This document shows positions 1-64,000 of a DNA stretch of 64,000 nt, one piece after another. A program made the translations under genes and the position numbers. The stretch comes from Halomarina rubra (lineage in GTDB: Archaea; Halobacteriota; Halobacteria; Halobacteriales; Haloarculaceae): NCBI RefSeq assembly GCF_023699475.1, contig NZ_JALXFV010000008.1, positions 720,583-784,582 of the forward strand. Direction: 5' to 3'. The notes under the pieces were generated by a model. It saw only the letters and a program-made list of their open reading frames with translations, made no database searches and was not told where the DNA came from. Positions within the stretch are counted from its first letter, which is position 1. Each line of letters starts with the position of its first letter.

Positions 1-689
1 CGAACGTCGTCGAGGTCGCGGACCGCGAGGCGTTCGACGCCGTCGTCGACCGCGCCCGGTCGGCCGACATCCGCGTCCTCGCTCAGGAGAAGGTCGACGT
101 CGCGGTCGGCGAGGACCGCTCGCTGGCCTCGTACGTACCGCCGAACGATTCGGAAGCCGACCCGCTGGCAGTCGTCGGGAACGCCCGGGTCCGCCATCCG
201 CGACAGTTCGGGACGTCGTGTGTCGTCGACGTGGTCGAGGACGCGACGATTCGCGAGCACGCCCTCTCGGTCATCTCGGACGCGGAGTACCACGGCATCA
301 GCGAGGCGGAGTTCGTCTACGACTCGGCCCGCGGCGAACACGTCCTGCTCGACATCAACACCCGCCCGTGGAAGTGGATCGGTCTGCCCGTCGCCGCCGG
401 GCGGAACCTCCCGCTCGCGGCCTACGAGTCGGCGGTCGGCGGCGACGTCGAGCGCGCCCGCGGACCGAAACTCGCCTCACGATGGGTGTACCTCCGGGAC
501 TTCCTCGCGGGCCTCGCCGGGGGCGAGACTCCGAACGTCCTCACCGGCGAGCAGTGGCGAGCGGTCGCGGCCGGGCGACCCGTCGACGCCGACGTGACGA
601 CGGCCGTCTTCGACACGGCCGACCCGGGGCCCGTCCAGCGCCTCGTCGAGACGGAGTTCGGCGGTCGGGACTACTACTGCTCCTGTTGA
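1..689 (+). CDS. ATP-grasp carboxylate-amine ligase family protein, C-terminal part
   Basis: The frame is open from the first base of the window and ends with TGA at 687-689, so the start lies outside and about 228 codons are visible. The visible part has the C-terminal half of an ATP-grasp domain: the stretch LLDINTRPWKWIGLPVAAG matches the metal- and nucleotide-binding E/D-x-N-x-R segment of the carboxylate-amine ligase group. Such enzymes activate a carboxylate with ATP and join it to an amine; the substrate cannot be told from this fragment. It ends in CSC. The next gene starts 80 bases on behind its own promoter, so the two are probably not co-transcribed. Confidence 0.75.
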   Translation, partial: NVVEVADREAFDAVVDRARSADIRVLAQEKVDVAVGEDRSLASYVPPNDSEADPLAVVGNARVRHPRQFGTSCVVDVVEDATIREHALSVISDAEYHGISEAEFVYDSARGEHVLLDINTRPWKWIGLPVAAGRNLPLAAYESAVGGDVERARGPKLASRWVYLRDFLAGLAGGETPNVLTGEQWRAVAAGRPVDADVTTAVFDTADPGPVQRLVETEFGGRDYYCSC

Positions 690-769
690 GCGTGGCGGCG
701 TGTCCGAGACGACGGCCGATTCGGCCGCTTTCCCCCGGAGTTTAGCGGCCCGCGGCCGGACCGAACCCA

Positions 770-2188
770 ATGACCGACACGCGGCCCGACGGCGGCGGCG
801 GGACAGACGAGGACGGTGACGGTCCGGACGACGACGGTCGGATGCGACTCAACCTGTTCACGATGAACGCCGTCGAGCACGTCTCGATGGGTAGCTGGCG
901 GTACCCCGGCGACCAGTCGGCACGGTACACCGACCGGACCTACTGGGAGGAGGTCGCTCGCACCGCCGAGCGCGGGGGGTTCGACGCCGTCTTCTTCGCC
1001 GACGTGCGGGGCATCTACGACGTGTTCGGCGACTCCCGGGAGACGGCCATCCGGAAGGCCGTCCAGACGCCCTCGAACGACCCCTCCTACCTGATTCCCG
1101 CGATGGCCTCGGTGACCGACCACCTCGGGTTCGCCGTGACGCGCTCGACGTCCTACTCCCACCCCTACCAGCTCGCCCGCGAGTTCTCGACGCTCGACCA
1201 CCTCACCGACGGGCGGGTCGCGTTCAACGTCGTCACCTCCTACCTCGAATCGGCCGCCCGGAACCTCGGCGTCGACGAACGCCTCGACCACGACGACCGC
1301 TACGACCGCGCCCAGGAGTTCATGGAGCTGTGTTACGCACTCTGGGAGGACTCCTGGGACGACGACGCCGTCGTCCGGGACCGCGAGGCGGGCGTGTTCA
1401 CCCGGCCGGAGGGCGTCCACGACGTCGACCACGACGGCGACTTCTTCACCGTGCAGGGACCGCACGGCTGCGAGCCCTCGCCCCAGCGGACGCCCGTCGT
1501 CTACCAGGCCGGGTCCTCCGAGCGCGGCCGGGAGTTCGCTGCCCGCAACGCCGAGGCCGTCTTCGTCAGCCTCCCGACCGAACGCGGCGTCCGGGACTAC
1601 GTCGGGGACATGCGCGAACGGGCCGCAGACCACGGCCGGGACCCCGATTCACTGGCCTTCTTCCCCGGTATCGTCCCCGTCGTCGGCGAGACGGCGGCGC
1701 TCGCGGAGGCGAAGTACGAGAGCTACCGAGACGCCATCGACGTGGAGGGTGTCCTCGCGCTGCTCTCGGGGTTCATGGACATGGACCTCTCGGCGTTGGA
1801 CCCCGACGAGCGCGTCGAACACATCGAGACCGAGGCCATCCAGGGGGCGGTCGACGCGTTCACCACCAGCGACCCCGACCGGGAGTGGACCGTCCGGGAG
1901 GTAGCGCAGTTCGCCGGTCTCGGGACCACCTCGCCGGTCCTCGTCGGCACGCCCGAACACGTCGCCGACGAACTCGAACGATGGTTCCACGACGTCGGCG
2001 TCGACGGCTTCAACGTCAAGGAGGTCGTCCGGCCGGACAGTCTGACCGACTTCGTCGACCTCGTCGTGCCCGAGTTTCGCGAACGCGGACTGCTTCGCGA
2101 GTCCTACGAGGGCGGGACCCTCCGGGAGAACACCCTGGGGTACGGCCCGCGACTCCCGGCCGACCACCCGGGACGACGCCGGGAGTGA
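770..2188 (+). CDS. LLM-class flavin-dependent monooxygenase (NtaA/SnaA/DszA type)
   Basis: A 472-residue bacterial-luciferase-like TIM-barrel enzyme expected to oxidise a small molecule with FMNH2 and oxygen. After an acidic, Gly-rich N-terminus comes a barrel start RLNLFTMNAVEHVSMGSWR, then the WEEVARTAERGGFDAVFFAD segment, SNDPSYLIPAMASVT and HPYQLAREFSTLDHLTDGR. All are typical of the nitrilotriacetate/DszA branch, whose members are about 430-470 residues. Substrate unknown. A TATA-like TTTAGC at 741-746 lies 27 bases before this ATG, favouring the long form; an internal ATG at 842 would remove the acidic tail. No flavin reductase is next to it, so reduced flavin must come from elsewhere. 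Confidence 0.88.
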   Translation: MTDTRPDGGGGTDEDGDGPDDDGRMRLNLFTMNAVEHVSMGSWRYPGDQSARYTDRTYWEEVARTAERGGFDAVFFADVRGIYDVFGDSRETAIRKAVQTPSNDPSYLIPAMASVTDHLGFAVTRSTSYSHPYQLAREFSTLDHLTDGRVAFNVVTSYLESAARNLGVDERLDHDDRYDRAQEFMELCYALWEDSWDDDAVVRDREAGVFTRPEGVHDVDHDGDFFTVQGPHGCEPSPQRTPVVYQAGSSERGREFAARNAEAVFVSLPTERGVRDYVGDMRERAADHGRDPDSLAFFPGIVPVVGETAALAEAKYESYRDAIDVEGVLALLSGFMDMDLSALDPDERVEHIETEAIQGAVDAFTTSDPDREWTVREVAQFAGLGTTSPVLVGTPEHVADELERWFHDVGVDGFNVKEVVRPDSLTDFVDLVVPEFRERGLLRESYEGGTLRENTLGYGPRLPADHPGRRRE

Positions 2189-2243
2189 ACGGGGAGTGAA
2201 AGAGTAGTGAACGGGAACCGACCAGTGCCTCGCCGGACGCGAG

Positions 2244-2249
2244 TTTATC
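2244..2249 (+). promoter_or_regulatory. TATA box of the small membrane-protein gene
   Basis: TTTATC centred about 27 bases before the GTG at 2274, so transcription would begin at or next to the start codon (leaderless). This spacing is the reason for choosing the GTG start. Confidence 0.6.
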
Positions 2250-2273
2250 CCCGCTGCGGGCCTCCCTCGACCC

Positions 2274-2573
2274 GTGTTGTTCCAGAGCTTCTTCGACCCA
2301 GGCCACGGACTGCTCTCCTCGTTCGACGAGCGGGCGGTCGCAGTGGTCGCGTTCCTCGTTCTCTCGGCGGTCGGCCTGCTCGCGGAGGCGCTCTGGGACG
2401 CGAAGGGGATGCTCGTCGCCGGCGCGCTGGTCGTGTTCGTCGTCGCAATCGTCGTCTGGGCACCGCCGCTGTTCGCCGAGGAGTGGCACTACGCCGTCCT
2501 CGCCGCCGTCCCCGTCGTCCTCGGGAACCACTTCTACCGAGGGCGTAACCCACGGGGACGCGGCGGCCCGTAG
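2274..2573 (+). CDS. Small integral membrane protein, unknown function
   Basis: A 99-residue protein starting at GTG and ending TAG. It has three hydrophobic segments, roughly residues 22-40, 46-63 and 71-84, with a short basic, Gly-rich C-terminus (RGRNPRGRGGP). I do not recognise a family. The start is chosen because a TATA box at 2244-2249 sits 27 bases upstream, giving a leaderless message. It is a single-gene unit: the preceding oxidoreductase ends 85 bases earlier and the next gene runs the other way, tail to tail. Confidence 0.7.
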   Translation: MLFQSFFDPGHGLLSSFDERAVAVVAFLVLSAVGLLAEALWDAKGMLVAGALVVFVVAIVVWAPPLFAEEWHYAVLAAVPVVLGNHFYRGRNPRGRGGP

Positions 2574-2609
2574 TGTTCGGCCGACGCTCCACGACCGGCC
2601 GTTCGGCGG

Positions 2610-3356
2610 TCAGGATTCGTCGAGGACGACCGGGACCCCGCGGCTCGCGACGTCGGCCGCGAACGCGCCCGAATCCGTCTCCAATGCGTGGAACGTGTTG
2701 TAGTGGATGGGGAGTACGAGGTCCGGTTCGACGCCGGCGGCGAGTACCGCGGCCTCGTGGCGGTCCATCGTGAACGACCCACCGATGGGCGGACAGAACA
2801 GCGAGCAGTCGACTGCCCGGTGGCTGTCGAGCGCGTCCGAGTCCCCTGGCCAGAACACTCCGGTCCCGTCGACGTCGAGGTGGAAGCCACAGCCGAACCC
2901 CTCGGGGTGGTAGGGAGTGCCGTCGTCGCGGGTGTGGGGGCCGTCGGGGTCGTTGTACGCGGCCGTCGCCGTCACCTCGACGCCGGCGACGGTCAGCGAG
3001 TCGCCGTAGGCCACCCGCTCGACCTCGTAGGGGAGGTCGTCGAGCGGGTCGACGTCGCGGTCGATTGCGTCGGCGTCGACGGCCTCGAAGGCCACGACCG
3101 TGGCGTCGTCCCCGGCGACCCGTCGGACGGCGTCGGAGTCGTAGTGGTGGTCGTGAGTGATACAGACCACGTCCCCGTCTTTCGCGTCGTAGTCCACCGG
3201 CGTGGGGTGGCCGACGCCGGGGGTGTCCGGCTCCCAGTCGCCGGTGAGGACGCCGTAGCGACCGGGGTCGAGGTAGACGGTCGCGGTCGGCGATTCGAGG
3301 CGGAGCGTCGCGTAGCCGAACCAGTCGACGGCGAGGCCCTCGTGTCGTATCGTCAT
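2610..3356 (-). CDS. MBL-fold metal-dependent hydrolase (UlaG-like)
   Basis: A 248-residue metallo-beta-lactamase-fold protein. It starts MTIRHEGLAVDWFGYATLRLE, contains VYLDPGRYG, and has the metal-binding motif CITHDHHYDSDAVRR (His-x-His-x-x-x-Asp pattern), with later histidines in GDSDALDSHRA and LPIHYNT. This resembles the UlaG/YycJ-type group, which acts on lactones, phosphodiesters or other small substrates; the real substrate is unknown. A longer frame exists, but the ATG at 3354-3356 is preferred because a T-rich TATA-like element (on this strand CTTTTCTC, near 3379-3386) lies 27 bases before it. It follows the HTH-CBS gene on the same strand with a 109-base gap. Confidence 0.82.
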   Translation of the reverse strand: MTIRHEGLAVDWFGYATLRLESPTATVYLDPGRYGVLTGDWEPDTPGVGHPTPVDYDAKDGDVVCITHDHHYDSDAVRRVAGDDATVVAFEAVDADAIDRDVDPLDDLPYEVERVAYGDSLTVAGVEVTATAAYNDPDGPHTRDDGTPYHPEGFGCGFHLDVDGTGVFWPGDSDALDSHRAVDCSLFCPPIGGSFTMDRHEAAVLAAGVEPDLVLPIHYNTFHALETDSGAFAADVASRGVPVVLDES

Positions 3357-3465
3357 CGCCGGCGGTACGGCGACGAGCGAGAAAAGCGACCCAGATGCGG
3401 AAGGTGGTGCCGCGACCCGCCCGCCCCGAGGCGGTCGGAGGCGGACGTCGCTCGCCACCCGCCGC

Positions 3466-4014
3466 TCAGGACTGGAGGTCCGCCGCGATGTCGGCCTCGG
3501 TGATGATTCCGCGCATCTTCCCGCCCTCGACGACGATGACGGCGTCGTGGTGGTCGAGGTGGTTGTCCACCTCGTCGAGCGTCGCGTCGCGAGCGACCGT
3601 CGTCAGCGCCTCGCGCATCACTTCGGCGACGGGGAGGTCGCCGAGGCCTTCGCTCTCGTCGACCCGCCGGATGTCGCTCGTCGAGATGAGACCGACCGGG
3701 TAGCCGTCGCGGGCGACGGGCAACTGCGAGTACCCCTCGGCGCTCATCGTCTCGATGGCCTCCCGGACGCTGTCGTCGGGGGCGACGGCGACGACCGGTT
3801 CGTGCATCACGTCCTCGGCGCGACGAATCGCCCCCTCGGCGGCGTCCATCGCCTCGACGATGCGACGCAGCGTCGAGAGTCGCGGGTCGACGTCGTCGCC
3901 CTCGATGCGGGCGATGAGCGGTTGAGAGACCCCCGCCCGCTCGGCGAGTTCGCTCTGGGTCAACTCCAACGAGTGACGCCGTTCGCGGAGGTCCGCTGGC
4001 GTCGGCAGCTTCAT
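3466..4014 (-). CDS. XRE-type HTH regulator with two CBS domains
   Basis: A 182-residue protein with a helix-turn-helix of the XRE/Cro type (about residues 8-60, LTQSELAERAGVSQPLIARIE). Two CBS modules follow: about 68-120, starting VMHEPVVAVAPDDSVREAI, and about 128-180, including DADIAADL-like GIITEADIAAD. CBS pairs bind adenosyl ligands, so this looks like a nucleotide- or SAM-sensing DNA-binding protein, a common archaeal arrangement. An AT-rich element (4031-4043) lies upstream. It is divergent from the HTH-10 gene at 4163, and the 148-base space between them carries 6-base inverted arms (4093-4098 and 4108-4113). Target genes are not known. Confidence 0.88.
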   Translation of the reverse strand: MKLPTPADLRERRHSLELTQSELAERAGVSQPLIARIEGDDVDPRLSTLRRIVEAMDAAEGAIRRAEDVMHEPVVAVAPDDSVREAIETMSAEGYSQLPVARDGYPVGLISTSDIRRVDESEGLGDLPVAEVMREALTTVARDATLDEVDNHLDHHDAVIVVEGGKMRGIITEADIAADLQS

Positions 4015-4162
4015 ACGCCACCGATAACCGAGGGTTATTCAAAAGTGTTCCGTCGGCGGGTGCCCGACGCTCGGTAGTCGCTGGGCCACAGCGGTCGCGT
4101 TCTCGGAGCGACCCGGTGGAACGCGAGGTGTTTTGTGTAGTGACCGACTGGTAGGAACTGAC

Positions 4163-4876
4163 ATGGGTGAGGGACAGTCGGAGGGTGGTGCGCGGCTCAC
4201 ACTCGACATCTGGCACCCGAACTGCTGGACGTTGGAGGTGACCGACGAGGTACCGGCCGGTCTGCTCGGTCACGGCGTCCACCACGTCGACGGCCGTGCG
4301 CAGGGCCGGTTCACGGCGTTCGCCGACACGACGGCGGACCTCGCCGCGCTCATCGACGCCATCGGGGCGTCCTCGCTCACCGAGTCCGTCTGGAGTGTCG
4401 CCCAGCCCCGAACCGTCGAGGACGGTGCGCTCGCGCCGGGGAGCGCGACTCAGGGTCTCATCGTCACCTACGACATCCACAACAGCATCAACGATGCGCT
4501 CGTCTCGCGAGGGTTCATCCCCGACGAACCGGTCCGGATGGTCGGGGGGCGGGAGTTCTGGACGGTCGTGGTTCGGAAGGACCGCGAGGCGGTGCAGGCG
4601 GCTCTGGAGGAGGTTCGCGCCGAACACGACGCGGACATCCGCGTCAGCCACATCGGCACCGCGAGCGAAGGCGTCGGCGCGGGGATGTTCTCGACCGACG
4701 ACCTCTCGGAGCGCCAGCGCGAGGTGTTCGAACTCGCCCGACAGCGCGGCTACTACACCTGGCCCCGCGACGTCTCGGCGGCCGACCTCGCCGACGAACT
4801 GGGGCTGTCGAAGGCGACGCTGCTCGAACACCTCCGGAAGGCCGAGGCGAAACTCCTCGGCGAACGCTCGAAGTGA
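4163..4876 (+). CDS. HTH-10 (bacterioopsin-activator type) transcriptional regulator
   Basis: A 237-residue haloarchaeal regulator. The N-terminal about 170 residues form the sensor-like region usual in this family; the C-terminal DDLSERQREVFELARQRGYY begins the HTH-10 domain, with DLADELGLSKATLLEHLRKA as the recognition part. The ATG at 4163 is preferred to a GTG at 4133 because the latter sits on the TATA-like TTTTGTG. It lies 89 bases upstream of an APC permease/M20 hydrolase operon on the same strand and is the obvious candidate to control it. The ligand is unknown. Confidence 0.85.
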   Translation: MGEGQSEGGARLTLDIWHPNCWTLEVTDEVPAGLLGHGVHHVDGRAQGRFTAFADTTADLAALIDAIGASSLTESVWSVAQPRTVEDGALAPGSATQGLIVTYDIHNSINDALVSRGFIPDEPVRMVGGREFWTVVVRKDREAVQAALEEVRAEHDADIRVSHIGTASEGVGAGMFSTDDLSERQREVFELARQRGYYTWPRDVSAADLADELGLSKATLLEHLRKAEAKLLGERSK

Positions 4877-4889
4877 GCGGGCCGTCGGC

Positions 4890-4915
4890 GGGTCGTGACC
4901 TCGTCCCGACGACCC
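4890..4915. promoter_or_regulatory. Inverted repeat upstream of the permease operon (candidate operator)
   Basis: Arms GGGTCGT (4890-4896) and ACGACCC (4909-4915), 12 bases apart. They sit between the HTH-10 stop codon and the TATA-like GTTAACA (4935-4941), so about 20 bases upstream of the TATA box. A good place for an activator site. Function is inferred from position only. Confidence 0.35.
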
Positions 4916-4965
4916 AATCATGCTAGGTGCGGGAGTTAACACACGACGGTGAGAGACGGTAGCAC

Positions 4966-6522
4966 ATGTCTTCAGAGGGTGCGAGCGCCGACAACAGTCT
5001 CGCCCGGAACATGGGGCCGCTCGGGGCGGTCGCCACGGTGGTTGCCGGGACGCTCGGTGCGGGACTGTTCGTCACGCTCGGCACGGCCAGCAGCACGACC
5101 GGTCCGAGCGTCATCCTGGTGGTGGCACTGTCGGGCCTGCTCGCGATGGCTATCGCGACGAACTACAGTTGGATGGCGACCATCTTCCCCGGAGCGGCGG
5201 GGTCGTACACGTACATCTCCCGGACGTTCGACTCCCGGTTACCGGGGTTCGTCGTCACGTGGTCGAAGTGGTTGGGGTACATGGCCGCCGACGCCGTCCT
5301 CGCCATCGGGTTCGGGAGCTACCTCAAGGTGTTCTACCCGAACGTGGTGCTCCCGTTCGGCGTCGACTTCACGGTCGGTGCTGGCTTCGCGCTGCTCACC
5401 GTCCTCTTCCTCGTCAACCTCGTCGGTACGAAGGGCTACAGCGTCTCCCAGAACCTCATCTTCGGGTTCCTCATCGTCTCCATCCTGGTCCTGGTCGTCC
5501 CGGGACTGTTCTCCATCGACACCGTGAACTACCAGCCGTTCTTCACGGGCGGTCTGGACGGGTTCGTCGCCGCCGCGGTGCCGCTGTTCTACGCGTACAT
5601 CGGCATCGCCGTCGCCGCTCAGATGGGCGCGGAGGTGAAGAACCCCGGTCGGAACCTCCCGCTGGCGATGGTCGGCGGGACGGCCATCCTCATCGTCCTC
5701 TACATGCTGACGGCAGCGGTCATCTACGGCGTCGTCGGCGACTACACCGTGCTGGCGAACTCCGACCGCCCGCTGGCGACCGCCGCCGAAGTGTTCCTGG
5801 GCGATATCGGGACCGGCATCGTCGCGTTCGGCGGGTTGCTCGCCACTGCCTCCAGTGTCCACGCGGTGATGGCCGCCGGTATCAAGATGCCGTACTCGTG
5901 GTCCTGGGACGAGGTGTTCCCCAAGCAGTTCTCCGCCGTGAGCGAACGGTTCCGGACGCCCCACTGGTCGCTGCTGACGCTGTACCTCGTCGCCGCTGGC
6001 CTGACGTTCTGGTCGGGCGGTCTCGACCGGGCGCTCGCCATCGCGACGTTCAGCTACCTCATCGCGTACCTCACCGTCTCGCTGACGGCGGGGTACGTCT
6101 ACGTGAAACGCCCAGACATCGGCTCGCGGGCCGCGTTCCAGCCGGGCACGTGGTTCTACCTCTCGATCGGCGTCGCGACGGTCGGTGCGGCCGCGCTCCT
6201 CACGCAGGCCGCGAACTGGCTCGGCGTGTTCGCCGTCGACTACGGCGCGGTGTTCGACGCGCTCTCGCGTGGGGCGCTCCTGGAGGCCGCCGGGGTCGTC
6301 AACGAGACCATCCCGACGCTCAGCATCTACGTCCCGTGGCTGCTCGTCGGCCTGGGTATCTTCGGGGTGTACTGGTACCTCGGCAACCAGCGGGGCACCG
6401 ACGTCGGAGCCATCCTCGACACGCTGCCGGGCGTCCCGAGCGACGAGTGGAACCCGGACATCCGGGAGAACGACCCCGAAGCGAGCGACGACCGCACGCC
6501 GAGTCCGGGGGCGGGTGATTAG
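4966..6522 (+). CDS. APC-superfamily amino acid/polyamine permease
   Basis: A 518-residue polytopic membrane protein of LeuT fold with about 12 hydrophobic segments. The first carries the broken-helix signature GTLGAGLFVTLG, followed by FPGAAGSYTYISRTF and VPLFYAYIGIAVAAQMGAEVKNP-type motifs normal for APC transporters, which move amino acids or related amines across the membrane. The C-terminus is hydrophilic and acidic. The start has a TATA-like GTTAACA 25-31 bases upstream (4935-4941). The stop TAG (6520-6522) directly touches the ATG of the M20 hydrolase, so the pair is translationally linked, suggesting uptake of an N-acylated amino acid or dipeptide that is then cleaved inside. Confidence 0.9.
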   Translation: MSSEGASADNSLARNMGPLGAVATVVAGTLGAGLFVTLGTASSTTGPSVILVVALSGLLAMAIATNYSWMATIFPGAAGSYTYISRTFDSRLPGFVVTWSKWLGYMAADAVLAIGFGSYLKVFYPNVVLPFGVDFTVGAGFALLTVLFLVNLVGTKGYSVSQNLIFGFLIVSILVLVVPGLFSIDTVNYQPFFTGGLDGFVAAAVPLFYAYIGIAVAAQMGAEVKNPGRNLPLAMVGGTAILIVLYMLTAAVIYGVVGDYTVLANSDRPLATAAEVFLGDIGTGIVAFGGLLATASSVHAVMAAGIKMPYSWSWDEVFPKQFSAVSERFRTPHWSLLTLYLVAAGLTFWSGGLDRALAIATFSYLIAYLTVSLTAGYVYVKRPDIGSRAAFQPGTWFYLSIGVATVGAAALLTQAANWLGVFAVDYGAVFDALSRGALLEAAGVVNETIPTLSIYVPWLLVGLGIFGVYWYLGNQRGTDVGAILDTLPGVPSDEWNPDIRENDPEASDDRTPSPGAGD

Positions 6523-7734
6523 ATGATTCACCCACGGTCCGTCGCCGACACCGTCGACGCCGAGGCGACCGTCGACCTGCTCCAGGACCTCGTGCGGATT
6601 CGGAGCCCGTACTTCGAGGAGGCCGAGATAACCGAGTTCGTCTACGACTGGCTCGACGACCGCGACCTCGACCCCGACTACCACCACGTCTCGGAACCCG
6701 ACATCACGGGGTTCGAGGGCGACAACGTCGTCGCTCGTCTGGTGGGCGACGACCCCGACGCACCCACGCTGCTCCTGAACGCCCACGTGGACACCGTGAA
6801 GATAGTCGAGGCGTGGGACGAAGACCCCTGTTCGGGGCGTATCGAGGACGGGAAGCTGTACGGACAGGGTGCCTGCGACATGAAGGGCGGCCTCGCCGCC
6901 ATCATGGTCGCGTTCGAGGCGCTCGCGGACGTCGACCTCGCGGGCGACGTGCTGTTCACCGCCGTCGTCGACGAGGAAGGACCGTACGGTCTGGGCGCGG
7001 ACGCGCTCGTACGGGACGGGTACACCGACGACTGCGACGCCGCCGTCGTCACCGAACCCGGCCCTATCCTCTGTCAGTCGGACGTCGAGAACCCCGCGCT
7101 CGTCCTCGGCGCACGGGGGCGATTCCTCTACGACGTCGAGGTGACCGGCCGCGCCGCTCACGGCTCGCAACCCGAGAAGGGCGTCAACGCGGTCGTCGAC
7201 GCGGGCCGCGTCGCGGAGGCGCTCGACGAACTCGAGGTGGACTCCCACCCGCAGTTGGGCGACGGGTCGGTCTGTCCGCTGTTCGTCGAGGGCGGGGGAC
7301 AGACGCTCTCGGTTCCGGAGTCGGCCCGCCTCATGGCCGACCGGCACGTCGTCCCCGGCGAGACCAAGGCGGTGGTGCGCGAACAGGCCGAGGCCGCCAT
7401 CGAGTCGCTCGACCTCGACAGCGAGGTCGACGTGGACTTTCGCGAGGCACCGGCCGACGACGTCTACTACGGCCCGTACGTCACCGACCCCGACCACCCG
7501 CTGGTGGGGGCGCTCGACGGGGCGACCCGCGAGGTGGCGGGCGTCGCCCCGGAGGTGGGCTACTTCTCCAGCGTCGGCGACTTCAACTACTTCGGCGACC
7601 GTGCAGACCTCCCGACGGTCATCGTCGGGCCGGACGGCGAGAACATCCACAGCGCCGGCGAGTTCGTCTACACGGACGACGTCGTCGAGGTGGCACGCAT
7701 CGTCACCGCGGGTGCGGCGTCGTACCTCGGCTGA
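6523..7734 (+). CDS. M20-family metallohydrolase (ArgE/DapE/ACY1-like)
   Basis: A 403-residue zinc-dependent amidohydrolase. Metal ligands and catalytic residues are in LLNAHVDTVK (His and Asp), YGQGACDMKGG (bridging Asp), VVDEEGPYG (Glu-Glu pair) and VVTEPGP (Glu). A dimerisation domain follows from about residue 190 (ARGRFLYDVEVTGRAAHGS). Family members remove N-acyl groups or cut small peptides. It begins at the base after the permease stop codon, so substrate import and hydrolysis are probably coupled. The exact substrate is not readable from sequence. Confidence 0.9.
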   Translation: MIHPRSVADTVDAEATVDLLQDLVRIRSPYFEEAEITEFVYDWLDDRDLDPDYHHVSEPDITGFEGDNVVARLVGDDPDAPTLLLNAHVDTVKIVEAWDEDPCSGRIEDGKLYGQGACDMKGGLAAIMVAFEALADVDLAGDVLFTAVVDEEGPYGLGADALVRDGYTDDCDAAVVTEPGPILCQSDVENPALVLGARGRFLYDVEVTGRAAHGSQPEKGVNAVVDAGRVAEALDELEVDSHPQLGDGSVCPLFVEGGGQTLSVPESARLMADRHVVPGETKAVVREQAEAAIESLDLDSEVDVDFREAPADDVYYGPYVTDPDHPLVGALDGATREVAGVAPEVGYFSSVGDFNYFGDRADLPTVIVGPDGENIHSAGEFVYTDDVVEVARIVTAGAASYLG

Positions 7735-7772
7735 GCGGTTCGGCGGCCGGTCGCGGCGACCGCCCCCTCCGC

Positions 7773-8132
7773 TCAGTCCTCGTCTTCGTCCTCGATGTCG
7801 AACGTCTGGATGACCTTGAGGGGAACCTTCCGGAGTGCGCCACCGATCTCGCTCTTGGCGATGCGCTGGGCGTGCTGTTCGCCCTCGGCGTTGAACACCT
7901 TCATCTCCAGGAGGAGGCCGACGAGCGCGGTGTCGGCGGCGATGAACGCCGAGTCGAACGCCTCGCCACAGGCGGGACACGGCGTCCCGCCCACCTCGAC
8001 CTCGACGTAGTCCATGTCCTTCTGGTTGAGGCGCTTGCCCGCCTCGCTCACCGCGACGCCGATGGCGTCGTCGATACCGTCCACGTCCCGCACCAGCCAC
8101 GCCGCCTCCATGGCGACCAGGTAGTTGCTCAT
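7773..8132 (-). CDS. UPF0212 (DUF555) family protein, copy 1
   Basis: A 119-residue archaeal protein starting MSNYLVAMEAAWLVRDV, with a single CPAC pair (GGTPCPACGEAF) that could bind metal or be redox active, and an acidic tail. The ATG at 8130-8132 gives the family's usual N-terminus; a longer open frame upstream has atypical basic composition. A second, diverged copy is at 49389 with the matching layout, CPHC instead of CPAC, and a longer acidic tail. The family is conserved in archaea without a known role. It converges with the M20 gene, 38 bases between stops. Confidence 0.85.
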   Translation of the reverse strand: MSNYLVAMEAAWLVRDVDGIDDAIGVAVSEAGKRLNQKDMDYVEVEVGGTPCPACGEAFDSAFIAADTALVGLLLEMKVFNAEGEQHAQRIAKSEIGGALRKVPLKVIQTFDIEDEDED

Positions 8133-8256
8133 ACCGTCGAGTCGGGGGCTACCCATTCGGCCCTTGTGGTTTGGCGCGCACGGTACCGCGAAGCGTCGCA
8201 TAAGTTATGGCGAACGCGCGGCACACCGGAGTGCGGCTTACCCGGATTCGCCGATT

Positions 8257-8286
8257 CGAGACAGGTGCAGTTGATGCCGAGACAGG
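8257..8286 (+). repeat. Direct repeat CGAGACAGG x2, 21 bases apart
   Basis: Perfect 9-base copies at 8257-8265 and 8278-8286, two helical turns apart, about 70-95 bases upstream of the TATA box at 8353-8360. This 259-base gap between divergent genes holds no gene that I can support. Candidate upstream activator sites, by position only. Confidence 0.3.
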
Positions 8287-8352
8287 CCCGGTTGAATCGC
8301 TACACTGCGGCACTGTCCTCTCTCTTCCGACCGAATGCGTAGCCACAAGGCG

Positions 8353-8360
8353 TATATAAG
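8353..8360 (+). promoter_or_regulatory. Strong TATA box of the 57-residue membrane-protein gene
   Basis: TATATAAG, close to the archaeal consensus. Transcription would start near 8382-8385, with only a very short leader before the ATG at 8392; GGTGAG at about 8380-8385 could act as a weak ribosome binding site. Confidence 0.65.
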
Positions 8361-8391
8361 GGTCCGTGTTCAGAAGGCGGTGAGGAACCCG

Positions 8392-8565
8392 ATGTTCAAT
8401 CACGTTCGGTCCCTACTGCTGTTCGCCCTGTACCAGTGCTGTCTGTTCGCCGGCATCCTGCTGATGCCGGTGGCGGTGCTGGCGAGTCGTGTCGGAGTCC
8501 GCTTCCCGTACCACCGCGTCGTCGCCCGGGTCGGCGGGGCGTACGACCGCGCGAAGAACCACTGA
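8392..8565 (+). CDS. Small membrane protein, unknown function
   Basis: A 57-residue protein, MFNHVRSLLLFALYQCCLFA at the start, with one or two hydrophobic segments (about residues 6-36) followed by a basic end (RVGGAYDRAKNH). The ATG at 8392 is chosen over an upstream in-frame ATG at 8335 because the latter precedes the strong TATA box at 8353-8360 and would not be on the message. No family recognised. Confidence 0.65.
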   Translation: MFNHVRSLLLFALYQCCLFAGILLMPVAVLASRVGVRFPYHRVVARVGGAYDRAKNH

Positions 8566-8676
8566 GCGGACCCGTCCCAAGTTCTCCGTATTTTCGCCCC
8601 ACGAGCGGGCGCTCGGTTCGGGTGACGGCGTCCCGTTGGGCAACCTATTTCCGGGCCGCCCGGGTAGACGACGGTA

Positions 8677-9384
8677 ATGTACCGCGAATCTAGCGTGGAA
8701 GACCGGCGCGACTGGGAACCACCGATCTACCGCCCCGAAGTCGGCAGCCTCCCCGAGATGGAGGAGAAAGACGCCGAGAAGGTGAACCAGACCGGGACGA
8801 CGACTGTCGGCATCACGACTACCGACGGCGTCGTCATCGCGACGGACATGCGCGCCTCGCTGGGCGGCCGGTTCGTCTCGAACAAGAACGTCCAGAAGGT
8901 CGAGCAGATCCACCCGACCGCGGCCCTGACGCTCGTCGGCTCCGTCGGCGGCGCGCAGTCGTTCATCCGCAACCTCCGTGCGGAGGTCGACCTCTACGAG
9001 GCCCGTCGCGGCGAGCAGATGAGTATGCAGGCGCTCTCGACGCTCGCGGGTAACTTCGCCCGCGGCGGCCCGTTCTTCGCCATCAACCCCATCCTCGGCG
9101 GCGTCGACGACGAGGGCCACCACGTCTACTCCATCGACCCGGCCGGCGGCGTCATGGCCGACGACTACACCGTCACCGGGTCCGGTCTCACCGTCGCCTA
9201 CGGGACGCTCGAACGCGAGTACGAGGACGGCCTCTCGAACGAGGAGGCCAAGTCCGTCGCCGCCAGCGCCGTCAAGGCCGCCGTCGAGCGCGACACCGGG
9301 TCGGGCAACGGCGTCTTCCTCGCGGAGGTCACCGAGGAGGGTGTCGACATCAACGGTCACAAGGACTTCTCCGAGGTCCTCTGA
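8677..9384 (+). CDS. psmB: Proteasome beta subunit
   Basis: A 235-residue precursor of the catalytic subunit of the 20S proteasome. A 40-residue propeptide precedes the self-cleavage site NQTG|TTTVG, which would expose Thr41 as the nucleophile. The usual catalytic partners are present: ATDMRASLGG (Asp) and the VSNKNVQKV Lys. The C-terminal region SGSGLTVAYGTLEREY is typical. With the alpha subunit at 41634 it would build the cytoplasmic self-compartmentalised protease. A TATA-like CCTATTT (about 8644-8650) lies 27-33 bases upstream. It is a stand-alone gene, not next to psmA, which is usual for haloarchaea. Confidence 0.97.
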   Translation: MYRESSVEDRRDWEPPIYRPEVGSLPEMEEKDAEKVNQTGTTTVGITTTDGVVIATDMRASLGGRFVSNKNVQKVEQIHPTAALTLVGSVGGAQSFIRNLRAEVDLYEARRGEQMSMQALSTLAGNFARGGPFFAINPILGGVDDEGHHVYSIDPAGGVMADDYTVTGSGLTVAYGTLEREYEDGLSNEEAKSVAASAVKAAVERDTGSGNGVFLAEVTEEGVDINGHKDFSEVL

Positions 9385-9399
9385 GCGCCCCCAGAAACC

Positions 9400-9501
9400 G
9401 ACCACTCTCGGCCGTTCTCCGTTCTCTCCCGACCGCACAGCGCTCGCTCGACCAGTCGCGACGCTACCGAGAGCGTAGGGAGCGTGGGTTCGAGAGTGGT
9501 C
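9400..9501. repeat. 11-base perfect inverted repeat between convergent genes
   Basis: GACCACTCTCG at 9400-9410 and its reverse complement CGAGAGTGGTC at 9491-9501 frame the space between the psmB stop and the stop of the winged-helix gene. A smaller hairpin (ACGCT/AGCGT, 9461-9476) lies between the arms. A transcript crossing the gap from either side could fold it, so a two-way termination or processing role is possible. Confidence 0.4.
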
Positions 9502-9519
9502 GTCCCCTCGGCCGACGGA

Positions 9520-10185
9520 TTACTCGTCGACGGCGGAGGCGGCGTGAGAGGCCCCCTCGGCGCTGAGCGCGACGAGGTCCCGTTCCTGGTCGTACTCGAC
9601 GAGGTCCGCCGCCTCCAGTCGCGGGACGTGGTCGTGGTACAGCGAGAGGTAGACGTCGAGGACGTCGTCGGGAGGAATCTCGACGATGGAGGTCTGGAAC
9701 TCCTCGATGGCCACCTCGTCGGCGACGTCCGGGAGCGTTATCTCGTGGTGTTCGTCGACCAGCGCCAACACCTCGCGACGGCGGTAGTCCGCGAGCAGGT
9801 CGAACCCCTCGTCCGCGCCGTGGGTCGCTCGCTCGACGTTCGCGTTCGCGTCGACGAACTCGTAGAGGTGGTCGAACCCCGCCGGCGGGTCGTAGGTGAC
9901 GACGCCGTCCCGGGAGTCGACGATACCCGCGGCGACGAGTTTCGGCAGGTGGACGTGGTACAGGAGGTTCGCCAGCCGTTCGCGCTCGGGGAACTCGCCG
10001 GCGAACGCATCGACGAGGTCGTCGAACGTCGTCTCGCCGACGCTGGCGAGGTGGTCGAGGAGGCGACGGCGGCGGCCGTCGGCGAGAACGGCGTAGAACT
10101 GGTCGAGGGTCGCACTGTTTGGCGCAGCACCGTTAGGCACGGTGGCGAGTGCGAGCACGTCGATGGTGGTGATGTCGGACGTCAT
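9520..10185 (-). CDS. Tandem DUF7344-type winged-helix protein
   Basis: A 221-residue protein of two similar helical winged-helix modules. Each has a pattern like FYAVLADGRRRRLLDHLA, followed by YHVHLPKLVAAGIV in the first, and DLLADYRRREVLALV followed by YHDHVPRLEAADLVEY in the second. Haloarchaeal proteins of this kind are presumed transcription regulators. The start is uncertain: ATG 10185 gives a normal acidic N-terminus. An in-frame ATG at 10257, however, has a TATA-like ACACTTACC (10281-10289 on this strand) just 27 bases upstream and would add 24 basic residues. If 10185 is right, the leader is about 70 bases and contains a 6-base-pair hairpin (10216-10231). Confidence 0.78.
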   Translation of the reverse strand: MTSDITTIDVLALATVPNGAAPNSATLDQFYAVLADGRRRRLLDHLASVGETTFDDLVDAFAGEFPERERLANLLYHVHLPKLVAAGIVDSRDGVVTYDPPAGFDHLYEFVDANANVERATHGADEGFDLLADYRRREVLALVDEHHEITLPDVADEVAIEEFQTSIVEIPPDDVLDVYLSLYHDHVPRLEAADLVEYDQERDLVALSAEGASHAASAVDE

Positions 10186-10351
10186 TGGTGTGTTCCTGCT
10201 GGTGCGTCCCCGTCCGGTGGTCGAAACCACCCGAGTACGCGGGTGCCCGAAGCCCATCGCGGCCGGCTCACGGCCGGTCGGTAAGTGTTTTCGACCGAGT
10301 CGGTTTGTAGATGGTCCCTGCGAGTGCTGACATATGATTCTTTCGTGAGCG

Positions 10352-11359
10352 TTACGACAGCGTCAAGCCACGAATCGAGACGGTGCCGTCGCCGTCTTCG
10401 ACGGTCCCGATACGACGGGCCGATTCGACCTGCTCGACGAACCGGTCGGCCTCCGCCGGGGCGAGCGAGACGACGAACCCGGTGCCCATGTTGAACGTGC
10501 GGTACATCTCCTCGTCGGCGACGTTCCCGGCCGTCTGGACGAACTCGAACACCGGTTGTGGGTCGAACGCGTCGGTCACCTCGTAGTGGTGGTCGCCCAT
10601 GCGAGTGAGATTCGTCCAGCCCCCACCGGTGACGTGGGCGGCAGCGTGGGCGTCACAGTCGTGCAGCGCGTCGAGCAGGTCGGTGTAGATGCGCGTCGGT
10701 TCGAGCAGCACCTCGCCGACGGTCTTCGACTCGTCGAGGGGGAACGGGTCGGTGTAGTCGTGGTCGGCGGTCGCCGCCTCGCGAGCGAGCGTCAACCCGT
10801 TCGAGTGGATACCCGAGGAGGGGACGCCGACGAGCGCGTCGCCCGATTCGGCCGCTCCCGGCAGCAGGTCACCCTTCTCGGCGATGCCCGCACACGCCCC
10901 CGCGAGGTCCAGACCCGTGACGACGTCGGGGAGGACGGCGGTCTCGCCGCCGACGAGTTCGATGCCCGCTTCGGCGGCCCCGGCCGCGAGACCCCTCCCG
11001 ACCTGTTCGGCGGTGTCGTCGTCGGGGACGTCGACGGCGAGGTAGTCGACGAACGCGACGGGCGTGACCCCCGCGGCGACGAGGTCGTTGACGTTCATCG
11101 CGATGCAGTCGACGCCGATGGTCGAGTAGTCGCCGAGCGCCTCGGCGACGAGCAGTTTCGTCCCGACGCCGTCGGTGGCGAGCGCGAGGTACCGGTCCCC
11201 GAGGTCGACGAGACCGGCGTAGTCGCCCGCCGTCTCGCCGATGGCACCGACGAGCGCGGCGGTCGCCGCCTCGCTGTCGGCGATGTCGACGCCGCTCTCC
11301 GAGTAGGTCATCCGCTCGTCGTCGGCCGGCGACTCGGACGTGTCGGCGTCTTCGGTCAT
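10352..11359 (-). CDS. purM: Phosphoribosylformylglycinamidine cyclo-ligase (AIR synthetase)
   Basis: A 335-residue enzyme of purine synthesis that closes the imidazole ring, making AIR from FGAM with ATP. Marks of the family: MTYSESGVDIADSEAATAAL at the start, LALATDGVGTKLLVAEALG, DCIAMNVNDLVAAGVTPVAF and LVGGETAVLPDVV, then GVPSSGIHSNGLTLAR. It starts with a short acidic extension. A T-rich TATA-like box (11383-11390, GTTTTTGG on this strand) is 24-31 bases upstream, so the message is leaderless. purD, another step of the pathway, is at 21045 and is not linked. Confidence 0.96.
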   Translation of the reverse strand: MTEDADTSESPADDERMTYSESGVDIADSEAATAALVGAIGETAGDYAGLVDLGDRYLALATDGVGTKLLVAEALGDYSTIGVDCIAMNVNDLVAAGVTPVAFVDYLAVDVPDDDTAEQVGRGLAAGAAEAGIELVGGETAVLPDVVTGLDLAGACAGIAEKGDLLPGAAESGDALVGVPSSGIHSNGLTLAREAATADHDYTDPFPLDESKTVGEVLLEPTRIYTDLLDALHDCDAHAAAHVTGGGWTNLTRMGDHHYEVTDAFDPQPVFEFVQTAGNVADEEMYRTFNMGTGFVVSLAPAEADRFVEQVESARRIGTVEDGDGTVSIRGLTLS

Positions 11360-11382
11360 AGTCGAGTGCGCGAAGCAGACCC

Positions 11383-11390
11383 CCAAAAAC
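11383..11390 (-). promoter_or_regulatory. TATA box of purM
   Basis: On the minus strand GTTTTTGG, centred 27 bases before the ATG at 11359, indicating a leaderless transcript. Confidence 0.55.
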
Positions 11391-11433
11391 GAATCGGTAC
11401 GACCATCGAACCGGGAGTTTCCTCGTCCGACTC

Positions 11434-12081
11434 TCAGCCGAACAGGACGACGAAGACGGCCGCCGCCAGCCCACCGCACAGCAGGAACGAGCCGGCGAAG
11501 ACCGGTTTCGACCACGTCAGCACCTTCCGACCGTCGAGGGGGCCGAACGGGATCATGTTGAACCCCGCGAGCAGCGCGTTGATGCCGACACCGAGGACGC
11601 CGACGGTCCCGAGCAAGCCGTCGAACAGGAACACGAACGGGAGGAACACCGCGACGAGCGCGACGTTCGTCAGCGGCCCCGCGAGCGCGATGAGACCGTT
11701 CTGACGCTTCGTGATGGGCCGACCGCCGTGGTACACCGCACCCGGCGCGGCGAACAGGAACCCCGCGAGACCCGCGGCGATGGCGAGCGCGAGCATGCTG
11801 TAGTCAGCCCGGAACTCCGCGAGTTGGCCGAAGCGGATGGCGACGACCTTGTGGGCGAGTTCGTGGAGCAGGAAGCCGACGCCGACCGTCGCCAGCGACA
11901 GTCCGAACGAACGGGCCGCCTCCGCGACCGGGAAGTCCCCGGCGAGCAACCCGGTCGCGAGGTCGCCGTTCAGGAAGAACATGAACGCGACGCCGAGCGC
12001 GAGCCACGCGACGGCGAGGTCCTGGAGCTCCTTGGCGCTGAATCGAATCCCACGGTTCGCGGTGTGCGTTCGGCCGCTCAT
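11434..12081 (-). CDS. M50-family intramembrane (site-2 type) metalloprotease
   Basis: A 215-residue polytopic membrane protein with the zinc motif HELAH at residues 73-77, inside a hydrophobic helix, and the second-site motif NMIPFGPLDGRK, where the Asp is the third zinc ligand. This is the minimal site-2-protease layout, without PDZ or CBS domains. Such proteases cut membrane-anchored proteins within the bilayer. The ATG overlaps the stop codon of the TraB-like gene upstream by four bases, so the two are co-translated and likely act on the same problem. Confidence 0.9.
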   Translation of the reverse strand: MSGRTHTANRGIRFSAKELQDLAVAWLALGVAFMFFLNGDLATGLLAGDFPVAEAARSFGLSLATVGVGFLLHELAHKVVAIRFGQLAEFRADYSMLALAIAAGLAGFLFAAPGAVYHGGRPITKRQNGLIALAGPLTNVALVAVFLPFVFLFDGLLGTVGVLGVGINALLAGFNMIPFGPLDGRKVLTWSKPVFAGSFLLCGGLAAAVFVVLFG

Positions 12082-13790
12082 AGGCCCACCAGCCCCCGCA
12101 GGAGGTCGACGCTGTTCTCGGCTCCCTGTATCATCAGCCGGACGACGCCGTCGATGCCCGCCACGTCCTGCGAGAGATACGGCAGGACGACGAACGGGAA
12201 CAGCAGGCTCGCAATCATCGACCCGATGTTCGTCAGGGCGACGACGAGGATGAGTCGGAACAGCGGCACCTGACGCATCTGGGTGAATATCTCGCCGACG
12301 GACTGGTCCTCGTCGCCCAACAGTTCGTTCATCCGGCCGATGTCGCCGACGTTGACGTCCGCGTAGCGCAACTCGACGTAGCCCGCGAACCACCCCGGCG
12401 CGAGCAACGGGTTGACGCTCGTCAGCCACGCGATGCCGCCGCCGACGGCCGCGCTCGGCCAGTGTGCGCCCGCGGCCCGCGCCAGCGAGAACGCGAAAAT
12501 ACCGTTGAACAGGAACCACGCCGCGAACAGTTCAAGCAGGAATCGGTCCTGCGCCCCCGCCATCGCCAGCAACCCGAACGCGACGGCGAAGCCGACGGTG
12601 AACAGGTAGCCCACCAGCTTGTACAGCGAGAACCGACTGCCGGACTCACGGCCCGACAGCGACTCCATCGACGGTAGCTCCTCGGGGTGGTCGAGGTAGC
12701 GCTCGATGCCGCTCTGGTGGCCCGCACCGACGACGGCGACGACGTGTTTCCCCGACTCGCGCAGCGCGACGAGGTTGTGCGCGATGTAGGCGTCGCGCTC
12801 GTCGATGAGCGCCGAGGCCCCCGCCGGGGAGAACTCGCGGAACTCCTCCATCATCACGCTCACGACGTCGGTGTCGGTCAGCGTCTCCATGTCGAGTTCC
12901 TCGTACTCGTCGCCCTCCATCCCCGCGCCGAGGATGGAACCGAGGAGGAAACCGGCGAGACCGAAGACGGTGACTCCGGCGGCGACGCCGAGCAGGAAGA
13001 CGAGCGCACCGCGGCCGAACCCTTCGAGCGTGGCCGCAGAGAGGTCGAGCGGGCCGACGACGACCCCGCCGCTCGCCCAGATACCGACGCCGATGGCGAG
13101 ACCGGCGACGAGCGACGCGACCGCACGGGTCGTCACGCTGAACCGCTCCTGGACGAGGTCCGCGACGAACACGAACAGGACGACGGCGGCGACGAGGCCG
13201 ACGACCAGTCCGCCGACGACCCCGGCGACGGGACCGAGCGACGCGGCGAGCGCGTCCAGTCCGACGAGGCCGCTGCCGAACGTCCCCAGCAGCATCCCGA
13301 CGAACAGGCCGACGGCGGCCCCCGCCATCGCACCGACCTCTCTCGGCGGGGCGATGCTCAGCGACAGGCCGCCGACGAGTTTCAGCTTCTCGAAGCCCGA
13401 CAGCCGCGTCCAGAACCGCTGGATGGTGACCTGGATGTCGCGGTCGACGAGCGCGATTTCCGTGCCGTGCTCCTCGGCCGCGTCGATGGCCGCCAGCATG
13501 TCCGCACCCGGCTGGATGTCGAACTGCTCGCCCATCTTCGTCTGGACGTACGACAGCATCCAGTACGCGAGGAACTGGAAGACGGTGTTCCCCCGCAGCA
13601 GGTCGCTCGCGTCGAGGTCGTCGGGACTGTCGCCCTGCAACTGGCGATAGCGCCCCTCGTCGAGTTCGACGGCGACGACGTCGGGTCGTTCCTCGGCGAC
13701 GACGCGTTCGACCTCGTCGACGCTGTCCGCGGAGACGTGGGCCGTTCCGACCACCCGGACGCTCCCACGCTCCGTGGCCTGCTCGCTCAT
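12078..13790 (-). CDS. TraB-family membrane protein (Tiki/TraB superfamily)
   Basis: A 570-residue protein. The N-terminal TraB domain has the signature VRVVGTAHVSADSVDEVER and VVAVELDEGRY; a second conserved GxxH element, VVGAGHQSGIERYL, comes after a central hydrophobic block of several transmembrane segments (about residues 150-290). The C-terminal about 200 residues are again polytopic. TraB proteins are related to Tiki-type metalloproteases by fold and motifs; in archaea the role is unknown. A TATA-like GGTAAGAAG (13813-13821 on this strand) is about 27 bases upstream. It forms an overlapping operon with the M50 protease downstream. Confidence 0.85.
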   Translation of the reverse strand: MSEQATERGSVRVVGTAHVSADSVDEVERVVAEERPDVVAVELDEGRYRQLQGDSPDDLDASDLLRGNTVFQFLAYWMLSYVQTKMGEQFDIQPGADMLAAIDAAEEHGTEIALVDRDIQVTIQRFWTRLSGFEKLKLVGGLSLSIAPPREVGAMAGAAVGLFVGMLLGTFGSGLVGLDALAASLGPVAGVVGGLVVGLVAAVVLFVFVADLVQERFSVTTRAVASLVAGLAIGVGIWASGGVVVGPLDLSAATLEGFGRGALVFLLGVAAGVTVFGLAGFLLGSILGAGMEGDEYEELDMETLTDTDVVSVMMEEFREFSPAGASALIDERDAYIAHNLVALRESGKHVVAVVGAGHQSGIERYLDHPEELPSMESLSGRESGSRFSLYKLVGYLFTVGFAVAFGLLAMAGAQDRFLLELFAAWFLFNGIFAFSLARAAGAHWPSAAVGGGIAWLTSVNPLLAPGWFAGYVELRYADVNVGDIGRMNELLGDEDQSVGEIFTQMRQVPLFRLILVVALTNIGSMIASLLFPFVVLPYLSQDVAGIDGVVRLMIQGAENSVDLLRGLVGL

Positions 13791-13883
13791 TACACCCGGC
13801 TATCCGTCCCGGCTTCTTACCTGTGTCGCACCGCAGAAGCGAAGAATTCGCGAGCGCGACCCCCCGAGACTCCGTGGCCCGGG

Positions 13884-14141
13884 TCAGAACTCTTCGACGC
13901 GGACCTCGCCGTCGGAGTCGATCGCGAACTCGTGGTCGCGATAGGAGAAGGTGACCGCGCCGTCGACGCGGGGCGTGCCGTCCGCTCGCGGTTCGAACAG
14001 CGTGTTCAGTGCGTCGGGGTCGACGACGTTGTACACCGGCGGGGTGTCTGCGAAGAGGTCGTCGAGCGCGCGTCCCAGCAGTTCGACCGGCGACGCGTCC
14101 TCGGCCCGATACACCTCCTCGGAGTGTTGTAGCGTACTCAT
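13884..14141 (-). CDS. HalOD1 output-domain protein, copy 1
   Basis: An 85-residue protein consisting almost only of a HalOD1 domain: SPVELLGRALDDLFADTPP followed by the conserved core VVDPDALNTLFEP and a beta-rich end. HalOD1 is a haloarchaeal domain found at the ends of signalling proteins and as short free proteins like this; its molecular role is unknown. The ATG at 14141 fits the family better than an upstream GTG. A TATA-like CTTATC (about 14188-14193 on this strand) would leave a short leader of about 22 bases. A second HalOD1 protein is at 27591. Confidence 0.85.
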   Translation of the reverse strand: MSTLQHSEEVYRAEDASPVELLGRALDDLFADTPPVYNVVDPDALNTLFEPRADGTPRVDGAVTFSYRDHEFAIDSDGEVRVEEF

Positions 14142-14230
14142 TGTGGGGGTCTCCACTGGCGTTCCACCCGTTCGTTCGACCGTACAATGATAAGTTTTTG
14201 TGTGATTCTCTCACCGTTGATAGTCAGCCA

Positions 14231-14277
14231 GGGTGTCGGTTGACGAGGTGCGTCGCGACCGCCGGTCGTCGACACCC
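14231..14277. promoter_or_regulatory. Inverted repeat between the HalOD1 and thioesterase genes
   Basis: Arms GGGTGTCG (14231-14238) and CGACACCC (14270-14277). The region is shared by divergent promoters. A second palindrome, arms GCGCT/AGCGC at 14335-14346, lies at the TATA position of the thioesterase gene. Candidate regulator sites by position only. Confidence 0.3.
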
Positions 14278-14366
14278 GAAGTCGGCTCTCCCGTCGCACC
14301 GAGTTCCCCTCTCGTCGGCCCAGTGAGATGGGAAGCGCTCAAGCGCGTCGGCGGTGAGGCGACGGT

Positions 14367-14846
14367 ATGGCCGTCGCACTCCTCGATTCGTACACGGAGA
14401 TGACCGAGATACTGCTCCCCAACGACACCAACAACCTGGGCCGGGCGCTGGGCGGTGCGGTGTTGAACTGGATGGACATCTGTGGCGCGGTTGCGGCGAT
14501 GCGCTTCGCGGGCGACCAGGTCGTCACCGCCTCGATGGACCACGTCGACTTCATCGCCCCCATCGAGCAAGGCGAGGTGGTCGTCGTCGAGGCGTACGTG
14601 TTCGACACCGGGCGAACGAGCGTCGACGTGAAGGTCGACGTCCGTGCCGAAGACCCCCGCAGCGACCGCCCGGACCGCGACACGACTACCTCGTTCTTCA
14701 CGTTCGTCGCACTCGACGACGAGGGACGACCGACGCCCGTCCCGGACCTCACCTGCGACAGCGACACCGAGCGGGAGATGCGCGAACGCGCCGTCGCCGA
14801 CCGGCGCGAACAGTTGCGGACGGTCGCCGACAGACTCGACGAGTGA
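14367..14846 (+). CDS. Hotdog-fold acyl-CoA thioesterase
   Basis: A 159-residue protein of the acyl-CoA hydrolase (YciA/BACH-like) group, which releases free CoA from acyl-CoA. Signature pieces are LLPNDTNNLGRALGGAVLNWMD and ASMDHVDFIAPIEQGEVVVVEA, ending with an acidic helix. Length fits the family. It is monocistronic, with a palindromic, TATA-like region about 20-30 bases upstream. The chain-length preference cannot be seen from sequence. Confidence 0.9.
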   Translation: MAVALLDSYTEMTEILLPNDTNNLGRALGGAVLNWMDICGAVAAMRFAGDQVVTASMDHVDFIAPIEQGEVVVVEAYVFDTGRTSVDVKVDVRAEDPRSDRPDRDTTTSFFTFVALDDEGRPTPVPDLTCDSDTEREMRERAVADRREQLRTVADRLDE

Positions 14847-14885
14847 GTCGACACGCGACGACGCGAGACCGGCGAGCGCTCCCCG

Positions 14886-15929
14886 TCAGTCGTCGAACAG
14901 GCCCGTCGAGAGGTAGCGCTCGCCGCTGTCCCAGAAGACGGTGAGGACGAGCGGTCGGTCGTCGTCCTCCTGTGTGGACCCGTCGCCGTCGCCGCCGTCG
15001 GTCGTCGCGTCCGGTCGCTCGACGCCGACGGGCAACTGGTCGGACGGTCGGTCGACGAACGCGGTCCGCTCCTCGCGGTCGGTGCTCGTCTCGTCCGTCC
15101 CCCGCGCCGCCGCGAGACGAGCGGCGACGCGCCGTGCGGCGACGGACGAGGCCCCCGACGACTGGCCGACGAGGATGCCCTCCTCGCGGGCGAGGCGGCG
15201 ACACTCCCGTTCCGCCACGTCGAGCGAGACCGTCTCCACGGAGTCGAGGAGGTCGACGTCGAGGTTCGGCGAGACGAACCCCGGACCCATCCCCTGGAAC
15301 GTGTCCTCGCGACGGTCGCCCCCGGAGAGGACGTCGCTGTCCTCCGGTTCGACGGCGACGATATCCAGGCCGGGGAACCGCTCTCGGAGTCGTCTGCCGA
15401 CCCCCGAGAGCGTCCCACCGGTGCCGACGCCGGCGACCAGGGCGTCGGGCGTCCGGCCGTCGAGTTGGTCGAGAATCTCGGGGCCGGTCGTCTCGTAGTG
15501 TGCGTGCGGGTTCGCGACGTTCTCGAACTGGTCGAGTTGGACCGCGCCCTCGGCGTCGAGTTCGTCGGCGCGCTCGTTAGCGGCGGAGATGTCGCCCTCG
15601 ACGAGCTCGATGTCCGCACCGTAGGCGTCGATGACCGCCCGGCGTTCGGGCGACTTCGAGGCAGGCATCACGATGGTGCAGTCGTAGCCGCGTGCGGCGG
15701 CGACCATCGCGATGCCGATGCCGGTGTTGCCCGACGTCGCCTCGACGATGCGGTCGCCGGGCGACAGCGTGCCGTCGGCCTCGGCGGCCTCGACCATCGC
15801 GCGAGCGGGGCGGTCCTTCGCGCTCCCGCCGGGGTTTCGCGACTCGAGTTTGGCGGCGACCGTCCCACCGGGGACGCCGGCGACCCGAACCAGCGGCGAC
15901 CCGAGCGTGTCGAGAACGCTCTCGTCCAT
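14886..15929 (-). CDS. cysK: Cysteine synthase-family PLP enzyme with an acidic insert
   Basis: A 347-residue fold-type II PLP enzyme. The PLP lysine is in NPGGSAKDR (Lys38), the substrate loop is TSGNTG (66-70), and the phosphate-binding loop is GVGTGGTLSG; the end DSGERYLSTGLFDD is typical of CysK. Such enzymes make cysteine from O-acetylserine (or O-phosphoserine in some archaea) and sulfide. The oddity is a 47-residue low-complexity, acidic insert at about residues 278-324 (DNA 14958-15098), just before the last strand. A TATA-like element (15952-15960) is 27 bases upstream. A related beta-synthase specificity cannot be excluded. Confidence 0.88.
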   Translation of the reverse strand: MDESVLDTLGSPLVRVAGVPGGTVAAKLESRNPGGSAKDRPARAMVEAAEADGTLSPGDRIVEATSGNTGIGIAMVAAARGYDCTIVMPASKSPERRAVIDAYGADIELVEGDISAANERADELDAEGAVQLDQFENVANPHAHYETTGPEILDQLDGRTPDALVAGVGTGGTLSGVGRRLRERFPGLDIVAVEPEDSDVLSGGDRREDTFQGMGPGFVSPNLDVDLLDSVETVSLDVAERECRRLAREEGILVGQSSGASSVAARRVAARLAAARGTDETSTDREERTAFVDRPSDQLPVGVERPDATTDGGDGDGSTQEDDDRPLVLTVFWDSGERYLSTGLFDD

Positions 15930-16053
15930 GTCACGGGACTACCCGACCGACGAGTAAAGACGTGACGAAGGCGACAGCGTCGCTCGTCGGTGGTGAAAGA
16001 CGTCGGTGAACGAACACCGAAGGGTAGTTTTGCCGTTCGCGTCGTGCGAGGAG

Positions 16054-16257
16054 TCAGTCGTCGTCCGCTGCCCGAAGCGTGTCGTCGGACGCGTGAATGG
16101 ACTCCTCGTCGGCCTCCAGACGGTCGAACTCCTCGCCCCCACACGGACACTGCCGTCCGCCAACCGGGAGGATGAGGTTCCCGTCGTTGCCGAGACGCGC
16201 GACGTACGGCTTCTCACAACTCCGACAGACCACGATAATGCGGTCGCGCATCGACAT
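16054..16257 (-). CDS. Small zinc-ribbon protein
   Basis: A 67-residue protein with CRSCEKPY near the start and CPCGGEEF in the middle, a four-cysteine zinc-binding arrangement, and an acidic tail. No known function. A clear TATA box (16279-16287) stands 22-30 bases before the ATG, so the message is leaderless. It is divergent from a thioredoxin gene, and the two share an 11-base inverted repeat. Confidence 0.75.
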   Translation of the reverse strand: MSMRDRIIVVCRSCEKPYVARLGNDGNLILPVGGRQCPCGGEEFDRLEADEESIHASDDTLRAADDD

Positions 16258-16278
16258 ACCCTACCCACAACCGTAGCC

Positions 16279-16287
16279 TTTATAAAA
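16279..16287 (-). promoter_or_regulatory. TATA box of the small zinc-ribbon gene
   Basis: TTTTATAAA on the minus strand, near-consensus, 22-30 bases before the ATG at 16257. It touches the left arm of the inverted repeat starting at 16287. Confidence 0.65.
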
Positions 16288-16341
16288 CGACAGTACTACG
16301 CCCAAAGTTCTCTCCTGGTACTCCGAACCGAGTACTGTCGT
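16287..16341. promoter_or_regulatory. 11-base inverted repeat shared by zinc-ribbon and thioredoxin promoters
   Basis: ACGACAGTACT (16287-16297) and its exact complement AGTACTGTCGT (16331-16341), 44 bases centre to centre, which is about four helical turns. One arm abuts the leftward TATA box; the other lies 12 bases before the AATTAAG box (16356-16362) of the thioredoxin gene. A third partial copy, GGTACT, lies between them. This has the form of a two-site operator with DNA looping. Confidence 0.5.
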
Positions 16342-16385
16342 CTCGTGAACGTTCGAATTAAGCTACCGGGCCAGCTAGCACCGCT

Positions 16386-16757
16386 ATGCAACTGGAGACG
16401 ATGTCGCCGAACCCCGTCTGGACGGCCGACGCCTACGAGGAGACCATCGCGACGCTCCGCGACCACGACGACGTCGTCTACAAGGTCTGGGCCGGCGACT
16501 GGTGTAAGGACTGCCGCAAACAGCTCCCGGACTTCGCCGCCGCGCTCGACGCCGCGGACGTCCCCGTCGACCGTATCGAGCAGTTTCCCGTCGAACGTGG
16601 CGAGGACGGGAAGGTCGGCCCTGGCGTCGAGGAGTACGGTATCGAACTCATCCCGACGGTCGTGGTCGAACGCGACGGCGAAGAGCTGTTCCGCTACGTC
16701 GAAGACGCCACGGTCCCGCCAGCGGTCTTCGTCGCCCAGCACCTCGACGAGCACTGA
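16386..16757 (+). CDS. Thioredoxin-like protein with CKDC active site
   Basis: A 123-residue thioredoxin-fold protein. The active site is WAGDWCKDCRKQLPDF, cysteines 40 and 43, with a cis-proline element ELIPTVVVERDG. The Lys-Asp between the cysteines differs from the usual CGPC and suggests a special redox partner or potential. Possible reductants in the window are trxB (54341) and the gamma-glutamylcysteine system made by gshA. The AATTAAG box at 16356-16362 is about 27 bases upstream, so the message is leaderless. The promoter region is shared with the zinc-ribbon gene. Confidence 0.88.
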   Translation: MQLETMSPNPVWTADAYEETIATLRDHDDVVYKVWAGDWCKDCRKQLPDFAAALDAADVPVDRIEQFPVERGEDGKVGPGVEEYGIELIPTVVVERDGEELFRYVEDATVPPAVFVAQHLDEH

Positions 16758-16785
16758 GCGGGTCGTCTTCTCGCCGCTCTCGCCG

Positions 16786-18927
16786 CTACTGTTCTCGCCA
16801 CGCGAGCGCGTCGCCCAGGTCCGTCTGTGGCGGCGAACACGCGAACGACTCACAGAGGTACGCCGTCGGGCCGTCGCTCGCCTCGCGTCCGGCCCAGATG
16901 GGCGGCGTCTCCGCGACGCCCAACTGCGTCAGCCAGTCGTCGAGCGCCGCGTCCGTCGCGGGCCGGAGCGCCAGTAGTCGTCGCGGCAGGTACGTCCTGC
17001 CGATTCGCTCGCGCCAGCCCTCGGGCCAGCCGTCGGCGGCGACGGTGAGTTCGACGTGCCCCGAGGTGTAGTCGTCGGCCGCCAGCGCCAGCGCCGAGTG
17101 CTGGAGCGGGTTCGAACGGACCCGCCGTGCGTTCGCTTCGAGCGTCGCTTCGGCGACGTCCGCGAACCCCTCCCCGGGGGCGAACGAGTCCAGTGCGAGC
17201 AGCAAGGACACCGCGACGCCGGAACTCGACGGCGTCGCGTGGTCCGACACCTCCTGCGGGCGAGCGACCAGCGACTCGCCACCGCTCGGCGTGAAGTACA
17301 GCGTTCCCCTCTCCGCGTCGTAGAATCGCTCGACGAGCGCCCGTGCGAGGTCGAGCGCGAATCCGAGGTGGTCGGGGTCGCCCGTCGCCTCGTACGTCGC
17401 CAGCGCGCCACGTCCGAGGAAGGCGTAGTCCTCCAGATACCCCGGCACGGCGGTTCCGTCGTGGCCCGCGGCGTAGCGCCGCGAGAGCGTTCCGGATTCC
17501 GCGTCCCAGAGCTGCTCCCGGACGAACCCGAGCGCGTCGGCCGCGGTGTCGGCGAACCGTTCGCCGAACGTGAGTGCACCGTCGGCGAACGCCCAGGCCA
17601 TCAGCCCGTTCCACCCGGCGAGCACCTTATCGTCGCGGGGCGGTCGGGGACGCTCCTCGCGGGCGTCGAACAGTCGTTCGCGGGCGGTCGCGAGACCCTC
17701 GCCCACCTCCTCGGGAGAGCGGTCGAACTCCTCGGCGAGCGTCTCGACGGACTGCGATAGGCCGAGGACGGTCGTCCCGCGCTCGAAGTTTCCGGAGTCG
17801 GTGACGCCGTAGCGGGTACAGAACAGGTCGGCCAGTTCCTCGTCGTCGAGCACCGCGTGGACCTGCTCGGGCGTCCAGACGTAGAACGCGCCCTCCTCGC
17901 GGTTCCCGTGGTCGGCGGTATCGTCTGAGGCTCCTGCCGGAACCTCGCTCTCCGCGTCCAGCGTCGAGTAGAACCCACCGTCGGGGTGGGTCAACTCACG
18001 TCCGACGAAGTCGAGCGTCTCGCGGGCGGCGGTCGCGTACCGCTCCGTGCCGGTGAGCCGGTAGCCGGCGAGCATCGTGCGGGTGAGTTCGGCCTGGTCG
18101 TACAGCATTTTCTCGAAGTGCGGGACGGTCCACTCGCGGTCGACGCAGTAGCGGTGGAAGCCACCGCCGAGGTGGTCGTAGAGGCCCCGCGAGGCCATCG
18201 CGGCGAGCGTCTCGTCGAGCACCTCGCGGTAGACTTCGCGGTCGGTCGCGTCGGAGGCACGCGCGAGGAGGTGGAGGCGACCGGGCTGGGGGAACTTCTG
18301 TCCGGTGCCGAACCCGCCGTGCTCGCGGTCGGCGGCGCGGACGGCGGCCGCACCGGCGTCCGACAGGAGGTCCGACCCCGGAACGTCGTCGGGCGTCGGC
18401 ACGTCCTCCAACTCGTCCTCGATGGCGCGAGTCCACTGCTCGGCGCGCTGTTCCATCCCCTCGCGGTCGTCGGGGTCGTCCCACGAGTCGGCGATGTCGG
18501 TCAGCAGGTCTCGGAAGGCCGGCATCCCGCGACGCGGTTCGGGCGGGAAGTACGTCCCGACGAAGAACGGCTTCAGGTCGGGGGTGAGCCACACCGACAG
18601 CGGCCAGCCGGCGTTGCCTCTGACGAGCTGACAGATGGTGAGGTACAACTGGTCGAGGTCCGGGCGTTCCTCACGGTCGACCTTGATGGGGACGAACCGC
18701 TCGTTGAGCACGTCGGCCGTCGCTTCGTCGGCGAACGACTCCTCGGCCATGACGTGACACCAGTGACACGCCGAGTAGCCGACGGAGAGGAAAATGGGGA
18801 CGTCGCGTTCGCGGGCCGCTTCGAGCGCCGCGTCGTCCCACGGCTGCCAGTGGACCGGGTTGTCCGCGTGTTGCCGGAGGTACGGACTGGCGGCGTCGGC
18901 GAGCCGATTGGTCTCGGTGTCGGGCAT
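16786..18927 (-). CDS. DUF255 thioredoxin-domain protein (YyaL/SSP411 family)
   Basis: A 713-residue protein of the family that joins a thioredoxin-like N-terminal domain to a six-hairpin (alpha/alpha)6 barrel like N-acylglucosamine epimerases. The N-terminus reads SPYLRQHADNPVHWQPW and has SVGYSACHWCHVM with cysteines 54 and 57. The barrel part begins near residue 190 and includes HYCVDREWTVPHFEKMLYDQ-like sequence (from about residue 255). The family is universal but without a settled function. A TATA-like GATTTAC (18950-18956 on this strand) is 27 bases upstream. It converges with the thioredoxin gene, 28 bases apart. Confidence 0.92.
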   Translation of the reverse strand: MPDTETNRLADAASPYLRQHADNPVHWQPWDDAALEAARERDVPIFLSVGYSACHWCHVMAEESFADEATADVLNERFVPIKVDREERPDLDQLYLTICQLVRGNAGWPLSVWLTPDLKPFFVGTYFPPEPRRGMPAFRDLLTDIADSWDDPDDREGMEQRAEQWTRAIEDELEDVPTPDDVPGSDLLSDAGAAAVRAADREHGGFGTGQKFPQPGRLHLLARASDATDREVYREVLDETLAAMASRGLYDHLGGGFHRYCVDREWTVPHFEKMLYDQAELTRTMLAGYRLTGTERYATAARETLDFVGRELTHPDGGFYSTLDAESEVPAGASDDTADHGNREEGAFYVWTPEQVHAVLDDEELADLFCTRYGVTDSGNFERGTTVLGLSQSVETLAEEFDRSPEEVGEGLATARERLFDAREERPRPPRDDKVLAGWNGLMAWAFADGALTFGERFADTAADALGFVREQLWDAESGTLSRRYAAGHDGTAVPGYLEDYAFLGRGALATYEATGDPDHLGFALDLARALVERFYDAERGTLYFTPSGGESLVARPQEVSDHATPSSSGVAVSLLLALDSFAPGEGFADVAEATLEANARRVRSNPLQHSALALAADDYTSGHVELTVAADGWPEGWRERIGRTYLPRRLLALRPATDAALDDWLTQLGVAETPPIWAGREASDGPTAYLCESFACSPPQTDLGDALAWREQ

Positions 18928-18955
18928 ACCCGAGATGCGCCCGCGGGCCGTAAAT

Positions 18956-19034
18956 CGGTGTCCGTCGGACGCGCCGGTTCACGGGACAGTCAGTTCGAAC
19001 ATGGCGAACGTACTTCCGGCTGTCCGGTGTCCGT
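18956..19034 (+). repeat. Direct repeat CGGTGTCCGT x2 and an 8-base palindrome between divergent genes
   Basis: CGGTGTCCGT occurs at 18956-18965, over the DUF255 promoter, and at 19025-19034, just before the VOC-protein start codon. The palindrome GTTCGAAC lies between them at 18993-19000. Placement over both promoters suggests a shared regulator, but this is unproven. Confidence 0.3.
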
Positions 19035-19039
19035 GTAGT

Positions 19040-19396
19040 ATGGGAACGGGTACGGGCGTCGAGGGCGCGTCGCTCGGTGGTCTGACGCTCCACGTCGCCG
19101 ACGTCGAGCGGTCGCTGCAGTTCTACGAACGACTCCCGGGTGTCGAGACGATCCAGTACGAACCGGGCACCGTCGCCCGCCTCCGCATCGGGGACGGTCA
19201 CCTCACGCTGTTGAGCCTAGAGGAGGGGCAGTTCCACGTCCGACTCGACTGCACGGACCTCGACGGGTTCTACGAGACCTGTCGCACGAGCGGCCTCGAC
19301 GTACCCCCGCCACGGGACATGCCGTGGGGCGAGCGTGCGAGCCTCGCGTTCGACCCGGACGGGAACGTCGTCGAGTTCGGCCAGGTCATCGACTGA
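19040..19396 (+). CDS. VOC (glyoxalase/bleomycin-resistance) superfamily protein
   Basis: A 118-residue single-module vicinal-oxygen-chelate protein: LGGLTLHVADVERSLQFYER at the start, LTLLSLEEGQFHVRLDCTDL in the middle and LAFDPDGNVVEFGQ at the end, where the Glu is a usual metal ligand. The family covers glyoxalase I, dioxygenases and resistance proteins, so the reaction is not predictable. The ATG at 19040 starts the domain directly; the longer open frame upstream runs through the divergent promoter region. Followed 98 bases later by the disulfide-reductase gene. Confidence 0.85.
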   Translation: MGTGTGVEGASLGGLTLHVADVERSLQFYERLPGVETIQYEPGTVARLRIGDGHLTLLSLEEGQFHVRLDCTDLDGFYETCRTSGLDVPPPRDMPWGERASLAFDPDGNVVEFGQVID

Positions 19397-19494
19397 GCCG
19401 ACCGTCGTCGGCCGGTCGAACCCCGCCCGAAGTCGATGCGTGAGGCGTGCACAGCCGAGAGACCGTTCATGTTCGTCCGGCGCACAGCTATCGT

Positions 19495-20913
19495 ATGAGT
19501 GAGACGTTCGTGGTGGTGGGCGGGGACGCGGCGGGGATGAGTGCGGCGAGCAAGGCGAAACGCGACGCACCGGCCCTCGACGTCGTCGTCTTCGAGAAGG
19601 GTGGCTACGTCTCGTACTCTGCGTGTGGGATGCCGTACTACATCGAGGGCACCGTCGAGGACCTGGACGAACTCGTGGCCGTCACGCCCGAGGAGTTCGT
19701 CGATGAGCGCGGCATCGACCTCCGACTGTACCACGAGGTGCTCGCCGTCGACCCCGAGACGCGGACGGTGACGGTCCGCGGCGAGGACGACACGTTCGAG
19801 CAGTCCTACGACCACCTCCTGCTCGCGACGGGCGCGGCGGCGACCACGCCGCCCGTCGACGGCACCGACCTCTCGTGTGTGTTCACGCTCCGGTCGCTCG
19901 ACGAGGCCCACGCCATCCGCGAGCGACTGGACGGCGGCCCCGACGAGACCCTCGACCTCGACAGAGACGGCCAGGCCGTCGCGAGTTTCCTCACCGACCG
20001 TGACCCTCGGCGAATCGGCGTCGTCGGCGCGGGCTACGTCGGTCTGGAGATGGCGGACGTCCTCCGGGCGCGCGGCTGTGACGTCCACCTGTTCCAGCGG
20101 TCTGCCCACGTCCTCTCGGGGTACGACGCCGACGTCGCCACCGTCGTCGAGGACCACCTGCGCGAACTGGGCGTGACCCTCCACCTCGGCGTGTCGGTGA
20201 CCGGCCTCGCCGCCGACGCTGGCGAAGTGAGCGCGGTCGAGACCGAAGAGGGGAGCGTCCCGGTCGACATGGTCGTCGTCGGGACTGGCGTCCGACCCCG
20301 GACGGACCTCGCCGTCGACGCGGGCGTCGAACTGGGCGAGACGGGGGCCATCGCGACCGACGCCTACCGTCGGACGAACCGCCCGGACGTCTACGCCGCG
20401 GGCGACTGTGCGGAGGTGCATCACGTCGTCGCCGACGAACCGCGGTACGTTCCGCTAGCGCTCGCGGCGAACCGTCACGGGCGAGCGGTGGGCCGGACCG
20501 TCGCCGGTGACCCGACCGTCGGTGGCGGCGTCGTCGGCACCGCGGTCACCAAGGTCGGCGACCTCGAAGTCGCCCGGACCGGGCTGACCGACGCCGAGGA
20601 CGCGCGTTCGCTGGGTTTCGACCCCGTCGCTCGGACCATCACCGCCGGGTCGCGCGCCTCGTACTACCCCGGTCGCGCCCCCATCACGGTCCGGATGGTC
20701 GCCGACCGTGACTCCGGGAAACTGCTCGGCGCGGGCATGGTCGGTGCGGACGTGGTCGCCAAACGCATCGACACGGTGGCGACGGCGCTGCACGCGGGGA
20801 TGACCGTCGCCGAGGTCGAACGCCTCGACCTGGCGTACGCGCCGCCGTTCTCCACGGTGTGGGACCCGGTCTTGACGGCGGCGAAGGTGCTCGCCGGCGC
20901 GCTCGACGAGTGA
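19495..20913 (+). CDS. FAD-dependent CoA-disulfide reductase / NADH oxidase-like enzyme
   Basis: A 472-residue class-III flavoprotein disulfide reductase. The N-terminal FAD motif is VVVGGDAAGMSAASKAKR. The single redox cysteine is Cys44 in YVSYSACGMPYYI, as in CoA-disulfide reductase, NADH oxidase and peroxidase. The NAD(P)H-binding motif is VVGAGYVGLEMADVLR, and the C-terminal dimer domain ends with YAPPFSTVWDPVL. It would reduce a low-molecular disulfide, or oxygen, with NAD(P)H through a Cys-sulfenate or Cys-SSCoA form. The start MSETF is chosen because it begins the FAD strand; a longer start at 19447 adds an atypical leader. Confidence 0.88.
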   Translation: MSETFVVVGGDAAGMSAASKAKRDAPALDVVVFEKGGYVSYSACGMPYYIEGTVEDLDELVAVTPEEFVDERGIDLRLYHEVLAVDPETRTVTVRGEDDTFEQSYDHLLLATGAAATTPPVDGTDLSCVFTLRSLDEAHAIRERLDGGPDETLDLDRDGQAVASFLTDRDPRRIGVVGAGYVGLEMADVLRARGCDVHLFQRSAHVLSGYDADVATVVEDHLRELGVTLHLGVSVTGLAADAGEVSAVETEEGSVPVDMVVVGTGVRPRTDLAVDAGVELGETGAIATDAYRRTNRPDVYAAGDCAEVHHVVADEPRYVPLALAANRHGRAVGRTVAGDPTVGGGVVGTAVTKVGDLEVARTGLTDAEDARSLGFDPVARTITAGSRASYYPGRAPITVRMVADRDSGKLLGAGMVGADVVAKRIDTVATALHAGMTVAEVERLDLAYAPPFSTVWDPVLTAAKVLAGALDE

Positions 20914-21044
20914 GTCGGTCTCGTGACGAGTGTCCCACGGAGCGCATCCGGCGACCGTCTCACCGGCGGAGACCAACACGGATATGTATAGAACGGCTGA
21001 CCGGAAGAACAACTCTTACGTCCTCATGCGCATCGTTGTCGCGT

Positions 21045-22340
21045 ATGGCCCCAGACGAGACGGTGGTGCTGGTCGGCGGCGGCGGTCGGGAACACGCCAT
21101 CGCCCGCGCGCTAGCCGACGACTGCACGCTCTACGCCTGCGCGTCGAACCGGAACCCCGGCGTCGCGCGCCTCGCCGACCGGGTCGAACTGCTCGACGAG
21201 ACCGACCCCGAGGCCGTCGTCGCCTTCGCCGAAGAGGTGGGGGCGACCCTCGCCGTCGTCGGTCCCGAAGCACCCCTCGCCGCGGGCGTCGTCGACGCGC
21301 TGGAAGACGCGGGCGTCTACGCGTTCGGCCCTCGCGCCGAACAGGCCCGCATCGAGACGGACAAGGCCTACCAGCGGCGGTTCATGCGCGACCACGACAT
21401 CCCCGGCTGTCCCGACTTCGAGACGTTCGACGACACCGAGGCCGCGTGTGAGTACATCGACGCCTACGACGGCGACCTCGCGGTGAAACCCGCCGGCCTG
21501 ACGGGCGGGAAGGGCGTCCGCGTCACCGGCGACCAGGTGACGAAAGCGGAGGCGAAAGAGTACCTCCGCGAGGCCGACCACGACCGGGTCGTCCTCGAAG
21601 AGCGTCTCGTCGGCGAGGAGTTCACCGTCCAGGCGTTCGTCGCCGACGGCGAGTTCCGCGTCTCGCCCGCCGTCCAGGACCACAAGCGCGCCTACGAGGG
21701 CGACGAGGGTCCCAACACCGGTGGGATGGGCAGCTACACCGACGCCGGCTTCCTCCTCCCGTTCCTCACGGACGAGGACTTCGACGAGGCCACGCGGGTC
21801 GTAGAGGCGACCGTCGACGCGCTCGACGACTACCGCGGCGTCCTCTACGGTCAGTTCATGCTCACCGCCGACGGCGTGAAGGTGATCGAGTTCAACGCTC
21901 GCTTCGGCGACCCCGAAGCGATGAACACCCTGCCCGTGCTGGACACGCCGTTCCTCGACGTGCTGACCGCCGCACGCGACGGCGAGTCGCTCCCGGACCT
22001 CACGTTCGCCGCCCGCGCGACCGTCTGTAAGTACGCCGTCCCCGAAGGCTACCCCGAAGACCCCGCCGGCGGGGAGCGGGTGAGCGTCGACGAGGCGAGC
22101 GTCCACCCCGCACAGTTGTTCTACGCGAGCGTCGACGACCGCGACGACGGCATCTACACCACCACTTCCCGGTCGTTCGCCGTCGTCGGCGTCGCCGAGT
22201 CGATTGCGGCCGCAGAACAACAAGCCGAGAGCGCGCTCGCCGCACTCGGCGACGGACTCAGGGTCCGCCACGACGTCGGCACCGAGGCCCTCGTCCAGCG
22301 CCGCATCGACCACGTCGCCGAGTTGCGCTCGCGAGACTGA
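21045..22340 (+). CDS. purD: Phosphoribosylamine-glycine ligase (GAR synthetase)
   Basis: A 431-residue ATP-grasp enzyme of purine synthesis joining glycine to phosphoribosylamine. It begins VVLVGGGGREHAIARALADD and has the typical motifs IETDKAYQRRFMRDHDIPG, KPAGLTGGKGVRVT, VQDHKRAYEGDEGPNTGGMG and VIEFNARFGDPEAMNTLPVL. The ATG at 21045 starts the domain; a TATA-like CTTACG (21015-21020) is about 27 bases upstream. Single gene, with purM about 10 kb away on the opposite strand. Confidence 0.96.
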   Translation: MAPDETVVLVGGGGREHAIARALADDCTLYACASNRNPGVARLADRVELLDETDPEAVVAFAEEVGATLAVVGPEAPLAAGVVDALEDAGVYAFGPRAEQARIETDKAYQRRFMRDHDIPGCPDFETFDDTEAACEYIDAYDGDLAVKPAGLTGGKGVRVTGDQVTKAEAKEYLREADHDRVVLEERLVGEEFTVQAFVADGEFRVSPAVQDHKRAYEGDEGPNTGGMGSYTDAGFLLPFLTDEDFDEATRVVEATVDALDDYRGVLYGQFMLTADGVKVIEFNARFGDPEAMNTLPVLDTPFLDVLTAARDGESLPDLTFAARATVCKYAVPEGYPEDPAGGERVSVDEASVHPAQLFYASVDDRDDGIYTTTSRSFAVVGVAESIAAAEQQAESALAALGDGLRVRHDVGTEALVQRRIDHVAELRSRD

Positions 22341-22393
22341 CCACCGGAACCCTCCGCACCGCCGGGGCGACCGGACCCGCCGGACGACCCTGC

Positions 22394-22400
22394 TTTTTAC
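22394..22400 (+). promoter_or_regulatory. TATA box of the acyltransferase gene
   Basis: TTTTTAC centred 26 bases before the GTG at 22423. It fixes the start at this GTG and implies a leaderless message. Confidence 0.6.
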
Positions 22401-22422
22401 CCACGCCCGCCGAACGGGCGGT

Positions 22423-22953
22423 GTGTCCGCCCCAGACGACGCCGACCACCGCCACGACCGGACGACGCGCCACCCGACGCCGGGGCCGCTGAACAGCCTC
22501 CAGCACTGGCGCGAGGCGAAGTCCATCCCGCGCGTCGTCTACAACTTCCTGTTCGTCCTCGTCGCACGACTCGCACCGTTCCTCTCGGTGAAGGCGTGGG
22601 CGCTCCGACGCATCGGCGTCACCGTCGGTGAGGGGGTCTCCTGGGGCCTCGAAGCCACCCCGGACGTGTTCTGGCCCGAACTCGTCACGCTGGAAGACCA
22701 CTGCATCGTCGGCTACGACGCGGTTCTCCTCTGTCACGAGTTCCTCCAGGACGAGTACCGCACCGGCGAGGTGGTCGTCGGCGAACGCGCCATGATCGGC
22801 GCGAAGGCGGTCGTCCTCCCCGGCGTCCACGTCGGCACGGGCGCACAGGTCGCCGCCAACTCGCTGGTCACCGAGGACGTCCCTCCCGGCGCGACGGTCG
22901 CCGGCGTCCCCGCAGAGGTGGTCAAGTCGGGTGACCCCGGACGGGACGACTGA
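22423..22953 (+). CDS. Left-handed beta-helix (hexapeptide) acyltransferase
   Basis: A 176-residue protein with GTG start. After a charged N-terminus and one hydrophobic stretch (VVYNFLFVLVARLAPFL, about residues 38-54) comes a hexapeptide-repeat domain: IGVTVGEGVSW, VTLEDHCIVGYDAVL, then VVVGERAMIGAKAVVLPGVH and VGTGAQVAANSLVTEDVPPG. This is the form of LpxA/WbbJ-type O- or N-acetyltransferases acting on sugars or surface polymers. The start is set by the TTTTTAC box 26 bases upstream. The hydrophobic segment suggests membrane association. It converges with the MscS gene, 24 bases between stops. Confidence 0.82.
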   Translation: MSAPDDADHRHDRTTRHPTPGPLNSLQHWREAKSIPRVVYNFLFVLVARLAPFLSVKAWALRRIGVTVGEGVSWGLEATPDVFWPELVTLEDHCIVGYDAVLLCHEFLQDEYRTGEVVVGERAMIGAKAVVLPGVHVGTGAQVAANSLVTEDVPPGATVAGVPAEVVKSGDPGRDD

Positions 22954-22977
22954 ACCGTCGCCGTCCCGCGCGGCCGG

Positions 22978-23757
22978 TCAGCGGACGCGGACGATGCCCG
23001 ACCGGAAGACGAGGTGGTTCGGGACGATGAACTCCTCGCCGTCGTTCTCGACGGTCGTGACGAACACGTCGACCTCCGAGACGATGCCGCGGTGGCCCGC
23101 GACCTCGACCTCGTCGCCGATGCCGTACGGCTGGCTCAACAGGAGGTAGATGCCCGCCGTCGCGGCCGGGACGACGTCACGGAGCGCGAGCGCGCCAAAG
23201 ACGATGACCGCGAGGAGGTAGCTCCCGAGCAGGACGTACAGCGCGCTGGCCGCGAGTCCGAGTTGGGCGAGCGCGATGACGCCAGCGACGTAGTAGACGC
23301 TGTACTTGACGACCTTCGGGACGACGTTGACCTCGGTGAACTTGACGTTCTCCAGACGCTCGCGGACCGCCACCTCGGCCTTGTCGCCGATGACGAGGCC
23401 GGCGATGACGATGAGGATGGCCGCGAACACGGACGGGAGGTAGCCCGCGAACCCGACCAGCGAGAGGTCGGTCTCGAGGATACCCGCGACCTCCAGCGCC
23501 CCCGCGACAGTCGCGATGTAGATGAACAGCGTGACCAGCGTCGCGACGAGACCGACCGTCGACGTACCGACCCGCTGGGCGGTCCGTTCGAAGCGCGTCC
23601 CCTCGACGGCACGCGGCAGGCCGATGGCGACCATGAACCGCCGGGCGTACCGACCGACGAGGAACCCCAGGATGAGCCCGACGACGAGGATGAAGATGGC
23701 CCCGACGGAGTTCGAGACGGCGCGTAACACCCGCTCGGCGACGCCTTCGACCTGCAT
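22978..23757 (-). CDS. MscS-family mechanosensitive channel
   Basis: A 259-residue small-conductance mechanosensitive channel. Four hydrophobic segments are seen (about residues 13-33, 62-84, 93-115 and 137-180). The pore helix and beta domain follow: GALALRDVVPAATAGIYLLL, then SQPYGIGDEVEVAGHRGIV and VPNHLVFRSGIV. It lets solutes escape on hypo-osmotic shock. Its ATG lies one base beyond the stop codon of the diadenylate cyclase gene, so the two are one operon and a link between c-di-AMP and turgor control is likely. Confidence 0.93.
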   Translation of the reverse strand: MQVEGVAERVLRAVSNSVGAIFILVVGLILGFLVGRYARRFMVAIGLPRAVEGTRFERTAQRVGTSTVGLVATLVTLFIYIATVAGALEVAGILETDLSLVGFAGYLPSVFAAILIVIAGLVIGDKAEVAVRERLENVKFTEVNVVPKVVKYSVYYVAGVIALAQLGLAASALYVLLGSYLLAVIVFGALALRDVVPAATAGIYLLLSQPYGIGDEVEVAGHRGIVSEVDVFVTTVENDGEEFIVPNHLVFRSGIVRVR

Positions 23758-23758
23758 C

Positions 23759-24574
23759 TCAGTAGTCCTCCGGGTCGAGTTCGAGGACGATCTCGCCGCC
23801 CGCGAACGCCCGGACGAGACCGTCGCTCTCGGAGAGGACGATGGAGATGGCGTTGGTGTCCCGCGAGATGGCGGCGGCCGCCATGTGCCGGGTACCCAGA
23901 CCCTTGGGGATGTCGACGCCCTCGGCACCGGGTTCGAGGTAGCGGTACGCCGAGACGATCTTCCCCGAGTCGGAGATGACGAACGCGCCGTCGAGCCGCG
24001 AGAACTCCTTGAGCATCACGTTCACGATGGGGTCACCGACGTGGACGTGGGACTTCTCGAAGGGGTTGTACGACAGCGACCGGGACTTGTTCATCACCTT
24101 CCCCGCGTCGCCGACGACGAACAGCGCGCCGACTGGTTTCCCCTTCTGTCCCTTCTTCCCGAGTTCGATGACGACCTCCAGGACCGCGCGGATGACCGAG
24201 GGGTCGGCCCGTGAGTCGGTGAACAGACCGTAGACGCCCGACCGGACGAACTCGCTCGTGTTGACCCGGACCACCGTGTCGACGGTGTCGTCGAACAGTT
24301 TCGTCGCGCACGCGACGATGGCCCCCTCGTCGACGTACTCGCGTTCGATACCACCTTCGAGGCCGAACCGGATGCGGTCGCGGACGTCCTCGAACTCCAG
24401 CGGGAGTTCGACGTACCGGTCCGCGCCCACCGCGTTCTCCGGGGAGACGACCACGACCGGGGGCGCTTCCTCGTTCGTCGCGAACTCGTCGAAGAGGGAA
24501 GCGCTCGGCGAGAAGAGAAACACCGCATCGACGTCGCCGACGATGTCGTCGTACAGACCGCCCAGCGCTGACAT
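23759..24574 (-). CDS. dacZ: Diadenylate cyclase, archaeal DacZ type
   Basis: A 271-residue enzyme making c-di-AMP from two ATP. The C-terminal DAC domain has its two hallmarks: the DGA motif in FSRLDGAFVISDSGK (residues 195-197) and GTRHMAAAAIS (227-230). The N-terminal about 110 residues are the extra domain typical of archaeal DacZ. c-di-AMP is essential and tied to osmotic balance in haloarchaea. ATG 24574 is preferred over an in-frame ATG at 24601, because the T/A-rich TATA region (about 24600-24610) covers the latter. A perfect palindrome (24613-24625) lies directly upstream of that box. The MscS gene follows at once. Confidence 0.94.
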   Translation of the reverse strand: MSALGGLYDDIVGDVDAVFLFSPSASLFDEFATNEEAPPVVVVSPENAVGADRYVELPLEFEDVRDRIRFGLEGGIEREYVDEGAIVACATKLFDDTVDTVVRVNTSEFVRSGVYGLFTDSRADPSVIRAVLEVVIELGKKGQKGKPVGALFVVGDAGKVMNKSRSLSYNPFEKSHVHVGDPIVNVMLKEFSRLDGAFVISDSGKIVSAYRYLEPGAEGVDIPKGLGTRHMAAAAISRDTNAISIVLSESDGLVRAFAGGEIVLELDPEDY

Positions 24575-24612
24575 GATTGCACTCACTTCCCATGACCGCA
24601 AAAGCCTTTTCG

Positions 24613-24625
24613 ACCGTCCGACGGT
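24613..24625. promoter_or_regulatory. Palindrome directly upstream of the dacZ promoter
   Basis: ACCGTC-C-GACGGT, perfect 6+1+6, a few bases upstream of the dacZ TATA region on the minus strand. Position fits an operator controlling c-di-AMP synthesis. Confidence 0.42.
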
Positions 24626-24699
24626 GGTCGGACGCTCGCCGACACGGAGTCCCCGACACCCTCTGGTAGCCGTCCCCGCCGAGCGTGCAGTCGTCGAGC

Positions 24700-24713
24700 C
24701 TTCACGTGTGAAG
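24700..24713. promoter_or_regulatory. Palindrome abutting the TATA box of the winged-helix gene
   Basis: CTTCAC-GT-GTGAAG, perfect 14 bases, ending 7 bases before the TTTTATC box at 24720-24726 and so covering the BRE. Self-regulation by the encoded winged-helix protein is the simplest reading. Confidence 0.45.
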
Positions 24714-24719
24714 AACCCG

Positions 24720-24726
24720 TTTTATC
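24720..24726 (+). promoter_or_regulatory. TATA box of the small winged-helix gene
   Basis: TTTTATC centred 28 bases before the ATG at 24751; leaderless. Confidence 0.6.
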
Positions 24727-24750
24727 TCGATGCCATCCCGGTGTCCACAC

Positions 24751-25128
24751 ATGACTCGTGGTGACACCCTGCACGACGTTCGGCCGACCGACGTGGACGA
24801 ACCGCTCGCCGTCGACGAAGTGCACCGCGTCTTGGCGGACCGGTGTCGTCGGGCCGTCCTCGCGGACCTCGCCGCCCGCTTCCACCCGGTTCCGCTGTAC
24901 GATCTGACCCATCGGGTCGCCGCGACCGTCGCCGACGGCCCACCGACCGACGCGACGTACCGCGAAGTCCGAGCCGCGTTGGAACACGACCACCTCCCCA
25001 CGCTGGAGGCGGCGGGACTCGTCCAGCGGACGCCCGTCCGCGTCGAACTCACGGCGACGGGACTCCACGTCGAACGACTGCAACGGGCGTTCACCGCGTC
25101 GCTCCGCGCCGCGTTGGACGACGCGTGA
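24751..25128 (+). CDS. Small DUF7344-type winged-helix regulator
   Basis: A 125-residue single winged-helix module: LAVDEVHRVLADRCRRAVLADLA, a middle helix PLYDLTHRVA, and LEHDHLPTLEAAGLVQRTP, the same pattern as the tandem protein at 9520 and the one at 33176. Presumed transcription factor. The ATG is set by the TATA box 28 bases upstream. It is divergent from dacZ, with a separate palindrome at each promoter, so it may repress itself and perhaps dacZ. Target genes are unknown. Confidence 0.82.
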   Translation: MTRGDTLHDVRPTDVDEPLAVDEVHRVLADRCRRAVLADLAARFHPVPLYDLTHRVAATVADGPPTDATYREVRAALEHDHLPTLEAAGLVQRTPVRVELTATGLHVERLQRAFTASLRAALDDA

Positions 25129-25215
25129 GGGCGTTCGGTACCGAGACGTACACTCGGTTGCAACGTCGTCGGCGACTCGCTACGCCGTGGGAGTCGCCGG
25201 GGCGCGGACAGAAGA

Positions 25216-25300
25216 TGCACGGGACCCGATTCGAACGGGCGGACTCCTGAGAGACAGCGTCCTAAGCGCTGCGCCGTTGGCCTGGCTTGGCTACCCGTGC
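25216..25300 (-). tRNA. tRNA-Leu (anticodon UAG)
   Basis: An 85-base tRNA on the minus strand. The acceptor stem GCACGGG pairs with CCCGTGC and A73 is the discriminator; the 3' CCA is not encoded. The anticodon stem CAGCG/CGCTG encloses the loop CTTAGGA, giving anticodon UAG (reads CUA and CUG). A long variable arm and the T arm GCCCG-TTCGAAT-CGGGT confirm a class II leucine tRNA. No intron. I saw no repeated copy of the tRNA end nearby, so no sign of an integrated element. Confidence 0.95.
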
Positions 25301-25344
25301 GCGTTCTCCTCTTTCACCAACGCCGAGACAAAGCTTTCGTTCCG

Positions 25345-25857
25345 TCACTGCCGTCGCTCGCGAATCGCCGCGGCCAACCCCTCGCCGTCGAACACCGGTC
25401 CGAGCAGCGTCACCTCGTCGCCGAGCGCGACGGTTCCACCCTCGACGACGTCCGCACAGATGCCTCCGCGCCCCTCCCGCAGTGCTCGGGCGACGCCCGC
25501 CTCCTCGGCGACCTGTTCGACGTGCGCGCAGGGTGGCCGCGGTCGCGTCCCCTCGAACGTCGCCTCGCCGATACGGAACCGCTGGTCGAGGAGGTCGTGG
25601 ACCTCGACGCCGCGAACCTCGACGTTGCGGCGGTGCCGACCGTCGGCGAGGTCGATGCCGTACTCGGCGCGGACGTGGTCGAGCGCCTCGCTCGCGACGA
25701 ACGTGACCTGGCAGACGTCGTACGGAACGTAGTACCCCGTCCCGAGGCAGTAGCGGTCGCCCTCGACACCACAGCCCTCGACACAGCGAACCGACTCGTG
25801 GGACACCATCGGTGCGGCGTCCTCCGGTGCGGTCCACAGTCGCTCGATTCGACCCAT
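25345..25857 (-). CDS. MOSC-domain protein
   Basis: A 170-residue single-domain MOSC protein: GRIERLWTAPEDAAPM at the start, GVEGDRYCLGTGYY, then VTFVASEALDHV and the conserved cysteine in RPRPPCAHVE. MOSC domains (the C-terminal domain of molybdenum-cofactor sulfurase) handle sulfur on pterin or metal centres. moaC at 45863 shows the organism makes molybdopterin. A TATA-like GTTTTGGC (25881-25888 on this strand) is 27 bases upstream and overlaps an inverted repeat shared with the divergent TFB-like gene. Confidence 0.88.
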   Translation of the reverse strand: MGRIERLWTAPEDAAPMVSHESVRCVEGCGVEGDRYCLGTGYYVPYDVCQVTFVASEALDHVRAEYGIDLADGRHRRNVEVRGVEVHDLLDQRFRIGEATFEGTRPRPPCAHVEQVAEEAGVARALREGRGGICADVVEGGTVALGDEVTLLGPVFDGEGLAAAIRERRQ

Positions 25858-25884
25858 GGCCGTCGTACGCCGAGCACCGCCAAA

Positions 25885-25908
25885 ACCGTTCGCGACGGTC
25901 CGAACGGT
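25885..25908. promoter_or_regulatory. Inverted repeat between the MOSC and TFB-like genes
   Basis: Arms ACCGTTCG (25885-25892) and CGAACGGT (25901-25908) with an 8-base spacer. The left arm overlaps the MOSC TATA-like box; the right arm ends about 10 bases before the TFB-like gene's CTTTG box near 25920. A bound protein would affect both genes. Confidence 0.42.
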
Positions 25909-25948
25909 CGCCCGCAAGCGCTTTGCCGCCGGCCGACCGAGCGAGCGT

Positions 25949-26257
25949 ATGTACAGTGCCCGCGACCACGTCGAGAACGAGCGGTGGCTGGCCGACCTCG
26001 ACACCGCCGGCGACCGACTGGACCTGGAGAGCGCGGCGCGCACCCGGGCCGTCGACCTCTTCCTCTCGACGGTCCCAGAGGAGGACCGCTCGAAGAAGGC
26101 CTCCCTCGCCGCGGCGCTCTACGTGGGCGCGCTCATCGAGGGCGACCGACGCTCGCAGGGCGACGTCGCCGACGCCGTCGGCGTCTCGCGGCTCTCGGTC
26201 CAGCAGAACTGGAAGGACCTCATCGAGGAGGCCGGCCTCCGAAAACCCAGTTGGTGA
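25949..26257 (+). CDS. Single-repeat TFIIB-like protein
   Basis: A 102-residue protein resembling one cyclin-like repeat of TFB. Its end, ASLAAALYVGALIEGDRRSQGD then VADAVGVSRLSVQQNWKDLI, lines up with the second repeat of the window's TFB (VGLAAAAIYAAALLTNEKV then SQVSDVANISEVTIRNRYKE). There is no zinc ribbon and no second repeat, so it could not recruit polymerase in the normal way. It may act as a decoy, a DNA-binding regulator or a partner of TBP. The start at 25949 has a CTTTG TATA-like box 27 bases upstream. Divergent from the MOSC gene. Confidence 0.78.
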   Translation: MYSARDHVENERWLADLDTAGDRLDLESAARTRAVDLFLSTVPEEDRSKKASLAAALYVGALIEGDRRSQGDVADAVGVSRLSVQQNWKDLIEEAGLRKPSW

Positions 26258-26376
26258 CCGACGGACCGACGGGCCGACCGCTACCGGACTGTCCCGTTCG
26301 AGCGACGTGAGAAGGGCCCGAGTGCGTCGCGTCCCGGGAGCGCGACCGTCCCGCGGTGTGGGGCCGTCTCGCTACG

Positions 26377-26871
26377 TTACTGTTCGCGGGTGGCGCGGCG
26401 GCCCTCGGCCTCGGGCGTGAGGTTGCCGTGCTCGTCGATCTCGCCGCGGACGATACGCGTCGAAGAGATGCGCTCGCCGTCCTCGGCGGAGACGTGGTCG
26501 ACGACGACGATTTCGAGTGGGTCGATTCCGTCGTCGGCCCGGAGGTCGTTGACCCGCTCGCCGCCCTCGACGGTCTCGGGCGAGACGATGAGGTAGTCGA
26601 AGCGGGGTTCGGTCGCGATGCCCGTCGGTTCGACGAGTTCGTGAATCTCGAACTCGCGGTCGTGTTCCGCGGCGATAGGTTCGAGTTCCGCCCGGAGCGC
26701 TCTGCGGCGCTCGTCGAACGGTTTCACGTAGCGGTCCTCGTTGCGCGTCTTCGGGGCGAGCGCGTCGCTCGTGAGTCCGACCGTCACGTCACCCAACTCG
26801 AACGCGCGTTCGAACAGGGCACGGTGACCGTCGTGCACCGGGTCGAACGTTCCCCCAAGCGCGACCTGCAT
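26377..26871 (-). CDS. coaD: Phosphopantetheine adenylyltransferase, archaeal type
   Basis: A 164-residue nucleotidyltransferase of coenzyme A synthesis (4'-phosphopantetheine plus ATP to dephospho-CoA). It starts MQVALGGTFDPVHDGH, the nucleotide-binding HxGH-type motif, and has the second motif ISSTRIVRG; LTSDALAPKT and DYLIVSPETVEGG are typical of the archaeal (COG1019) branch. A TATA-like GGCATAAGCC (26893-26902 on this strand) is 27 bases upstream, so it is leaderless. Confidence 0.95.
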   Translation of the reverse strand: MQVALGGTFDPVHDGHRALFERAFELGDVTVGLTSDALAPKTRNEDRYVKPFDERRRALRAELEPIAAEHDREFEIHELVEPTGIATEPRFDYLIVSPETVEGGERVNDLRADDGIDPLEIVVVDHVSAEDGERISSTRIVRGEIDEHGNLTPEAEGRRATREQ

Positions 26872-26916
26872 ACACCGGTGGAAGGTGGCCCGTGGCTTAT
26901 GCCTTCGGCTCTGGAG

Positions 26917-27426
26917 TCAGTCGTCCGACTCCGCGCCGGCGGACTCGCTGTCGGCCGACTGGTCGACGGTGATGGTGACCGGGCCGTCGCCGACCGAGCG
27001 GTCGGCGAGGCGGTCGTCGAGGTTGAACACGGTGTTCAACCCGTCCTGAACGTCCCCGACGACGTCGGCCACCAGGTCGCTCGGCGGGATGGCGACGTAC
27101 TCGTAGGGGTTGTTCCCAGCACCCGCGGACTCGCGTTTACCCCGGGTGACCTTCTCTTCGGCGTTCAGTTCCGCGAGCGCCTCGCGAACGGTACTCGGGT
27201 AGAGGCCGGTCCCCTCGGCGATCTCGTCGCTCGTCGAGTTCGGCCGTTCGCGGAGGTGGATGTAGATGCGGGCCCGTGTCTCGGTGTCGAGAATCCACGT
27301 CAGGAGTTCTACGAGTCCTTCGTCGAGGGTCTCGACCGCGCGGTCCGCCTCCTCACCCAGACGTTCACGGACGGAGCCCTCGTCGGTCTCTGCGCCGGCG
27401 TCGTCGTGCGTGTCATCCAGAGACAT
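26917..27426 (-). CDS. Winged-helix transcription regulator (ArsR/TrmB-like)
   Basis: A 169-residue protein with an acidic N-terminus, then a winged helix: LVELLTWILDTETRARIYIH, RPNSTSDEIAEGTGLYPSTV and ALAELNAEEKVTRGKR. A C-terminal part ends in a serine/acid-rich tail. The order and loop fit haloarchaeal regulators that sense through their C-terminal region; ligand and targets are unknown. Start ATG 27426 has a TATA-like GTTTAAATC (27456-27464 on this strand) 30-38 bases upstream. Next on the same strand is coaD, 45 bases after its stop but with its own promoter. Confidence 0.78.
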   Translation of the reverse strand: MSLDDTHDDAGAETDEGSVRERLGEEADRAVETLDEGLVELLTWILDTETRARIYIHLRERPNSTSDEIAEGTGLYPSTVREALAELNAEEKVTRGKRESAGAGNNPYEYVAIPPSDLVADVVGDVQDGLNTVFNLDDRLADRSVGDGPVTITVDQSADSESAGAESDD

Positions 27427-27590
27427 TCGATGTGGTGGAAGCCAAGGATTTGTCAGATTTAAACCCTTGCTTCGCAGCATCTACCGCTGTGCGGCCATCG
27501 TCCGGCAGTTCGTCGCCAGTTCGGCTACTCGAACCGCTCCCGTCAGGACCGTCCTCCCGACCGTTTCGACCAGTGGTGAGAACCGCGCGG

Positions 27591-27890
27591 TCACTCGGGG
27601 GTCGACTCGCCGTCCGGCGACGACGCGGCGTCGGCCGAATCCGAGTCGGTCGACACCGCATCGCTCGACTCGTCGATGCGCACCGTCCCATCCCCCGAGA
27701 CGGTGATGCAGTGGCCCCACGCCTCGAACGCCACCGTCCCGGCGGCGTGTTCGAACAGCGCGTCGAGCGCGTCGGGGTCCACGAACTCCGTGAGCGGCGG
27801 AGACAGCGAGAGCGGCGAGGTGTTCTCTCGCTCGGCGACCCGTTCGACGACGCGGGTACTGATTGGAATGAGAGCGGATGTCGAGTTCAT
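27591..27890 (-). CDS. HalOD1 output-domain protein, copy 2
   Basis: A 99-residue protein with the HalOD1 core: STRVVERVAERENTSPLSL, then EFVDPDALDALFEHAAGTV and GHCITVSGDGTVRID. A 27-residue Ser/Asp/Glu-rich tail not found in the copy at 13884 ends it. Leaderless: a TATA-like GTTTATTCC (27913-27921 on this strand) is about 27 bases upstream. Role unknown; the domain is haloarchaea-specific. Confidence 0.85.
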   Translation of the reverse strand: MNSTSALIPISTRVVERVAERENTSPLSLSPPLTEFVDPDALDALFEHAAGTVAFEAWGHCITVSGDGTVRIDESSDAVSTDSDSADAASSPDGESTPE

Positions 27891-27979
27891 GTTGTTCCGG
27901 CAGGGAGTGGAAGGAATAAACGTGTCGCCGCTGGTAGGTCAACTGCGATTCGATTGGAAACTGTTGGAAACGGTCGTCG

Positions 27980-29068
27980 CTACAGCGTGAGTGCGCCGCA
28001 GAGTGCGTCGAGACCCTCGTTCTCGCGAAGTCGCCGTTGCATAGTCGACCCGCCCTCCGCGTCGAGTACCTCGCGGATGCCCGTCACACCGAGACGGTCG
28101 CACTCCGCGTCGACGGCGGCGGCGAGCGAGACGGTCCCGGCGCACTCGCGGTCGATGAACGACGCCTCGCGACCCCAGCGCGCCGCCCGCCACTTGTTCT
28201 CGTCGAGCGTCTCCCGGCGGTGGTCGCTCAGGTGTCCCCACGGGTCGGGGTGGTCCTCGTAGCGCTCGGCGTAGTCGACGACCAGCGCGCGGACGTACTC
28301 GGCGAACGCCAGCACGCGCCACTCCTCGTGTTGGCCGTCGGGCGTTCGAACCTCGACGGTGCCGTGACCCGTGTGGGGACGCACGTCGTACCAGAGTTCG
28401 CCCCGGTCGCTGATGGAGTCGGTCTCGACCATCAGTCGTTCGAGCGCGAGATAGTCCTCGAAGGAGGTGAACGTCGTCGGCATCCCCGTGTTCGGCAGGT
28501 TCTCGAAGACGACCGACCGCGCCGAGGCGAGACCGGTGTCGAACCCGTTCCAGTACGGCGAGTTCGCCGACAGCGCGAGGATGAGCGGCAGGTGCCAGCG
28601 CAGGCGGTTGGACACCCACGTCGCCTTCTCGGCGTCGTCGACGCCCACGTGGACGTGCAGTCCGGCGGTCGTGTTGCGGTGCTGTGGGTACTGGATGCGG
28701 TCGAGCTGCGCGCGGTACCGCGACTTCTCGGCGTGGTCGAGTTCGCGCCAGCGAGCCGCCGGGTGCAGCCCCGCCGCGGCGATGCCGAACCCGTGTGCCT
28801 CGGCGTGGGCCACCAGCGCGTCGCGGACCTCGGCGAGTGCGTCCGTCGCGTCGGCGAGACCGTCGATGGTCGGCGTCTGCGTCTCGATGACGCACTTGAA
28901 CAGTTCGTGGTCCAGTCTGTCCGTCAGAATCGCGGGTGGGTCCGACTCGTAGACGAGTTCGTCGGTGCCGGACGTGGGGCGACCCTCGGCGTCGACGACG
29001 AAGAACTCCTCCTCGATGCCGAGCGTCCCCATCCGGTCGAACGCGTCGGCGGACCCCAACTCCTCCAT
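27980..29068 (-). CDS. gshA: Glutamate-cysteine ligase
   Basis: A 362-residue enzyme of the GCS2 family that makes gamma-glutamylcysteine, the main small thiol of haloarchaea, from glutamate, cysteine and ATP. Marks are [47 protein letters not shown] and [19 protein letters not shown]. The start MEELGSAD is preferred over a longer frame because a GTTTACTC box (29090-29097 on this strand) stands 27 bases before it. The product would serve as reductant with the disulfide-reducing enzymes elsewhere in the window. Confidence 0.93.
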
Positions 29069-29172
29069 ACGCTCTCTGCTCCCGGCCCAGAGTAAACCCT
29101 TCCCCTCTGCTGTCGCGAGCGTGCACAGACGCGAGCCGACCACCCTGCCCCCGTCTGGGCCACCGCGCGACC

Positions 29173-29715
29173 CTACCCGCCGAACTCGTCTTCGGTGACG
29201 CGGACGACGAGCGTCTCGTCGACGTCGCGCAGGTCGTACTCCGGCAGTTGGCGGCCCGTTCGCGCGACGAACATCGGTTCGACCAGCCGTGGCGGCCCAG
29301 CGGGGGAGTCGCCCGGTTCCTCGGTCGGCGACGTCGCAGCACCGTCCGCTCGCGCTTCGTCGGGTCGCTCGGTCGACTCGGGGTGCTCGACGCCGTATAT
29401 CTTCAGGTAGCGGCCGGACTCCTCGGGCGTCACCGCGCCGTCGCGGATGGCCGCCGCGAGGTCACGCGAGAGCCACTCGCCGTCGCTGACCGACGGTTCG
29501 TGGACGAGCGTCGTGTCGACGAACCGGACGAGGTACCACGCGAGGTCGTTGACGAGCGCGACGGCCGCCCCGAGGCTGATGGTCTCGACGGCGACGCTGT
29601 TGTCGAACGGCCGGTCGAGCGCGTACGTCGCCAGTGCGTCCCGTGCGGTCTCCCGTGACAGCAGTTCGTACCGGAGGTCGTACTCCGGGGTCCCGACGAG
29701 ACAGACCGTGGTCAT
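29173..29715 (-). CDS. Haloarchaeal conserved protein (DUF5804-like)
   Basis: A 180-residue cytoplasmic protein: [20 protein letters not shown], then [20 protein letters not shown] and [16 protein letters not shown] disordered Ser/Pro/acid-rich link follows (about residues 105-135), then a final short domain [19 protein letters not shown]. It looks like the family I know as DUF5804, found next to gshA in other haloarchaea to my memory, but I cannot check that here. No catalytic motif is obvious. The start MTTVCLVG begins the conserved part; a weak TATA-like element lies about 27 bases upstream. Confidence 0.72.
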
Positions 29716-29904
29716 GCGGGGACTGTCGTCACCGAACGCAAGTCGGTTTCGCTCTCCGTCGCCCCCGGCGGCGAAACACGCAAGTAGGAAGAACCCATGG
29801 GTTGTGATGACACCCCGCGAGTCCCCGTCGAACAACCCAGTCAGGTCGTTCCGATTATGTCTCACCAGGTGGAGTCGCGGTGGGTGTCGGTCTCATGTGC
29901 ACGC

Positions 29905-29920
29905 GGCGGGCACCCCCGCC
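29905..29920. other. GC-rich hairpin in the gap between two minus-strand genes
   Basis: CGGCGGG-CACC-CCCGCCG form a 7-base-pair stem with a 4-base loop around 29904-29921, downstream of mat in its transcription direction. The whole 286-base gap 29716-30001 holds no gene that I can support. No T-run follows, so a terminator role is uncertain. Confidence 0.3.
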
Positions 29921-30001
29921 GTGTTGAGACTTCCGACGCCGACCGATGAGGGAGCGACCGCACTCGCCACCCGCTCTACACTCTCGCGGGCCGAACCCAA
30001 C

Positions 30002-31207
30002 TCAGAACGTCGTCAGTTCGCCGTCGATGACGCGCTCGGTGATGCTCGTCACGTCCGCCAGTTCGCGGTCGACGATGGCGGTGACTTCCTGTTCGATGTC
30101 GGCGACGGAGACGCCGTCTTCGGTGACGATGGCCGCGTCCGCGACGTGCGGGTCGTCGATTGGCTGGCCGATCTGACTCAGCAGGCGGATGCGAATCTCG
30201 CGGATACCGTCGACCTCCTCGACGACGGCCTCGGCGATGGCCGTCGACAGCAGGTTGTATATCTTCCCGATGTGGTTGACGGGGTTCTTCCCGGAGGTCG
30301 CCTCCATGCTCATCGAACGGTTCGGCGTGATGAGGCCGTTGGCGCGGTTGCCTCGCCCGACGGAGCCGTCGTCGCCCATCTCCGCGGAGGTCCCCGTCGT
30401 CGTGAGGTAGATAGCTCCCTCGTCGTAGTCGTCGGCGGTGTTGACGTGGACCTCGACCTCGCGGTCGGTGTACTCCGTCGCGAGGTCGTGGACGTACTCC
30501 CGGACGTCTCGGACGGCCTCCTGGTAGGCATCGATGTCGTCGATGTAGCTGTCGACCATCGCGGCGGCGACGGTGACGTCGATGCGGTCGCCCTCGCGTT
30601 TGCCCATCAGTTTGATGTCCTCGCCGAGTTCGGGGTGGTCGGCGCTGTACTCGCCGTTGAGGTGGCGCTCGGCTTCGAGGACGATCTGTTCGGTCTCGGT
30701 CAGCGGCGCGTGACCGACGCCGAAGGAGGTGTCGTTGGCGCTCGGGACGGTGCGTTCCTCCTCGCCGAACACCTCCTGGAGGTCACCGGACCCCTCGCCG
30801 AGGCGGACGTCGACGATGACGTCGGTGCCGAACTCCAGTTCGGGGAAGTTCGTCTCGACGTACTCGCGGGCGGCGCGCAGCGCGATGGTCTCGGTGGGAA
30901 TCTTCGCCCCCTGGTACGTCTGGGTCGCGCGCCCGACGATGAGAACGTACACCGGTTCGAGCACCTCGCCGCCGCCGAACGCGGGCGCGGCGCTGCCGGC
31001 GACCAGTTGCGTCTCGTCGGTGTTGTAGTGGAGCACCTTCCCGACGCGGTCGAGGTACTCGCGGGCGAGCGCCTGCGAGACGTGCTCCGCGATGCCGTCG
31101 CAGATGGAGTCCGGGTGACCCAGTCCCTTTCGCTCGACGATCTCTACTTCCTGGTCCTCGACTGCGAGACCCGCCATCGGCTCGACGCGGATGTTCCGGT
31201 TGCTCAT
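30002..31207 (-). CDS. mat: Methionine adenosyltransferase, archaeal type
   Basis: A 401-residue enzyme making S-adenosylmethionine from methionine and ATP, of the archaeal MAT family rather than the bacterial MetK. Clear pieces are [50 protein letters not shown] and [20 protein letters not shown]. The ATG 31207 ([10 protein letters not shown]) is leaderless with TATA-like AGTTATTCTA (31231-31240 on this strand). It feeds the SAM-dependent methyltransferase at 40433 and others. Confidence 0.97.
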
Positions 31208-31230
31208 TGACCCCGGTTCTCCGTCGGAGG

Positions 31231-31240
31231 TAGAATAACT
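31231..31240 (-). promoter_or_regulatory. TATA region of mat
   Basis: AGTTATTCTA on the minus strand, about 27 bases before the ATG at 31207. Confidence 0.55.
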
Positions 31241-31266
31241 TACGGAAACTCTTGCCACCCGAATGA

Positions 31267-31821
31267 TTACCTTCGGTTATCGCTCTCCAGCAGGAGACCG
31301 AGGTACGAGGTCCGGATGCCGTCTCCGGGGTCGAGTCCGAGTTCTCGGACGACCTCGAAGCAGCGCTCGCGGGCCGCGTCGACGTCCTCGCTCTCCAACT
31401 CCACCTCGACGAACTGTCCGAGGCCGGTCACGTCGTCGAGGACCACGGTGACACCGTCGAACGCGTACTGCTCGCGACGTTTCTCGACGGTCACCGCGGG
31501 GTCGAACCCGAGTGCGTCGAGCACCTCCCCCATCGTCTCGCCGTCCTCGACGCCGGTCTCGTGTTCGACTCGGGTCTTCGTGGTGTCGTCGACGAGCGGC
31601 CCCTTGTAGGTCACGCGGCACTCCGGTGGTTCCTCGGGTCCGTCGAGCCGAGTCACCCGTCGGATGCGCAGCGCCTCGTCGGTCTCGGCGAACTCGCGGT
31701 GGGGGGCGTCGTAGTAGGTGTCGCGCTGTTCGACGGTCCGGTCGTGCGTCGCCCCGAGCGCCGCGAGTCGGTCGGCGAGCGCTGCGTGCTCCGCTCGAAG
31801 CTTCACCTCGACCTCGTACAT
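31267..31821 (-). CDS. CYTH-domain protein (CyaB/ThTPase-like, class IV)
   Basis: A 184-residue CYTH tunnel-fold protein beginning MYEVEVKLRAEH, the EXEXK signature (E3, E5, K7) that binds triphosphate. RRVTRLDGPEEPPECRVTYK and VTVVLDDVTGLGQFVEVELE carry further metal- and phosphate-binding residues. Family members are class IV adenylate cyclases, thiamine triphosphatases or inorganic triphosphatases; archaeal ones are usually annotated CyaB, but cAMP synthesis is unproven. A run of T (31846-31853 on this strand) is the TATA-like element 25-32 bases upstream. Divergent from the FKBP gene. Confidence 0.9.
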   Translation of the reverse strand: MYEVEVKLRAEHAALADRLAALGATHDRTVEQRDTYYDAPHREFAETDEALRIRRVTRLDGPEEPPECRVTYKGPLVDDTTKTRVEHETGVEDGETMGEVLDALGFDPAVTVEKRREQYAFDGVTVVLDDVTGLGQFVEVELESEDVDAARERCFEVVRELGLDPGDGIRTSYLGLLLESDNRR

Positions 31822-31878
31822 ACTCGCTCGGAACACCCCGAGTGCAAAAAAAATCGCCGCGTTCGGGGTGTACGACGA

Positions 31879-31910
31879 GTGACACGGCGAGGAACGCTCA
31901 TCCGTGTCAC
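31879..31910. promoter_or_regulatory. 9-base inverted repeat between CYTH and FKBP genes
   Basis: GTGACACGG (31879-31887) and CCGTGTCAC (31902-31910), 14 bases apart. The site lies midway between the two TATA boxes (31846-31853 leftward, about 31938-31947 rightward). Candidate shared operator. Confidence 0.42.
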
Positions 31911-31972
31911 ACACTCCCATTCGCCCGCTCGAAGCGTGGTTATTAAGCGTGCGTCGGGAGGACTGGTTCGGT

Positions 31973-32956
31973 ATGAGCGACGAGACAGAGCAGACCGAGG
32001 CCGAGGAGGCCGAGGCCGACACCGAAGCGACCGAGACCGAGCCGGAAGCAGAAGGGCTTCAGGACGGCGACTTCGTCGAGATCGACTACACCGCACGCAC
32101 CGTCGAGGGCGACCAGTTGGTCGACACGACCGACCCCGACGTCGCGGAGGAGGAGGGCGTCGGCGACCAGGGCGAGTTCGCCCCGCGCACCATCGTTCTC
32201 GGTGCGGGCCACATCTTCGAGGCCGTCGAGGACGACATCGTCGGCAAGGAGGTCGGAGACTCCGGTAGCGTCACCGTCCCCGCCGCAGAGGCGTTCGGCG
32301 AGTACGACCAGGAGCAGGTCAAGACCGTCAGTGCCGACAAGATCCCCGAGGACGACCGCTACCCCGGCGCGCAGGTCAACATCGACAACCAGCAGGGCTA
32401 CCTCGAGACCATCATCGGCGGCCGCGCTCGTGTCGACTACAACCACCCGCTCGCGGGCGAGGACATCGAGTACGCCTACGAGATTCTCGACACCGTCGAG
32501 GACAAGACCGAACGCGCACAGGGTCTCCTCGGCATGTTCCTCGACGTCGACCTCGAGATGCACATCCAGACCGACGAGGTCGAGGAGGAGCAGGTCGTCG
32601 AAGGCGAGGCCGCTGCCTCGGAGAACGAGGACGACGAGGAGAGCGAACCCGAGACGGAGACGGTCACCGTCGAGAAGGAGACGCTCTACATCGAGTCCAC
32701 GCCGCAGCTCTCGTTCAACCAGCAGTGGATGTTCCAGAAGCAGCAGATCGCACAGCAGGTGATGGACCGCGTCGACATCGACCGCGTCATCATCCAAGAG
32801 ACCATCGACGGGTCGGGCATGGGGATGCCCGGCATGATGGGTGGCATGGGCGGCATGGGCGGCATGGGCGGTGCCGAGGGCGAGGACCTCGAAGCCGCAC
32901 TCGAAGACGCCGACGTCGACGCCGAGGACATCGTCGACGAACTCGACGAGGAGTAA
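31973..32956 (+). CDS. FKBP/SlyD-type peptidyl-prolyl isomerase with Gly-Met tail
   Basis: A 327-residue protein-folding factor. After an acidic N-terminus of about 28 residues comes an FKBP domain with SlyD-type insert: GDFVEIDYTARTVEGDQLVD, then AFGEYDQEQVKTVSADKI and QVNIDNQQGYLETIIGGRA, then VDYNHPLAGEDIEYAYEIL. A second alpha/beta part follows (about 180-275). The end is unusual: residues 280-300 are Gly-Met repeats of the GGMGGM type seen in chaperonin tails, followed by an acidic tail. A TATA-like GGTTATTAAG (31938-31947) lies 26-35 bases upstream. Expected role: proline isomerisation and chaperoning in the salty cytoplasm. Confidence 0.92.
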   Translation: MSDETEQTEAEEAEADTEATETEPEAEGLQDGDFVEIDYTARTVEGDQLVDTTDPDVAEEEGVGDQGEFAPRTIVLGAGHIFEAVEDDIVGKEVGDSGSVTVPAAEAFGEYDQEQVKTVSADKIPEDDRYPGAQVNIDNQQGYLETIIGGRARVDYNHPLAGEDIEYAYEILDTVEDKTERAQGLLGMFLDVDLEMHIQTDEVEEEQVVEGEAAASENEDDEESEPETETVTVEKETLYIESTPQLSFNQQWMFQKQQIAQQVMDRVDIDRVIIQETIDGSGMGMPGMMGGMGGMGGMGGAEGEDLEAALEDADVDAEDIVDELDEE

Positions 32957-32964
32957 CCACCGAC

Positions 32965-32978
32965 CCCCGACGTTTTCT
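32965..32978 (+). terminator. T-rich stretch after the FKBP gene
   Basis: A T-run (GTTTTCTTC) begins about 15 bases after the FKBP stop. Archaeal termination often uses such runs. Tentative; the 219-base gap to 33175 holds no other supported feature. Confidence 0.3.
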
Positions 32979-33175
32979 TCGCGACCCACACCGTCGAGCA
33001 GTGACGTCACCGGCGAACGCGAGCGGAGACCGACGGTCTCGAGGGGGTGTCGACGACCGCGACGCGTCGTCACTGCCAGCCGTCGCGTGCGAGAGAGAAG
33101 AGCGGGAACCGGACGCAGACGGTTCGGCCAGACGCCCCACGACGGTGTGGCCGGTCGATTCGGTTCGGTCGTGTC

Positions 33176-33523
33176 TCAGGCCGACGTCCGCTCGAAGCCG
33201 ACGGCGTCCTCACGAGGGTCGCTCACACGTTCGACGCGCGTCGGGACCACCGACGCCTCCGCCTCGTCGAACTCGATGAGGCCCGCCGCATCGAGCTTCG
33301 GGAGGTGGACGTGCCGCAGCGTCGCCTCGACGCTCTCGGGGTCGACCGGCCCGCCGTCGATGAGTTCACGCGCGATGACCTGACTGGCGAGGTCGTCGAC
33401 GCTCACCGTCCCCGTCCGCTCTCGCAGGTACGAGAGCACGTGACGGCGACGCCGGTTCGCCATCAGTTCGAACGCCGCCCCCTCCGCGTCCGCACCCGTT
33501 GACACCTGTTGTCTCGTAACCAT
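33176..33523 (-). CDS. Small DUF7344-type winged-helix regulator
   Basis: A 115-residue single module: FELMANRRRRHVLSYLRERT, SVDDLASQVIARELI and VEATLRHVHLPKLDAAGLIE, again the DUF7344 pattern of the proteins at 9520 and 24751. The start could be ATG 33532 or 33523; the TATA-like GTTTTGTCC (33547-33555 on this strand) is 27 bases from the second, which I prefer. Nested inverted repeats (33573-33597) lie directly upstream of that box, as expected for self-regulation. Presumed transcription factor. Confidence 0.78.
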   Translation of the reverse strand: MVTRQQVSTGADAEGAAFELMANRRRRHVLSYLRERTGTVSVDDLASQVIARELIDGGPVDPESVEATLRHVHLPKLDAAGLIEFDEAEASVVPTRVERVSDPREDAVGFERTSA

Positions 33524-33572
33524 CTGGCTCATCAGAATCGCTGCGAGGACAAAACCCCTCCAGAGCGTTGTA

Positions 33573-33597
33573 ACCGATTTCGGTCCGTTGCAGACCG
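33573..33597. promoter_or_regulatory. Overlapping inverted repeats upstream of the winged-helix gene
   Basis: ACCGA-TT-TCGGT (33573-33584) overlaps CGGTC...GACCG (33581-33597). They sit about 20 bases upstream of the TATA-like box of the gene starting at 33523. Candidate operator. Confidence 0.38.
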
Positions 33598-33857
33598 TTT
33601 CACCACCGCGCTGTCGGGTGGTTTCCTGCAACTAGCCTGGAACGGTGACCCTCCCGTAATGGAGACTTTAGCAGCGGCGCGATACCGACCGAGCGGCGAA
33701 GGTGACAGCTCGCCGTCGAGACGGTTAGTCGTCGAGACGCGTCCAGACCCCGGAGAACGACTGAATTCCTCTCGAAAACGGTGACCGTCGGTGGACGTTG
33801 ACTGTTGCACTACGTCTGACCCTACACCGTGTCAACAGCTACCTAACGGACGGCGGT
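33598..33857. other. Intergenic remainder, no gene supported
   Basis: This is the rest of the 334-base space between the winged-helix and RAD55-like genes. It is less GC-rich than its surroundings. It has a direct repeat GTCGAGACG at 33715-33723 and 33731-33739. I see no open frame with haloarchaeal composition and no tRNA. Its function is unknown. Confidence 0.4.
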
Positions 33858-34484
33858 TCAGGCGATGTCGCGACTGGTGTCGATGGCGACCCGTTCGGAG
33901 AGTTCGAGTTTGATGACCTCGTTGAGCGCGCGGCCGCCACGGAACTTCGGTACGGCTAGGCGGTTCTCGACGCTGTCGGCACCCACCGTCGTCGAGAGGT
34001 CGAACACCACGTCGGCCATGAACCGGGTCGTATCGCGGCCCTGTGGGACGTTCTGGCCGTCCAAGCAGTGGAGGATGGCCAGCCCGTTCGTGTTCGCCAT
34101 GTGGTTCTGCATCTCGTTGAGGAAGTTGCGGTAGCGGTCGTGGCTCGCGCGTTCGAGGACGTCAACGGGGTCGACGATGAGGTTCGAAGCGTCGGGCAAC
34201 GCGCTGACGAGTTTGGCGGCGTTGTCGATGGGCGCGTCGCCGGTGATGTGCCGGATGGTCGGGTCGCCCGTTCGGGCGGGGGAGGCGGCGATGCTCTCGC
34301 GAACCGCCTCTTCGGTTCTGCCGAGCGAGATGTACAGCGTCCCCCGCATCGCAGTGAGTTCGTTGAGGAACAGTTCGACCTGACTTCCGGGCTGGGCACA
34401 GAGGGCGATGGTACTACCGGCCGGGACGCCACCACCGAGTTTCCGGTCCAGTACCTCGATACCAGTCTGTAGCCGCTTCGCCAT
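33858..34484 (-). CDS. RAD55/KaiC-like protein with degenerate P-loop (DUF7504-like)
   Basis: A 208-residue RecA-fold protein: RLQTGIEVLDRKLGGGVPAG is the usual KaiC/RAD55 start. The Walker A position reads ALCAQPGSQVELF instead of GxxxxGK[ST], so the Lys and Ser/Thr that hold phosphate are missing. Later parts, SALPDASNLIVDPVDVLER and GRDTTRFMADVVFDLSTTV, are intact family features. It is probably not an ATPase, and may instead be a signalling or scaffold partner. A TATA-like GTTAACC (34505-34511 on this strand) is about 24 bases upstream. It follows the MinD-like gene by 24 bases on the same strand. Confidence 0.8.
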   Translation of the reverse strand: MAKRLQTGIEVLDRKLGGGVPAGSTIALCAQPGSQVELFLNELTAMRGTLYISLGRTEEAVRESIAASPARTGDPTIRHITGDAPIDNAAKLVSALPDASNLIVDPVDVLERASHDRYRNFLNEMQNHMANTNGLAILHCLDGQNVPQGRDTTRFMADVVFDLSTTVGADSVENRLAVPKFRGGRALNEVIKLELSERVAIDTSRDIA

Positions 34485-34508
34485 GGGAAACAACTCTTTG
34501 CGTGACGG

Positions 34509-35138
34509 TTAACAGTTTCGGAGGGTCGCACGTTCTGATAGGTTCCGGTACGCCGTGCGAGCGGCCGGCGAAGCGAGCGGGTCTCCGACCCGTGGAACGT
34601 CGATTACGGGTGAGGAAACGACTCTGTGCAGTTCTGTCCCGAGCGTGTCACGACCGAGGAGTGCCGTCCCCACGGGCGGGGCGGCGAGCGTCCGCGCCAT
34701 CGCCGCGGCCTTCACCCCGTCGCGGAGACTGGCCGGTCGCGCGGACGTGACGAGTAACGACCGGTCGGCGGCCCGGAGCGCACCGGCGACGGTCCGCCCG
34801 GCCCCCGCCGGACAGTCGACGACCACGCGCTCTGGACGGGTGGCCAGCGCGTCGAGGAGTCGCCGCGTCCGGGTCCGGTCCCGTGGGAGCGTGAGCAGTC
34901 TGACGCCGGGCCAGTCGGGATGGTCGACACCGGGTGACACTCCCAGACCGTCGGTGACGGACCCGCTTCGTTCGACGCGGTGGCCCGTGTCGACCCCGGC
35001 GGTCCGGGCGAGGTCCGGCAGGTCCCGGTCTGCGTCGACGGCGAGCACATCGACCCCCCGCTCGCCGAGGGCACGAGCGACGCCGAGCGCCGTCGTCGTC
35101 TTCCCGACACCACCCTTGCCACCGGTCACCGCGAGCAT
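34509..35138 (-). CDS. MinD/ParA-family P-loop ATPase
   Basis: A 209-residue deviant-Walker ATPase: [20 protein letters not shown] has both lysines, [15 protein letters not shown] is the A' region, and [13 protein letters not shown] the Walker B. It lacks a clear C-terminal membrane-targeting helix, ending [13 protein letters not shown]. Haloarchaea carry several MinD homologues, some controlling motility or shape protein placement; this one's partner is unknown but the adjacent RAD55-like gene is a candidate. The ATG is leaderless with a TTGAAGTAC box (about 35160-35168 on this strand). Divergent from pyrB. Confidence 0.87.
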
Positions 35139-35274
35139 ACCGGTCGTGGTCGCTCGCTCGTACTTCAACCCTCGCGCGGACGCCGGCGGCGTAGCCGGAA
35201 GCACGGAGGCACGTGGGCGGACCGGGGTGAGCGCTTCGGGAGATTCAAGGCGGTTCCGGGTCCTCCCACGAACG

Positions 35275-36198
35275 ATGCGGCACGACCACCTCATCACCGC
35301 CACACAGCTCTCGCGGGACGACATCGAGACCGTCCTCGACCGTGCCGCCGAGATTGCCGACGACCCGCCCGAGCGTGACGCGGTACTCGGCCTGCTGTTC
35401 TTCGAACCGAGCACGCGGACGAAGATGAGCTTCGACGCCGCGATGAAACGCCTCGGCGGGACGACCGTCGACATGGGCAGCGTCGACTCCTCCTCGGTGA
35501 AGAAAGGCGAGACGCTCGCCGACACCGTCCGCGTCGTCGAGGGGTACGCCGACGCGCTCGTCCTCCGTCACCCCAGCGAGGGCGCGGCGAAGATGGCGAG
35601 TCGCTTCGTCGACGTTCCACTGGTGAACGCGGGCGACGGTGCGGGCCAACACCCCTCCCAGACGCTGCTCGACCTCTACACCATCCGGGAGAACGCCGGT
35701 CTCGACGACCTGACGGTGGGTATCATGGGCGACCTGAAGTACGGCCGGACGGTCCACTCGCTGGCGAGTGCGCTGACGAACTTCGACGCTCGTCAGCACT
35801 TCATCAGTCCGGAGTCCCTCCAGTTACCCCGGAGCGTCCGCTTCGACCTCCACCAGGAGGGGGCACAGGTCCGGGAACACACCGACCTGGAGGCCATCCT
35901 GCCGGAACTCGACGTGCTGTACGTCACACGCATCCAGCGCGAGCGGTTCCCCGACGAGAACGAGTACCGGCAGGTGGCCGGTCAGTACCGCATCACCCCC
36001 GAGACCCTGGAGGACGCGAAGGACGACCTCGTGTTGATGCACCCGCTCCCGCGGGTCGACGAGATATCACCCGAGGTCGACGACCTGCCACAGGCGACGT
36101 ACTTCGAACAGGCACACAACGGCGTCCCCGTTCGGATGGCGCTGCTCGACATGCTGCTGGAGAACGCCGGCGTCGAGACGGGGGGTGACTCGCGATGA
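35275..36198 (+). CDS. pyrB: Aspartate carbamoyltransferase, catalytic chain
   Basis: A 307-residue catalytic subunit that makes carbamoyl-aspartate, the first committed step of pyrimidine synthesis. Signature residues are [20 protein letters not shown] (carbamoyl-phosphate binding), [27 protein letters not shown] and [14 protein letters not shown]. The regulatory chain gene overlaps its stop by four bases. The start has a weak TATA-like GATTCAAG about 27 bases upstream. Divergent from the MinD-like gene. Confidence 0.97.
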
Positions 36199-36650
36199 GC
36201 GACCACCAACTGCGCGTCAGCAAGATCCGCAGCGGGACCGTCATCGACCACGTCCCCGGCGGCCAGGCGCTCCGGGTGCTCGCCATCCTCGGCATCGACG
36301 GGACCGGCGGCGAGACGGTCTCGGTCGCCATGAACGTACCCAGCGACGACATGGGGGCGAAGGACATCGTGAAGGTCGAGGACCGCGAGTTGAGTCAGGC
36401 CGAGGTGGACGTCATCTCGCTCATCGCCCCCGAGGCGACTATCAACATCGTCCGCGACTTCGACGTCGTCGAGAAGAACCGTGTCGTCCGCCCCGAACAG
36501 GTGACGGGCGTGCTCCAGTGTCCGAACGCGAACTGCATCACGACCGCCGACGAACCCGTCCGGAGCGAGTTCACCGTCCTCTCGGAGGGGGTTCGGTGTG
36601 TCTACTGCGACACCCTCCTCAGAGACGACATCGCCGCACACATCGACTAG
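36195..36650 (+). CDS. pyrI: Aspartate carbamoyltransferase, regulatory chain
   Basis: A 151-residue regulatory subunit giving feedback control by nucleotides. The N-terminal allosteric domain ([20 protein letters not shown]) is followed by a zinc domain with two cysteine pairs, CPNANC and CVYC. Its ATG overlaps the pyrB stop (ATGA), so the chains are co-translated. The TAG stop at 36648-36650 touches the TATA box of the next tiny gene. Confidence 0.97.
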
Positions 36651-36680
36651 TTTCAAGCGCCCCCGGTCCCGAGTGACGGT

Positions 36681-36842
36681 GTGCGCTCGCCCTCCCCCTC
36701 CGACCTGTTCGTCGTCTCTGGACTGACAGCGTTCGCCGCGGTGACCGGACACCTCCTGTTGGCGGTGGCCGCTGCGTTCGCGCTCCGAAGCGACACCCGA
36801 CAGTGGGTCGAACGACGACTCCGTCGAGGAGAACAGCTATAA
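36681..36842 (+). CDS. Tiny membrane protein, 53 residues, leaderless GTG start
   Basis: GTG at 36681 opens a 53-codon frame to TAA 36840-36842: it begins VRSPSPSDLFVVSGLTAFAA, has one or two hydrophobic stretches (about residues 9-35) and a basic end WVERRLRRGEQL. A TATA-like GTTTCAAG at 36650-36657, just overlapping the pyrI stop, is 27 bases before the GTG. The promoter spacing and the membrane-type composition support a real gene. No family recognised. Confidence 0.62.
   Translation: MRSPSPSDLFVVSGLTAFAAVTGHLLLAVAAAFALRSDTRQWVERRLRRGEQL
36837..36842 (+). promoter_or_regulatory. TATA box overlapping a stop codon
   Basis: CTATAA, 27 bases before the ATG at 36867, includes the TAA stop of the 53-residue gene. 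It supports the 22-residue gene downstream. Confidence 0.5.
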
Positions 36843-36866
36843 CGTCGGACAGTAACGTATCCGGTG

Positions 36867-36935
36867 ATGTCCCGCAAGGTACTCATGCTCGTTGCACTGG
36901 TCGCAGTCGCCGTCGCCTTCATGGCGCGCCGATAG
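36867..36935 (+). CDS. Micro-protein, 22 residues, single transmembrane segment
   Basis: ATG 36867 to TAG 36933-36935 encodes MSRKVLMLVALVAVAVAF plus ARR-type end: basic residues, 16 hydrophobic residues, then MARR. This is a complete minimal membrane-anchored peptide. The CTATAA box at 36837-36842 has exact leaderless spacing. I recall similar 20-30 residue haloarchaeal peptides but cannot check; function unknown. Confidence 0.58.
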   Translation: MSRKVLMLVALVAVAVAFMARR

Positions 36936-37024
36936 ACCGACAGCACCGACGACGACCACCGACCCACACGGGTCCGGTCCCCGTTTTTCGAACGACTTAC
37001 CCCCGAGCCACTGCGAGGGCGGGT

Positions 37025-37852
37025 ATGTACGGCGTCGTCACCCGCAACGCCCCCGAACTGGAGTGGTCGGAGTTCGACCGCGCGTTCTTCGAGGCGAAAG
37101 ACGTCTCGGGTCGTGCCGCCGACCCCGAACCGAACGCCGTCAACATGGTGTCGTGTTTCGCGGACAACGCTGCCGCGCGAGGCAACCCCAGCCTCGTCCC
37201 GGTCGACGACGAGGGCAACCGCGCGACCCGCGAACAGCCGTACTTCGACTGGTCGTTCGTCTGTCCGACCCACCCCGACTACCGCGAGGGCCTGCTGGAG
37301 ACCATCGCGGACTGTGCGGCCGTCTCGCCGGACGTGCGTCTCGACGACGTGGGGTTCCCGCGTCCAGAGTACTGTCGGTGTGACCGGTGTGAGCGGCTGT
37401 TCGCCGAGAGTAGCTCCGACGACCGCTTCGACTGGCGGGCGTCGGTCATCGAGTCGTTCGTCGCCGAGGCACGCGACCGGGTCCCCGGCCGCCTCTACCT
37501 CACGCTGTACCCCAACCCGTACCCCGGGCACCTGCGCGAGCGCACGGGTGTCGACCCCGAAGCGCTCGACGAGTACGTCGACGAGTACGTCGTCCCGATC
37601 TACGACATGGCGTACTCGACGACGTACTGGCTGGAGATACTCGCTCAGGGGTTCGTCGACGAACTGGTGACGCCCTTCTCCATCGAGTTGTACGCCGTCG
37701 ACGTCGACCCAGACGCACTCGGGAAGGCGACGGAGGTGGCCGGCGCGTACGCCAAGGACGTGCTGTTCGGCTACGATGCCTCGAACGCCCGGGCGACACT
37801 TCGGCGATTCGAGGCGGACGCCCGTGAGGGCAAGCGGTTCGAACCCGAATAG
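37025..37852 (+). CDS. TIM-barrel, glycoside-hydrolase-like protein with Cys cluster
   Basis: A 275-residue protein. YFDWSFVCPTHPDYREGLLE, then VRLDDVGFPRPEYCRCDRCE, then RLYLTLYPNPYPGHLRERTG and VVPIYDMAYSTTYWLEILAQ form the strand-helix order of a glycosidase-type (beta/alpha)8 barrel. The Asp pair followed by CxCxxC is like the GHL6-type hypothetical glycosidases. There is no signal peptide, so it is cytoplasmic. Substrate unknown and catalysis unproven. The ATG at 37025 has a TTAC box (36997-37000) 27 bases upstream. Confidence 0.68.
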   Translation: MYGVVTRNAPELEWSEFDRAFFEAKDVSGRAADPEPNAVNMVSCFADNAAARGNPSLVPVDDEGNRATREQPYFDWSFVCPTHPDYREGLLETIADCAAVSPDVRLDDVGFPRPEYCRCDRCERLFAESSSDDRFDWRASVIESFVAEARDRVPGRLYLTLYPNPYPGHLRERTGVDPEALDEYVDEYVVPIYDMAYSTTYWLEILAQGFVDELVTPFSIELYAVDVDPDALGKATEVAGAYAKDVLFGYDASNARATLRRFEADAREGKRFEPE

Positions 37853-37856
37853 CGGC

Positions 37857-38036
37857 TCACGCCGGCCCGTGGACGAACGGGAACGTCGCGCCACAGCTGT
37901 CGCAGGTCGTCTCCTCCTCGACCAGTCCCTCGCGTTCCGAAGCTCCGCGCTCGGTGCCGACGAAGCGACGGCCCTCGGGGACGCTGAGGTACGTCGAGGC
38001 CCTGCAGTTCGGACAGGTCGCGCCGACCAGCCCCAT
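37857..38036 (-). CDS. 59-residue zinc-ribbon protein
   Basis: ATG at 38034-38036, TGA at 37857-37859. It starts MGLVGATCPNCRASTYLSVP and ends with TTCDSCGATFPFVHGPA, so two CxxC knuckles bind one zinc, as in small nucleic-acid or protein-contact ribbons. Its ATG overlaps the Nudix gene's TGA by one base (TGATG), so the two are translationally coupled and likely partners. Reads as a true gene by cysteine pattern and coupling; function unknown. Confidence 0.75.
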   Translation of the reverse strand: MGLVGATCPNCRASTYLSVPEGRRFVGTERGASEREGLVEEETTCDSCGATFPFVHGPA

Positions 38037-38608
38037 CAGTGCGCCTCCGCGTGCCAGGCGAGCAGGTCCTCGCGGTCACGAGTGTCCGCGGGGAGTTCGT
38101 CGAAGCCGAACCAGCGCGCCGCGCTTATCTCGCAGTCGGGGTCGGTCACCTCGGGGGCGAACGACTCCGCGCGGGCGGCGAACACCGGCAACACGCCCGT
38201 CGTCTCGTACTCCCCGGAGCGGATGGTGAGGCGGGTCACCATCGCCAGCCCGTCGTAGGTGGCGTCGACGCCCGCTTCTTCCCCGAGTTCGCGGCGAGCG
38301 GTCTGGCGGTAGCTCTCTTCGCGTTCGACACAGCCGCCGGGGAGCACCCACAGGTCGACGCCCTCGTGGCGAACGAGCAGGAGTTCGTCCGGGGCTCCGT
38401 CCGCCTCGCGGTGGACGACGGTGTGTGCGCCGTACGGTGCGCCACAGTCCCGGACGCGACGAGCGAGTCGCTCGAAGCGGCCTCGCGAGACACGTTCGGT
38501 CCGCTCGAACGCGATGTAGTCGTCGTACCGGTCGGTCAGGTCGTGGTACGCGCGCTGTGCGCGCTGGTCGGCCTCCCGGGAGAGGAACCAGCACTCGTCG
38601 ACGGTCAT
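38036..38608 (-). CDS. Nudix hydrolase
   Basis: A 190-residue protein with a full Nudix box GGCVEREESYRQTARRELGE followed by EAGV, which binds the metal for cleaving nucleoside diphosphate-linked compounds. A helical N-terminal part of about 65 residues precedes the domain (QRAYHDLTDRYDDYIAFER), a haloarchaeal form. Substrate unknown. A 59-residue zinc ribbon overlaps its stop. Upstream, facing the divergent gene, are 7-base inverted arms (38645-38651 and 38668-38674). Confidence 0.9.
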   Translation of the reverse strand: MTVDECWFLSREADQRAQRAYHDLTDRYDDYIAFERTERVSRGRFERLARRVRDCGAPYGAHTVVHREADGAPDELLLVRHEGVDLWVLPGGCVEREESYRQTARRELGEEAGVDATYDGLAMVTRLTIRSGEYETTGVLPVFAARAESFAPEVTDPDCEISAARWFGFDELPADTRDREDLLAWHAEAH

Positions 38609-38763
38609 GTCATCGTGGCACCTCGGGGCGGGGTCGCGCGGACGGGTCGGTCATTCTCGGGGGCTACACCGACCGGCCGGAAAGAGGCTTCGGCGAGCGC
38701 GGCCATCGACGGCACGCTCGGTGAATCACGGTCTTTTTGCCCGCCGGCGGGGTACCGACGGCT

Positions 38764-39003
38764 ATGGCATTCGACGAAGACGACACGGTCGTCCTCAACG
38801 ACAAGCACAGCGACTACGACGGCGAGACGGGCGTCGTCACCCAGAAGGTCGAGAACATGTTCGGCGAGGCCACCTACACCGTGAGCTTCGACGACGGGCA
38901 GGAACAGGGCGTCCCCGCCGACGCACTCGAGGCCGCCTCGGACGACGAGGACGCCGACGAGGACGCCGACGCGGACACCGACGCGGACACCGACGAGGAG
39001 TAA
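38764..39003 (+). CDS. Small acidic SH3-like protein (DUF1918-like)
   Basis: A 79-residue protein. Residues 1-55 read like a small beta-barrel of the DUF1918 kind: DDTVVLNDKHSDYDGETGVV and FGEATYTVSFDDGQEQGVPA. The end is a run of Asp/Glu/Ala repeats, extreme even for a haloarchaeon. A TATA-like CTTTTTGCC (38732-38740) is 27 bases upstream. The COG1325 RNA-binding gene starts six bases after its stop, so they form an operon. Role unknown. Confidence 0.78.
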   Translation: MAFDEDDTVVLNDKHSDYDGETGVVTQKVENMFGEATYTVSFDDGQEQGVPADALEAASDDEDADEDADADTDADTDEE

Positions 39004-39008
39004 TCGCC

Positions 39009-39434
39009 GTGTCGAGCGTCCCGTTCCACTACGTCGACGTCCAGGCGTTCTGCTACGCCACGGAGGACGAGGTGCGCGTCGAGCGGGCGCTCCGGACGAT
39101 GCTCCCCGACGACTACCCCGTCGAACGCGCCGAGAACACCGGGTTCCACGGCGACCCCATCGTCGTCCTCTCGGCGCGTGTCGAGAACGCCGACGACGTG
39201 CGTCACGTCCTCTCGCGACTCGCCGACTCCGAGGACCTCGACGCCATCGTCGACGAACTCGACCGCCGCGTGACCGAGGACTGCGAACTGTACATGTACC
39301 TCGACAAGCAGGCCGCGCTCGCCGGCGACGTCGAACTCGGCGAGGGACTCTCGGTCCGCGGGAAGGTCGAGGCGTACCCCGCGAAGAAAGACGCCGCCGT
39401 CGAGAACGTGCGTGCGGCGCTGGGCGAACTGTAA
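39009..39434 (+). CDS. COG1325-type RNA-binding protein (exosome-superoperon member)
   Basis: A 141-residue protein starting at GTG: VPFHYVDVQAFCYATEDEVR, then ERAENTGFHGDPIVVLSARV and RRVTEDCELYMYLDKQAALA. It is the family known as DUF54/COG1325, a predicted archaeal RNA-binding protein that is linked to exosome and RNase P genes in other archaea. The GTG, six bases after the preceding stop, gives the normal N-terminus. RNase P protein genes follow after a 319-base gap, consistent with a role in RNA processing. Confidence 0.88.
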   Translation: MSSVPFHYVDVQAFCYATEDEVRVERALRTMLPDDYPVERAENTGFHGDPIVVLSARVENADDVRHVLSRLADSEDLDAIVDELDRRVTEDCELYMYLDKQAALAGDVELGEGLSVRGKVEAYPAKKDAAVENVRAALGEL

Positions 39435-39753
39435 CCGTTCGCGAGCAGACTCCTCTCGGGGACTCTCCCCGTATGCTTCACTTACGGCCGCCGACGGCGG
39501 TGAACTGTGCTACTAACTAACTCTCCTCACCCGTACTGGCAGGTGGTCACAGTCGACGTACACACTGCGTAGACGCGCTGTGACCCCGACGGACGGCCGT
39601 CGGCGGTGACGGGGGTACGCCGGCTGGTCGCACACGGTCGCCCCCGATTCACCGTGGGTCGCACACCTGTCATGGGGGACGCGACGTCCCGCGAGGGACA
39701 CACTCCTTCGACGAACCCGAACGGTCAACAGTGACGACGCCGAACCGCGAGGC
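39435..39753 (+). other. 319-base gap with consecutive hairpins upstream of rnp3
   Basis: No gene is supported here. In the + direction it can fold a series of stems: CCGCC/GGCGG (39490-39502), GGTCACAG/CTGTGACC (39545-39552 with 39578-39585), then directly CCGACGG/CCGTCGG (39586-39592 with 39597-39603), and CGGGGG/CCCCCG (39610-39615 with 39641-39646). GTCGCACAC occurs twice, 30 bases apart (39628-39636 and 39658-39666). A CTAACTAAC element (39512-39520) is TATA-like, and transcription from it would begin near the second stem. Candidate small RNA or long structured leader of rnp3. It lacks the conserved pieces of RNase P RNA and SRP RNA that I know. Confidence 0.4.
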
Positions 39754-40452
39754 GTGTACGAAGCCGTCACCCCTCGCCCGGACGGGTCGAGCACCGTTGC
39801 TCGGTTCGCGCTGACCGCCGCCGACCAGGGGTACGACGGCATCGTCGTCCGTGCGGACGCAGACACCGACTGTGACTACGACGCCGGAGCCATCGCCGAC
39901 CGCTACGGCGTCGACGTGGTCGAGGGCTGTGAGGTCCGCGCCGACGACCGGACGGCCGCGGCGAGCGCCGTCGACCGCCTCCGGGAGCGCCACACCGTCG
40001 TCTGCGTCCGCGGTGGGACGCTCAACCGCTTCGCAGTCGAGGACCCGCGCGTCGACGTGGTGACCCGGCCGATGGTCGACGGCGACGTCAACCACGTGCT
40101 GGCGAAGGCGGCGGCGCGAAACGGCGTCCGCCTGGAGTTCGCGTTCGACCGTGTCCTGCGGGCCGACGGCGGCCGACGAGTGCAGGCGCTCCGTGGCCTC
40201 CGGAAACTCCGGGAGATGGTCGAACAGTACGACGCCCCTTTCGTCGTCAGCGCGGGTGCTGAGTCCCACCTCCACCTGCGCGCGCCCCGCGAACTGCTCG
40301 CGCTCGGCGACCTGCTGGGGTTCACGCACGACCAGGTCGAGACCGGTCTCCGCGAGTGGGGACGAATCACCGAGCGAAATCGCGAGGTCGTCTCCGATTC
40401 CTTCATTGAACCCGGCGTCAGACGTGGCAGGTATGAAGAAGACCATCGATGA
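39754..40452 (+). CDS. rnp3: Ribonuclease P protein component 3 (Rpp30)
   Basis: A 232-residue TIM-barrel protein of archaeal RNase P, which with the RNA trims tRNA 5' ends. GTG start at 39754 gives the usual N-terminus MYEAV. DSTVARFALTAADQGYDGI-like start (GSSTVARFALTAADQGYDGI), then HTVVCVRGGTLNRFAVEDPR and VDVVTRPMVDGDVNHVLAKA are typical. A stop codon (39607-39609) upstream in the frame and lack of other starts fix this choice. It overlaps the methyltransferase start by 20 bases. Rnp2 lies one gene further on. Confidence 0.92.
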   Translation: MYEAVTPRPDGSSTVARFALTAADQGYDGIVVRADADTDCDYDAGAIADRYGVDVVEGCEVRADDRTAAASAVDRLRERHTVVCVRGGTLNRFAVEDPRVDVVTRPMVDGDVNHVLAKAAARNGVRLEFAFDRVLRADGGRRVQALRGLRKLREMVEQYDAPFVVSAGAESHLHLRAPRELLALGDLLGFTHDQVETGLREWGRITERNREVVSDSFIEPGVRRGRYEEDHR

Positions 40453-41116
40453 ACACGCCGCCCGGTTCGACTCCATCGCCGGGGAGTACGACGACAGCCA
40501 GAACGACACCGAGGAGTACCGCGCCTGCGTCTCGCTGGTGATCGAGCACGCAGACCCCAATCCGGACGACGTGGTCCTCGACCTCGGGTGTGGGACGGGG
40601 GCCATCGGCCTCTCGCTCGCCGACTCGGCGGAGCGAGTCCTCGGTCGCGACGTGAGCGAGGGGATGATGGAACGAGCCCGCGAGAAGGCCGCCGACGCCG
40701 GCATCGAGAACTTCGAGGTCGAGTACGGAACGTTCCGCGACCCGAACGTCGAATCGGCCGATATTGGGTCGTCGGAGACACCCCAGGCCGACGGTCGCGA
40801 TGCTCGCGTCGACATCGTCGTGTCGAACTTCGCGATGCACCACCTCGCCAATGACGAGAAACGCGAGGCCATCCACGCCATCGCCGCGCTGAACCCCCGC
40901 CGGTTCGTGCTGGGCGACGTGATGTTCTTCGGCGAACCGAACCCGGAGAACCCGCTGTACAGCCCCGAAGTGGACGACCCCGCCACGGTCGGGATGCTCG
41001 CCGACGCGCTGACCGACGCCGGGTTCGCGCTCACCGCCGTCGAGATGGTCCACGAACAGTTCGGCGTGCTCGTCGCCGAGCGCTCGCCGAACGGCGGGCG
41101 CACCGTCGAGGAGTGA
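40433..41116 (+). CDS. Class I SAM-dependent methyltransferase
   Basis: A 227-residue methyltransferase with motif I in DDVVLDLGCGTGAIGLSLAD, acidic motif II after LGRDVSEGMMERARE, and VDIVVSNFAMHHLANDEKRE as motif IV. The small substrate or RNA target is unknown. It sits between the two RNase P protein genes and overlaps rnp3 by 20 bases, 22 bases before rnp2, so it is part of the same operon. An RNA target is an attractive guess, not shown. A longer frame upstream lies inside rnp3 and is not used. Confidence 0.88.
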   Translation: MKKTIDEHAARFDSIAGEYDDSQNDTEEYRACVSLVIEHADPNPDDVVLDLGCGTGAIGLSLADSAERVLGRDVSEGMMERAREKAADAGIENFEVEYGTFRDPNVESADIGSSETPQADGRDARVDIVVSNFAMHHLANDEKREAIHAIAALNPRRFVLGDVMFFGEPNPENPLYSPEVDDPATVGMLADALTDAGFALTAVEMVHEQFGVLVAERSPNGGRTVEE

Positions 41117-41138
41117 GGGCGGTCGACCGGAGTTCCCC

Positions 41139-41615
41139 ATGAAACACCTCCCGAAACACGTCCGTCCGCGCTGGCGGTATCTCGGCGTCGGCATCGAGAG
41201 TTGGCCCGACGCTCGTATCGACCGGCGCGCGTTCCAGCGCGACCTCTGGTACGCCGCTCAGAACCTCCTGGGCGACGTCGGTAGCGCCGCCATCGACGGC
41301 ACCGTCTACGGGTTCACCTTCGAAGCGGGGGTCGGCGACGCCGTCGTCCGTGTCCGGCGTGGTGAGGTCGAGCGCGCCCGAGCGGCGCTCGCCTGTCTCG
41401 ACCGCGTCGACGGCCACCCGGTGCGCGTGACGGTCCGCGGTGTCAGCGGGACGGTCCGCGCCTGCGAAGAAAGCTATATACACCGCCCGCTGGAATCGAC
41501 GGACGAGAAACGCGTCGAGTTCGAGGACTCGGACCGCACCGCACTCGCCCGTGGCGGACGGGTCGACGTGCGGGTCGGCGACGGGTTCGCGGGCGCGACG
41601 GATTACGACTGCTAA
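41139..41615 (+). CDS. rnp2: Ribonuclease P protein component 2 (Pop5)
   Basis: A 158-residue Pop5-type RNase P protein: KHLPKHVRPRWRYLGVGIES and WYAAQNLLGDVGSAAIDGTV are conserved, with an acidic C-terminus. With Rpp30 (rnp3) it forms the catalytic protein pair that activates the RNase P RNA. Followed by psmA after 18 bases; a TATA-like stretch (GATTACGACTGCTAAG, 41601-41616) within its end may give psmA extra transcription. Confidence 0.93.
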   Translation: MKHLPKHVRPRWRYLGVGIESWPDARIDRRAFQRDLWYAAQNLLGDVGSAAIDGTVYGFTFEAGVGDAVVRVRRGEVERARAALACLDRVDGHPVRVTVRGVSGTVRACEESYIHRPLESTDEKRVEFEDSDRTALARGGRVDVRVGDGFAGATDYDC

Positions 41616-41633
41616 GCTCATCCATCTCCACCA

Positions 41634-42383
41634 ATGCAAGGTCAAAATCAACAGCAGGCGTACGACCGCGGGATCACCATCTTCTCGCCGGACGGCCGCC
41701 TCTACCAGGTCGAGTACGCCCGTGAAGCCGTCAAGCGGGGCACCGCGAGCATCGGCGTTCGAACGAACGACGGCGTCGTCCTCGTCGTCGACAAGCGCAT
41801 CCGCTCGCCCCTCCTCGAAGGGACGAGCGTCGAGAAACTCCACAAGGTCGACGACCACGTCGGCATCGCCAGCGCCGGCCACGTCGCCGACGCCCGACAG
41901 CTCATCGACTACGCGCGCCGACAGGCGCAGGTCGAGCAGCTCCGGTACGGCGAACCCATCGGCGTCGAACCGCTGACGAAGATGGTCGTCGACAACATCC
42001 AGCAGTACACGCAGGTCGGCGGCGCACGCCCGTTCGGCGTCGCGCTCATCATCGGCGGCGTCGAGGACGGCGAACCGCGCCTCTACGAGACCGACCCCTC
42101 GGGGACGCCCTACGAATGGAAGGCGCTCGCCGTCGGCGGCAACCGCAACGACATCGAGGACTACCTCAAGGAGAACTACACCGAGGAGATGGACCTCGAC
42201 GCGGGCGTCGGCCTCGCGCTCGAAGCGCTCGACTCGGTCAACGAGGAGGGTCTGCAGGCGGAGGGCCTCGGCGTCGCCACCGTGGACGTCGAGACCGAGC
42301 AGTACCGCGAACTGCCCGTCGACGAGGTCGACGAGTACCTCACCGAACACGACCTGCTGGCCGACGACGAGCCAGAGGAGTAA
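41634..42383 (+). CDS. psmA: Proteasome alpha subunit
   Basis: A 249-residue alpha-ring subunit of the 20S proteasome. The N-terminal gate helix signature YDRGITIFSPDGRLYQVEYA is intact, followed by KRGTASIGVRTNDGVVLVVD. The C-terminus is acidic (LLADDEPEE), without a clear HbYX partner role because that motif belongs to the ATPase. It stands in the RNase P/SBDS gene cluster, as in many archaea; the beta subunit is at 8677. Confidence 0.97.
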   Translation: MQGQNQQQAYDRGITIFSPDGRLYQVEYAREAVKRGTASIGVRTNDGVVLVVDKRIRSPLLEGTSVEKLHKVDDHVGIASAGHVADARQLIDYARRQAQVEQLRYGEPIGVEPLTKMVVDNIQQYTQVGGARPFGVALIIGGVEDGEPRLYETDPSGTPYEWKALAVGGNRNDIEDYLKENYTEEMDLDAGVGLALEALDSVNEEGLQAEGLGVATVDVETEQYRELPVDEVDEYLTEHDLLADDEPEE

Positions 42384-42545
42384 CGGGTCGGCCGTCACTG
42401 CTCACGATTTTCACGGCACCGGAGCGACTGCACTGGCCGGCGTACACCAGCAACGAGACGACACGCGCGGCCGTCACGGGCAGTACGCGGCGGTCGTCGA
42501 GGGAAGCGGGAAACACACTTGAACCGTGGTGCGGTACGTATCGGC

Positions 42546-43271
42546 ATGATTTCGCTGGACGAAGCGGTGACGGCCCGACTCGAATCCCACGGGGCGCGCT
42601 TCGAGGTGCTCATCGACCCGGACGCCGCTCTCGCGATGAAACGTGGCGAGTTCGACGGCGATTTGGAGGAGGTCATCGCCGCAGAGGACGTCTTCGAGGA
42701 CGCCTCGCGGGGGGACCGACCCGCCGAATCGGACCTCGAGGACGTGTTCGACACAACCGACCCGATGGCAATCATCCCCGAAGTGGTCCGTCGCGGTGAG
42801 ATACAGATCACGGCCGAGCAGCGCCGCGAGATGCAAGAACAGAAACGCCGACAGCTCGTCAACACCATCGCGCGAAACGCGGTCAACCCGCAGATGGACG
42901 ACGCCCCCCACCCGCCCGAGCGCATCGAACGGGCGCTGGAGGAGGCGCGGTTCAAGGTCGACCCGATGGAACCCGTCGAGAACCAGGTCGACGACGCCCT
43001 CGACGTGCTCCGACCGGTCATCCCCATCCGGTTCGACGAGATGACCGTCGCCGTCCGCCTGCCCCCCGACTACGCCGGGAGCGGGCAGGCCCGGGTCCGC
43101 CAGTTCGGCGAACTCGAACGCGAGGAGTGGCAGAACGACGGCGGCTGGGTCGGCGTCGTCACCTTCCCGGCGGGCATCCAGAACGACCTCTACGACCTGG
43201 TCAACGAGGTGTCCTCCGGCGAGGCCGAGACGCGCGTCATCAAGGACGAGGACGAACTGTCGACGCGGTAG
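42546..43271 (+). CDS. SBDS-family ribosome maturation factor
   Basis: A 241-residue protein of the Shwachman-Bodian-Diamond (SBDS/Sdo1) family, which helps mature the large ribosomal subunit. MISLDEAVTARLESHGARFE, then EVIAAEDVFEDASRGDRP-type and NTIARNAVNPQMDDAPHPPE are conserved. The three-domain length is normal. A TATA-like ACTTGAAC (42517-42524) lies 22-29 bases before the ATG; a longer start at 42519 would overlap it. It is the last member of the exosome-superoperon cluster; no rrp4, rrp41 or rrp42 follows. Confidence 0.94.
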   Translation: MISLDEAVTARLESHGARFEVLIDPDAALAMKRGEFDGDLEEVIAAEDVFEDASRGDRPAESDLEDVFDTTDPMAIIPEVVRRGEIQITAEQRREMQEQKRRQLVNTIARNAVNPQMDDAPHPPERIERALEEARFKVDPMEPVENQVDDALDVLRPVIPIRFDEMTVAVRLPPDYAGSGQARVRQFGELEREEWQNDGGWVGVVTFPAGIQNDLYDLVNEVSSGEAETRVIKDEDELSTR

Positions 43272-43398
43272 CGGCTCTCGCGGCTTTTGCGGCGTCGGTG
43301 TCGTCGGTAGCGTCGGTGGCGCAGATTCGAAGGGCCGGTGTCCGGCGAGACGGAGCGGACGCTCCAGCGTTGGTCCGATCGAGAAAGTGAGTCGAGCG

Positions 43399-43716
43399 CT
43401 ATCCGAGTTTGAAGCCGGCCATGAACCCTGCGGCGAAGCCGCCGGAGATGGAGACCGTCGAGAGGACGCTCATCAGGAAGTCCGGGGGCTGACTCGACGT
43501 CGCCGCACTGCCGGCGTCGAGCATGCCGCCGGAGATGCGCTCCCAGTCGACGGTGAGGATGCCCTCCGATTCGAGGAACTTGAACGCGGCCAACTGGAGG
43601 CCGACGAGGACGGCGATCACCTTCGCGATCTTCTTCGCGGCGAACCCCATGACGCCGCCGATGACCCCGCCGGTGCCGAGGTCGAGACCGAGTTGTGTCG
43701 GGTCGATTCCTGCCAT
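43399..43716 (-). CDS. FUN14-family membrane protein
   Basis: A 105-residue FUN14-domain protein: DLGTGGVIGGVMGFAAKKIA and VIAVLVGLQLAAFKFLESEG are the family core with Gly-rich transmembrane helices; the final helix is VSISGGFAAGFMAGFKLG. In eukaryotes FUN14 domains sit in the mitochondrial outer membrane; the archaeal role is unknown. A GTTTACC box (43740-43746 on this strand) is 27 bases upstream. Divergent from hflX, convergent with the SBDS-family gene. Confidence 0.88.
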   Translation of the reverse strand: MAGIDPTQLGLDLGTGGVIGGVMGFAAKKIAKVIAVLVGLQLAAFKFLESEGILTVDWERISGGMLDAGSAATSSQPPDFLMSVLSTVSISGGFAAGFMAGFKLG

Positions 43717-43804
43717 GTGAGTGTCAGGGAAACCGACTGGTAAACCTCTTGCGACTAGCTGTGTAGCCCGAGGAACGTGACGCCCGAGTGGGGACTGCCC
43801 GGAA

Positions 43805-43813
43805 GTTAAATAG
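43805..43813 (+). promoter_or_regulatory. TATA box of hflX
   Basis: GTTAAATAG, 24-32 bases before the GTG at 43837; leaderless. Confidence 0.6.
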
Positions 43814-43836
43814 TCGCACGTCCTAACGCCGCGTGA

Positions 43837-45153
43837 GTGACCGCCACACACCGCGACCCCGAGACGGCCGTCATCGCCGCACGCGCCGACGCCGGGGAAC
43901 CCGACACGGAGGAGATTCGTGACCTCGCTGCGGCGGCCGGCCTCACGGTCGCCGGCGAGGTGACCCAGACGCGCAAGGAGGACCCTGCGCTCTGTCTCGG
44001 GGAGGGGAAAGTCGAGGAACTCGCCGCGACCGTCGACGAGACGGGCGCGGGCGTGGTCGTCTTCGACAACCGCCTCGGCCCGTACCAGACGTACAACCTC
44101 GGGACCAAACTCCCCGAGGGCGTCGAGGTGAAAGACCGCTTCCGGCTCATCCTCGACATCTTCGGCCAGCGCGCCCAGACCCGCAAAGCCCAACTCCAGG
44201 TCGAACTCGCCGAGTTGCGCTACGAACTCCCGCGCGTCGAGGCGAAGGTGTCGCTGGCCCGACGCGACGAGCGCCCCGGTTTCATGGGGCTCGGTGAGTA
44301 CGACGACTCGCGCGAACGGGACATCAAATCGCGCATCTCGCGCATCCGGGACGAACTCCAGCGTATCGAGGACGACGAGGAACACCGCCGCGAACAGCGC
44401 CGCGAGTCCGGGTTCGACCTCGTCGCGCTCGCCGGCTACACGAACGCCGGGAAGTCGACGCTCCTCCGACGCCTCGCCGCCGACCTCGACGTCGACGAGA
44501 ACGAGGACCTCCACCCGGACCTCGACAAGACCGCCGAGTCCCAGGACAAACTGTTCACGACGCTCGGGACGACGACCCGACGAGTCGACACCGACCGGCG
44601 GAACGTGCTCGTCACCGACACCGTCGGGTTCGTCTCGGACCTCCCCCACTGGCTCGTCGAGTCGTTCAAGTCCACGCTCGACGCCGTCTACCGCGCGGAC
44701 CTCGTCTTGCTGGTCGTCGATGTCTCCGAACCCGTCGAGGACATCCGCCAGAAGCTCGTGACGAGTCACGACACCCTCTACGAGCGCAACGAGGCACCCA
44801 TCGTCACCGTGCTCAACAAGGTCGACAAGGTGTCCGCCGACGAGGTCGAGCGCAAACGCGAGGCGCTGGCCGCCCTCGCCCCCGACCCCGTCGCCGTCAG
44901 CGGGAAGGAGGGTCTCGACATCGACACGCTGCTTGGGCGCATCGACACGGACCTCCCCCCCTACGACCGCGAGCGTCTCGTCCTCCCGATGAGCGACGAG
45001 GCGATGAGCCTCGTCTCGTGGATCCACGACCACGCCCACGTCCGGGAAGTCGACTACGCCGACGAGGTGGTCGTCGACTTCGAGGCGCGGCCCTCCATCG
45101 TCGAGCGCGCCCGAGCGCGTGCGAACGACATCGCCGTCCCCGCCGAGTCGTAG
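43837..45153 (+). CDS. hflX: GTPase HflX
   Basis: A 438-residue GTPase that binds and splits stalled ribosomes. The N-terminal domain (to about residue 150) precedes a helical hairpin, then the G domain with G1 LAGYTNAGKSTLLRR, G3 LVTDTVGFVSDLP and G4 VLNKVDKV. GERPGFMGLGEYDDS-like loop (RPGFMGLGEYDDSRERDIKS) is the HflX signature between the domains. GTG start is set by the TATA box 24-32 bases upstream. Single gene. Confidence 0.94.
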   Translation: MTATHRDPETAVIAARADAGEPDTEEIRDLAAAAGLTVAGEVTQTRKEDPALCLGEGKVEELAATVDETGAGVVVFDNRLGPYQTYNLGTKLPEGVEVKDRFRLILDIFGQRAQTRKAQLQVELAELRYELPRVEAKVSLARRDERPGFMGLGEYDDSRERDIKSRISRIRDELQRIEDDEEHRREQRRESGFDLVALAGYTNAGKSTLLRRLAADLDVDENEDLHPDLDKTAESQDKLFTTLGTTTRRVDTDRRNVLVTDTVGFVSDLPHWLVESFKSTLDAVYRADLVLLVVDVSEPVEDIRQKLVTSHDTLYERNEAPIVTVLNKVDKVSADEVERKREALAALAPDPVAVSGKEGLDIDTLLGRIDTDLPPYDRERLVLPMSDEAMSLVSWIHDHAHVREVDYADEVVVDFEARPSIVERARARANDIAVPAES

Positions 45154-45229
45154 TTCGCCCCCGTTCTCGACCGTCCCGAAGTCACCCCCGGCCCCGAGAG
45201 CTAACTGCTCGCGCGTCGACTCCGCGAGC

Positions 45230-45838
45230 GTGTCCTACGACCTGCGCCCGACCGAGGCAGAACTGAGCGAGGCACGCGCGCTCGTCGGCGTCGCCCTCGA
45301 CACCTGCGAACGGAGCGACCTGCTCGGCGACCCGCTGGAGACACCGCTGCACGTCGCGCTGGGGTGGACCGACAGCGAGAGCGTCCGCGAGGAGCGACGG
45401 GGCGTCTCGGGGACGACGTTCGGGGCGGGCGAGGTCGAACTGGCGTTCAACGCCGACGTCTCGGGGTGGACCGACGCGCTCGGCCCGGTCGTCGCCCAGC
45501 AGTTCGGCCGTGCGTGGGCCGACGACCGAATCGAGGTGGCGTTCCGCTGGCAGCGCCTCCTGCGTGAGGCGCTCGCCCACGGGTTCGCGACGCGAACGCA
45601 CCCGGACGCCCCGACCTCGTGGCGTGAGACCGACGAGGCAGCCCTGACCGACCGGTGGGCGGCGATTCGCGACGAACTGGGAGAGCGAGACGACCTGCCG
45701 GCCGACCGGGTCACGATGGGCGTGGCGGCCGCTGTGAGCGACCGGCTGGCGGCGGAGACCGAGGACGCGACGCTCGGGTCGTGGGTCGACCTCGACCGCG
45801 GGGCCGTCCAGCGGGCGGGTGACGCCGCGTTCGGGTGA
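45230..45838 (+). CDS. Conserved protein, possibly a DUF2268-like fold without zinc site
   Basis: A 202-residue acidic protein starting at GTG 45230. The segment GVSGTTFGAGEVELAFNADV followed by WTDALGPVVAQQFGRAWADD resembles DUF2268 putative zinc proteases. The position where those proteins have HExxH reads VAQQFGRAW, so no metal site would form. The likeness is by eye and may be wrong. A CTAACTG element (about 45201-45207) lies 27 bases upstream. It ends 24 bases before the stop of moaC, which faces it. Confidence 0.6.
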   Translation: MSYDLRPTEAELSEARALVGVALDTCERSDLLGDPLETPLHVALGWTDSESVREERRGVSGTTFGAGEVELAFNADVSGWTDALGPVVAQQFGRAWADDRIEVAFRWQRLLREALAHGFATRTHPDAPTSWRETDEAALTDRWAAIRDELGERDDLPADRVTMGVAAAVSDRLAAETEDATLGSWVDLDRGAVQRAGDAAFG

Positions 45839-45862
45839 GTCGGCCCGCCGGCGAGCAGCGCG

Positions 45863-46399
45863 TTACAGCGAGCGTTTCTCCTTCGAGACGACCCGGACGT
45901 TCTCGATGCGGGTGCCGGGGTACTGGCCGTCGGCGTCCTTCTCCGCGGCTTTCACCATGTCCCAGACGACGTTGAGTCCGGTCGTCACGCCCTCCAGCGC
46001 CTCCATCTCACAGCCGGTCTTCCCGGTCGTCTCGACGGCCACCTCCGCGGTGACGCGGTCGTCCTCGACGGCGAACGCCGTCTCGACGTTCGTGATGGGT
46101 ATCTGGTGGCACATCGGGATGGTCTCCCAGGTGTGTTTCACCGCCTGGACCGCGCCGATGCGGGCCGTCGCCAGCACGTCGCCCTTCGAGAGCGCGTCGT
46201 CGCGGATGGCCGCGACGGTCCCCGGAGAGAGGTGAATCTCGCCGGCGGCGACCGCCCGTCGTGCGGTGTCGGGTTTCGCCCCTACGTCCACCATCTGGAC
46301 CTCGCCGCGCTCGTCGGTGTGAGTCAGGTCGTCGCCGGGGCTACCGGCGTCGTTCGCGTCGGTGGCTCCTCCGGGTTCCTCGCTCTCGTCCTCGTTCAT
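45863..46399 (-). CDS. moaC: Cyclic pyranopterin monophosphate synthase
   Basis: A 178-residue enzyme of molybdenum-cofactor synthesis acting after MoaA. Conserved parts are QMVDVGAKPDTARRAVAAGE, MCHQIPITNVETAFAVEDDR (active-site MCHxIP) and TGCEMEALEGVTTGLNVVWD. An acidic 30-residue N-terminal extension is present. Its ATG overlaps the nnr stop by four bases, so it is translated with nnr. Confidence 0.96.
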   Translation of the reverse strand: MNEDESEEPGGATDANDAGSPGDDLTHTDERGEVQMVDVGAKPDTARRAVAAGEIHLSPGTVAAIRDDALSKGDVLATARIGAVQAVKHTWETIPMCHQIPITNVETAFAVEDDRVTAEVAVETTGKTGCEMEALEGVTTGLNVVWDMVKAAEKDADGQYPGTRIENVRVVSKEKRSL

Positions 46400-47847
46400 G
46401 ACTCCGGTCGGTCCTCGCCCCAGATAGCTCGTGGGATACGGTCGAGGAGGTCCGAGGCGAGCAACCCGCCGCCGGGGGCGTGCTCCTCGGCGACGAGTTC
46501 GCCGGCCCGCCCGTTGACGTACGGAGCGACGCAGGCCGCCTCGAAGGGGTCGAGCGTCGCCACCATCGCCGCGGTGATGCCCGCGAGCGTGTCGCCGGTC
46601 CCGCCGACGGTCATCCCCGGGGTGCCTGCCCGACAGACCCGCGTCCGCTCGCCGTCGGAGACGACGTCCGTCTTCGCCTTCGCGAGGACGACGTGGCCTA
46701 ACTCTGCCGCGAGCGACTCGACGGCGTCCTCGTCGCCTCGGAAGTCCTCGACGGCCTCGCCGCCCAACTCGACGAACTCGTGGCTGTTCGGCGTCAACAC
46801 GAGGTCGGCGTCGGTGTCGACCTCGGGGACGACCGAGAGCGCGTCGGCGTCGACGACCGCTCGGCCCTCGAACGAGTCGAGGAACTCGCGGACCGCGTCG
46901 AGGGTGTCGTCGGCGCTCCCGAGACCCGGACCCAGTACGACGACGTCGTCGTGGTCGTGGGCCGTCTCGACGAGGTCCGGGACGTGCTCGGGGGTAAGCC
47001 GCTCGCCGTCGTACGGCTGGACGATGAGGTCCTCGGCGTAGCTCGCGATAGGTGTCTTCACCGACTCGGGGACGGCGACGAACGAGAGGTCCGCACCCGC
47101 TCGGAGCGCCCCCTGTGCGGCCATTGCGGGCGCACCGGTGTACGGACCGCCACCGATTACGAACACCCGGCCGTTGTCGCCCTTGGTCTCGCCGCCGCGA
47201 CGGACCCGCTGGAGGTCCCCCCGCTCGACGAACCGTTCTGCGGCCGCGGGGATGCCGATGTCCGCGACGGTCACGACGCAGTCGAGGGCGTCGAGACCGG
47301 GTTTCGCGTCGTGGAACGTGACGACGTGGTCGGCGTCGACGGCGGGCGTGGCGCGGTCGCCGGTGTCGGCGTCGACCCCGGAGGGGACGTCGACGGCGAC
47401 GACCGTCGCGTCGAGGGCGTCGACGGCCTCGATGGCACTGCGTTCGGGTTCGCGGGGGTCGCCGGTGACGCCGGTACCGAGCATCGCGTCGACGACCACG
47501 TCGGGGGCACCGAGGTCGAGGGTCGTCGAGTCCCGGACCTCGCGAGCGTCGAGGTCGGCGCGCTGGAGCGCCGCCCAGTTCTCGCGAGCGATGTCGGTCG
47601 AGATGGTCTCGGCGCGCCCGAGCAGGTGGACCGTCACGTCGTACTCGGACAGGAACCGGGCGGCGACGAGGCCGTCGCCGCCGTTGTTCCCGCGACCGGC
47701 GACGATGGCGACCCGTGCGCCGGGGTCGGCGACCTCCCTCACGACGCGGGCGACGGCGTTGCCACTCGACTCCATCAACTGCTTCCGTGGGACGCCGAGG
47801 GCCGCCGCGTTCTCGTCGACGACGGCCATCTCGTCGGCGGATATCAT
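46396..47847 (-). CDS. nnr: Bifunctional NAD(P)HX epimerase/dehydratase
   Basis: A 483-residue fusion repairing damaged NAD(P)H hydrates. The N-terminal epimerase part (MISADEMAVVDENAAALGVP; VAGRGNNGGDGLVAAR) is followed from about residue 220 by the ribokinase-like dehydratase with VFVIGGGPYTGAPAMAAQGA, DLVLTPNSHEFVELGG and TPGMTVGGTGDTLAGITAAM. ATG 47847 is leaderless with GTTTAACC (47872-47879 on this strand). moaC follows with overlapping ends. Confidence 0.95.
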   Translation of the reverse strand: MISADEMAVVDENAAALGVPRKQLMESSGNAVARVVREVADPGARVAIVAGRGNNGGDGLVAARFLSEYDVTVHLLGRAETISTDIARENWAALQRADLDAREVRDSTTLDLGAPDVVVDAMLGTGVTGDPREPERSAIEAVDALDATVVAVDVPSGVDADTGDRATPAVDADHVVTFHDAKPGLDALDCVVTVADIGIPAAAERFVERGDLQRVRRGGETKGDNGRVFVIGGGPYTGAPAMAAQGALRAGADLSFVAVPESVKTPIASYAEDLIVQPYDGERLTPEHVPDLVETAHDHDDVVVLGPGLGSADDTLDAVREFLDSFEGRAVVDADALSVVPEVDTDADLVLTPNSHEFVELGGEAVEDFRGDEDAVESLAAELGHVVLAKAKTDVVSDGERTRVCRAGTPGMTVGGTGDTLAGITAAMVATLDPFEAACVAPYVNGRAGELVAEEHAPGGGLLASDLLDRIPRAIWGEDRPES

Positions 47848-47925
47848 ACCGACGCGGACTCGCGGCGAGGGGTTAAACGTGCGGGCGACCGGCGAGGAGC
47901 GGCCCCGACAGCGCGCCGCGAGCAC

Positions 47926-48231
47926 TCACCGTCGAATCTCGAACCCCTCGACGCCCTCGGGAGGTTCGGTCTCGGCGGTCACGTCCTCGACGCGTGCTCG
48001 TCTCGGTCCGTCCTCGCACCACGCCAGCAGGCGTTCGACGGCGTTCTCGGGGCCTTCGAACACCGCCTCGACGCGGCCGTCGGTGCGGTTGCGGACCCAG
48101 CCGTCGACGCCGAGTTCGGTCGCGGCCTCGCGCGTCGACGCCCGGTAGGTCACCCCCTGGACGCGGCCGGTGACGAACACGTGACGGCGGACGCGCTGGT
48201 CGGTCGGAGCGCCGGACTCGTGGTCGGACAT
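47926..48231 (-). CDS. acyP: Acylphosphatase
   Basis: A 101-residue enzyme that hydrolyses acyl phosphates. VTGRVQGVTYRASTREAATE holds the catalytic Arg (usual motif GxVQGVxxR with Tyr for Phe), and DGWVRNRTDGRVEAVFEGP holds the catalytic Asn. A TATA-like GTGTATAACGG (48284-48294 on this strand) would give a leader of about 27 bases. Its stop is 78 bases before the nnr start, which has its own promoter. Confidence 0.93.
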   Translation of the reverse strand: MSDHESGAPTDQRVRRHVFVTGRVQGVTYRASTREAATELGVDGWVRNRTDGRVEAVFEGPENAVERLLAWCEDGPRRARVEDVTAETEPPEGVEGFEIRR

Positions 48232-48393
48232 GGCTCGGGGTACACGCGTCAGGGTGATGAACGGTACGGCGAAGGACCACCACCGTTATACACCAGTGTC
48301 CGAAATCGAGAGTGGTTCGTGGGTCCCCGCTGGGATTCCGCTACTGCTCTCGCAGACCCACGACCGTCTCCGGGGGGTCTCCCCCGTCTCTAC

Positions 48394-49308
48394 TCACGTC
48401 TCGCCGCCGGTCCTGAGGTGGAAGAACACGTACGTCTGGGCGTAGCCCGCGTAGTCGCCGCCGAAGCGCTCGCGGATGGCCCGCGAGGTCTCGGCGTAGT
48501 TCCCACCCTCGCAGTCGGGGTAGTGATCGGCGATGGCCGTCCGAATCCACGTGTCGAGGGGCACCGCTTCGAGGAAGTCCAGCGAGAACAGCGCCACGCA
48601 GTCGGCGACCTTCTCGCCGACGCCGACGAACTGTGTGAGGAACTCGCGGGCGTCCTCGTAGTCGAGGCTCCGGGCGGTGTCGGGGTGGGCCTCGCCCGTC
48701 GCGACCATCTCGGCGGTCCGGGCGACGTAGGGGGCGCGATACCCCAGACTCAGGTCCCGGAGGTCGACTTCGGTGGCCGTCGCCAACTGCTCGGGCGTGG
48801 GGAACGCGTGGTAGGTCGCGCCGTCGAACTCGACGGGCGTGCCGTACTCGCGGGCGAGGCGCTCTTGCATCCCGTGGATGCGCGAGACGCGCATCTGCGC
48901 AGAGCAGATGAACGAGACGAGACAGGGGAACGACGGGTCCCGAACGAGACGCATCCCGCGATATCGGTCGAACGCGGCGTCGAGCAGGGGGTCCTCGGGG
49001 GTGGCCGCCATGATGGCGTCGAGGTCGTCGTCCAGTCTGAGTAGTCGCACGAGGTGGTCGTGGGCGTCGACGGCGGCCTCCCACTCCAGACGACCGTCGT
49101 GCTGGCGGGCGCGGACGACCGCGGGGGCCCCGCCGGTCACGGCTTCGGGGACGACCGTCGAGTACCACGCGTCGCCACCGTGGGCGAGGGTGTCCTCGAA
49201 CATCCGGTCGTCCTCGCGCGACCAGACGTAGGTCTGGCCGCTCTCGACGGTCGCCTGCAGGTCGAACCCCCCGGGAAGCGTCTCCAGCGGTATCTCGCCC
49301 GTCTCCAT
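48394..49308 (-). CDS. ogg: 8-oxoguanine DNA glycosylase/lyase (HhH-GPD)
   Basis: A 304-residue base-excision repair enzyme. The helix-hairpin-helix FVGVGEKVADCVALF has the catalytic Lys233, and the active-site Asp252 is in AVPLDTWIR. The N-terminal AlkA/OGG-type domain (DLQATVESGQTYVWSRE) is typical of OGG1-like proteins. No Fe-S cluster cysteines follow. A longer frame upstream lies toward the UPF0212 promoter and is not used. It is divergent from that gene. Confidence 0.92.
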   Translation of the reverse strand: METGEIPLETLPGGFDLQATVESGQTYVWSREDDRMFEDTLAHGGDAWYSTVVPEAVTGGAPAVVRARQHDGRLEWEAAVDAHDHLVRLLRLDDDLDAIMAATPEDPLLDAAFDRYRGMRLVRDPSFPCLVSFICSAQMRVSRIHGMQERLAREYGTPVEFDGATYHAFPTPEQLATATEVDLRDLSLGYRAPYVARTAEMVATGEAHPDTARSLDYEDAREFLTQFVGVGEKVADCVALFSLDFLEAVPLDTWIRTAIADHYPDCEGGNYAETSRAIRERFGGDYAGYAQTYVFFHLRTGGET

Positions 49309-49388
49309 CGTCCGCCCTACGCGAGACTCCGTGTTGGCGGTTTCGAAGGCGGGCGAAGGTTCTTGCCAACGCGCGGACAAGGTGTGCT

Positions 49389-49841
49389 ATGGATTGTCGT
49401 GTCGTCGTCGAGGCCGCGGTGCCGGTGTACGACGTGGGGACCGCGGAGGAGGCCGTCCGCATCGGTATCTCCAAGACGGGTGACATGCTCAACCCGGACC
49501 TCAACTACGTCGAGATCTCGATGGGCGAGCGCCACTGTCCGCACTGCCGGGAGGAACTCGAACCGGCGTTCGTCGCCGCCGACGAGGGGTTGGTCTCGCT
49601 CGAACTGGAGATGACGGTGTTCAACGTCCAGGACGAGCAACACGCCTCGCGTATCGCGCGCAAGGAGATCGGCCAGCGGATGCGCAACATCCCGCTCGAC
49701 GTCCTCCACGTCGACGTGATCGAGGAGGAGGACGACGACGGCGACGACGGTAACGACGACACGGCGGTCGATTCGACGAACGAGAGCGTCACCGACGGTG
49801 GCGACATGATTCCGGACGTCGAGGAACTCATCGAGGAGTAG
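49389..49841 (+). CDS. UPF0212 (DUF555) family protein, copy 2
   Basis: A 150-residue protein: DCRVVVEAAVPVYDVGTAEE, then EISMGERHCPHCREELEPAF and FNVQDEQHASRIARKEIGQR, like the protein at 7773 (FNAEGEQHAQRIAKSEIGGA). It has CPHC where the other has CPAC and a longer, Asp-rich C-terminal tail. Two diverged copies in one genome suggest that they form a pair or have separate partners. A TTCTTGCC element (49359-49366) lies about 27 bases upstream. Divergent from ogg. Confidence 0.87.
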   Translation: MDCRVVVEAAVPVYDVGTAEEAVRIGISKTGDMLNPDLNYVEISMGERHCPHCREELEPAFVAADEGLVSLELEMTVFNVQDEQHASRIARKEIGQRMRNIPLDVLHVDVIEEEDDDGDDGNDDTAVDSTNESVTDGGDMIPDVEELIEE

Positions 49842-49899
49842 CGGCGACCGACACGACGCCCCACAGCGTTCGGCGAGATTCTACCGGTTCGGCGGGAGT

Positions 49900-49915
49900 C
49901 GAGCGGCGGCGCTCG
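49900..49915. terminator. Hairpin between convergent genes
   Basis: CGAGCG-GCGG-CGCTCG, a 6-base-pair stem in the 155-base gap where the UPF0212 and UPF0058 genes converge. No T-run follows closely; a two-way end signal is possible. Confidence 0.25.
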
Positions 49916-49996
49916 GGTGGTGGCTCATGCGAGTCCCCTGCCGGCGCGAGCGTCGTCACTCGACGCCTGCTGTCGTGGGGGGACCGCGTCGAGAAC

Positions 49997-50230
49997 TCAG
50001 TCGGCGGTAGCGGAGACCGGCTGCTCCTCTGCAGTCATCTCTCCGGTGATTCCGTCAGCCAGTGCGAAGACGGCACGTTTGTGCTCGGTCTTCGACTTGT
50101 GAATAGATGTCGGGCGAACGCCGAGTTCGTCGTAGCGCTCGTGGTCGACGTCCGTGGCGTTGGAGGCCTCGTAGTGGTTTCGTACCTGTGCAAGCAGGCC
50201 GTGAAGGTGGATGAGTTCCTGCTTTTTCAT
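49997..50230 (-). CDS. UPF0058 family protein
   Basis: A 77-residue archaeal protein starting MKKQELIHLHGLLAQVRNHY, an exact family signature. The ELGVRPTSIHKSKTEHKRAV segment is also conserved; it has several histidines and acids that could bind metal. Function unknown. The start is chosen because it begins the signature and a TATA-like ATACTATATGC (50258-50268 on this strand) lies about 30 bases upstream. Confidence 0.9.
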   Translation of the reverse strand: MKKQELIHLHGLLAQVRNHYEASNATDVDHERYDELGVRPTSIHKSKTEHKRAVFALADGITGEMTAEEQPVSATAD

Positions 50231-50396
50231 GCTCAGAAGCGGATAACGACTGGGAGCATATAGTATTACCCTGAGTACCGTTAGCACGTTCCGCGGATAC
50301 AGGGCCTCAGAGGGCCGCAGAACACGTTTCTCGATTGAACACTCTCTCCTTCGATGATGGGGAAATTCACGTCAGAACGCCGGTCGAACGTCCTCG

Positions 50397-50579
50397 TCAG
50401 CCGAGCTGTTTCAGCGTCTCGAGGTCGTGTTCGGTCCGTGTGAACTCGGCCGTCCGGCGGGTGGCGTGACAGTTCGGACAGTTGAACGTCCGATTGTGCT
50501 CGGGCAGATCGCGGGGGGACGCCTCCCACTGTTTACCGCACTCGGGACAGAGCAGTCTCACGTACGTTTCCGTCGGCAT
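50397..50579 (-). CDS. Small zinc-ribbon protein
   Basis: A 60-residue protein: VRLLCPECGKQWEASPRDLP and NCPNCHATRR give two CxxC knuckles. The kind is common in haloarchaea (DUF7836-like to my memory) and of unknown function. Leaderless: a TATA-like CTTTTGTG (50603-50610 on this strand) is 27 bases before the ATG at 50579. Confidence 0.8.
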   Translation of the reverse strand: MPTETYVRLLCPECGKQWEASPRDLPEHNRTFNCPNCHATRRTAEFTRTEHDLETLKQLG

Positions 50580-50717
50580 ACCTCTGTGTGCGTCGGCCTG
50601 TCACAAAAGCGTTGACCTCGCGGGGACGCCGGCCGGTGGCGTCACCGAGCCGTCGTGCGGTCGCGAGCGGTGAAGGAGAGGAGAGAGGGACCGCTCGTCG
50701 CGGCGTGCGCCAGTCCG

Positions 50718-51695
50718 TCAGTTCGTCACGGTGGTGACGTCGGCCGCTTCGAGCAGTTCCTTGTAGCGGTTGCGGATGGTGACCTCCGAGATGTTCGCCA
50801 CGTCGCTGACCTGCGACTGCGTCACCTTCTCGTTGGTGAGCAGCGCGGCGGCGTAGATGGCCGCGGCGGCCAGACCGACGGGCGACTTCCCGCTGAGCAG
50901 CCCCGCATCGCGAGCGCCCCGGAGTAGGTCACGGGCGCGACGCTCGGACTCGTCGGAGAGTTCGAGGTCGCTGGCGAACCGCGGGACGTAGCTCTCGGGG
51001 TCCGCGGGCTTGATCTCCAGATTGAGCTGTCGGATGATGTAGCGGTACGTCCGGGTCAGCTCCATCTTGTCGATGCGCGAGACCATCGTCACCTCGTCGA
51101 GCGAGCGCGGGGTTCCGGCCTGTCGCGCCGACGCGTACAGGGCGGCCGTCGCGACGCCCTCGATGGAGCGTCCCGGCAGGAGGTCCTCGCTGAGTGCGCG
51201 GCGGTAGATGACGCTCGCGGTCTCCCGGACGTTCTCGGGGAGGCCGAGCGCACTCGCCATGCGGTCGATCTCGCCGAGCGCCTGCTTGAGGTTGCGCTCC
51301 TTCGAGTCGCGGGTGCGGAACCGCTCGTTCCACGTGCGCAATCGCTGCATCTTCGCACGCTGGCGCGAGGACAGCGCCCGTCCGTAGGCGTCCTTGTCCT
51401 GCCAGCCGATGTTCGTCGACAGTCCGTTGTCGTGCATCATGTTCGTCGTCGGCGCACCGACGCGGGACTTGCTGTCCTTCTCGCTGGCGTCGAACGCGCG
51501 CCACTCGGGGCCGCGGTCGACGGCGTCCTCCTCGACGACGAGACCGCAGTCCTGACAGACCGTCTCGCCGTGTTCGCTGTCGCTGACGAGGCGGCCGCTG
51601 CACTCGGGGCAGGTCCGTACCGCCTCCTGTTCTTCCTGTTCGGCCTCCGCCTCGGCCATCTCCTCGGTGTACGTTCGTATCGTTGTGTCACTCAT
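50718..51695 (-). CDS. tfb: Transcription initiation factor TFB
   Basis: A 325-residue general transcription factor joining TBP to RNA polymerase. The N-terminal zinc ribbon has Cys29, Cys32, Cys47 and Cys50 (RTCPECSG, VCQDCGLVV). The B-reader region follows (GAPTTNMMHDNGLSTNIGWQ), then two cyclin repeats, the second ending VSDVANISEVTIRNRYKELL. A strong TATA box (ACTTTAAATAG, 51779-51789 on this strand) would give a leader of about 60 bases. Haloarchaea carry many tfb genes; which one this is cannot be told. Divergent from an HTH-10 gene. Confidence 0.97.
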   Translation of the reverse strand: MSDTTIRTYTEEMAEAEAEQEEQEAVRTCPECSGRLVSDSEHGETVCQDCGLVVEEDAVDRGPEWRAFDASEKDSKSRVGAPTTNMMHDNGLSTNIGWQDKDAYGRALSSRQRAKMQRLRTWNERFRTRDSKERNLKQALGEIDRMASALGLPENVRETASVIYRRALSEDLLPGRSIEGVATAALYASARQAGTPRSLDEVTMVSRIDKMELTRTYRYIIRQLNLEIKPADPESYVPRFASDLELSDESERRARDLLRGARDAGLLSGKSPVGLAAAAIYAAALLTNEKVTQSQVSDVANISEVTIRNRYKELLEAADVTTVTN

Positions 51696-51778
51696 GATAG
51701 GACTGGTGCACGCCGTCGGCCGAGTGCGGGAACCACCCCTCGGCAGCGGCGCGTCTTCACTCTTAGTTAGCCCGCAAA

Positions 51779-51789
51779 CTATTTAAAGT
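51779..51789 (-). promoter_or_regulatory. TATA box of tfb
   Basis: ACTTTAAATAG on the minus strand, close to consensus. It lies about 85-95 bases before the ATG, so unlike many of its neighbours tfb has a leader. Confidence 0.65.
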
Positions 51790-51821
51790 TGTCGCAGCCA
51801 TCGAAGGTGAAATCGGCGTAT

Positions 51822-51952
51822 GTGACCGTCACGGCGCGGATATTGTGATACGTGCCACCACGCCGACCGACCCGGCAGAGAATATAACGTTTCCGCATCG
51901 TTCGTCACCGCGTCGAGTCGTGACCAACGTTTATCACCCTGACCGCTGTGAC
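51822..51952. promoter_or_regulatory. tfb/HTH-10 divergent region with repeated GTGAC sites
   Basis: The 312 bases between the two start codons hold no gene. They include the perfect palindrome GTGAC-C-GTCAC (51822-51832), the pair GTCAC (51904-51908) and GTGAC (51920-51924), and one more GTGAC at 51948-51952. The rightward TATA-like GTTTATC is at 51929-51935 and an AATATAACG element at about 51880-51890. The recurring half-site suggests one regulator acting on both genes. Confidence 0.4.
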
Positions 51953-52007
51953 GACTAGTAATCAACCGTGCCCGGCCGCCGTGCGTGCCGTGTTCGACCA
52001 GGAAACC

Positions 52008-52688
52008 ATGACAACAATCGCAGAACTCGGTCTGCCAGCGGAATCGTTCGCCCTCAGCGAGGCGTTCACGCAGTGTCCGGACCTCCGTATCGACGTGCTC
52101 CAGGGGGTCGCCCACAACACGACGGGGCTCTCGAACCTCGTCTGGGTGGAGACGGGCGACGTCGACGCCGCCGACGCGGCGTTGAAAGACGACAGCACCG
52201 TCTCGGACGTCGAGATGCTCGGCGACATCGACGGGAAGTGGCTCTACACGATGCAGTGGAAGACCCCCGTTTCGGTGGCGCTCGCCGTCCTCTTGGAGGA
52301 CGCGACGATGCTCGGCGCGACCGGCGACGACGACGGCTGGTCGTTCCGGGTACTGTTCCCGAAACGCAACGCGCTGTCCATCGCGGCGAGCGTCTTCGAG
52401 CAGTACGACGTCAACCTCCGTATCGAGCGCATCTACGAACTGGGCACGGGCGGCGAACACGGCGAGTACGACCTCACCGACGAGCAACGCGAGGCGCTCG
52501 AAGCCGCGTTGGAGAAGGGCTACTTCAAGGTCCCGCGGGACACGACGCTCGGCTCTATCGCCGACGACCTCGGAATCTCCCACCAAGCGCTCTCCGAACG
52601 CCTCCGGCGGGCCAACGAGATTCTCGCCGAGGTGGCGATTCAGCCGCCACGGAGCAGCGAAGAACAGGAACTCCCACAGGACGACTGA
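52008..52688 (+). CDS. HTH-10 (bacterioopsin-activator type) transcriptional regulator
   Basis: A 226-residue regulator starting MTTIAELGLPAESFALSEAF, the usual start of this haloarchaeal family. The C-terminal HTH-10 domain begins YDLTDEQREALEAALEKGYF and ends SIADDLGISHQALSERLRRA. The middle is a sensor-like domain. A GTG at 51948 in frame is nearer the TATA box (51929-51935) but gives a non-family N-terminus, so the message likely has a leader of about 50 bases. It shares its upstream region with tfb. Targets unknown. Confidence 0.87.
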   Translation: MTTIAELGLPAESFALSEAFTQCPDLRIDVLQGVAHNTTGLSNLVWVETGDVDAADAALKDDSTVSDVEMLGDIDGKWLYTMQWKTPVSVALAVLLEDATMLGATGDDDGWSFRVLFPKRNALSIAASVFEQYDVNLRIERIYELGTGGEHGEYDLTDEQREALEAALEKGYFKVPRDTTLGSIADDLGISHQALSERLRRANEILAEVAIQPPRSSEEQELPQDD

Positions 52689-52757
52689 CCGTCGCCAGAG
52701 CCGAGACGGCCGAGACGGATAGAACGGCCGGGATGGCAAGGGCGGACGACGAGCGAC

Positions 52758-53042
52758 TCAGACCGTGAACAGGTGACCTTCTTCGGGCACGGCGAACACG
52801 CCGAGCCGAGCCCCCGCGTCGAGCCACGCGTGCCCGTAGGAGAACGAGGCGAGCGCGTTCACCCAGTCGTCCTCCTCCCGGAAGTGCCGACCGTCCTCCA
52901 GGTACGACGACGCCATCTCCTCGAACTCCAGGGCCGCCTCGTGTAGCGGCGTCCCCTCCTGGGGGGCGATGCTCGCGGCGTCGAGCGCCTCGCTCAACAG
53001 GCGTTCGTAGCGGTCGGCCTTCTCGTGTAGGTCGGCGGCCAT
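52758..53042 (-). CDS. DUF357 family protein
   Basis: A 94-residue helical archaeal protein: MAADLHEKADRYERLLSEAL, then EMASSYLEDGRHFREEDDWV and NALASFSYGHAWLDAGARLG match DUF357. Function unknown; helical hairpin fold. It lies 68 bases after the PLP-enzyme gene on the same strand, a possible operon, though a weak TATA-like element (53064-53071) is also present. Confidence 0.87.
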   Translation of the reverse strand: MAADLHEKADRYERLLSEALDAASIAPQEGTPLHEAALEFEEMASSYLEDGRHFREEDDWVNALASFSYGHAWLDAGARLGVFAVPEEGHLFTV

Positions 53043-53110
53043 ACGCCCCGCTCGACGGCCGGCGGCAAGACGACTGCGACTCGGTACGCACCGTCGGCTT
53101 CTGGGCCTCC

Positions 53111-54208
53111 TCAGAGCGCGGCGAGCAGCGCGTCGACCTCTTCGCGGGTGTTGTAGGCGTGGACCGACGCACGCACCGCGCCGGAGGGGAGCGCCCGGAT
53201 GTAGAGGTCCTCGGCCGCCAGTCGTTCGACGAGCGCTTCGGAGTCCTCGTCGTCGGGCGAGAACGCCACCAGCCCCGTCTCCGGGTCGGCAGGGCCGAGG
53301 ACGCGCTCGCCGAGACCGTCGGCGAGGCGGGCGGCGAGGTCGTGAATGCGGCGCTCGATGCGGTCGGTCCCGAGTTCGTCGTGGAGGTCCATCGCCGCGA
53401 CCGCACCCGCGTACGGCCCCACGTTCGTCGTTCCGACCTCGAAGCGCGCCGCGCCGCGTTTCAACTCCGGGTCGGGACTCGACGGGTCCACGACGCTCCG
53501 GTACCCGACTTGGACGGGGTCGGTGGTCACGTCCTCGCGGACGACGAGGAATCCCGCCCCCCACGGACCGAGCAGCCACTTGTGACACGCGCCGACGACG
53601 TACTCCGCGTTCCACGCGGTGCAGTCGAGGTCGGTCTGGCCCACGGACTGCACGGCGTCGACCAGCACCTCGGCCCCGTGGTCGTGGGCCGTCTCGACGA
53701 GGTCGGCGACCGGCCACTTCGTCCCGTGGGTCCACGTGATGGAGTTGAAACAGACCAGTCGAGCGTCGGAGACCGCCCGCTCGTACGCCTGGCGGTCCAC
53801 GCGGCCGGCTTCGGTCTCCAGGACGCGCACCTCGACGCCCTGCTCACGGAGGTTCCACCACGGGAGGATACCCGCCGAGTGTTCGAGGTCCGTCCGAACG
53901 ACGACGTCGCCCGGTTCCCAGTCGATGCTGGCGGCGATTCGGGCGATGCCGTCCGCCGTCGAGTGGGTCAGCGCCAGTTCGTCGGTCGACGCGCCGAGGA
54001 ACTCCGCGAACCGCTCGCGACAGTCCTCGAACGCTTCGAACGCGACCGGGTAGCAGCCGTCGCCGGTCGGGGCGTCGGTCTCGTGACCGCGGACCGCCGC
54101 ACACGTCGCGTCCAGCACGGACCGTGGGGACGGTCCCGACGCCCCCGCGTTGAAGTACGCACCGTCGTCGAGCGCCGGAATCGACGCTCTGAGCTCCTCG
54201 GGAGTCAC
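53111..54208 (-). CDS. Class V aminotransferase-fold PLP enzyme (CsdA/SufS-like)
   Basis: A 365-residue PLP enzyme of the NifS/SufS/isopenicillin-epimerase fold. TPEELRASIPALDDGAYFNA starts the domain. LVDAVQSVGQTDLDC has the PLP Asp, and VVGACHKWLLGPWGAGFLVV has the Lys that binds PLP. It lacks the active-site Cys loop of true cysteine desulfurases as far as I can see, so it may be an epimerase, kynureninase-like or lyase-type enzyme. GTG start is set by a TATA-like GTTTGCTC (54230-54237 on this strand) 27 bases upstream. Divergent from trxB with a shared palindrome. Confidence 0.84.
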   Translation of the reverse strand: MTPEELRASIPALDDGAYFNAGASGPSPRSVLDATCAAVRGHETDAPTGDGCYPVAFEAFEDCRERFAEFLGASTDELALTHSTADGIARIAASIDWEPGDVVVRTDLEHSAGILPWWNLREQGVEVRVLETEAGRVDRQAYERAVSDARLVCFNSITWTHGTKWPVADLVETAHDHGAEVLVDAVQSVGQTDLDCTAWNAEYVVGACHKWLLGPWGAGFLVVREDVTTDPVQVGYRSVVDPSSPDPELKRGAARFEVGTTNVGPYAGAVAAMDLHDELGTDRIERRIHDLAARLADGLGERVLGPADPETGLVAFSPDDEDSEALVERLAAEDLYIRALPSGAVRASVHAYNTREEVDALLAAL

Positions 54209-54260
54209 GGTCGCAGTGCGAGCGCGAGGAGCAAACGCGTTGTGCCGCCGGGGCGCGACA

Positions 54261-54280
54261 CCTGTTGACACATCAACAGG
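54261..54280. promoter_or_regulatory. Perfect 8-4-8 palindrome between PLP-enzyme and trxB genes
   Basis: Arms CCTGTTGA (54261-54268) and TCAACAGG (54273-54280) with loop CACA. It is about 25-30 bases upstream of both TATA boxes (54230-54237 leftward, about 54309-54317 rightward). Candidate shared operator. Confidence 0.45.
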
Positions 54281-54340
54281 CTGGCGCGGTGTCTACACTC
54301 GTGCGCAAGCTACAAAGCCGAAAAGTCAGTATCACCGGTA

Positions 54341-55390
54341 ATGACGGAGACGACCCATCGGAGGCTCATCGTCGCGGGGTCGGGCATCGCCGGCCTCTCG
54401 GCGGCCATCTACGCGGCGCGCTCGAACAACGACCCGCTGGTGTTCGAGGGGACCGAACCGGGCGGCCAACTGACGCTGACGACGGACGTGGCGAACTACC
54501 CCGGCTTTCCCGAGGGCATCAGCGGCCCCGAACTCGTCCAGAACATGAAAGCGCAGGCGACGCAGTTCGGTGCGGAGGTCGAACACGGCGTCGTCGAGCG
54601 CGTCGTCCGTCGGGACGACGACACGTTCCACGTCACGATGAAGAACGGCGACGAGTACACCGCCGACGCGTTCGTCGCCGCCTCCGGCGCGAGCGCACGG
54701 ACCCTCGGCGTCCCCGGCGAGGACCTGCTGATGGGGTACGGTGTCTCGACCTGTGCGACCTGTGACGGCGCGTTCTTCCGCGACGAGGACATGCTCGTCG
54801 TCGGCGGGGGCGACGCCGCGATGGAGGAGGCGACGTTCCTCACGAAGTTCGCGGACACCGTCTACATCGCCCACCGCCGCGAGGAGTTCCGTGCCGAGGA
54901 CTACTGGATCGACCGCGTGCAAGAGAAGGTCGAGGCCGGCGACATCGAGATTCTGAAGAACACCGAACTGCTCGAGATTCACGGCTCGCAGGCCGAGGGC
55001 GTCGACCACGTCACGCTCGTCGAGAACGAGTCGGGCCACCCGAGCGACGAGCTAGACGACCCCGACACCCGACAGTACGAGTTCGACGTCGGTGCGGTGT
55101 TCCTCGCCATCGGCCACACGCCGAACACCGAGTTCCTCGCCGAGACGGGCGTCGAACTCGACGACCAGGGCTACATCCTCGCGAAGGGCGGGCGCGACGG
55201 CGGCCAGACCGCCACGGCCGTCCCCGGCCTGTTCGGGGCGGGCGACGTCGTCGACCACCACTACCAGCAGGCCGCCACCGCCGGCGGCATGGGCGTGAAG
55301 GCCGCTCTCGACGCCGACGACTACCTCGAACAACTCGGGCGGGCGGGCACCGAAGGCGCGGAGACCGTCGAAGCGCAGAGCGACGACTGA
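54341..55390 (+). CDS. trxB: Thioredoxin reductase
   Basis: A 349-residue flavoprotein that reduces thioredoxins. FAD motif LIVAGSGIAGLSAAIYAARS, redox pair Cys138/Cys141 in GVSTCATCDGAFFRDEDMLV, NAD(P)H motif VVGGGDAAMEEATFLTKFA, and the FAD end motif VPGLFGAGDVVDHHYQQAAT. The C-terminus is an acidic extension. A TATA-like CTACAAAGCC (54309-54319) is 27 bases upstream; leaderless. Likely electron donor to the thioredoxin at 16386 or others. Confidence 0.95.
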   Translation: MTETTHRRLIVAGSGIAGLSAAIYAARSNNDPLVFEGTEPGGQLTLTTDVANYPGFPEGISGPELVQNMKAQATQFGAEVEHGVVERVVRRDDDTFHVTMKNGDEYTADAFVAASGASARTLGVPGEDLLMGYGVSTCATCDGAFFRDEDMLVVGGGDAAMEEATFLTKFADTVYIAHRREEFRAEDYWIDRVQEKVEAGDIEILKNTELLEIHGSQAEGVDHVTLVENESGHPSDELDDPDTRQYEFDVGAVFLAIGHTPNTEFLAETGVELDDQGYILAKGGRDGGQTATAVPGLFGAGDVVDHHYQQAATAGGMGVKAALDADDYLEQLGRAGTEGAETVEAQSDD

Positions 55391-55444
55391 GCCCCTCACA
55401 CGGCACCCTCGCGGTCTACGTAGCTCCTCTCGACGCCCAACACC

Positions 55445-56347
55445 ATGACAGCCGCCGGGCCACCCGAACTCGACGACCTGCTCGACGACGTCGCCGCCGA
55501 CCACGAGCTGACGGTCCTCGCGGCCAGAGACGTCGGTTCGCGGGCGTGGAACCTCGCTAGCGAATCGAGCGACTACGACGTGGGCTTCCTGTTCCGTCAG
55601 GAGCCGATGGACTACGTCACGCTCGACGGGACCGTCTCGACGGTCCACGACGAACGTGGCGAGGTCGAGGTCCGAGGCTGGAACGTCACCCGTTTCGCCG
55701 AGTTGCTCGTCGACTCGAACCCGACCACACTGGAGTTCCTCCACTCGCCGCTCCGGTACCGCGAGCACGACGCGCTGGCGGCGCTGGAAGCCGACGTCGC
55801 CGACCAGTTCCGACCGATCGGCGTCTACCACCACTACCGCTCGCTGGCGGCCCGACAGTACCACAAGTACCTCCAGCGCCGACTGCTCGTCCACGGCGAC
55901 CCCGAGTACGAGATCGTCGACGAGACCGACGAGGAGTGGGTCGTCGAACCGCTCGGCGGTGAGCGCGGGGACGACGTCGAGGTGACTCGACTCCCGAAAG
56001 ACGACGAGCGCTACGCGACCGGCGCGGTCGACAGGACCGTCAAGCGTAACCTGTACGTGATTCGTGGCGTGCTCTCCGCGGAGTACGTGCGCGACACCCA
56101 CGAGTTCCCGACGCTCGACTTCCCCGCGTTCGTCAAGCAGGAGCAGACGCGACTGGGAGACGACTACGACGCGGTCCGTGACCTCGTCGCGCGGAAGCGA
56201 GCAGGCGAGGGCGACGCCGTCGTCGGCGACGTGTTCGGTCGCGAGCGAGTGGTGCTCTCGGCCGACATCGACCCCGAGGTCCACGGCGTCCGGGGCATCA
56301 CGAAGGAGCGAGCCAACGCGTTCGTCCGTGAGACGTTCGACGCGTAA
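55445..56347 (+). CDS. Predicted nucleotidyltransferase (YcgL/COG3541-like)
   Basis: A 300-residue protein of the DNA polymerase beta-type nucleotidyltransferase superfamily. AARDVGSRAWNLASESSDYD then VGF matches the GSRA...SDxD motif holding two catalytic Asp residues. Members of this branch (COG3541) include phage and bacterial predicted RNA-editing or nucleotide-transferring enzymes of unknown substrate. A helical C-terminal part follows. Its stop codon is directly beside the stop of the facing epimerase-like gene, with no bases between. Confidence 0.85.
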   Translation: MTAAGPPELDDLLDDVAADHELTVLAARDVGSRAWNLASESSDYDVGFLFRQEPMDYVTLDGTVSTVHDERGEVEVRGWNVTRFAELLVDSNPTTLEFLHSPLRYREHDALAALEADVADQFRPIGVYHHYRSLAARQYHKYLQRRLLVHGDPEYEIVDETDEEWVVEPLGGERGDDVEVTRLPKDDERYATGAVDRTVKRNLYVIRGVLSAEYVRDTHEFPTLDFPAFVKQEQTRLGDDYDAVRDLVARKRAGEGDAVVGDVFGRERVVLSADIDPEVHGVRGITKERANAFVRETFDA

Positions 56348-57727
56348 TCACAGGTACTCGAAGTCGCTCGTACTCCCGGAGAACCCGGCGCGTTCGTGCG
56401 CCCACTCGAACGGTTCGTGGCGCTTCTCGGCGAGGAACTCGACGATGCGCTCGCCGACGTTCTCGCCGTACAGTTCGGGACCGGAGCCGAGTCGGTCGCG
56501 GACCGCGTCGGTCTCGTAGACGTACTCGACGGTCTCGAACATCGACTCGCCGTCGGCGGGCGGGACGAGCAGGTTGGAGTTGGCCTCGAACACCGTCTCC
56601 GGGCGGTCGGTGTTGAACCGTGCGGTGAGACAGTGGGCCTCCTCGATGTGGTTCAACTCCTCTTGCATGCTCCCGGAGTCGGTGAGTTCGGCGAAACACT
56701 GCCCCGAGCGCAGGAACTCGTAGACGTGGGCGTGGCGCTTCCAGAGACCGGTGAACAGGAAGTTGTCGTGCTCGTCGTCCAGACGGAGGAGCCTCTCGCG
56801 GAGGCCGTAGTTCTCCAGCGCCCGTCTTGTCGCGGTGAGTTCGAGGAAGTTGACGTTGTAGTCGGCTTCGACCAGTCGAATCACGCAGTCGACGATGGCG
56901 CGGAAGCGGTCGGGCAGCAGGTTCGCCCGGCGGTGGACGTCGACGCGAATCCAGTCGTCGCGCTCCTCCAGCACGGGGTAGACGTCGAAGACGGACTCGC
57001 CGTCGACGTTCGACTTCATCTCGATGGCGTCGACGACGCTGTTGCCGACGACGGGGATGCGCTCGACACCGCCGACGGACTCGGGGTAGCCCTCGTTCAC
57101 GAGGTGCTCGCGGTTGAGGTCCGTGGGTGCGAAGTGGTACATCGCGGCGGCACTGCCGACGAACGTGTCGTACTGCTCGGGGAACGGTTCGGAGCGCTCG
57201 ATGTGCCAGTCACCGTCCCACTGCTCGCGGACGAACGCCGCAGGGTCGCCGTGAGCGGCGTAGTCGGGAGCCATCGACCGCAGGCCAGCCTCGTTGTGCG
57301 CGACCAGTTGGTTGGTGGCGAACAGCCACGCCTGGGGGACGATGCCCGCCGCGAGCGTGTCGCCGTGGACGAGCGGGAGGACGGTCTTCTCGGGGTACTC
57401 GCTCGCGAGGTGGTCGGTGAACGCCTCGATTTCGGTCATCAGCGAGGCGGTCTTCTCGCTGAGACCGCCGCGGACGCCGAGGTCGACCGCGATGTGGTCT
57501 TCGAGGTCGTACTCGACGAGGCCGTGGCCGAGCACGTCGTCGTAGTGCTGACCGGTGTGGAGGACGAAACACGGGACGTCCTGCTCGCGGGCGGCGGCGA
57601 CGACCGGGGCCTGCTTGTAGAAGTCCGGTTTGGTCGCCGTCACCACCGCGAGGACGAACTCCCCCGACTCGCCGGCCTCCATCTGCCGGGCGAGTCGGTC
57701 CTCGTAGACCTGCTGACGCGTATCCAT
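56348..57727 (-). CDS. UDP-GlcNAc 2-epimerase family protein
   Basis: A 459-residue enzyme of the non-hydrolysing UDP-N-acetylglucosamine 2-epimerase (WecB/MnaA) fold: VVTATKPDFYKQAPVVAAAR, HTGQHYDDVLGHGLVEYDL, LVHGDTLAAGIVPQAWLFAT, VAHNEAGLRSMAPDY and LTDSGSMQEELNHIEEAHCL, the last being the UDP-binding DSG region. It has insertions (about residues 150-200) and so is larger than the usual 370-400. Expected role: making ManNAc-type sugars for surface glycans or a related sugar. A TACTTAGAA TATA-like box (about 57750-57758) is upstream. Convergent with the nucleotidyltransferase, no gap. Confidence 0.87.
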   Translation of the reverse strand: MDTRQQVYEDRLARQMEAGESGEFVLAVVTATKPDFYKQAPVVAAAREQDVPCFVLHTGQHYDDVLGHGLVEYDLEDHIAVDLGVRGGLSEKTASLMTEIEAFTDHLASEYPEKTVLPLVHGDTLAAGIVPQAWLFATNQLVAHNEAGLRSMAPDYAAHGDPAAFVREQWDGDWHIERSEPFPEQYDTFVGSAAAMYHFAPTDLNREHLVNEGYPESVGGVERIPVVGNSVVDAIEMKSNVDGESVFDVYPVLEERDDWIRVDVHRRANLLPDRFRAIVDCVIRLVEADYNVNFLELTATRRALENYGLRERLLRLDDEHDNFLFTGLWKRHAHVYEFLRSGQCFAELTDSGSMQEELNHIEEAHCLTARFNTDRPETVFEANSNLLVPPADGESMFETVEYVYETDAVRDRLGSGPELYGENVGERIVEFLAEKRHEPFEWAHERAGFSGSTSDFEYL

Positions 57728-57820
57728 GTCACGACCACCACGAGTCGTTTCTAAGTACCTTTCCCTTCGGTCTGCGGGTCGAACGCACACTGCTTTACGT
57801 CTCGCTCACCGACGGCGGGT

Positions 57821-58111
57821 ATGCCGACGAAATCGGACACTATGCTCGTGAAGATCGAGACGCCCGACGGTGACGACGAAGTGACGCTCCCCACCGGCCT
57901 GCTCGACATGCTCGCCGAGGACGGCGAGTCCGCCGCCGACGTGGTCGGCGACCTCGCGCTCATGTCCTGCGCCCAGCGCGTCCACGCCGCCGTCCACCAC
58001 GGCCACGGCGAGGCCGACGAGGAACTGGAGGCTATCGAGTCGACGACCCTCGACCTGTTCGAGGAGCGCTTCGGCATGACGTTCGGCGAGGCGACCGGCC
58101 ACGACCACTGA
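57821..58111 (+). CDS. Conserved haloarchaeal protein (DUF7545-like)
   Basis: A 96-residue acidic protein: DDEVTLPTGLLDMLAEDGES, then AQRVHAAVHHGHGEADEELE and LDLFEERFGMTFGEATGHDH. The histidine-rich middle and end suggest metal contact. It looks like a family I know only in haloarchaea; no function. The CTTTACG box (57793-57799) is 25 bases before the ATG, so it is leaderless. Divergent from the epimerase-like gene. Confidence 0.75.
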   Translation: MPTKSDTMLVKIETPDGDDEVTLPTGLLDMLAEDGESAADVVGDLALMSCAQRVHAAVHHGHGEADEELEAIESTTLDLFEERFGMTFGEATGHDH

Positions 58112-58155
58112 ACGGCACTCTCTCTTCGACCTCTTCGGCCACAGCATAGCGTCAG

Positions 58156-58818
58156 CTACGAGTCGACGGTCCACTGCAGGACGACACCGTCGTCCACCCG
58201 TTCGACACCGTCGAGTGACAGCTCGGGGAACGACGCGCGCTCGACGAACCCCTCCCCGTCGGCGATGGTCGGGGCCTCCCGTCCCCCGAGGACGAGACTG
58301 CCGACGTACAGCGTGAGTGCGTCGACCAGACCGTCGGCGAACAGCGAGAAGACGAGTTCGCCGCCACCCTCCACCATCAGGTCCGCGACGCCCCGGGATT
58401 CGAGTTCGGCGAGTGCACACGGGAGGTCGACGCGCTCCGTGCCCGCGACGACGACGCTCACGCTGGCCTCCCGGAGTGCCGACAGCCTGTCTATGGGTGC
58501 GGCCTCGCTCACGAGCAGCGTCGTCGGCGCGTCGCCTGCGAGGATAGCGGCGTCGGGGGGCGTCCGCGCTCGCGAGTCCGCGACGACCCGGGTGGGGACG
58601 CCCGACTTGCCGACCGACTCGCGGTGGTCGCGGTCGAACCGGACGAGCGAGGGGTCGTCTGCGAGCACCGTCCCGACACCGACGAGCACGGCGTCGTTCT
58701 CGGCACGAATCCGGTCGACCCGCGCGAAGTCCTCGTCGCCTGAGATGCGGACCTGCTCGCGGCGGCGCGTCGAGAGCTTCCCGTCCGCGCTGACGGCGGC
58801 GTTGACGTGGACGTGCAT
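58156..58818 (-). CDS. 2,5-diamino-6-ribosylamino-pyrimidinone 5'-phosphate reductase (archaeal riboflavin pathway)
   Basis: A 220-residue RibD C-terminal-type reductase, the second step of the archaeal riboflavin path (ArfC type), reducing ribose to ribityl with NAD(P)H. MHVHVNAAVSADGKLSTRRR starts it; DRIRAENDAVLVGVGTVLAD, DDPSLVRF and GVADLMVEGGGELVFSLFAD are conserved. ATG 58818 begins the first strand. About 50 to 90 bases upstream are two strong hairpins (58867-58910) that may control it. It has no linked riboflavin genes. Confidence 0.92.
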   Translation of the reverse strand: MHVHVNAAVSADGKLSTRRREQVRISGDEDFARVDRIRAENDAVLVGVGTVLADDPSLVRFDRDHRESVGKSGVPTRVVADSRARTPPDAAILAGDAPTTLLVSEAAPIDRLSALREASVSVVVAGTERVDLPCALAELESRGVADLMVEGGGELVFSLFADGLVDALTLYVGSLVLGGREAPTIADGEGFVERASFPELSLDGVERVDDGVVLQWTVDS

Positions 58819-58866
58819 GGCTCGAACTCGGGGTGCCACGACTAACGGATTTCGTGTCGGGACCGT

Positions 58867-58910
58867 TCGACCGAGCGGGCAGCGCCCGATTCGGTCGAGG
58901 ACCGGCGTCC
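58867..58910. promoter_or_regulatory. Two consecutive hairpins upstream of the riboflavin reductase gene
   Basis: Outer arms TCGACCGA (58867-58874) and TCGGTCGA (58891-58898) enclose an inner stem CGGGC/GCCCG with loop AGC. A second hairpin GGAC-CGGC-GTCC follows at 58899-58910. The region is shared with the divergent membrane-protein gene. Could be an operator (for example of an RbkR-like riboflavin regulator) or a structured leader. Confidence 0.42.
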
Positions 58911-58959
58911 GTGCTTCTGGTAGCCGAACCGCTATGTCATGGCGCGGTGAATTCGAGCT

Positions 58960-59238
58960 GTGTCTACTCCGTTACGCGACGCCCTGGAGTTCTGGTTCGA
59001 GTCCGTCTGGCGTCCACGGATACGGATTCGCTTCCTCCAGCAGCTTTGGTTCGTGCTGTGGCTCGTGGCCGTCGCGGTGATTCCGTACAATTTCGTCGTT
59101 GGCGGTCCCGAAGCCGTTTCCGCAGGACTCGTCGGAATCGCTGTCGTCAGTGGTCTCATCATCAACGGGTTCTGTGTGCTTCTGGAGCTGTTCGCCCGCT
59201 GGCGTGGTGTCGAGTCCGACCCGTACGACCTCAACTGA
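58960..59238 (+). CDS. Small two-helix membrane protein
   Basis: A 92-residue protein beginning at GTG. An amphipathic basic start (FWFESVWRPRIRIRFLQQ) precedes two hydrophobic helices (about residues 28-50, LWFVLWLVAVAVIPYNFVVG, and 53-80, VSAGLVGIAVVSGLIINGF). No family recognised. A weak TATA-like GCTATGTC (58931-58938) lies about 27 bases upstream, supporting the GTG. It is 74 bases upstream of rpa1 on the same strand, but rpa1 has its own promoter. Confidence 0.65.
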   Translation: MSTPLRDALEFWFESVWRPRIRIRFLQQLWFVLWLVAVAVIPYNFVVGGPEAVSAGLVGIAVVSGLIINGFCVLLELFARWRGVESDPYDLN

Positions 59239-59281
59239 CGTTCGTCGACGACCCGAACGAGCAGCCACTCGGCGCGAACCC

Positions 59282-59289
59282 TTTTTTAC
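59282..59289 (+). promoter_or_regulatory. TATA box of the rpa operon
   Basis: TTTTTTAC, 24-31 bases before the rpa1 ATG at 59313; leaderless operon start. Confidence 0.65.
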
Positions 59290-59312
59290 GGGGCTGCGCA
59301 AAGCCACAGACG

Positions 59313-60587
59313 ATGGACATCGACCAGACTGCCGAGGATCTCGCCTCCGACCTCGGTGTGGACAAACAGGAGGTCCGCGACGACCTGCAGAAACTCGTCG
59401 AGTACGACGTTCCACTCGACGAAGCGACCCAGAGCCTCCGCCGGAAGTACGGCGGCGGGAGCGGTGGCGGCGGCAGCGCCCCCTCGACGAAGGACATCGG
59501 CGGGGTGTCGACCGACGACGCCAGCGTCACCGTCACCGGGCGGGTGCTGACCGTCGGGAAGCGCACCATCCGGTACCAGGGTGACGACTTCACCATCTTC
59601 GAGGGTGAACTCGCCGACGACACCGGGCGCATCTCCTACACCGCCTGGAACGACTTCGGCCTCGCCGAGGGCGACACCATCCGCGCGGGCAACGCCGGCG
59701 TCCGCGAGTGGGAGGGCCGCCCCGAACTGAACCTCGGCGACTCGACGGACGTCGAGAGCCTCGACGAAGACCTGGACGTCTCCTACGACGTCGGCGGCGA
59801 CCGCTCGCTGGCCGACCTCTCGCCGGGCGACCGCGGCCGGAACGTCGAGGTCCGCGTCGTCGAGGTCGAAGAACGCACCATCGACGGTCGCGACGGCAAG
59901 ACCGACATCCTCTCCGGAGTCATCGCCGACGAGTCCGCCCGCCTCCCCTTCACCGACTGGAACCCGCGACCCGAGATTACGGAGGGCGCGTCGCTGCGCT
60001 TCGAGGACGTCTACGTCCGGGAGTTCCGCGGCGTCCCCTCCGTGAACCTCTCGGAGTTCACCACCGTCGCCACGCTCGACCGCGAGGTCGAAGAGAGCGC
60101 GACGGCCCGCCGACTCGGCGTCGGCGAGGCGGTCCGCGGCGGCGGCGCGTTCGACGTCGAACTCGTCGGCAGTCTGCTCGACGTGCGCGACGGCTCGGGG
60201 CTCATCCAGCGCTGTCCCGAGTGCAACCGCGTCATCCAGAACGGCCAGTGTCGCTCCCACGGCGAGGTCGACGGTGAGGACGACCTGCGGACGAAGGCCA
60301 TCCTCGACGACGGGACGGGCACCGTCACCGTCGTCCTCGACCGCGAACTGACCGAGCGCGTCTACGACGGCACGCTCGAGGACGCCCTCGACCACGCCCG
60401 CGACGCGATGGACAAGGAGGTCGTCGCCGACACCATCGCCGAGGACATCGTGGGCTACGAGTACCGCGTCCGCGGGTCGCTCTCGGTCGACGACTACGGG
60501 GCGAACCTCGACGCCGAGGAGTTCGACCGCGTGGAGGCGGCGGCGGCCGACCGTGCGGCCGCGCTGCTCGCGGAGGTGGACCAGTGA
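59313..60587 (+). CDS. rpa1: Single-stranded DNA-binding protein RPA1
   Basis: A 424-residue replication protein A. After a short helical domain (residues 1-45) and a Gly-rich hinge (GGGSGGGGSA) come OB folds, including VTGRVLTVGKRTIRYQGDDF, GVIADESARLPFTDWNPRPE, and a third with a zinc finger CPECNRVIQNGQCRSHGEVD. It coats single-stranded DNA in replication and repair. First gene of the three-gene operon rpa1-rpap1-rpe, which I know from Haloferax; the next gene overlaps by four bases (GTGA). Confidence 0.95.
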   Translation: MDIDQTAEDLASDLGVDKQEVRDDLQKLVEYDVPLDEATQSLRRKYGGGSGGGGSAPSTKDIGGVSTDDASVTVTGRVLTVGKRTIRYQGDDFTIFEGELADDTGRISYTAWNDFGLAEGDTIRAGNAGVREWEGRPELNLGDSTDVESLDEDLDVSYDVGGDRSLADLSPGDRGRNVEVRVVEVEERTIDGRDGKTDILSGVIADESARLPFTDWNPRPEITEGASLRFEDVYVREFRGVPSVNLSEFTTVATLDREVEESATARRLGVGEAVRGGGAFDVELVGSLLDVRDGSGLIQRCPECNRVIQNGQCRSHGEVDGEDDLRTKAILDDGTGTVTVVLDRELTERVYDGTLEDALDHARDAMDKEVVADTIAEDIVGYEYRVRGSLSVDDYGANLDAEEFDRVEAAAADRAAALLAEVDQ

Positions 60588-62245
60588 GTTCGACCCCCGG
60601 GAACCGCGAGGTTGCCCACCGTCTGTTCGCCGCCGAGTTCGAGGACGCGAGCTACAGCTACTCCGAGTCCGACGAGGAACGGGCACCCAACTACGTCGTC
60701 ACGCCGACGGGCGCGCGAGTCAACCGCCTGTTCGTGACGGGCGTGCTCACCGAGGTCGCACAGGCCGGCGAGAGCATCCTCCGCGCTCGGGTCGTCGACC
60801 CGACGGGTGCGTTCGTCGTCTACGCCGGGCAGTACCAGCCCGAGGCGATGGGCTTCCTCGACGGCGCGAACACGCCGTCGTTCGTCGCCGTGACGGGGAA
60901 GGCCCGGACGTTCCAACCCGACGACTCCGACCTCGTCTACACGAGCGTCCGCCCCGAGTCGGTGAGCGAAGTAGACGCGCCGACGCGTGACCGCTGGACG
61001 GTCATCGCCGCCGAGCGCACGCTCGAACGCATCGGCACCTTCGCGGCGGCGCTCGACACCGGCCTCACGGGCGACGCGCTGACCCAGGCGCTCGAAGCCG
61101 CCGGTGTCGACCGCAGTCTCGCCGCCGGCATCCCCATCGCCATCGAGCAGTACGGCACGACCGAAGCGTACCTCGCCGCGTTGCAGGAGGTCGCGCTGGA
61201 CGCCGTCCGCCTCGTCGCCGACGAGACCGACGAGGTCGGTGACCTCTCACACGCTCCCGACGAGGGTGGTGAGACCACCTTCACGCCGGTCCGCCCCGTC
61301 GAACTCGACGCGAGCGTCGGGGCTGCCGGGGTGGCAGACACTGCGACCGACGTGACCGAGGAGACGGGCGCACCCGACGCCGAGACACCCGAACCCGCCG
61401 CGGCGACCGACGAACCGGACGCGACGGCCGACCCCGTCGAAGAACCGGCCGACGACCCCGTCGAAGAGGGCGTCGAGGTCGGCTCGGAACCGGCTGGCGA
61501 ACCGGTCGCCGACGAGAGCGAGGCGACCGCCACGACCGAGACCGAACCGTCGACCGAGGTAGACACCGACGAGAGTGATTCCGGCGAGACGGACAGCGTC
61601 GAAGAACCCGTCGAGTCGCCGGGGAGCGCGACCGACGACGAGCCGTCGTTCGAGGAGTCGACCGCCAACGGCGTCTCCGACGAACCGGCGTTCGAACCCG
61701 AGACCGACGAGGACGAGGCCGACGAGGAGTCCGGAGCCTACGAGATGGACGAGGAGACCCGCCAGGAGGTCGAGGCGGAGTTCGGCACCGAGTTCTCGAC
61801 GGGCAACGAGGTCGACCCCGCCGGCGAGGCGGACATCGAGGCTCCGGAGTCGGAGGGAGAGACCGAACGGACCGAACAGGAACCGTCGCCGACGCCCGAC
61901 GACGAACCGTCGTTCGAACCGGACGACGCGGCCGCGAGCGACGACACCGCCGAACCGGACGAACCGTCGTTCGAACCGACCGACGACGCCGAGGTCGAGG
62001 AGGCTGAGGCCACCACCGAGACCGACGGCGAGGCGGAGGCCGACGCGGACGTCGACCTCGACACCGTCCTCATGGAGGAGATGAAGGCGCTCGACGACGG
62101 CGACGGCGCGCCCCGCGACGACCTCGTCGGGCGGGTCACCGACCGTACCGGCGCGGACGCCGACGCGGTGGACGACGCCATCCAGGGCGCACTGATGGGT
62201 GGGCAGTGCTACGAACCCGAGGACGGGCGGCTCAAACCCATCTGA
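60584..62245 (+). CDS. rpap1: RPA-associated protein with repeated acidic linker
   Basis: A 553-residue partner of RPA1 (COG3390). The N-terminal OB-type domain spans about residues 1-130 (VNRLFVTGVLTEVAQAGESI), then a helical part to about 240. A long acidic, disordered link (about 245-485) follows, then a C-terminal winged-helix-like end (DLDTVLMEEMKALDDGDGAP). The linker repeats D-E-P-S/A-F-E four times, at residues 352, 366, 440 and 459. GTG start overlaps the rpa1 stop. The acidic link may carry protein-binding short motifs; length is longer than I would expect. Confidence 0.9.
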   Translation: MSSTPGNREVAHRLFAAEFEDASYSYSESDEERAPNYVVTPTGARVNRLFVTGVLTEVAQAGESILRARVVDPTGAFVVYAGQYQPEAMGFLDGANTPSFVAVTGKARTFQPDDSDLVYTSVRPESVSEVDAPTRDRWTVIAAERTLERIGTFAAALDTGLTGDALTQALEAAGVDRSLAAGIPIAIEQYGTTEAYLAALQEVALDAVRLVADETDEVGDLSHAPDEGGETTFTPVRPVELDASVGAAGVADTATDVTEETGAPDAETPEPAAATDEPDATADPVEEPADDPVEEGVEVGSEPAGEPVADESEATATTETEPSTEVDTDESDSGETDSVEEPVESPGSATDDEPSFEESTANGVSDEPAFEPETDEDEADEESGAYEMDEETRQEVEAEFGTEFSTGNEVDPAGEADIEAPESEGETERTEQEPSPTPDDEPSFEPDDAAASDDTAEPDEPSFEPTDDAEVEEAEATTETDGEAEADADVDLDTVLMEEMKALDDGDGAPRDDLVGRVTDRTGADADAVDDAIQGALMGGQCYEPEDGRLKPI

Positions 62246-62247
62246 GC

Positions 62248-63027
62248 GTGTTCGAACCGGTCCCGGGGGAGCCGGTCGCCGTGGCCGACTGCGGCGACGA
62301 GCGTGCGCTGGTGGTCGCCGACTACCACGCCGGGCTGGAGGTCGCGTTGCGCTACGACGGCGTCGAGTTGCGTTCGCACGCCCCCGAGCGCCGCCAGAAG
62401 CTCCTCGAACTGTTCGAGTCGACGGACGTCGGCCGCGTCGTCTTCCTCGGCGACCTCGCGAACGCCATCGGGAACCCCACGACGGAGGAGCGCGAGGAGT
62501 TGACGACGCTGCTCGGGACGCTCTCCGAGCGGGTGCCGGTCACCGTCGTCAAAGGGAACCACGACGGCGACGTCAAGGACGTCGCGGCCGAGAGCGAGCG
62601 CGAGCACCCCGTGACGGTGACGCCGACCGACGGCGTCCGTCTCGGTGACGTCGGGTTCGTCCACGGCCACACCTGGCCCGCTCGCGAGGTGGTGACGGCG
62701 GACCTCGTCTGCATGGGCCACGAGCACCCGAAGATTCGCCTCGAAGACGAGGTGGGCGGGGCACGCGCCGAGCGGGTCTGGCTACGTGGGCCGCTCGCCC
62801 CCGACCCGTTCGTCGAACACCACGCCGAGAGCGACGACGCGGACGACGACATCTCCCCCGCCATCACCGGCGAACTCGTCGTCTGCCCGGCGTTCAACGA
62901 CCTGCTCGGCGGGACGTGGACGAACGCCGGGCAGGGATTCCTCGCACCATTCCTCCCGGCGGGGATGCCCGACGCGCAGGCGTACCTGCTCGACGGGACG
63001 CGACTCGGTCCGTACCAGCGCGTCTGA
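62248..63027 (+). CDS. rpe: Calcineurin-like metallophosphoesterase of the rpa operon
   Basis: A 259-residue phosphoesterase. ALVVADYHAGLEVALRYDGV holds the first metal-site Asp-x-His, RVVFLGDLANAIGNPTTEER the bridging Asp, VTVVKGNHDGDVKDVAAESE the GNHD motif, and VHGHTWPAREVVTADL and CMGHEHPKIRL the last histidines. GTG start two bases after the rpap1 stop. In Haloferax this third gene of the operon (rpe) accompanies RPA1; its nucleic-acid or nucleotide substrate is not known. Confidence 0.9.
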   Translation: MFEPVPGEPVAVADCGDERALVVADYHAGLEVALRYDGVELRSHAPERRQKLLELFESTDVGRVVFLGDLANAIGNPTTEEREELTTLLGTLSERVPVTVVKGNHDGDVKDVAAESEREHPVTVTPTDGVRLGDVGFVHGHTWPAREVVTADLVCMGHEHPKIRLEDEVGGARAERVWLRGPLAPDPFVEHHAESDDADDDISPAITGELVVCPAFNDLLGGTWTNAGQGFLAPFLPAGMPDAQAYLLDGTRLGPYQRV

Positions 63028-63088
63028 GTGCCGGAGCCGACCGCCGGAACGACTTTGTCCTGCCTGGTGCATGTCATCACGGACCATC

Positions 63089-64000
63089 ATGAACGTCTAC
63101 CGCTACGTCCAGCACACCGCGAACCGCGTTCCGGACGACGTCGCCGTCCTCCGGCCCGACAGCGAGGACGTCACCTACGGGGAGATCGACCGTCGAGCGC
63201 GGCGGGTCGCGGCGTGGGTCGATTCACAGGGGATGGCCGAGGACGCCCGCATCGCGGTCATGCTCCCCGACTGTGCGGCGTACGCGTCGGTCGTCCTCGG
63301 CATCTGGCGCGCCGGACGGGTCGCGTCGCCGCTCAACACCCGGTTCGGCACCGACGAACTGGTGTACACGCTGAGCGACCTCGACCCGTCGGCGCTCGTG
63401 ACGGCCGACGCCTTCGCCGACCAGACTGCCGCCATCCACGAGGGCGTCGACGCGCTCGACGAGGCCTCGACCGTTACGGCCGTCACGGGCGGCGAGTTCG
63501 AGGAGACGGCGCTCCCCGACCGGGAGACACGGCCCGCGCCGGCCCCCGTCAAGCGACTCGACGAGGAACCGGCCGTCGTGATGTACACCTCGGGGACGAC
63601 CGGACGACCGAAGGGCGTCGTCCAGACCCACCGTAACATCACGGCGAACGTCCAGTGTGGCATCACCACCTTCGGCTACACCGACGAGGACGTGGCCGTC
63701 GCCGCGGTGCCGATGTTCCACGTTGGCGGTCTCTACGGCGTGCTGCTCCCCATCCTCTCGGTCGGCGCGTCGTTCGCCATCCTCGAAGCGTGGGACGCCG
63801 CCGCGTGGGCGGCGCTCGTCGAGGAGACGGGCGCGACGCTCACGGGCCTCATCCCGACGATGATGGTCGACGCGGTGAACACCCCCGAGGCCGTCGAGCG
63901 GGACACGTCGTCGCTCGAACGGGTGTTCTACGGTGGCGCACCCGCGACGGTGGCGACCCTCGACGCCTTCGAGGAGGCGTTCGACTGCGCGGCACTGCTC
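63089..64000 (+). CDS. Acyl-CoA synthetase (AMP-forming), N-terminal part cut by window end
   Basis: The frame is open from ATG 63089 to the last base, 304 codons. It has the AMP-binding motif VVMYTSGTTGRPKGVVQTHR, and IAVMLPDCAAYASVVLGIWR, AVPMFHVGGLYGVLLPILSV and LERVFYGGAPATVATLDAFE, typical of long- or medium-chain fatty-acid or aryl-CoA ligases. It would activate a carboxylic acid with ATP and CoA. The C-terminal lid domain lies beyond the window. It has a TATA-like ACTTTG (63051-63056) upstream and is apparently separate from the rpa operon, which ends 61 bases earlier. Confidence 0.9.
   Translation, partial: MNVYRYVQHTANRVPDDVAVLRPDSEDVTYGEIDRRARRVAAWVDSQGMAEDARIAVMLPDCAAYASVVLGIWRAGRVASPLNTRFGTDELVYTLSDLDPSALVTADAFADQTAAIHEGVDALDEASTVTAVTGGEFEETALPDRETRPAPAPVKRLDEEPAVVMYTSGTTGRPKGVVQTHRNITANVQCGITTFGYTDEDVAVAAVPMFHVGGLYGVLLPILSVGASFAILEAWDAAAWAALVEETGATLTGLIPTMMVDAVNTPEAVERDTSSLERVFYGGAPATVATLDAFEEAFDCAALL

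Follow-up and report, generated by a model that had tools for sequence, protein, structure and literature searches.

Paired GTCNGAC boxes at the dacZ promoter of Halomarina rubra as a probable operator of the cell-division regulator CdrS

How do archaea set their levels of c-di-AMP? Almost nothing is known about this, and dacZ, the diadenylate cyclase gene, is both essential and, in excess, toxic in Haloferax volcanii. We analysed a stretch of 64,000 nucleotides from Halomarina rubra (the window) that contains dacZ, and asked whether two palindromes between dacZ and a divergent winged-helix gene are operators and which protein would read them. The genes at the locus are as follows.

22981-23757, minus strand: MscS-type mechanosensitive channel gene (PF00924, PF05552), downstream of dacZ
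23762-24574, minus strand: dacZ, diadenylate cyclase (NF041371 equivalog at 483.7 bits against a cut-off of 430; DACZ_N PF19294 and DAC PF02457 both present)
24751-25125, plus strand: gene of a 125-residue winged-helix protein with its ATG at 24751 (DUF7344, PF24035, at 44.4 bits against a gathering threshold of 27.8)

These matches allow the product of 23762-24574 to be assigned with confidence as the haloarchaeal DacZ. The nearest named dacZ locus is that of H. oriensis, at 92% identity. The MscS-type channel gene is a probable operon partner of dacZ; a dacZ+mscS2 operon has been predicted in Hfx. volcanii (PMC6741144).

Both palindromes reported in a preliminary description of the locus are present in the sequence, ACCGTC-C-GACGGT near the dacZ promoter at 24613-24625 and CTTCAC-GT-GTGAAG by the promoter of the winged-helix gene at 24700-24713. 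The second had been described as covering the BRE of that gene; it stops at the BRE edge, the TATA box TTTTATC being at 24719-24725 and the BRE at about 24713-24718 by eye. The two were rightly said to differ, their sequences being unrelated, and different binders would be needed for them. When the divergent region (176 bp) was shuffled with its dinucleotides preserved, at least one inverted repeat with 6-bp arms and a loop of at most 4 occurred in 20% of the shuffles and at least two in 5%, and the window averages 0.75 such repeats per 176 bp. Taken alone, neither palindrome stands out from chance. The dacZ palindrome is highly significant because it is conserved, not through its own symmetry.

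The dacZ palindrome holds one member of a pair of GTCNGAC boxes, which start 11 bp apart and adjoin the BRE and TATA box of dacZ. The second of these boxes was missing from the preliminary description.

24600-24612, minus strand: BRE and TATA box of dacZ, CGAAAAGGCTTTT, located from the sequence and by comparison with 80 dacZ promoters
24616-24622: predicted CdrS box 1, GTCCGAC, the core of the 24613-24625 palindrome, proximal and directly upstream of the dacZ BRE
24627-24633: predicted CdrS box 2, GTCGGAC, 11 bp from box 1

Taken together, the boxes make up an inverted repeat whose arms are 8 bp long, CGTCCGAC-GGTG-GTCGGACG (24615-24634), and the region reads GCGTCCGACCACCGTCGGACGGT-CGAAAAGGCTTTTGCGG on the dacZ strand. 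The dacZ transcript is probably leaderless, and we infer a start near 24574. The boxes (24616-24633) are at -42 to -59 from the ATG, with the centre of box 1 (24619) at -45. With the transcript starting as inferred, they lie upstream of the core promoter and within the range of about -41 to -110 from the transcription start that is expected of a CdrS operator. Single-box matches to ACCGTCNGACGGT with two mismatches number 10 in the window, with 17.7 expected, and hence show no excess; this count is uninformative since both half-sites, GTC and GAC, are frequent codons.

Conservation was assessed in dacZ upstream regions of 80 named and five further genomes; 75 regions were left once near-duplicates had been dropped. 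An unbiased scan of all 3-bp gapped palindromes (64 half-sites, gaps of 0-12) between -80 and -33 from the ATG placed GTC-1-GAC first, with 35 of the 75 promoters against 3.5 in shuffles. The second and fourth ranks were taken by GTC-12-GAC (23 against 2.5) and GAC-4-GTC (20 against 3.4), signals that necessarily arise from two boxes at an 11-bp spacing. The same scan gave no GTC-1-GAC-type enrichment at -200 to -153 of the dacZ upstream regions. When the promoters were aligned on the BRE, box starts matching at least five of six letters peaked at -11, -22 and -33, in 24, 20 and 10 promoters, respectively. A held-out set of 27 dacZ promoters from other haloarchaeal families, collected after the first scan, contained the exact box in 15 cases, with 1.0 expected, and a relaxed tandem in 10, with 0.01 expected. 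Over the 102 promoters a box spacing of 11 bp was found 50 times against 0.7 expected and one of 22 bp 16 times against 0.5, counts that come from related genomes and whose excess is no formal probability. The recurrence in the held-out families and the phasing would be hard to account for without a real conserved site. An exact box was absent from about half of the dacZ promoters (40/75 and 12/27), and the groups f2 g17, f5, f6 and f8 clearly had no box there. Judged by these promoter comparisons, the dacZ box is conserved over most haloarchaeal families and much of the class. In the Halobellus dacZ promoters (L011, L015, L019, L022, L028 and L041) the boxes are farther upstream, and a separate conserved element, GAACGTCCCACAACGCTTTA-like, is found at the BRE.

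Which protein would bind such a site? CdrS, a small protein of the ribbon-helix-helix fold, is encoded with ftsZ2, and ChIP-seq in Hfx. volcanii gave 18 CdrS sites with a motif of notable symmetry (PMC8406309). The published site positions relative to the transcription start are -47 for dacZ (HVO_1660), -50 for ftsZ1, -72 for psmB, -92 for panA and -76 for hisB (PMC8406309). We read the corresponding promoters in two Haloferax genomes close to H. volcanii, G040 and G188, which were located with a published primer of that species at one mismatch. GTCNGAC, which was derived from promoter sequences independently of the published CdrS motif logo, is present at all five promoters at about the published distances. 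The dacZ box of these relatives is CGTCAGACG, the ftsZ1 box GTCGGACAGATGTCTGAC (read in G188 only), the psmB box CGTCTGACG at about -73 from the ATG and the panA box GTCAGAC at about -90 from the ATG, and hisB has tandem boxes at -87/-76 in G188 and -89/-78 in G040. At dacZ the box of Halomarina recurs in these two Haloferax genomes; the target gene is the same and the place similar (-47 from the transcription start in Hfx. volcanii, -45 from the ATG here). Whereas Halomarina dacZ has two exact boxes 11 bp apart, dacZ of the Haloferax relatives has one. The 11-bp tandem of Halomarina dacZ is found at Haloferax ftsZ1 and hisB, and is retained at ftsZ1 in 4/4 Halomarina examined. The tandem arrangement may already be implicit in the published CdrS logo. 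The earlier proposal that the dacZ palindrome is a candidate operator is thus borne out by its conservation and by its match to the CdrS ChIP position, and the palindrome is very probably part of a CdrS operator; binding of CdrS at dacZ in Halomarina is deduced from sequence comparison.

The same data bear on the winged-helix neighbour, which had been put forward as the regulator. Its gene and dacZ adjoin across one shared divergent region, the family is winged-helix-like, and the pair is retained in three Halomarina genomes; the DUF7344 protein might accordingly bind both palindromes and control dacZ as well as itself. However, families without a DUF7344 neighbour also conserve the dacZ box, while the gene stands beside dacZ only in Halomarina, namely in the window's genome, G158 (H. 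oriensis) and G374, and is missing there in G237 and H. halobia, the two other Halomarina examined. Between these genomes the DUF7344 proteins share only 42-45% identity, against 80-92% for dacZ; by eye, a small ORF stands between the two genes in G374; and the unrelated sequences of the two palindromes speak against one common binder. A box that is kept without the neighbour and that fits the ChIP position of CdrS, a protein encoded elsewhere, upstream of ftsZ2, leaves this proposal unsupported. Control of dacZ by its neighbour is extremely improbable, and we rejected it: the gene pair is limited to a lineage and the box is not. A literature search found no paper naming DUF7344.

The palindrome of the winged-helix promoter was considered separately.

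24700-24713: CTTCAC-GT-GTGAAG, the second palindrome, on the upstream side of the winged-helix promoter

With its perfect 6-bp arms beside a TATA box, and as the single exact copy of CTTCAC-NN-GTGAAG in the whole genome, it could be the operator of a local regulator of the winged-helix gene. This is unlikely: comparison of the divergent regions, which the preliminary description had called for, gave no counterpart in H. oriensis or G374, the two relatives that keep the gene pair, and a fifth of the shuffles yielded at least one comparable repeat. Conservation of the gene pair together with both palindromes was not found, the pair itself occurring in some Halomarina only. As a conserved operator the element was rejected, and it is probably due to chance (shuffle P about 0.2) or specific to the lineage.

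CdrS itself is encoded upstream of ftsZ2 in the window's genome (PF01402, E=1e-8), and at least its first 23 residues, which include the DNA-reading strand, are identical between Halomarina and Haloferax. The exact tandem pattern GTCNGACNNNNGTCNGAC has seven copies in the 4.07-Mb genome. Three occupy promoters, those of dacZ, ftsZ1 and a DUF7139 membrane protein gene, and in the first two cases the gene is the orthologue of a published CdrS target; the remaining four seem to fall inside coding frames. No exact tandem box was found at the corresponding places of the Halomarina psmB, panA and hisB promoters. Because these three lack it, part of the regulon has changed in Halomarina, where it is either narrower or different. 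The window itself contains psmB, the proteasome beta subunit gene, at 8794-9345; its promoter is devoid of the CdrS box found in Haloferax psmB, a sign of such a change.

Further box pairs were seen at other genes. The DUF7139 membrane protein gene is preceded by tandem 11-bp boxes, about 34 bp from its ATG, in three Halomarina genomes, the window's included (L140 1501-1518; L138, L145), and is predicted to be a new CdrS target. In genomes searched with the tandem pattern, exact box pairs (L141, L142, L135 and L148) precede the gene of a PUA-domain protein and that of a protein whose sequence begins with MGLTCRLLGHSYGD, the latter divergent from a small winged-helix-like gene of 99 residues. 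Both are likewise predicted targets of CdrS.

Could another protein of the same fold occupy the dacZ boxes? Tandem phased boxes would fit any ribbon-helix-helix dimer, and haloarchaea have more than one such protein (CdrL, PMC7439475), any of which, or several sharing GTCNGAC, might bind there. This is very unlikely, as in Haloferax it is CdrS itself that was located at these promoters by ChIP (PMC8406309), and CdrL in Halobacterium bound only upstream of cdrS-ftsZ2 (PMC8406309, PMC7439475). The cdrS promoters of Halomarina and Haloferax (L118, L119 and L120; 80 bp before the cdrS ATG) have an inverted repeat of their own, GTAAGAC-N(about 30)-GTCTTAC, shortly before the start, of which only the right arm is clear in the window's genome and H. 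oriensis. It is a candidate for a CdrL operator or an autoregulatory site.

With CdrS as the preferred binder, each GTCNGAC box would take up one dimer of the 57-residue protein, and the 11-bp interval would set neighbouring dimers next to each other on the same face of the helix. Since the array ends at the BRE, CdrS would most likely aid the loading of TBP and TFB and activate dacZ, with the two dimers contacting the TFB/TBP platform. Synthesis of c-di-AMP would in this way be coupled to the programme that also controls ftsZ1. Repression by CdrS is about half as probable as activation: the proximal box starts just 11 bp upstream of the BRE, which would suit competition with TFB, and Hfx. volcanii does not survive dacZ overexpression (PMC6741144), which would suit a need to keep a toxic product low. 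In the CdrS depletion table dacZ is marked neither as downregulated nor as changed, leaving room for repression (PMC8406309). We nevertheless favour activation because ftsZ1, which has a similar geometry, falls when CdrS is depleted in Hfx. volcanii (PMC8406309). In Halobacterium, CdrS seemingly does not control dacZ according to the authors of that study (PMC8406309), a point that, like the unmarked state of dacZ in the depletion table, weighs against the CdrS reading.

The link between CdrS and dacZ is already known in one species, Hfx. volcanii, and a search of an available paper collection found no later CdrS-dacZ study. What is new is the sequence code obtained from promoter comparison, its 11-bp phasing against the BRE and its conservation over most families of the class. 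What was a ChIP peak in a single species becomes a conserved circuit that ties dacZ to a cell-division regulator, and its defined sequence code allows CdrS regulons to be predicted in further haloarchaea. On balance we think it probable that CdrS already governed c-di-AMP synthesis in the ancestor of the class Halobacteria, acting through tandem boxes that are phased at 11 bp and adjoin the BRE, with dacZ and ftsZ1 as a conserved core and other targets, such as the proteasome and hisB, coming and going.

In its general arrangement the proposed site resembles the tandem operators of the bacterial ribbon-helix-helix repressors MetJ and Arc, small dimers that read short dyad boxes repeated at a fixed interval along one side of the DNA. 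MetJ and Arc, however, are repressors, whereas the dacZ array sits upstream of an archaeal BRE.
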